NCBI GenBank assembly: GCA_036940085.1
Contig: JALLBK010000658.1
Coordinates: 1 to 10,528, forward strand
Length of the DNA stretch: 10,528 nucleotides
Source of the DNA: Discostella pseudostelligera
Lineage: Eukaryota; Bacillariophyta; Thalassiosirophyceae; Thalassiosirales; Thalassiosiraceae
Direction: 5' to 3'
This document shows, piece by piece, positions 1-10,528 of this stretch (position 1 is its first letter; every line of letters starts with the position of its first letter). Below the pieces are notes generated by a model. It searched no databases. It was not told where the DNA came from and saw only the letters and a program-made list of their open reading frames with translations. Made by a program: the position numbers and the translations under genes.

Positions 1-1152
1 AGAGGTCAGAGGTCAGAGGTCAGAGGTCAGAGGTCAGAGGTCAGAGGTCAGAGGTGCAGATGCAGAGGTGCAGAGATGAGGTGCACAGGTGCAAAGGTGC
101 AGGGACAGAGTTGCAGAGGTGCAGAGGTGCAAGGGTGCAAGGGGGCAAGGGGGCAAGGGTGCAAGGGCGCAAGGTGCAGGAGGAGGTGCTGAAGAGGTAC
201 AGATGTGCAGTGGTGCTGCTGGTGTATAGGATGTGCTGAGGGGCAGGTGCAGGTACCTAGGTGCAGAATACAGGTGATGAGGTGCGGAGGAGCATTGCTT
301 AGATGCGGAGTAGGTGCAAGGGTTCAACAGATAGCAGATGTGATTGTTGTGCTGCAGGTGATTGACTGTGCAGGTGCAGAGCACCCAAGTGGGTGCACCA
401 GAGCAAGTGCACATGTGCTGAGGTGCAGAGGTGAAGATCAGAGCAGGAGCACATGTGCATGCAGAGGAGCAGAGGTGCAGAGGTTTTCAGAGGAGGTAAA
501 GCAAAGCAGATTTTGAGGTGCAAGGGTGCAGAGGTGCAGAGGTGCAGAGGTGCAGGTGCAGATATGGAGGTGCTGAGAGGTGCAGAGGTGGTGGTGTAGA
601 GGGGGTGAAGAGGTGCAAAAGTGCAGCTGCATGGTGAAGACAATACAGAGGTGCAGAGGTGCAGAGGTGAGGTGCCAATGCAAAGGTGCAGAGGTGCAGA
701 TATGGAGGTGCTGAGGTGCAGGTTCTGATGTCTGAGGTGTAGATGTCTGAGGTGCAGGGTGCAGGGTGCAGGGTGCAGGCAGTGCAGAGGTGCAGGTGCA
801 GATGTCAAGGCCAGTGGTGAGTGCAGAGTCAAGGATATGCAGAGTGCAGAGGTGCAGGTGCAGAGGTCATGCAAGGGTGCAGGTGGGTCAGATGAGGAGG
901 AGGGGCAGCAGGTGCAGAGGTGCAGGTGATGATGATTGTTGTGCAGGTGATTGTACAGGTTCATAGAAGTTGCAGAGCAGGTAAAGAGTTGCAGAGTTGC
1001 AGGTGCAGAGGTGGTGCAGATATGGAGGTGCTTTGGTGCTCAAGCTGAAGAGGTGCAGAGGTGGTGGTGGTGCAGAGAGGTGCAGAGGTGCAGGTGCAGC
1101 AGGGGGTGGAGGTACAGAGTACAGAGGCGCTGAGTGCAGATAAAGGTGCTCG
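1..1152. repeat. Degenerate 7/8-bp purine-rich minisatellite
   Basis: Seven perfect tandem copies of AGAGGTC occupy 1-49, and the array may continue beyond the left edge. From about 50 the unit becomes the 8-mer GAGGTGCA, repeated with many small insertions and variants (for example GCAGGTGCAG, GAGGTGGTG, CAAGGGTG), with cleaner runs near 520-560, 640-700 and 1000-1110. Because 8 is not a multiple of 3, the minus strand reads the same octapeptide (Cys-Thr-Ser-Ala-Pro-Leu-His-Leu) in every frame, which creates long spurious ORFs. No gene is supported in this stretch. Confidence 0.93.
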
Positions 1153-1515
1153 AGGTTGCCAGATTAAAATAGTAATTACCAAAGGCTAAACTACTTTTAC
1201 TATGTTACTGCACCAAATCCAGTAAATAATTCAAACACTAAAGACATGCTATTGGGGCCTGTTCCCCATTGCAATGATCCATACAATATTAAATATAACA
1301 CCTAATGAATAGGAATGCAGTCATGAAAGTCATGATCACTGTCATCCCCTGTATCATCCTTTTGTACATCACCAAACTATGCTCTCCTGGGTTCCAGTTT
1401 TACCATGGTGCCAAACCACTTTTTACCGGGCCTTATTTTCATAACTTACCAAGACAGACACAGTAAAAATAAATATTACCAGTAAAACCAGTAAAACCAT
1501 GGTAATTAACAACCT
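1153..1515. mobile_element. MITE-like AT-rich block with imperfect inverted ends
   Basis: This unique 363-bp sequence interrupts the minisatellite, which resumes just after it. The left edge carries AGGTTG (1153-1158) and TAATTACCA (1173-1181). The right edge carries their exact reverse complements, TGGTAATTA (1500-1508) and CAACCT (1510-1515), with a different spacer (14 nt against 1 nt). It holds no ORF of note and no transposase. I see no clear target-site duplication, so this may be a decayed non-autonomous element or merely unrelated unique DNA. Confidence 0.35.
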
Positions 1516-1524
1516 AGAAGATGC

Positions 1525-1590
1525 TGAGGTGCAATGTAGAGGTGCAGAGGTATAGAGGTGCAGGTGCCGGAGCAGGTGCAGGTGGGGGCA
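1525..1590. repeat. Second short block of the GAGGTGCA minisatellite
   Basis: The GAGGTGCA-type units reappear (GAGGTGCAATGTAGAGGTGCAG and variants) to the right of the AT-rich block, then fade into unique sequence. Their match to the left array suggests one array that was later split by the 1153-1515 block. Confidence 0.75.
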
Positions 1591-1834
1591 TCATGCTGTG
1601 GTATGGGTGTGTGGAGGAGGTGGCAGTATGTAGAGGGCAGTGAGCAGCACCAGTGGTGACGAGGCAGATTCGTAGATACAACCTTCTGGGTCACACCCGG
1701 AATGTAGAGGTTCCATGCATCCTATGTTCCGAAACTCTGGCAGTCGTTAGTGGAGAACTCAATTCAGCTAGTACAAAAAACACCGAAACCAACAGCGAAT
1801 ACACCGTGAACCCTCGCTAAATGTGCCGGGGTCA

Positions 1835-1846
1835 TTTTGGCGGGAA
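1835..1846 (+). promoter_or_regulatory. E2F-like site TTTTGGCGGGAA
   Basis: The 12-mer matches the classical E2F/DP consensus (TTTSSCGC / TTTGGCGGGAA) very well. It lies about 570 bp upstream of the Tubby start codon. E2F factors are widely conserved in eukaryotes, including algae. One isolated match at this distance is weak evidence of use. Confidence 0.25.
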
Positions 1847-2385
1847 CTGACTACCTGTCTGTCACCGTCTCTCGTCTGCCCCCTGCATCTCTCCGTCCGC
1901 CGCGCGCGCGCACCTTGATCCGTCGTTCCCTTCAAGAAAGTGATGATGTCGTAACTCAAGAGCAGCTGATGTACCGGTGACCCTTCTCACACTAGGAGTA
2001 CACAGTACAACTTTGCTGGAAATTTTCTCGTAAGTACTTAATCAAAATAAGATGGGATCAAGTTGCTGATTGCAACTGAGAGCTCGGAGATGCCGCGGAA
2101 CATCACCGTCACATCAATCACACACACACTTGCTTCGCTCTCTCAACAACATGTCCAAACTCTACACCCACAGACAATGACACATGACACACAGAAGTGC
2201 ACATGAAAATTCATGGCATGTTGGATTTCCGCTTCAAAAGGTCGTGGATGTGAAGGGAGAGAGATTGATTGACTTTGGAGAGCGACGATGACAGAGCAAT
2301 GAAATAGAGCTGTTGGGTTCAACCAGACGCATTATTTTTCATCACCCCACCGCGAACACGTGTCAATTCTGCGACGACGACAACC

Positions 2386-2410
2386 CGACGACGACGACGA
2401 CGACGACGAC
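2386..2410 (+). repeat. (CGA)n trinucleotide microsatellite before the start codon
   Basis: A perfect CGA/ACG run ends six bases before the chosen ATG at 2417. Read in the gene's frame it would encode an Asp run, but no ATG opens that extension (the upstream in-frame candidate at 2360 is GTG). I therefore treat it as 5' leader. It may be length-polymorphic. Confidence 0.8.
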
Positions 2411-2416
2411 ACCACC

Positions 2417-5400
2417 ATGTCGGACATGGTTCAGGCACACGATGGCGACTACGATAATGATCATCCTGACAAGGTCGATGTGACGATGACGACGACGACG
2501 GATCATGCACTAGACGAGACGAATGAAGACGAGCAGCAACAAGATGATGATGATGACAACCACCTGCTCCACCGGCACAGCAACGAATATCCCTTCCTTG
2601 GAAATGTCGATGATGGAAATTTATTTGACATGCCCCACTATCGGGCACGGCAACGACGTCAACAACAACAGCAGCAACTTCGACGCCATTCCTATCCCGA
2701 GCAATTAATCGGTGCTGGTGGCAGCGGGCTGTCCGACGTTAATGATGATGACGTTGTTGTCGAAGATCAAGATTTTTGCACAACATCTACATGGGAGGAC
2801 GATCACGCTCCGACTACTACCGCTACCGCCACTACTGCTGCCCGTGCCGCCCCGACGGCCGCATCCAACCCTCATCAATCTATTTTGACATCTACCCCGA
2901 CATTAAACATCACCAGCATCATCAAAAAGGAGACGTCAAAGTTCAACACCGGCAAAACCATCACCAATAAAGTCAACAAGACCAACATATCCCTATCCTC
3001 CCTCCCCATTGATGCTCTCCAGACTATATCCACCTACTGCACCGTAACCGATTGGCTTTCCTTATCATCGACATCGCAACATTGGAGACATGGTATCGGA
3101 TCGGAAGTGTTTGAACGTGTGCGACGACATGCAAGCTTGTGTGCCTTTGAGGTGGGGATGGCTTGGGTGAGTACATGCAATATGTTGTCACGTTTCACTT
3201 TGGTCAATAATCCCTCTGCGTTCATGCTTGTTTTTTTCTGATCTCACACACCGCCCTTTATTTTCATTTGTTTCTTCAGGCCATGGGGGAACATGCCGAT
3301 GCACGTGAATTGGCCTGTCTTTACATTTCGAAGGGTGTGCCAATCTATCCGGCACCGAGGGGACATGCCTATCATACATTGGCTTGGAGGATGGGATTGG
3401 AATTGTCGTCATCGACTACTCCTACTGCTTCGACGGGGGATGAGAGAGATGGGGGTCAGAGAACGGGAGATGGGAACACTGCTACTACTACGGCTGTGAA
3501 TGCCGCTGCTGCTGAAGGGAGAAATAGAAATTCCAACGATTTCGATGGTGATGTTAATTCCAACGAAGCGGTAGGTGAAGGTCTGCCACCTACTACGATG
3601 GATGCATTCTACGCTTCTCGATACCTTGATGAAGCCGATGGTAACAATACCGATGGGGTTAATAATCGGAATGTTGACGAAGGTGGTGGTGGTGTTCTTC
3701 GGAGGCGTCCCCCCAATGGTCGTGGTCGCAATCGTCGTCGCAATCGTCAATCTCTCCTCTACTCCCCTAGAGATCGAATGTCAATGACTTATGTCGAGGA
3801 GAAGTCATCGTTTTGGAAACGGAAGAAGGGGATTGAGGAGGAAGGATCCACAGTTACTAGCATCACTTCCGCCGCCGCCGCCGCTCCAATTGGTTTTGGG
3901 TTGGCATCATCCTTTGCAAGGAGAATTCCTCCTCCTCTCCTTGTTCCTCCCCTCGGCCACCCACAGCAGCAACAACGACAGCAGCATCCAGATGACGTGG
4001 CTGCTCCACAGGCTGTTCCTCTGGTGGATGGGCGGGTGCGAGTTGGAGCGTCGACGTCGTCGTTGATTTGGAGTAACAGCGTACCCGATCTACCTTCGTT
4101 GTTGGTCGAGGAAGAAACAGTGTTTGGACTCGACCGTCATAACATTTATCTCGACGCGTTGTTAGAGCATCGGGTTGTCCACCCCACACCGCTCTCTCAT
4201 CTTAGGAGGACGGCGATTATGATGCATGATGTGGTGGTGGCACCCAAGATGACCATGCGCGTGCATCGTCATTTGGCCGATCAACATTTCTTTGGCTCGC
4301 CTTCCGTCGATGATGAGAAAGGGGCCATGACTGCTGGTGAGCGACAATACATGGGAATGTACCTTTTCATTACTGATTTGTCTTAACTCAACGTTGCCAT
4401 TCTTCATTGTAATGTTTTGGTTTCAGGTAAAATGAGCATGAGTGCTGATTTCTTTCATCCAACGTGGGAGGGGCGTAAATGCGTCACGGTCAACAACTAT
4501 GATAGAGGCGATAGTTTGAGTTTGGATGGCTATTGGGATGGAGACTGGGATGGAGCCGAGTGGAGGGGGAGCGCCGACGACACTGACGGTCACCATCATC
4601 AGCATGGGCAGGAGGTCACGGATGGTGTTGTGGAAATCGTTGGCGACGAGAATAATCTATCTGCTGCCTACCGCGATTCGGTGGAGTATTTCGCTGCGTG
4701 GGCTCTGGCAAACCCTAATCCGCAGCGTCGATTGTCATTACCGATTCTGTCCTACGGTAGAGCTCGTCACCCGCTCTCTATGACATACAATCCTTCGTTG
4801 CGATACGGCACACCATCTTCGTCTTCTCCCGCTTCGGATATCCATTTAGATATTTACAGTTGTGCAACCGGTAATATCAAGGCGGAAACAGATAGTGCTA
4901 CCTCGGTTGCTGCCATCGGGAGGATGCGTTCGCGTTGTCAACACTACCAGCAAAGATTGGACGGTCTCCTTAAGAATAGCTTTGACTCCATCCGTTTCCA
5001 AGAATGCTTGCTCGACTTTTGGGATGAGGTATTCCCCGTCACTAGAGGGATACACTTTTACAACAGACAGGCTGCAGTGCCTCGTATGTCCCTCCTCCAT
5101 GCATTCGTGACAACGCCCATTCCGAAGGCCTTGGGTACAATGCAGTGCGAGATTGAACGTGTGAAAATAACTGGGAGGGATAGCAAGGCTGCGACCAAGC
5201 GTGTTAAAGGCCGGTTCTTTCCAAAGTACGAATACCGATTGTTCGTCAGGGATATCAGGAACGATAATCCATTCCAACCAAGTACCTCACCGAGGAAGGA
5301 TAGCGTGTTGTTGGTGGCTAAAAATAAGAGAGGCAAGAATACCATTGCTGCGTCCTCCATGCGAGAATCATCATCCCATCGCAGAGGGAATGGAGTTGGG

Positions 5401-6634
5401 GGTATTGACTTAGCCACTCCCGTTGGATTGGCCAGCCCTAGCAATGGCGTCGCCTCCAAGCGAGGGATTAGCAATTACTACATCTGCCTTCCGCAACAAT
5501 GTGACGTGGACAATCATTTTATGAGCTCAAATCGCGACAATGCTAGCGTTGTTCTCTCTCAGGGCGAATCGTCTGGCCTAGACTTGTCGCCATTGGCGAT
5601 GCAGAAAAGGCATCCGATCGAGGTGGGAAGACTCCAGAGTAACTTTATTGGCACGGAGTTTCAAATCTTTGTACCCGACACGGTTCCGTCAATGACGTCA
5701 GAGGATCAGGATACGGAGTCGGTGTCAGCCATCGATGCTACACGTAGTGGATCGATAAGTCGAAAGGGCGGCGACTTGGTACGGTTGGCCCAGCGGTCAT
5801 TGTCTATCTCTGGAAGGGGAATCTCTAGCCGCAACAGCTCGAGCGGCAATGAATCAGCGGATGAACCCATCGACGAGAGATCAGACGAATCTCGGCATAG
5901 TCGTCAGAAGAAAACGAAGAAGANAATCAGCGGATGAACCCATCGACGAGAGATCAGACGAATCTCGGCATAGTCGTCAGAAGAAAACGAAGAAGGGAAC
6001 TACTCCCAATCCAACAAAATGGACAACAAACCGAAGGGCGATCGCGAACAATTCCGAACACTCTTCGTTCGGTGAACTCTCGAATTCAGCCCCAGCGGTT
6101 CCTCATAGTGCTAATGCGACCAGGGGAGAATTAGAAGACGGGGCCATCACATACACCGCTAACTTGCTTGGCAATCGTCCACGCATGATGGACGTTTGCA
6201 TTCCAAAATTAACGGAGAATGGCAAGGTGTGTGATGAATGGAATGGGCAGCAAGTGAATTCCAACACATCCAACACGATGCAAATGCTTGATCGGTTCAA
6301 GGACATTCTAACAATGATGAACAGTGAAGATGACACCGATGTTGCCGGTATCGGCGGTACAATTGACAATCACGGATTGATGCTTCTTCAGAATCGTCCT
6401 CCTTGGTGGAACATCGAATTGGGGGCATTCGTTCTCAACTTTGGTGGACGCGTTAAAGTCGCCAGCGTGAAGAACTTTCAGTTGTGTGAACGCAATGCTC
6501 AGGAGCACATCATGCAATTCGGTAGAATTGAGGGACGACACGCGTTTACCATGGATTTTCAGTATCCCTTGTCGCCGATGCAGGCTTTTGCCATTGCAAT
6601 TTCTTCGTTGCAGTCGAAGATTTCATTTGGGTAG
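2417..6634 (+). CDS. F-box and Tubby C-terminal domain protein (three exons)
   Basis: Exons are 2417-3166, 3280-4336 and 4427-6634. Phases match exactly (0, then 1), and the total is a multiple of three once one 73-nt unit of the duplication around the N at 5924 is removed, giving about 1313 residues. The ATG at 2417 has a good context (CACCACCATG). An acidic, Q-rich low-complexity start (1-190) is followed by an F-box (about 194-236, L-P-I-D-A-L...W-L-S-L-S...W-R) and a long, mostly disordered middle with an Arg/Gly-rich patch near 391-405. The Tubby domain covers about 839-1313: G-T-M-Q-C-E-I-E-R, F-F-P-K-Y-E-Y, SNYYICL, GRLQSNFIGTEF, YTANLLG, GAFVLNFGGRVKVASVKNFQ and the FTMDFQYPLSPMQAFAIAISS end. 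Known family role: Tubby domains bind membrane phosphoinositides, and F-box domains recruit SKP1-cullin ligases, as in plant TLPs. Here the roles are inferred by homology. Confidence 0.93.
2996..3125 (+). other. F-box domain
   Basis: Residues about 194-236 read S-L-P-I-D-A-L-Q-T-I, then T-V-T-D-W-L-S-L-S-S-T-S-Q-H-W-R, the usual F-box pattern of LP...L..I...L...D...L...S..W. The block ends 14 residues before the first splice site. F-boxes normally bind SKP1. The match is by pattern only. Confidence 0.75.
3167..3279 (+). other. Intron 1 of the F-box/Tubby gene (113 nt)
   Basis: The donor GTGAGT follows the Trp codon TGG. The acceptor TTTGTTTCTTCAG has a clear pyrimidine tract and is followed by GCC ATG GGG GAA. 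The intron is phase 0 and contains an in-frame stop (3239-3241), so reading through would truncate the protein before the Tubby domain. Confidence 0.9.
4337..4426 (+). other. Intron 2 of the F-box/Tubby gene (90 nt)
   Basis: The donor GTGAGC and acceptor TTTTGGTTTCAG define a phase 1 intron. The split codon G|GT encodes Gly and the frame runs on into Lys-Met-Ser-Met. Retention would hit the TAA at 4384-4386. Confidence 0.9.
5134..6631 (+). other. Tubby C-terminal domain, expanded by insertions
   Basis: The conserved Tubby blocks appear in the canonical order but are spread over about 475 residues, against roughly 250-270 in typical members. The extra sequence sits in three places: about 908-945 (after the basic cluster K-N-K-R-G-K-N at 901-907), about 1021-1145 (Ser-rich, containing the N/duplication) and about 1175-1228. 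The basic cluster corresponds to the region of mouse Tubby that carries the phosphoinositide-binding Lys/Arg. The C-terminal helix and strand blocks (1231-1313) are very well conserved, so the fold is probably intact. Confidence 0.92.
5852..5995 (+). repeat. 71-bp exact duplication around an unresolved base (N)
   Basis: Bases 5852-5922 and 5925-5995 are identical and separated by A-N (5923-5924). The offset of 73 shifts the Tubby frame by +1 and leads to a TGA at 5935-5937. Downstream, the frame continues with perfect Tubby homology. Both copies encode the same peptide, starting Ser-Ala-Asp-Glu-Pro and ending Lys-Lys-Thr-Lys-Lys, each in the frame that would be continuous if one copy were dropped. 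This is the signature of two contigs with an unmerged overlap joined by a single N. Confidence 0.9.
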
Positions 6635-6938
6635 AGGAAGCCTCCGGGTTAAGTTGGGCATCACATTCTGACGACTTTCTTTCTTAGATACTGGTGAGAT
6701 GGCAAAATTCAACCGGGTTCACACTCTTAGATTGATGACTAAGTAGATTCACGATTGGAGGACACTTAATAAGAGTATTAGTCATTAAGCTAGGTAAACT
6801 AATCAACCAAATACGCCGCTGCCGTCATCTGATTCCAATCCATATACCATTCAACATCTCTTCGACGATGACGACGAAAACGACAGGTGAAGGTTAGGCA
6901 CTCTTCACCTAGCGTTGTCATCGCTGCCGCCAGGGACT
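6635..6938. other. Convergent intergenic region between the two genes
   Basis: About 300 bp lie between the stop codons of two genes transcribed toward each other, so both 3'UTRs and polyadenylation sites must fit here or overlap. I see no canonical AATAAA in either direction. The minus strand holds a short open stretch (about 6925-6799) that could be an alternative last exon of the RdRP gene. Otherwise nothing recognisable. Confidence 0.6.
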
Positions 6939-9900
6939 TTAACCACCACTTACAATACTCACCTCTTCCTCCTCAGCATCACCATCATACTCCTCAACAT
7001 AGTTCTTGCAAGTTTCAGACAGTTTGCGGTATAAGTGCAGAGGCAGCTTGAGAACAACACCATGCTTCTCAATATCATTCGATTCTTTATATGCTCGCCC
7101 CCAGATAATTGTGTCATCATGGTTGGGCCCTTTTTCTTCAAATGACTTCTTCCAAAAAGAGTACAGAGTTGGTGTGAGGGTGCTCAGTTCACCCGATCGT
7201 TTCTCATTGCACATCAGGTGTTGCACCTCATCAAGCCAGAAGTTTTCTATTCCTTCCCATCCAGGTTGACCAAAGAGATGCTTCTTCTTGGCATATGCAG
7301 CAACAAAGAGCTTTGACTCTCGTTTCTCTACTTCCAAATCTTCTGACCATATCGCTTCACCATCTTCGTATTGGCACAGTACCTCAATTTTGTTACCCGA
7401 CTTTCTGTGATCAATAATTTTCTCCATCTTACTCTCTTGATTTTTCCGATTCAGCCAATTGGCGAAATTCTTTGGAAGGACACCATCCAAAAGCCGGTGC
7501 TTCTCCAGTACATATGATCTGAGTGCTACAGGGGGACTGTCTCCAAAATCTTTACGAAGTCTTTGCATCGATATCCATTCCATTTCTCCATTAGACCATT
7601 TGCACTTGAATTCGATGCCCTGTCCAAGCTTTGATCCTTTTGCTCTATGATCAGCAACTTCTACAATATAATCTTTGCCCTCCAATATTTGTCCTCGTGT
7701 CATTTCGACCAACACCTGCATATTTGAACCGGTTGCGACATGGTACAAATCTCCTGCAAGCCTTTGCACAACTTGAGAAGTGAATGTCTTCCCATTGTAC
7801 TCATGTTGAAATTCAGTACCGACAAGCTCATCGTATATAACTTTTCCCAGGTTTGTGTTTGCGGCATCCAATTGAATACCCTCAATCAAACTTGGGTCCC
7901 AAATGCAGTGATACAAATCGCCATCGAGGTCTCCGCTATTGACTTTTGGAGGCAATGGATCATCGCCAAGTGCAAATACTACTGCTCCAAATGGTAGGTG
8001 ATTCAGAAACTGATATGCTTCCCCTGGCATATCTCTCCAGGTTGCAGCTTTTGCAGTAACACCGTCCTTGCCTTCAGTGCATGGCGACTTACAACAAAAT
8101 TCATCCAAAAGTTATGGAAAGCATCCAATACAAATGCGATGATACTGGGCAATGTGGATGAGTTACACTTACCCTAGTTAGAAACATTCGGGAGGGAGCC
8201 CGATCACCAAATCCAGTGAGGAAAACTAGTCCCTTAGGGATGAGTCCGGTGGGGTCGCTCACCCCAACAAGCGATCCATGCTTGATAGCCGCTAAAGCTT
8301 GCTCAATGTCCCTGCCAATTTTCGTCGCCTGCAAAAAATTACGAAGGTCTATGACAAGATTAGGCTGGCGGCTGCACAAAAATACACATGGTCGTATCAT
8401 GCCGGAACTCACAATTTTCAATTAGATGTTCACTGACGCCTTTGCAAAGAAGAACATTGAGAATAGATTCTCCCGGCTCCTCGAGACTCTTAATCATTCT
8501 TGGTGTTGGATCGTTCTCAAAATTGTCATATAATCGTCCCATAATTCTACTTTTCTCCGACGGAAACAATTGAATTATGTTCAAAGCAACAAACTTTTGA
8601 TGAGCTGGCTCCTTTGCTTTACTTTTCTCAACTTTGATCATCGACTTTGGGATCTCTATTTTGTGCCCTTCAAGACCCTCTTTCACCACGAGCATACCCT
8701 TGGCAATTCCAAACGAGGATGGTCCGAACAATCTCACTTGAATGGCAAATTTATCAGCAGCCACAGATGAATTTCCAAGGAGGTCAGATAGATAATCTGG
8801 GTCAATGAAGCCACAGCCCAAGTGACCATCATCTTCGATTACTTTGACATCTTTCTTGGGCAACCAGAAGAAGCAAAATTTGTTTTTATGCCCTGGTAGG
8901 CGACAAGAGGTGGAGAACAAAAGCTTGAGCCTGCTTAGGGTCTTATGTGGCCCATGCTCATATGTGATAGATTCAAAATCCGCAATTGAGGAGAGAAATG
9001 CATTCAGGCTCTTCGATTCATCACCATCCTCATTGGATATTCCAAGGTAGAAACTCTTGTAATATTTTGTGCCCACTGTGTGAAGTAAGAAGATGCAGAA
9101 ATGAATTGATTTGAGTATGTGTGTAAACAACAGTCCTCATGCAATATGCAAAGCATTGTACTTACTCCTGTCCTCTTTTGCCCCATTTGCTTTCCTCCGA
9201 ATTACTTCACTACAAATGATTTCGAACCTCTCCTCAAGTCTATCATCTAAGATACGTTGTGGGGGGCCGTCGCTGATTGTTGTGGTCCTCTTGCGCATAG
9301 TCCTCCCCAGCTGGTTGACGAGTTGAGCAAAGTAGTAACATTCTGGCTCCAACCTCTCCTCAGCAGGTGCATCAAATGTTGATGTGAGGAACTTTGATAC
9401 ATCATTCTTGTTAAATCGACGCCTATTTACCTTCTTCTTTGCTGGGCGCTTGGTCGGTAGTACTACTTCCCCTGGCAGGATTCCCTCTGCCATAGCTTGG
9501 TCGACTTCACCTCCTGAAAACCGGCTGCAATCATCGGCACCACTGGTGCTAAATAAGCTCTTATTGTCACTTGATTCATCACCCAAATTCTCTTCTTCCT
9601 TCTTTCCCTCTTCATTCTCATCATCACTGTTACCAAATATACTTGCATTGTCATCTGAATCCCCATTTACTTCTTCTACTCCATCTTTGTCCACATCTTC
9701 CTCCTCTTCTACCTCATTGTTTGATCGATGCCCACTTTCACACTTGTTGCTAGATGATGATGTACCCTCCATGTATTTTTCAGGGGTAACCACTACGATA
9801 GAAGGAGGAGATGGTTCAACTTCATTTTCATCATTGTCGTACCACTCTCCCTCTTCTCTTTTGATAGCCCTGGCGCGTGTTGACCTGGTATTGTATTGAT

Positions 9901-10030
9901 GGATATTATTGAAGCGCTTTGTTCCACAATTATCCTCATTGTTGTTGTCGTCATCATCATCAGTGTCAGCTTGGGTGAGGTCAACTACATCCATTATAGA
10001 GTTGGATGCATCATTCATCTTGATGTTCAT
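6939..10030 (-). CDS. Eukaryotic RNA-dependent RNA polymerase with chromo/Tudor-like insert (four exons)
   Basis: Exons are 10030-9166, 9075-8413, 8348-8173 and 8087-6939, all frame-compatible, giving about 950 residues. Family blocks in order: D-G-H-L-G-C-G-F-I-D-P-D (371-382), Q-V-R-L-F-G...A-K-G (401-415), K-S-M-I-K (432-436), G-V-S-D-P-T-G-L-I-P-K-G (538-549), T-R-S-P-C (567-571), the catalytic S-G-D-L-D-G-D-L-Y (619-627) and D-I-E-K-H-G (906-911). These match cellular RdRPs (plant RDR, QDE-1, EGO-1), which copy single-stranded RNA into dsRNA for small-RNA silencing. Residues 656-845 hold a Tudor-like and two chromo-like segments. The N-terminus (1-190) is acidic and disordered, followed by a basic NLS-like cluster (194-205). 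The ATG at 10030 lies inside a longer frame starting at 10132; I prefer 10030 because the extra part is simple repeat. The C-terminus could differ by splicing at 6962. Confidence 0.88.
7059..7079 (-). other. C-terminal RdRP block N-D-I-E-K-H-G
   Basis: Residues 905-911. In RDR-type enzymes a block of the form A-V-D-F-x-K-T-G lies downstream of the catalytic motif; this D-x-x-K-x-G, followed by a hydrophobic L-K-L-P-x-H-L, looks like its equivalent. If so, the polymerase domain resumes after the insert. This is a pattern match only. Confidence 0.5.
7257..7427 (-). other. Chromo-like repeat B
   Basis: Residues about 789-845 contain M-E-K-I-I-D-H-R-K-S-G (789-799), C-Q-Y-E-D-G-E (806-812), W815, Y833 and K-K-H-L, ending with P-G-W. 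It aligns with repeat A (80 residues apart) at DHR, the C-x-W/Y-x-x-G-E core, the following W and the K-H-x-L helix, so the two are tandem duplicates. The first cage position is Met here and the second is Tyr. Confidence 0.55.
7488..7673 (-). other. Chromo-like repeat A
   Basis: Residues about 707-768 contain D-Y-I-V-E-V-A-D-H-R (707-716), F-K-C-K-W-S-N-G (728-735), W739 and a closing helix with Y760. The order of E-x-x-x-D-H-R, hydrophobic strand, W-x-x-G, W and a helix ending in Y-x-x-x-K-H matches chromo-like domains. Y708, W732 and W739 are candidate cage or core aromatics. Confidence 0.55.
7677..7826 (-). other. Tudor-like segment in the RdRP insert
   Basis: Residues about 656-705 read L-V-G-T-E-F-Q-H-E-Y-N-G-K-T-F, then V-V...L-Y-H-V...V-L-V-E-M. 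This resembles the small barrel pattern G-x-x-F-x-x-x-F-D-G-x-x-F-x-G-x-V...Y-x-V-x-Y-x-D-G-D-x-E of PTM/DIR17-type Tudor domains. Where those domains have D-G-D, this has T-G-S-N, so the assignment is tentative. Confidence 0.4.
7917..7931 (-). other. Catalytic DLDGD motif of the RdRP
   Basis: Residues 621-625, within S-G-D-L-D-G-D-L-Y-H-C-I-W-D. The three Asp residues coordinate Mg2+ in this family. All are present, so activity is plausible. Confidence 0.95.
8088..8172 (-). other. Intron 3 of the RdRP gene (85 nt)
   Basis: The donor GTAAGT (8172-8167) follows the AGG codon (Arg568) and the acceptor TTTTGTTGTAAG ends at 8088. The intron is phase 0. Joining gives Thr-Arg-Ser-Pro-Cys, the expected family block before the catalytic motif, which supports both sites. 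Confidence 0.85.
8349..8412 (-). other. Intron 2 of the RdRP gene (64 nt), acceptor uncertain
   Basis: The donor GTGAGT (8412-8407) is strong. The only nearby acceptor that keeps the frame is CTAATCTTGTCATAG (ending 8349), with split codon T|AC for Tyr. This leaves a continuous helical stretch typical of the segment before G-V-x-D. A better-looking acceptor, TTTTTTGCAG, lies about 20 nt further on but breaks the frame from this donor; it would fit only with a weak GTGCAG donor. Confidence 0.65.
9076..9165 (-). other. Intron 1 of the RdRP gene (90 nt)
   Basis: On the minus strand the donor is GTAAGT (9165-9160) and the acceptor TTCTTACTTCACACAG ends at 9076. The split codon A|TG encodes Met and the frame continues Gly-Thr-Lys-Tyr-Tyr. 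Without splicing the frame stops at TGA (9139-9137). Confidence 0.85.
9166..10030 (-). other. N-terminal exon: acidic disordered region, SIM-like motif and NLS-like cluster
   Basis: Residues 1-288. D-V-V-D-L-T-Q-A-D-T-D-D-D-D (14-27) has the hydrophobic-plus-acidic form of a SUMO-interacting motif. Residues 60-180 are dominated by Asp, Glu, Ser and Asn. K-R-P-A-K-K-K-V-N-R-R-R (194-205) looks like a nuclear localisation signal. The last 80 residues are more ordered and helical. The exon ends with the donor GTAAGT, phase 1. Confidence 0.75.
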
Positions 10031-10072
10031 GTCTGAAATGGATGCACACAGAGAGAGAGACGGTGAGAGAGA

Positions 10073-10090
10073 TGTGTGTGTGTGTGTGTG
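10073..10090. repeat. (TG)9 microsatellite
   Basis: Nine perfect TG units, next to GA-rich sequence. In the longer minus-strand frame starting at 10132 this would encode a Thr/His run, which is one reason to place the start downstream at 10030. Confidence 0.9.
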
Positions 10091-10342
10091 TAAGAGAGTG
10101 AGCACATCACAATTGGTGTTCATGTCATACATGTTGAAAGTAGAATGAACACCACCTACAGCTACACTGACCCACCTTTCTTAGTACTCTGTAATCTCTA
10201 CCCTCTACCTCTCTACTCGTCTTATGATAGATAATGGATGGTAGATACATTGAATTCAATTTGCTGTCAGGGAAGATGTTGGATATTGTATGCTTCTCTG
10301 ACGTAAAGATTGAAGATTTGGCTGGGAATTGGATTTGATTGC

Positions 10343-10364
10343 GGCCGGCGGCCCGCGGCCGGCC
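10343..10364. repeat. GC-only inverted repeat
   Basis: The arms GGCCGGC (10343-10349) and GCCGGCC (10358-10364) flank an 8-base GC-only centre. The 24-base block 10341-10364 contains no A or T, in clear contrast with its AT-rich surroundings. It could be a protein-binding palindrome or a strong DNA hairpin. Confidence 0.6.
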
Positions 10365-10428
10365 TTCGTGTTTTGTGTCGCGTCATGAGTGAGGGGATCT
10401 GAGGCCCAAGCTTACTACGAATTCTTTT

Positions 10429-10448
10429 TTTCGGACCTTTCGCCGAAA
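10429..10448. repeat. Small inverted repeat TTTCGG/CCGAAA
   Basis: Six-base arms (10429-10434 and 10443-10448) are separated by an 8-base loop, next to a T-run. There is no known function; it is short enough to be chance. Confidence 0.3.
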
Positions 10449-10528
10449 GCGACATCGGCACAAGAAAAAAACATGGGAGCTCCATTCAAATGTCATCACG
10501 AACTCAAATATAAATTTGTTATGTGGTC

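Follow-up and report, generated by a model that had tools for sequence, protein, structure and literature searches.

A predicted Tudor-like and chromo-like insert, related to a segment of copia retrotransposons, in a putative RNA-silencing polymerase of the diatom Discostella pseudostelligera

The window, that is, the whole stretch of 10,528 nucleotides of Discostella pseudostelligera DNA analysed here, contains a gene for a putative RNA-dependent RNA polymerase (RdRP) of the silencing type, in which a long insert, predicted to fold into one Tudor-like and two chromo-like units, lies directly behind the catalytic motif. Proteins carrying this insert cluster on one branch of the RdRP tree, and the chromo-like units are homologous, by profile comparison, to a segment of copia retrotransposons from the same genome. 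What is new is an internal cassette within a known polymerase family, with chromo units that it has in common with retrotransposons, whatever the direction of transfer. The reading that we favour, with some confidence, is that the insert is an old arm of a Tudor and two chromo units, set in the loop behind the DLDGD motif, whose copia-related chromo units would tether the polymerase to transposon chromatin.

The genome examined is a 23-Mb assembly of 963 contigs, with the window gene on contig C643; silicon transporters are matched on three of its contigs (best 8.1e-224), as expected of a diatom. All introns of the gene are of the GT-AG type and the reading frame is open through its four exons; the spliced protein has 950 amino acids, counted from an ATG that was chosen by us and from which the true start may differ. 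This splicing reproduces exactly the numbering of an earlier, sequence-only reading of the same DNA, which had placed DLDGD at residues 621-625 and a D-x-x-K-x-G block at 906-911. The features are the following.

6939..10030, minus strand: RdRP gene, four exons (10030-9166, 9075-8413, 8348-8173 and 8087-6939)
7917..7931, minus strand: catalytic DLDGD, residues 621-625, placed by the spliced model and alignment
7059..7076, minus strand: DIEKHG block, residues 906-911, after the insert, placed by the spliced model and alignment
7266..7844, minus strand: insert, about residues 650-842, placed by alignment with relatives; the two further RdRP genes of this genome lack it
7677..7832, minus strand: Tudor-like unit, at about residues 654-705; four strands with one short helix are predicted, and there is a profile match
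7545..7673, minus strand: first chromo-like unit (unit 1), at about residues 707-749; three strands with one helix are predicted
7452..7529, minus strand: helices that follow unit 1, at about residues 755-780; their L..Y signature is seen again behind unit 2
7278..7445, minus strand: second chromo-like unit (unit 2), at about residues 783-838; among the matches listed, chromoshadow domains are the nearest to it

The spliced protein matches the Pfam RdRP family (PF05183) with an E-value of 7e-21 and 75 bits, against a curated cut-off of 23.8, and the frame of exon 2 alone gives 8.5e-10; in the Pfam scan exon 1 had no match, and neither rve nor RVT_2 was found in the window gene, which is a relative of the copia segment and not an element. 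In an alignment of the window with its relatives, all 16 rows share the three aspartates and the glycine of DLDGD. In its RdRP profile, in DLDGD and in the upstream region, the protein resembles cellular RdRPs of the PF05183 family, such as Arabidopsis RDR2 and Neurospora QDE-1; an insert-less paralogue also matches in sequence RDR2 (7eu0, 4e-5) and QDE-1 (5fsw, 0.0012). These data support the assignment of the window gene to the cellular RdRPs of the RNA-silencing type, with a predicted polymerase activity and a predicted role in silencing. They also bear out the earlier proposal that the modules lie inside the polymerase region of such an enzyme, the insert being flanked by DLDGD and DIEKHG. 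The same genome contains a Dicer-like frame, in which two RNase III domains are found, and a piece that resembles Argonaute but is under the Pfam cut-off and has a stop within the matched stretch.

Exon 8087-6939 is a single open frame in which the catalytic motif and the insert lie together, and in relatives it is likewise open and conserved (33-69% identity, plus one near copy); thus, it codes for protein, in frame with the polymerase. The possibility that this exon belongs to a different transcript, which the sequence-only reading had considered, is contradicted by frame and conservation, as read from genomic sequence rather than cDNA, and intron retention or a foreign exon is rejected on the same grounds. 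From motif start to motif start, DLDGD and DIEKHG are 285 residues apart in the window, whereas in insert-less RdRPs the median is 100 (80-119 in 95 of 101, largest 173), according to a simple first-match rule that found both motifs in these 101 proteins, left 15 of the 138 proteins unmeasurable and misreads at least P0060 and several insert-bearing rows. The gap had been estimated at about 280 residues and compared with an expected 130-160: the excess is real, and greater than that comparison had implied. Compared with RDR2 and QDE-1, the window RdRP is longer by about 185 residues in the stretch from DLDGD to the K-H-G block, where the Tudor and the two chromo units are predicted. By a last-match rule the spacing, counted from the end of DLDGD, is 267-294 in 20 of the 22 insert-bearing proteins, with P0017 and P0125 misread; in P0113 the same rule gives 202, across a long low-complexity loop. 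Ordinary RdRP secondary structure in the region 640-850, also considered earlier, is rejected, since in the paralogues and relatives that lack the insert this place spans about 100 residues.

Besides the window gene, two other RdRP matches are found in the genome, on contigs C24 and C207, and both are without insert: in the C24 protein the K-T-H-G block begins 97 residues past the start of DLDGD (hand count), and the C207 gene, split by introns, has a short spacing between DLDGD and the block, as judged by eye. The C24 gene (L004 3946-6687, minus strand) is intronless and encodes 913 amino acids, with RdRP as its sole Pfam listing; two KOW/SH3-like stretches at the N-terminus and an adjoining PEP-carboxylase-like gene were recognized by eye. 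At C207 (L005 391-4190), an upstream ORF on the same strand has two CXXC (2.6e-16) and two PHD (1.1e-6) stretches; its end resembles by eye an RdRP N-terminus, and the ORF and the RdRP may be one gene.

The relatives compared were 138 proteins, 118 of the C24 protein and 20 of the window exon. The same long insert is present in 16 of the latter 20 (P0001-P0015 and P0017) and in six of the former 118 (P0111, P0112, P0119, P0122, P0125 and P0135); P0016, P0018 and P0020 are fragments with part of the insert, and P0019 is a relative without it. Each of the six proteins from the C24 set consists of one uninterrupted frame, 671-1004 residues long, indicating that in them the insert is translated in line with the polymerase. 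The insert-bearing proteins are diverse: compared with the window, their inserts are 21-64% identical, those of these six full-length proteins 21-28%, in a 22-row alignment that omits P0001 (a near copy of the window), the three fragments and P0019.

A tree was built on 46 rows (the window, one paralogue, eight insert-bearing proteins and 36 of 113 insert-less proteins, by our choice) and 412 columns kept for filling, nearly all of them outside the insert; the exon-only pieces P0001-P0013, P0015, P0016, P0018 and P0020 and the third RdRP, C207, are omitted from it. A single branch (ultrafast bootstrap 91, SH-aLRT 84) separates the nine insert-bearing rows, together with the insert-less P0019, from the remaining rows, and the window groups with P0014, P0017 and P0019 at 100/99. 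The presence of the insert needs two changes on this tree, and two to three in the bootstrap trees; the simplest reading, on a tree that is unrooted, is one gain and one loss. P0019, which lies inside the insert-bearing clade, has behind its polymerase a stretch that looks like a Tudor, as judged by eye alone. A viral origin was rejected, as no relative turned up when contigs of viruses were scanned with the exon 4 alignment, with the copia segment and with P0122, in scans that reach mainly close relatives.

The identity of the insert as one Tudor-like and two chromo-like units is supported by predicted structure, structural comparison and profile comparison with shuffled controls, with Pfam scores below the cut-offs; the composition put forward in the sequence-only reading is thereby confirmed at the level of predicted folds. 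The AF2 model has a mean pLDDT of 83.8 over residues 640-845; in an earlier structure model confidence was low before the insert and middling within it (block means 52-87). The predicted chromo-like fold, a three-stranded sheet packed by a C-terminal helix, matches solved chromodomains. Units 1 and 2 align together, with a large rmsd, to the tandem chromodomains of Chd1; among the matches listed, unit 2 is most similar to chromoshadow domains, and H3K9me-reading chromodomains are also found. The 50 matches listed were filled by chromo folds, with no Tudor structure among them, and are uninformative on the Tudor-like unit. In profile comparison, units 1 and 2 are related to each other (hhalign probability 96.4, E 1.4e-9), and the Tudor-like unit is related to PF21743-type (PTM/DIR17-like) Tudors (hhalign probability 91.4, E 8.9e-7), scoring 32.3, while 60 shuffles reached at most 15.9. 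With a first set of chromodomains, unit 1 was barely above shuffles and unit 2 was not above them.

No PF21743 match was obtained for the window segment or for 15 relatives scanned; in the window, Chromo (PF00385) scores 12.1 to 16.7 bits versus a cut-off of 25.1, and chromoshadow (PF01393) 12.7 and 12.9 bits versus 22.4. Three of the 15 relatives have Chromo matches at E up to 1, the best being 7.5e-4, and P0122 has one at 8.6e-4 (19.6 bits). Pfam scans of the insert returned weak matches only, some of them to unrelated families, and a search of PDB sequences with the insert had as its best match the chromodomain protein cpSRP43 (E 0.16), followed by Cas10 and Tra1.

A profile of 44 chromo repeats was run against 1759 open frames of fetched loci, which were chosen by us; since the search was confined to them, further relatives of the chromo units may exist. 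Beyond the window, the profile matched three copia loci, all found by RVT_2: L034 (1.6e-10, 37.5 bits), L035 (1.8e-6, 24.5 bits) and L033 (2.4e-6, 24.1 bits); shuffled frames gave matches in two of 20 rounds, with a maximum of 15.7 bits. The profile of unit 1 matched marginally a 41-residue frame at a fourth copia locus, L031 (0.0027). Canonical chromodomains of the genome were discarded as nearest relatives, as their loci were not reached by the chromo-repeat profile among the 1759 frames. In the copia elements the segment is located between a sub-threshold rve match, corresponding to the integrase core (0.00036, 21.2 bits versus a cut-off of 32.6), and RVT_2 (1.9e-18).

Profile-profile comparison of the RdRP insert with the copia segment, whose profile was built on four pieces from one genome, gave a score of 52.6 (E 7e-8); column shuffles reached at most 18.2 (60 shuffles) and 21.05 (400 shuffles), none of the 400 attaining 52.6. 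Tiles of the copia frame score 35 with the chromo part and 8.8-20 away from it; RdRP core columns, used as control, score 8.8-11.8 against the copia segment, and each insert sub-clade alone 38-46. The copia segment may begin with a Tudor-like part, which scores 17.4 with that of the RdRP (shuffle maximum 11.8), over a span of 11 columns only. This candidate Tudor-like part of copia compared with PF21743 Tudors, and its chromo part compared with canonical chromodomains, were not above shuffles, and the segment has no Pfam Chromo match. Judged from the profile comparison, the chromo units of the polymerase share ancestry with the copia segment behind the integrase in the same genome; this had not been seen in the sequence-only reading, nor had the insert-less state of the two other RdRPs. 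The homology by profile covers the chromo unit and the following helix, and the order is also the same if the Tudor-like start is real; however, the RdRP has two chromo units and neither integrase nor reverse transcriptase, while the element has one unit. These relationships suggest that a silencing polymerase and the mobile elements that it may police share a guidance module.

It is possible, and we propose it tentatively, that an RdRP lineage captured the tail of a diatom (CoDi-type) copia element, doubled the chromo unit and now follows the elements to their chromatin niche; if so, the guidance device of a parasite would have been turned into the guide of its silencer. Published CoDi integrases have, according to passages of PMC2774666 and PMC5348765, a chromodomain at the C-terminus, and they are likened to the copia segment of this genome by description only. 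The opposite course, with copia taking the segment from a host protein such as the RdRP lineage, or both taking it from a third host family, appears rather unlikely. It is favoured by the pairwise scores, which are alike for unit 1 and unit 2 (46), unit 1 and copia (51) and unit 2 and copia (43), so that no order of events stands out. However, protein searches with the insert matched the window alone, whereas those with the copia segment gave seven matches, distributed over five contigs that all have an RVT_2 match as well; moreover, chromodomains at integrase ends are known in several retroelement lineages, as described in parts of PMC5348765, PMC12477816 and PMC11541908.

Chromoshadow domains bind proteins, through dimerisation and PxVxL-type peptides. 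The chromodomains of centromere-targeting CRM elements are reported, in the relevant passages of PMC11541908, to be without the three aromatics; thus, together with the protein-binding chromoshadow domains, they make a targeting without aromatic cage possible. On Phaeodactylum transposons, according to parts of PMC4247016 and PMC9998398, small RNAs occur together with DNA methylation and with repressive histone marks: small RNAs accompany methylation (PMC4247016), repressive marks cover most of the regions that lose methylation in DNMT5 mutants, and the transposon genes derepressed in these mutants are mostly CoDi (PMC9998398). From cage-free targeting and these marks we infer a tethering arm, and a chromatin role of the insert is plausible. 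The arm, just behind the catalytic DLDGD, would most likely have no part in catalysis; it would serve as a tether that holds the polymerase on chromatin rich in transposons, or on a protein bound to such chromatin, and the tethered enzyme would produce dsRNA on nascent transposon transcripts, to be passed to Dicer and Argonaute.

The sequence-only reading had proposed the modules as histone readers, and this part is not supported. That the arm is a methyl-lysine reader (HP1/Chp1-like) for H3K9me or H3K27me on transposons, performing in one chain the work of RDRC and Chp1, is unlikely. Chromo folds, the H3K9me-reading chromodomains among the matches listed and the repressive histone marks that cover methylated transposons in Phaeodactylum (PMC9998398, in part) agree with it, as do residues 708 and 732 of unit 1, each aromatic in 18 of 22 rows and both in 17. 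However, with cage columns assigned by sequence and not on structure, the third position of unit 1 is glycine in 21 of 22 rows and the strictly aligned residue 707 is aromatic in two; in unit 2 the first position is never aromatic (0/22), the second is in 21 rows, and the third is glycine in 19. Thus, an HP1-type cage of three aromatics is kept in neither unit across the 22 rows; in addition, the Pfam scores lie below the cut-offs and unit 2 is chromoshadow-like.

KOW, chromo-barrel and Tudor folds sometimes bind RNA or DNA, or brace a polymerase, and the arm could act in this way on template handling, unrelated to chromatin. A loop adjoining the active site is a plausible place for such a function, and KOW (PF00467) is present in many relatives by precomputed Pfam; nevertheless, members of the family without insert are common, indicating that the polymerase core does not need it, and the best fold match listed is a chromoshadow domain, a protein-binding fold, making this role, too, improbable. 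A functionless passenger left by a retroelement insertion is very unlikely: low-complexity expansions are tolerated at the loop position of the insert in other relatives and P0019 has no insert, but in the 22 rows the insert stays open with seven invariant columns, at identities down to 21%.

The tethering arm can be compared with known systems. RDRC with RITS/Chp1 in fission yeast, and Pol IV-RDR2 with SHH1 in plants, couple RdRP action to silent chromatin via a reader module. In these systems the reader is a separate subunit, whereas in the window the candidate reader is within the polymerase chain. To our knowledge, directing dsRNA synthesis to a given chromatin site takes separate subunits in the known systems, and the step by which diatoms would aim silencing at their retrotransposons is not known to us. 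With a chromo/Tudor arm inside the polymerase, the coupling between RdRP and chromatin would be contained in a single, testable polypeptide, and the common ancestry with the copia segment provides a concrete hypothesis for the aiming of silencing at diatom retrotransposons.

No description of an RdRP with such an internal insert was found in the literature searched, most subscription journals and preprints being outside its scope, in agreement with the earlier statement that no characterised RDR has readers at this place. The main text of an oomycete survey of silencing proteins (PMC10080066) has no mention of chromo or Tudor, and the words RDR and RdRP are absent from the main text of PMC12477816. 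Passages of the latter describe Ectocarpus elements with chromodomain or Tudor tails, one of which is presented by the authors, in 2025, as the first that bears a Tudor; these resemble the present case for the occurrence of reader-type modules in stramenopile retroelement polyproteins but, differently from the copia elements of this genome, they are Gypsy.

The picture of algal RdRPs is thus widened, since reader-type domains are present in several relatives and precede the polymerase in the ten of them whose sequences were read (by eye; in P0113 also by rescan), whereas in the clade of the window they are inside it. Chromo is found by precomputed Pfam in P0060, P0110 and P0113 (the last one rescanned), the PF21743 Tudor in P0033, P0107, P0114, P0116, P0117 and P0121, and KOW or PHD in some relatives; Chromo, PF21743 Tudor or PHD recur before the polymerase in all the proteins named here for Chromo or Tudor and in P0129. 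P0060 has four copies of the chromo motif. Long tails follow the polymerase in P0128, P0132, P0134, P0094 and P0102; they are SAP-like by eye in the first three, and P0102 has RNase H (PF00075, PF13456) by precomputed Pfam.

In the rest of the window, frames on the plus strand at 2303-6634 have an F-box match (3.5e-5) and a sub-threshold Tubby match (0.0067), and they probably represent a gene for a Tubby-like F-box protein. An exact 73-base duplication flanking a single N, at 5852-5995, is probably an unmerged assembly join inside this gene. Finally, GGTGCAGA-like units form degenerate arrays in tandem at positions 1-1170, where the minus strand has long frames that are due to chance.
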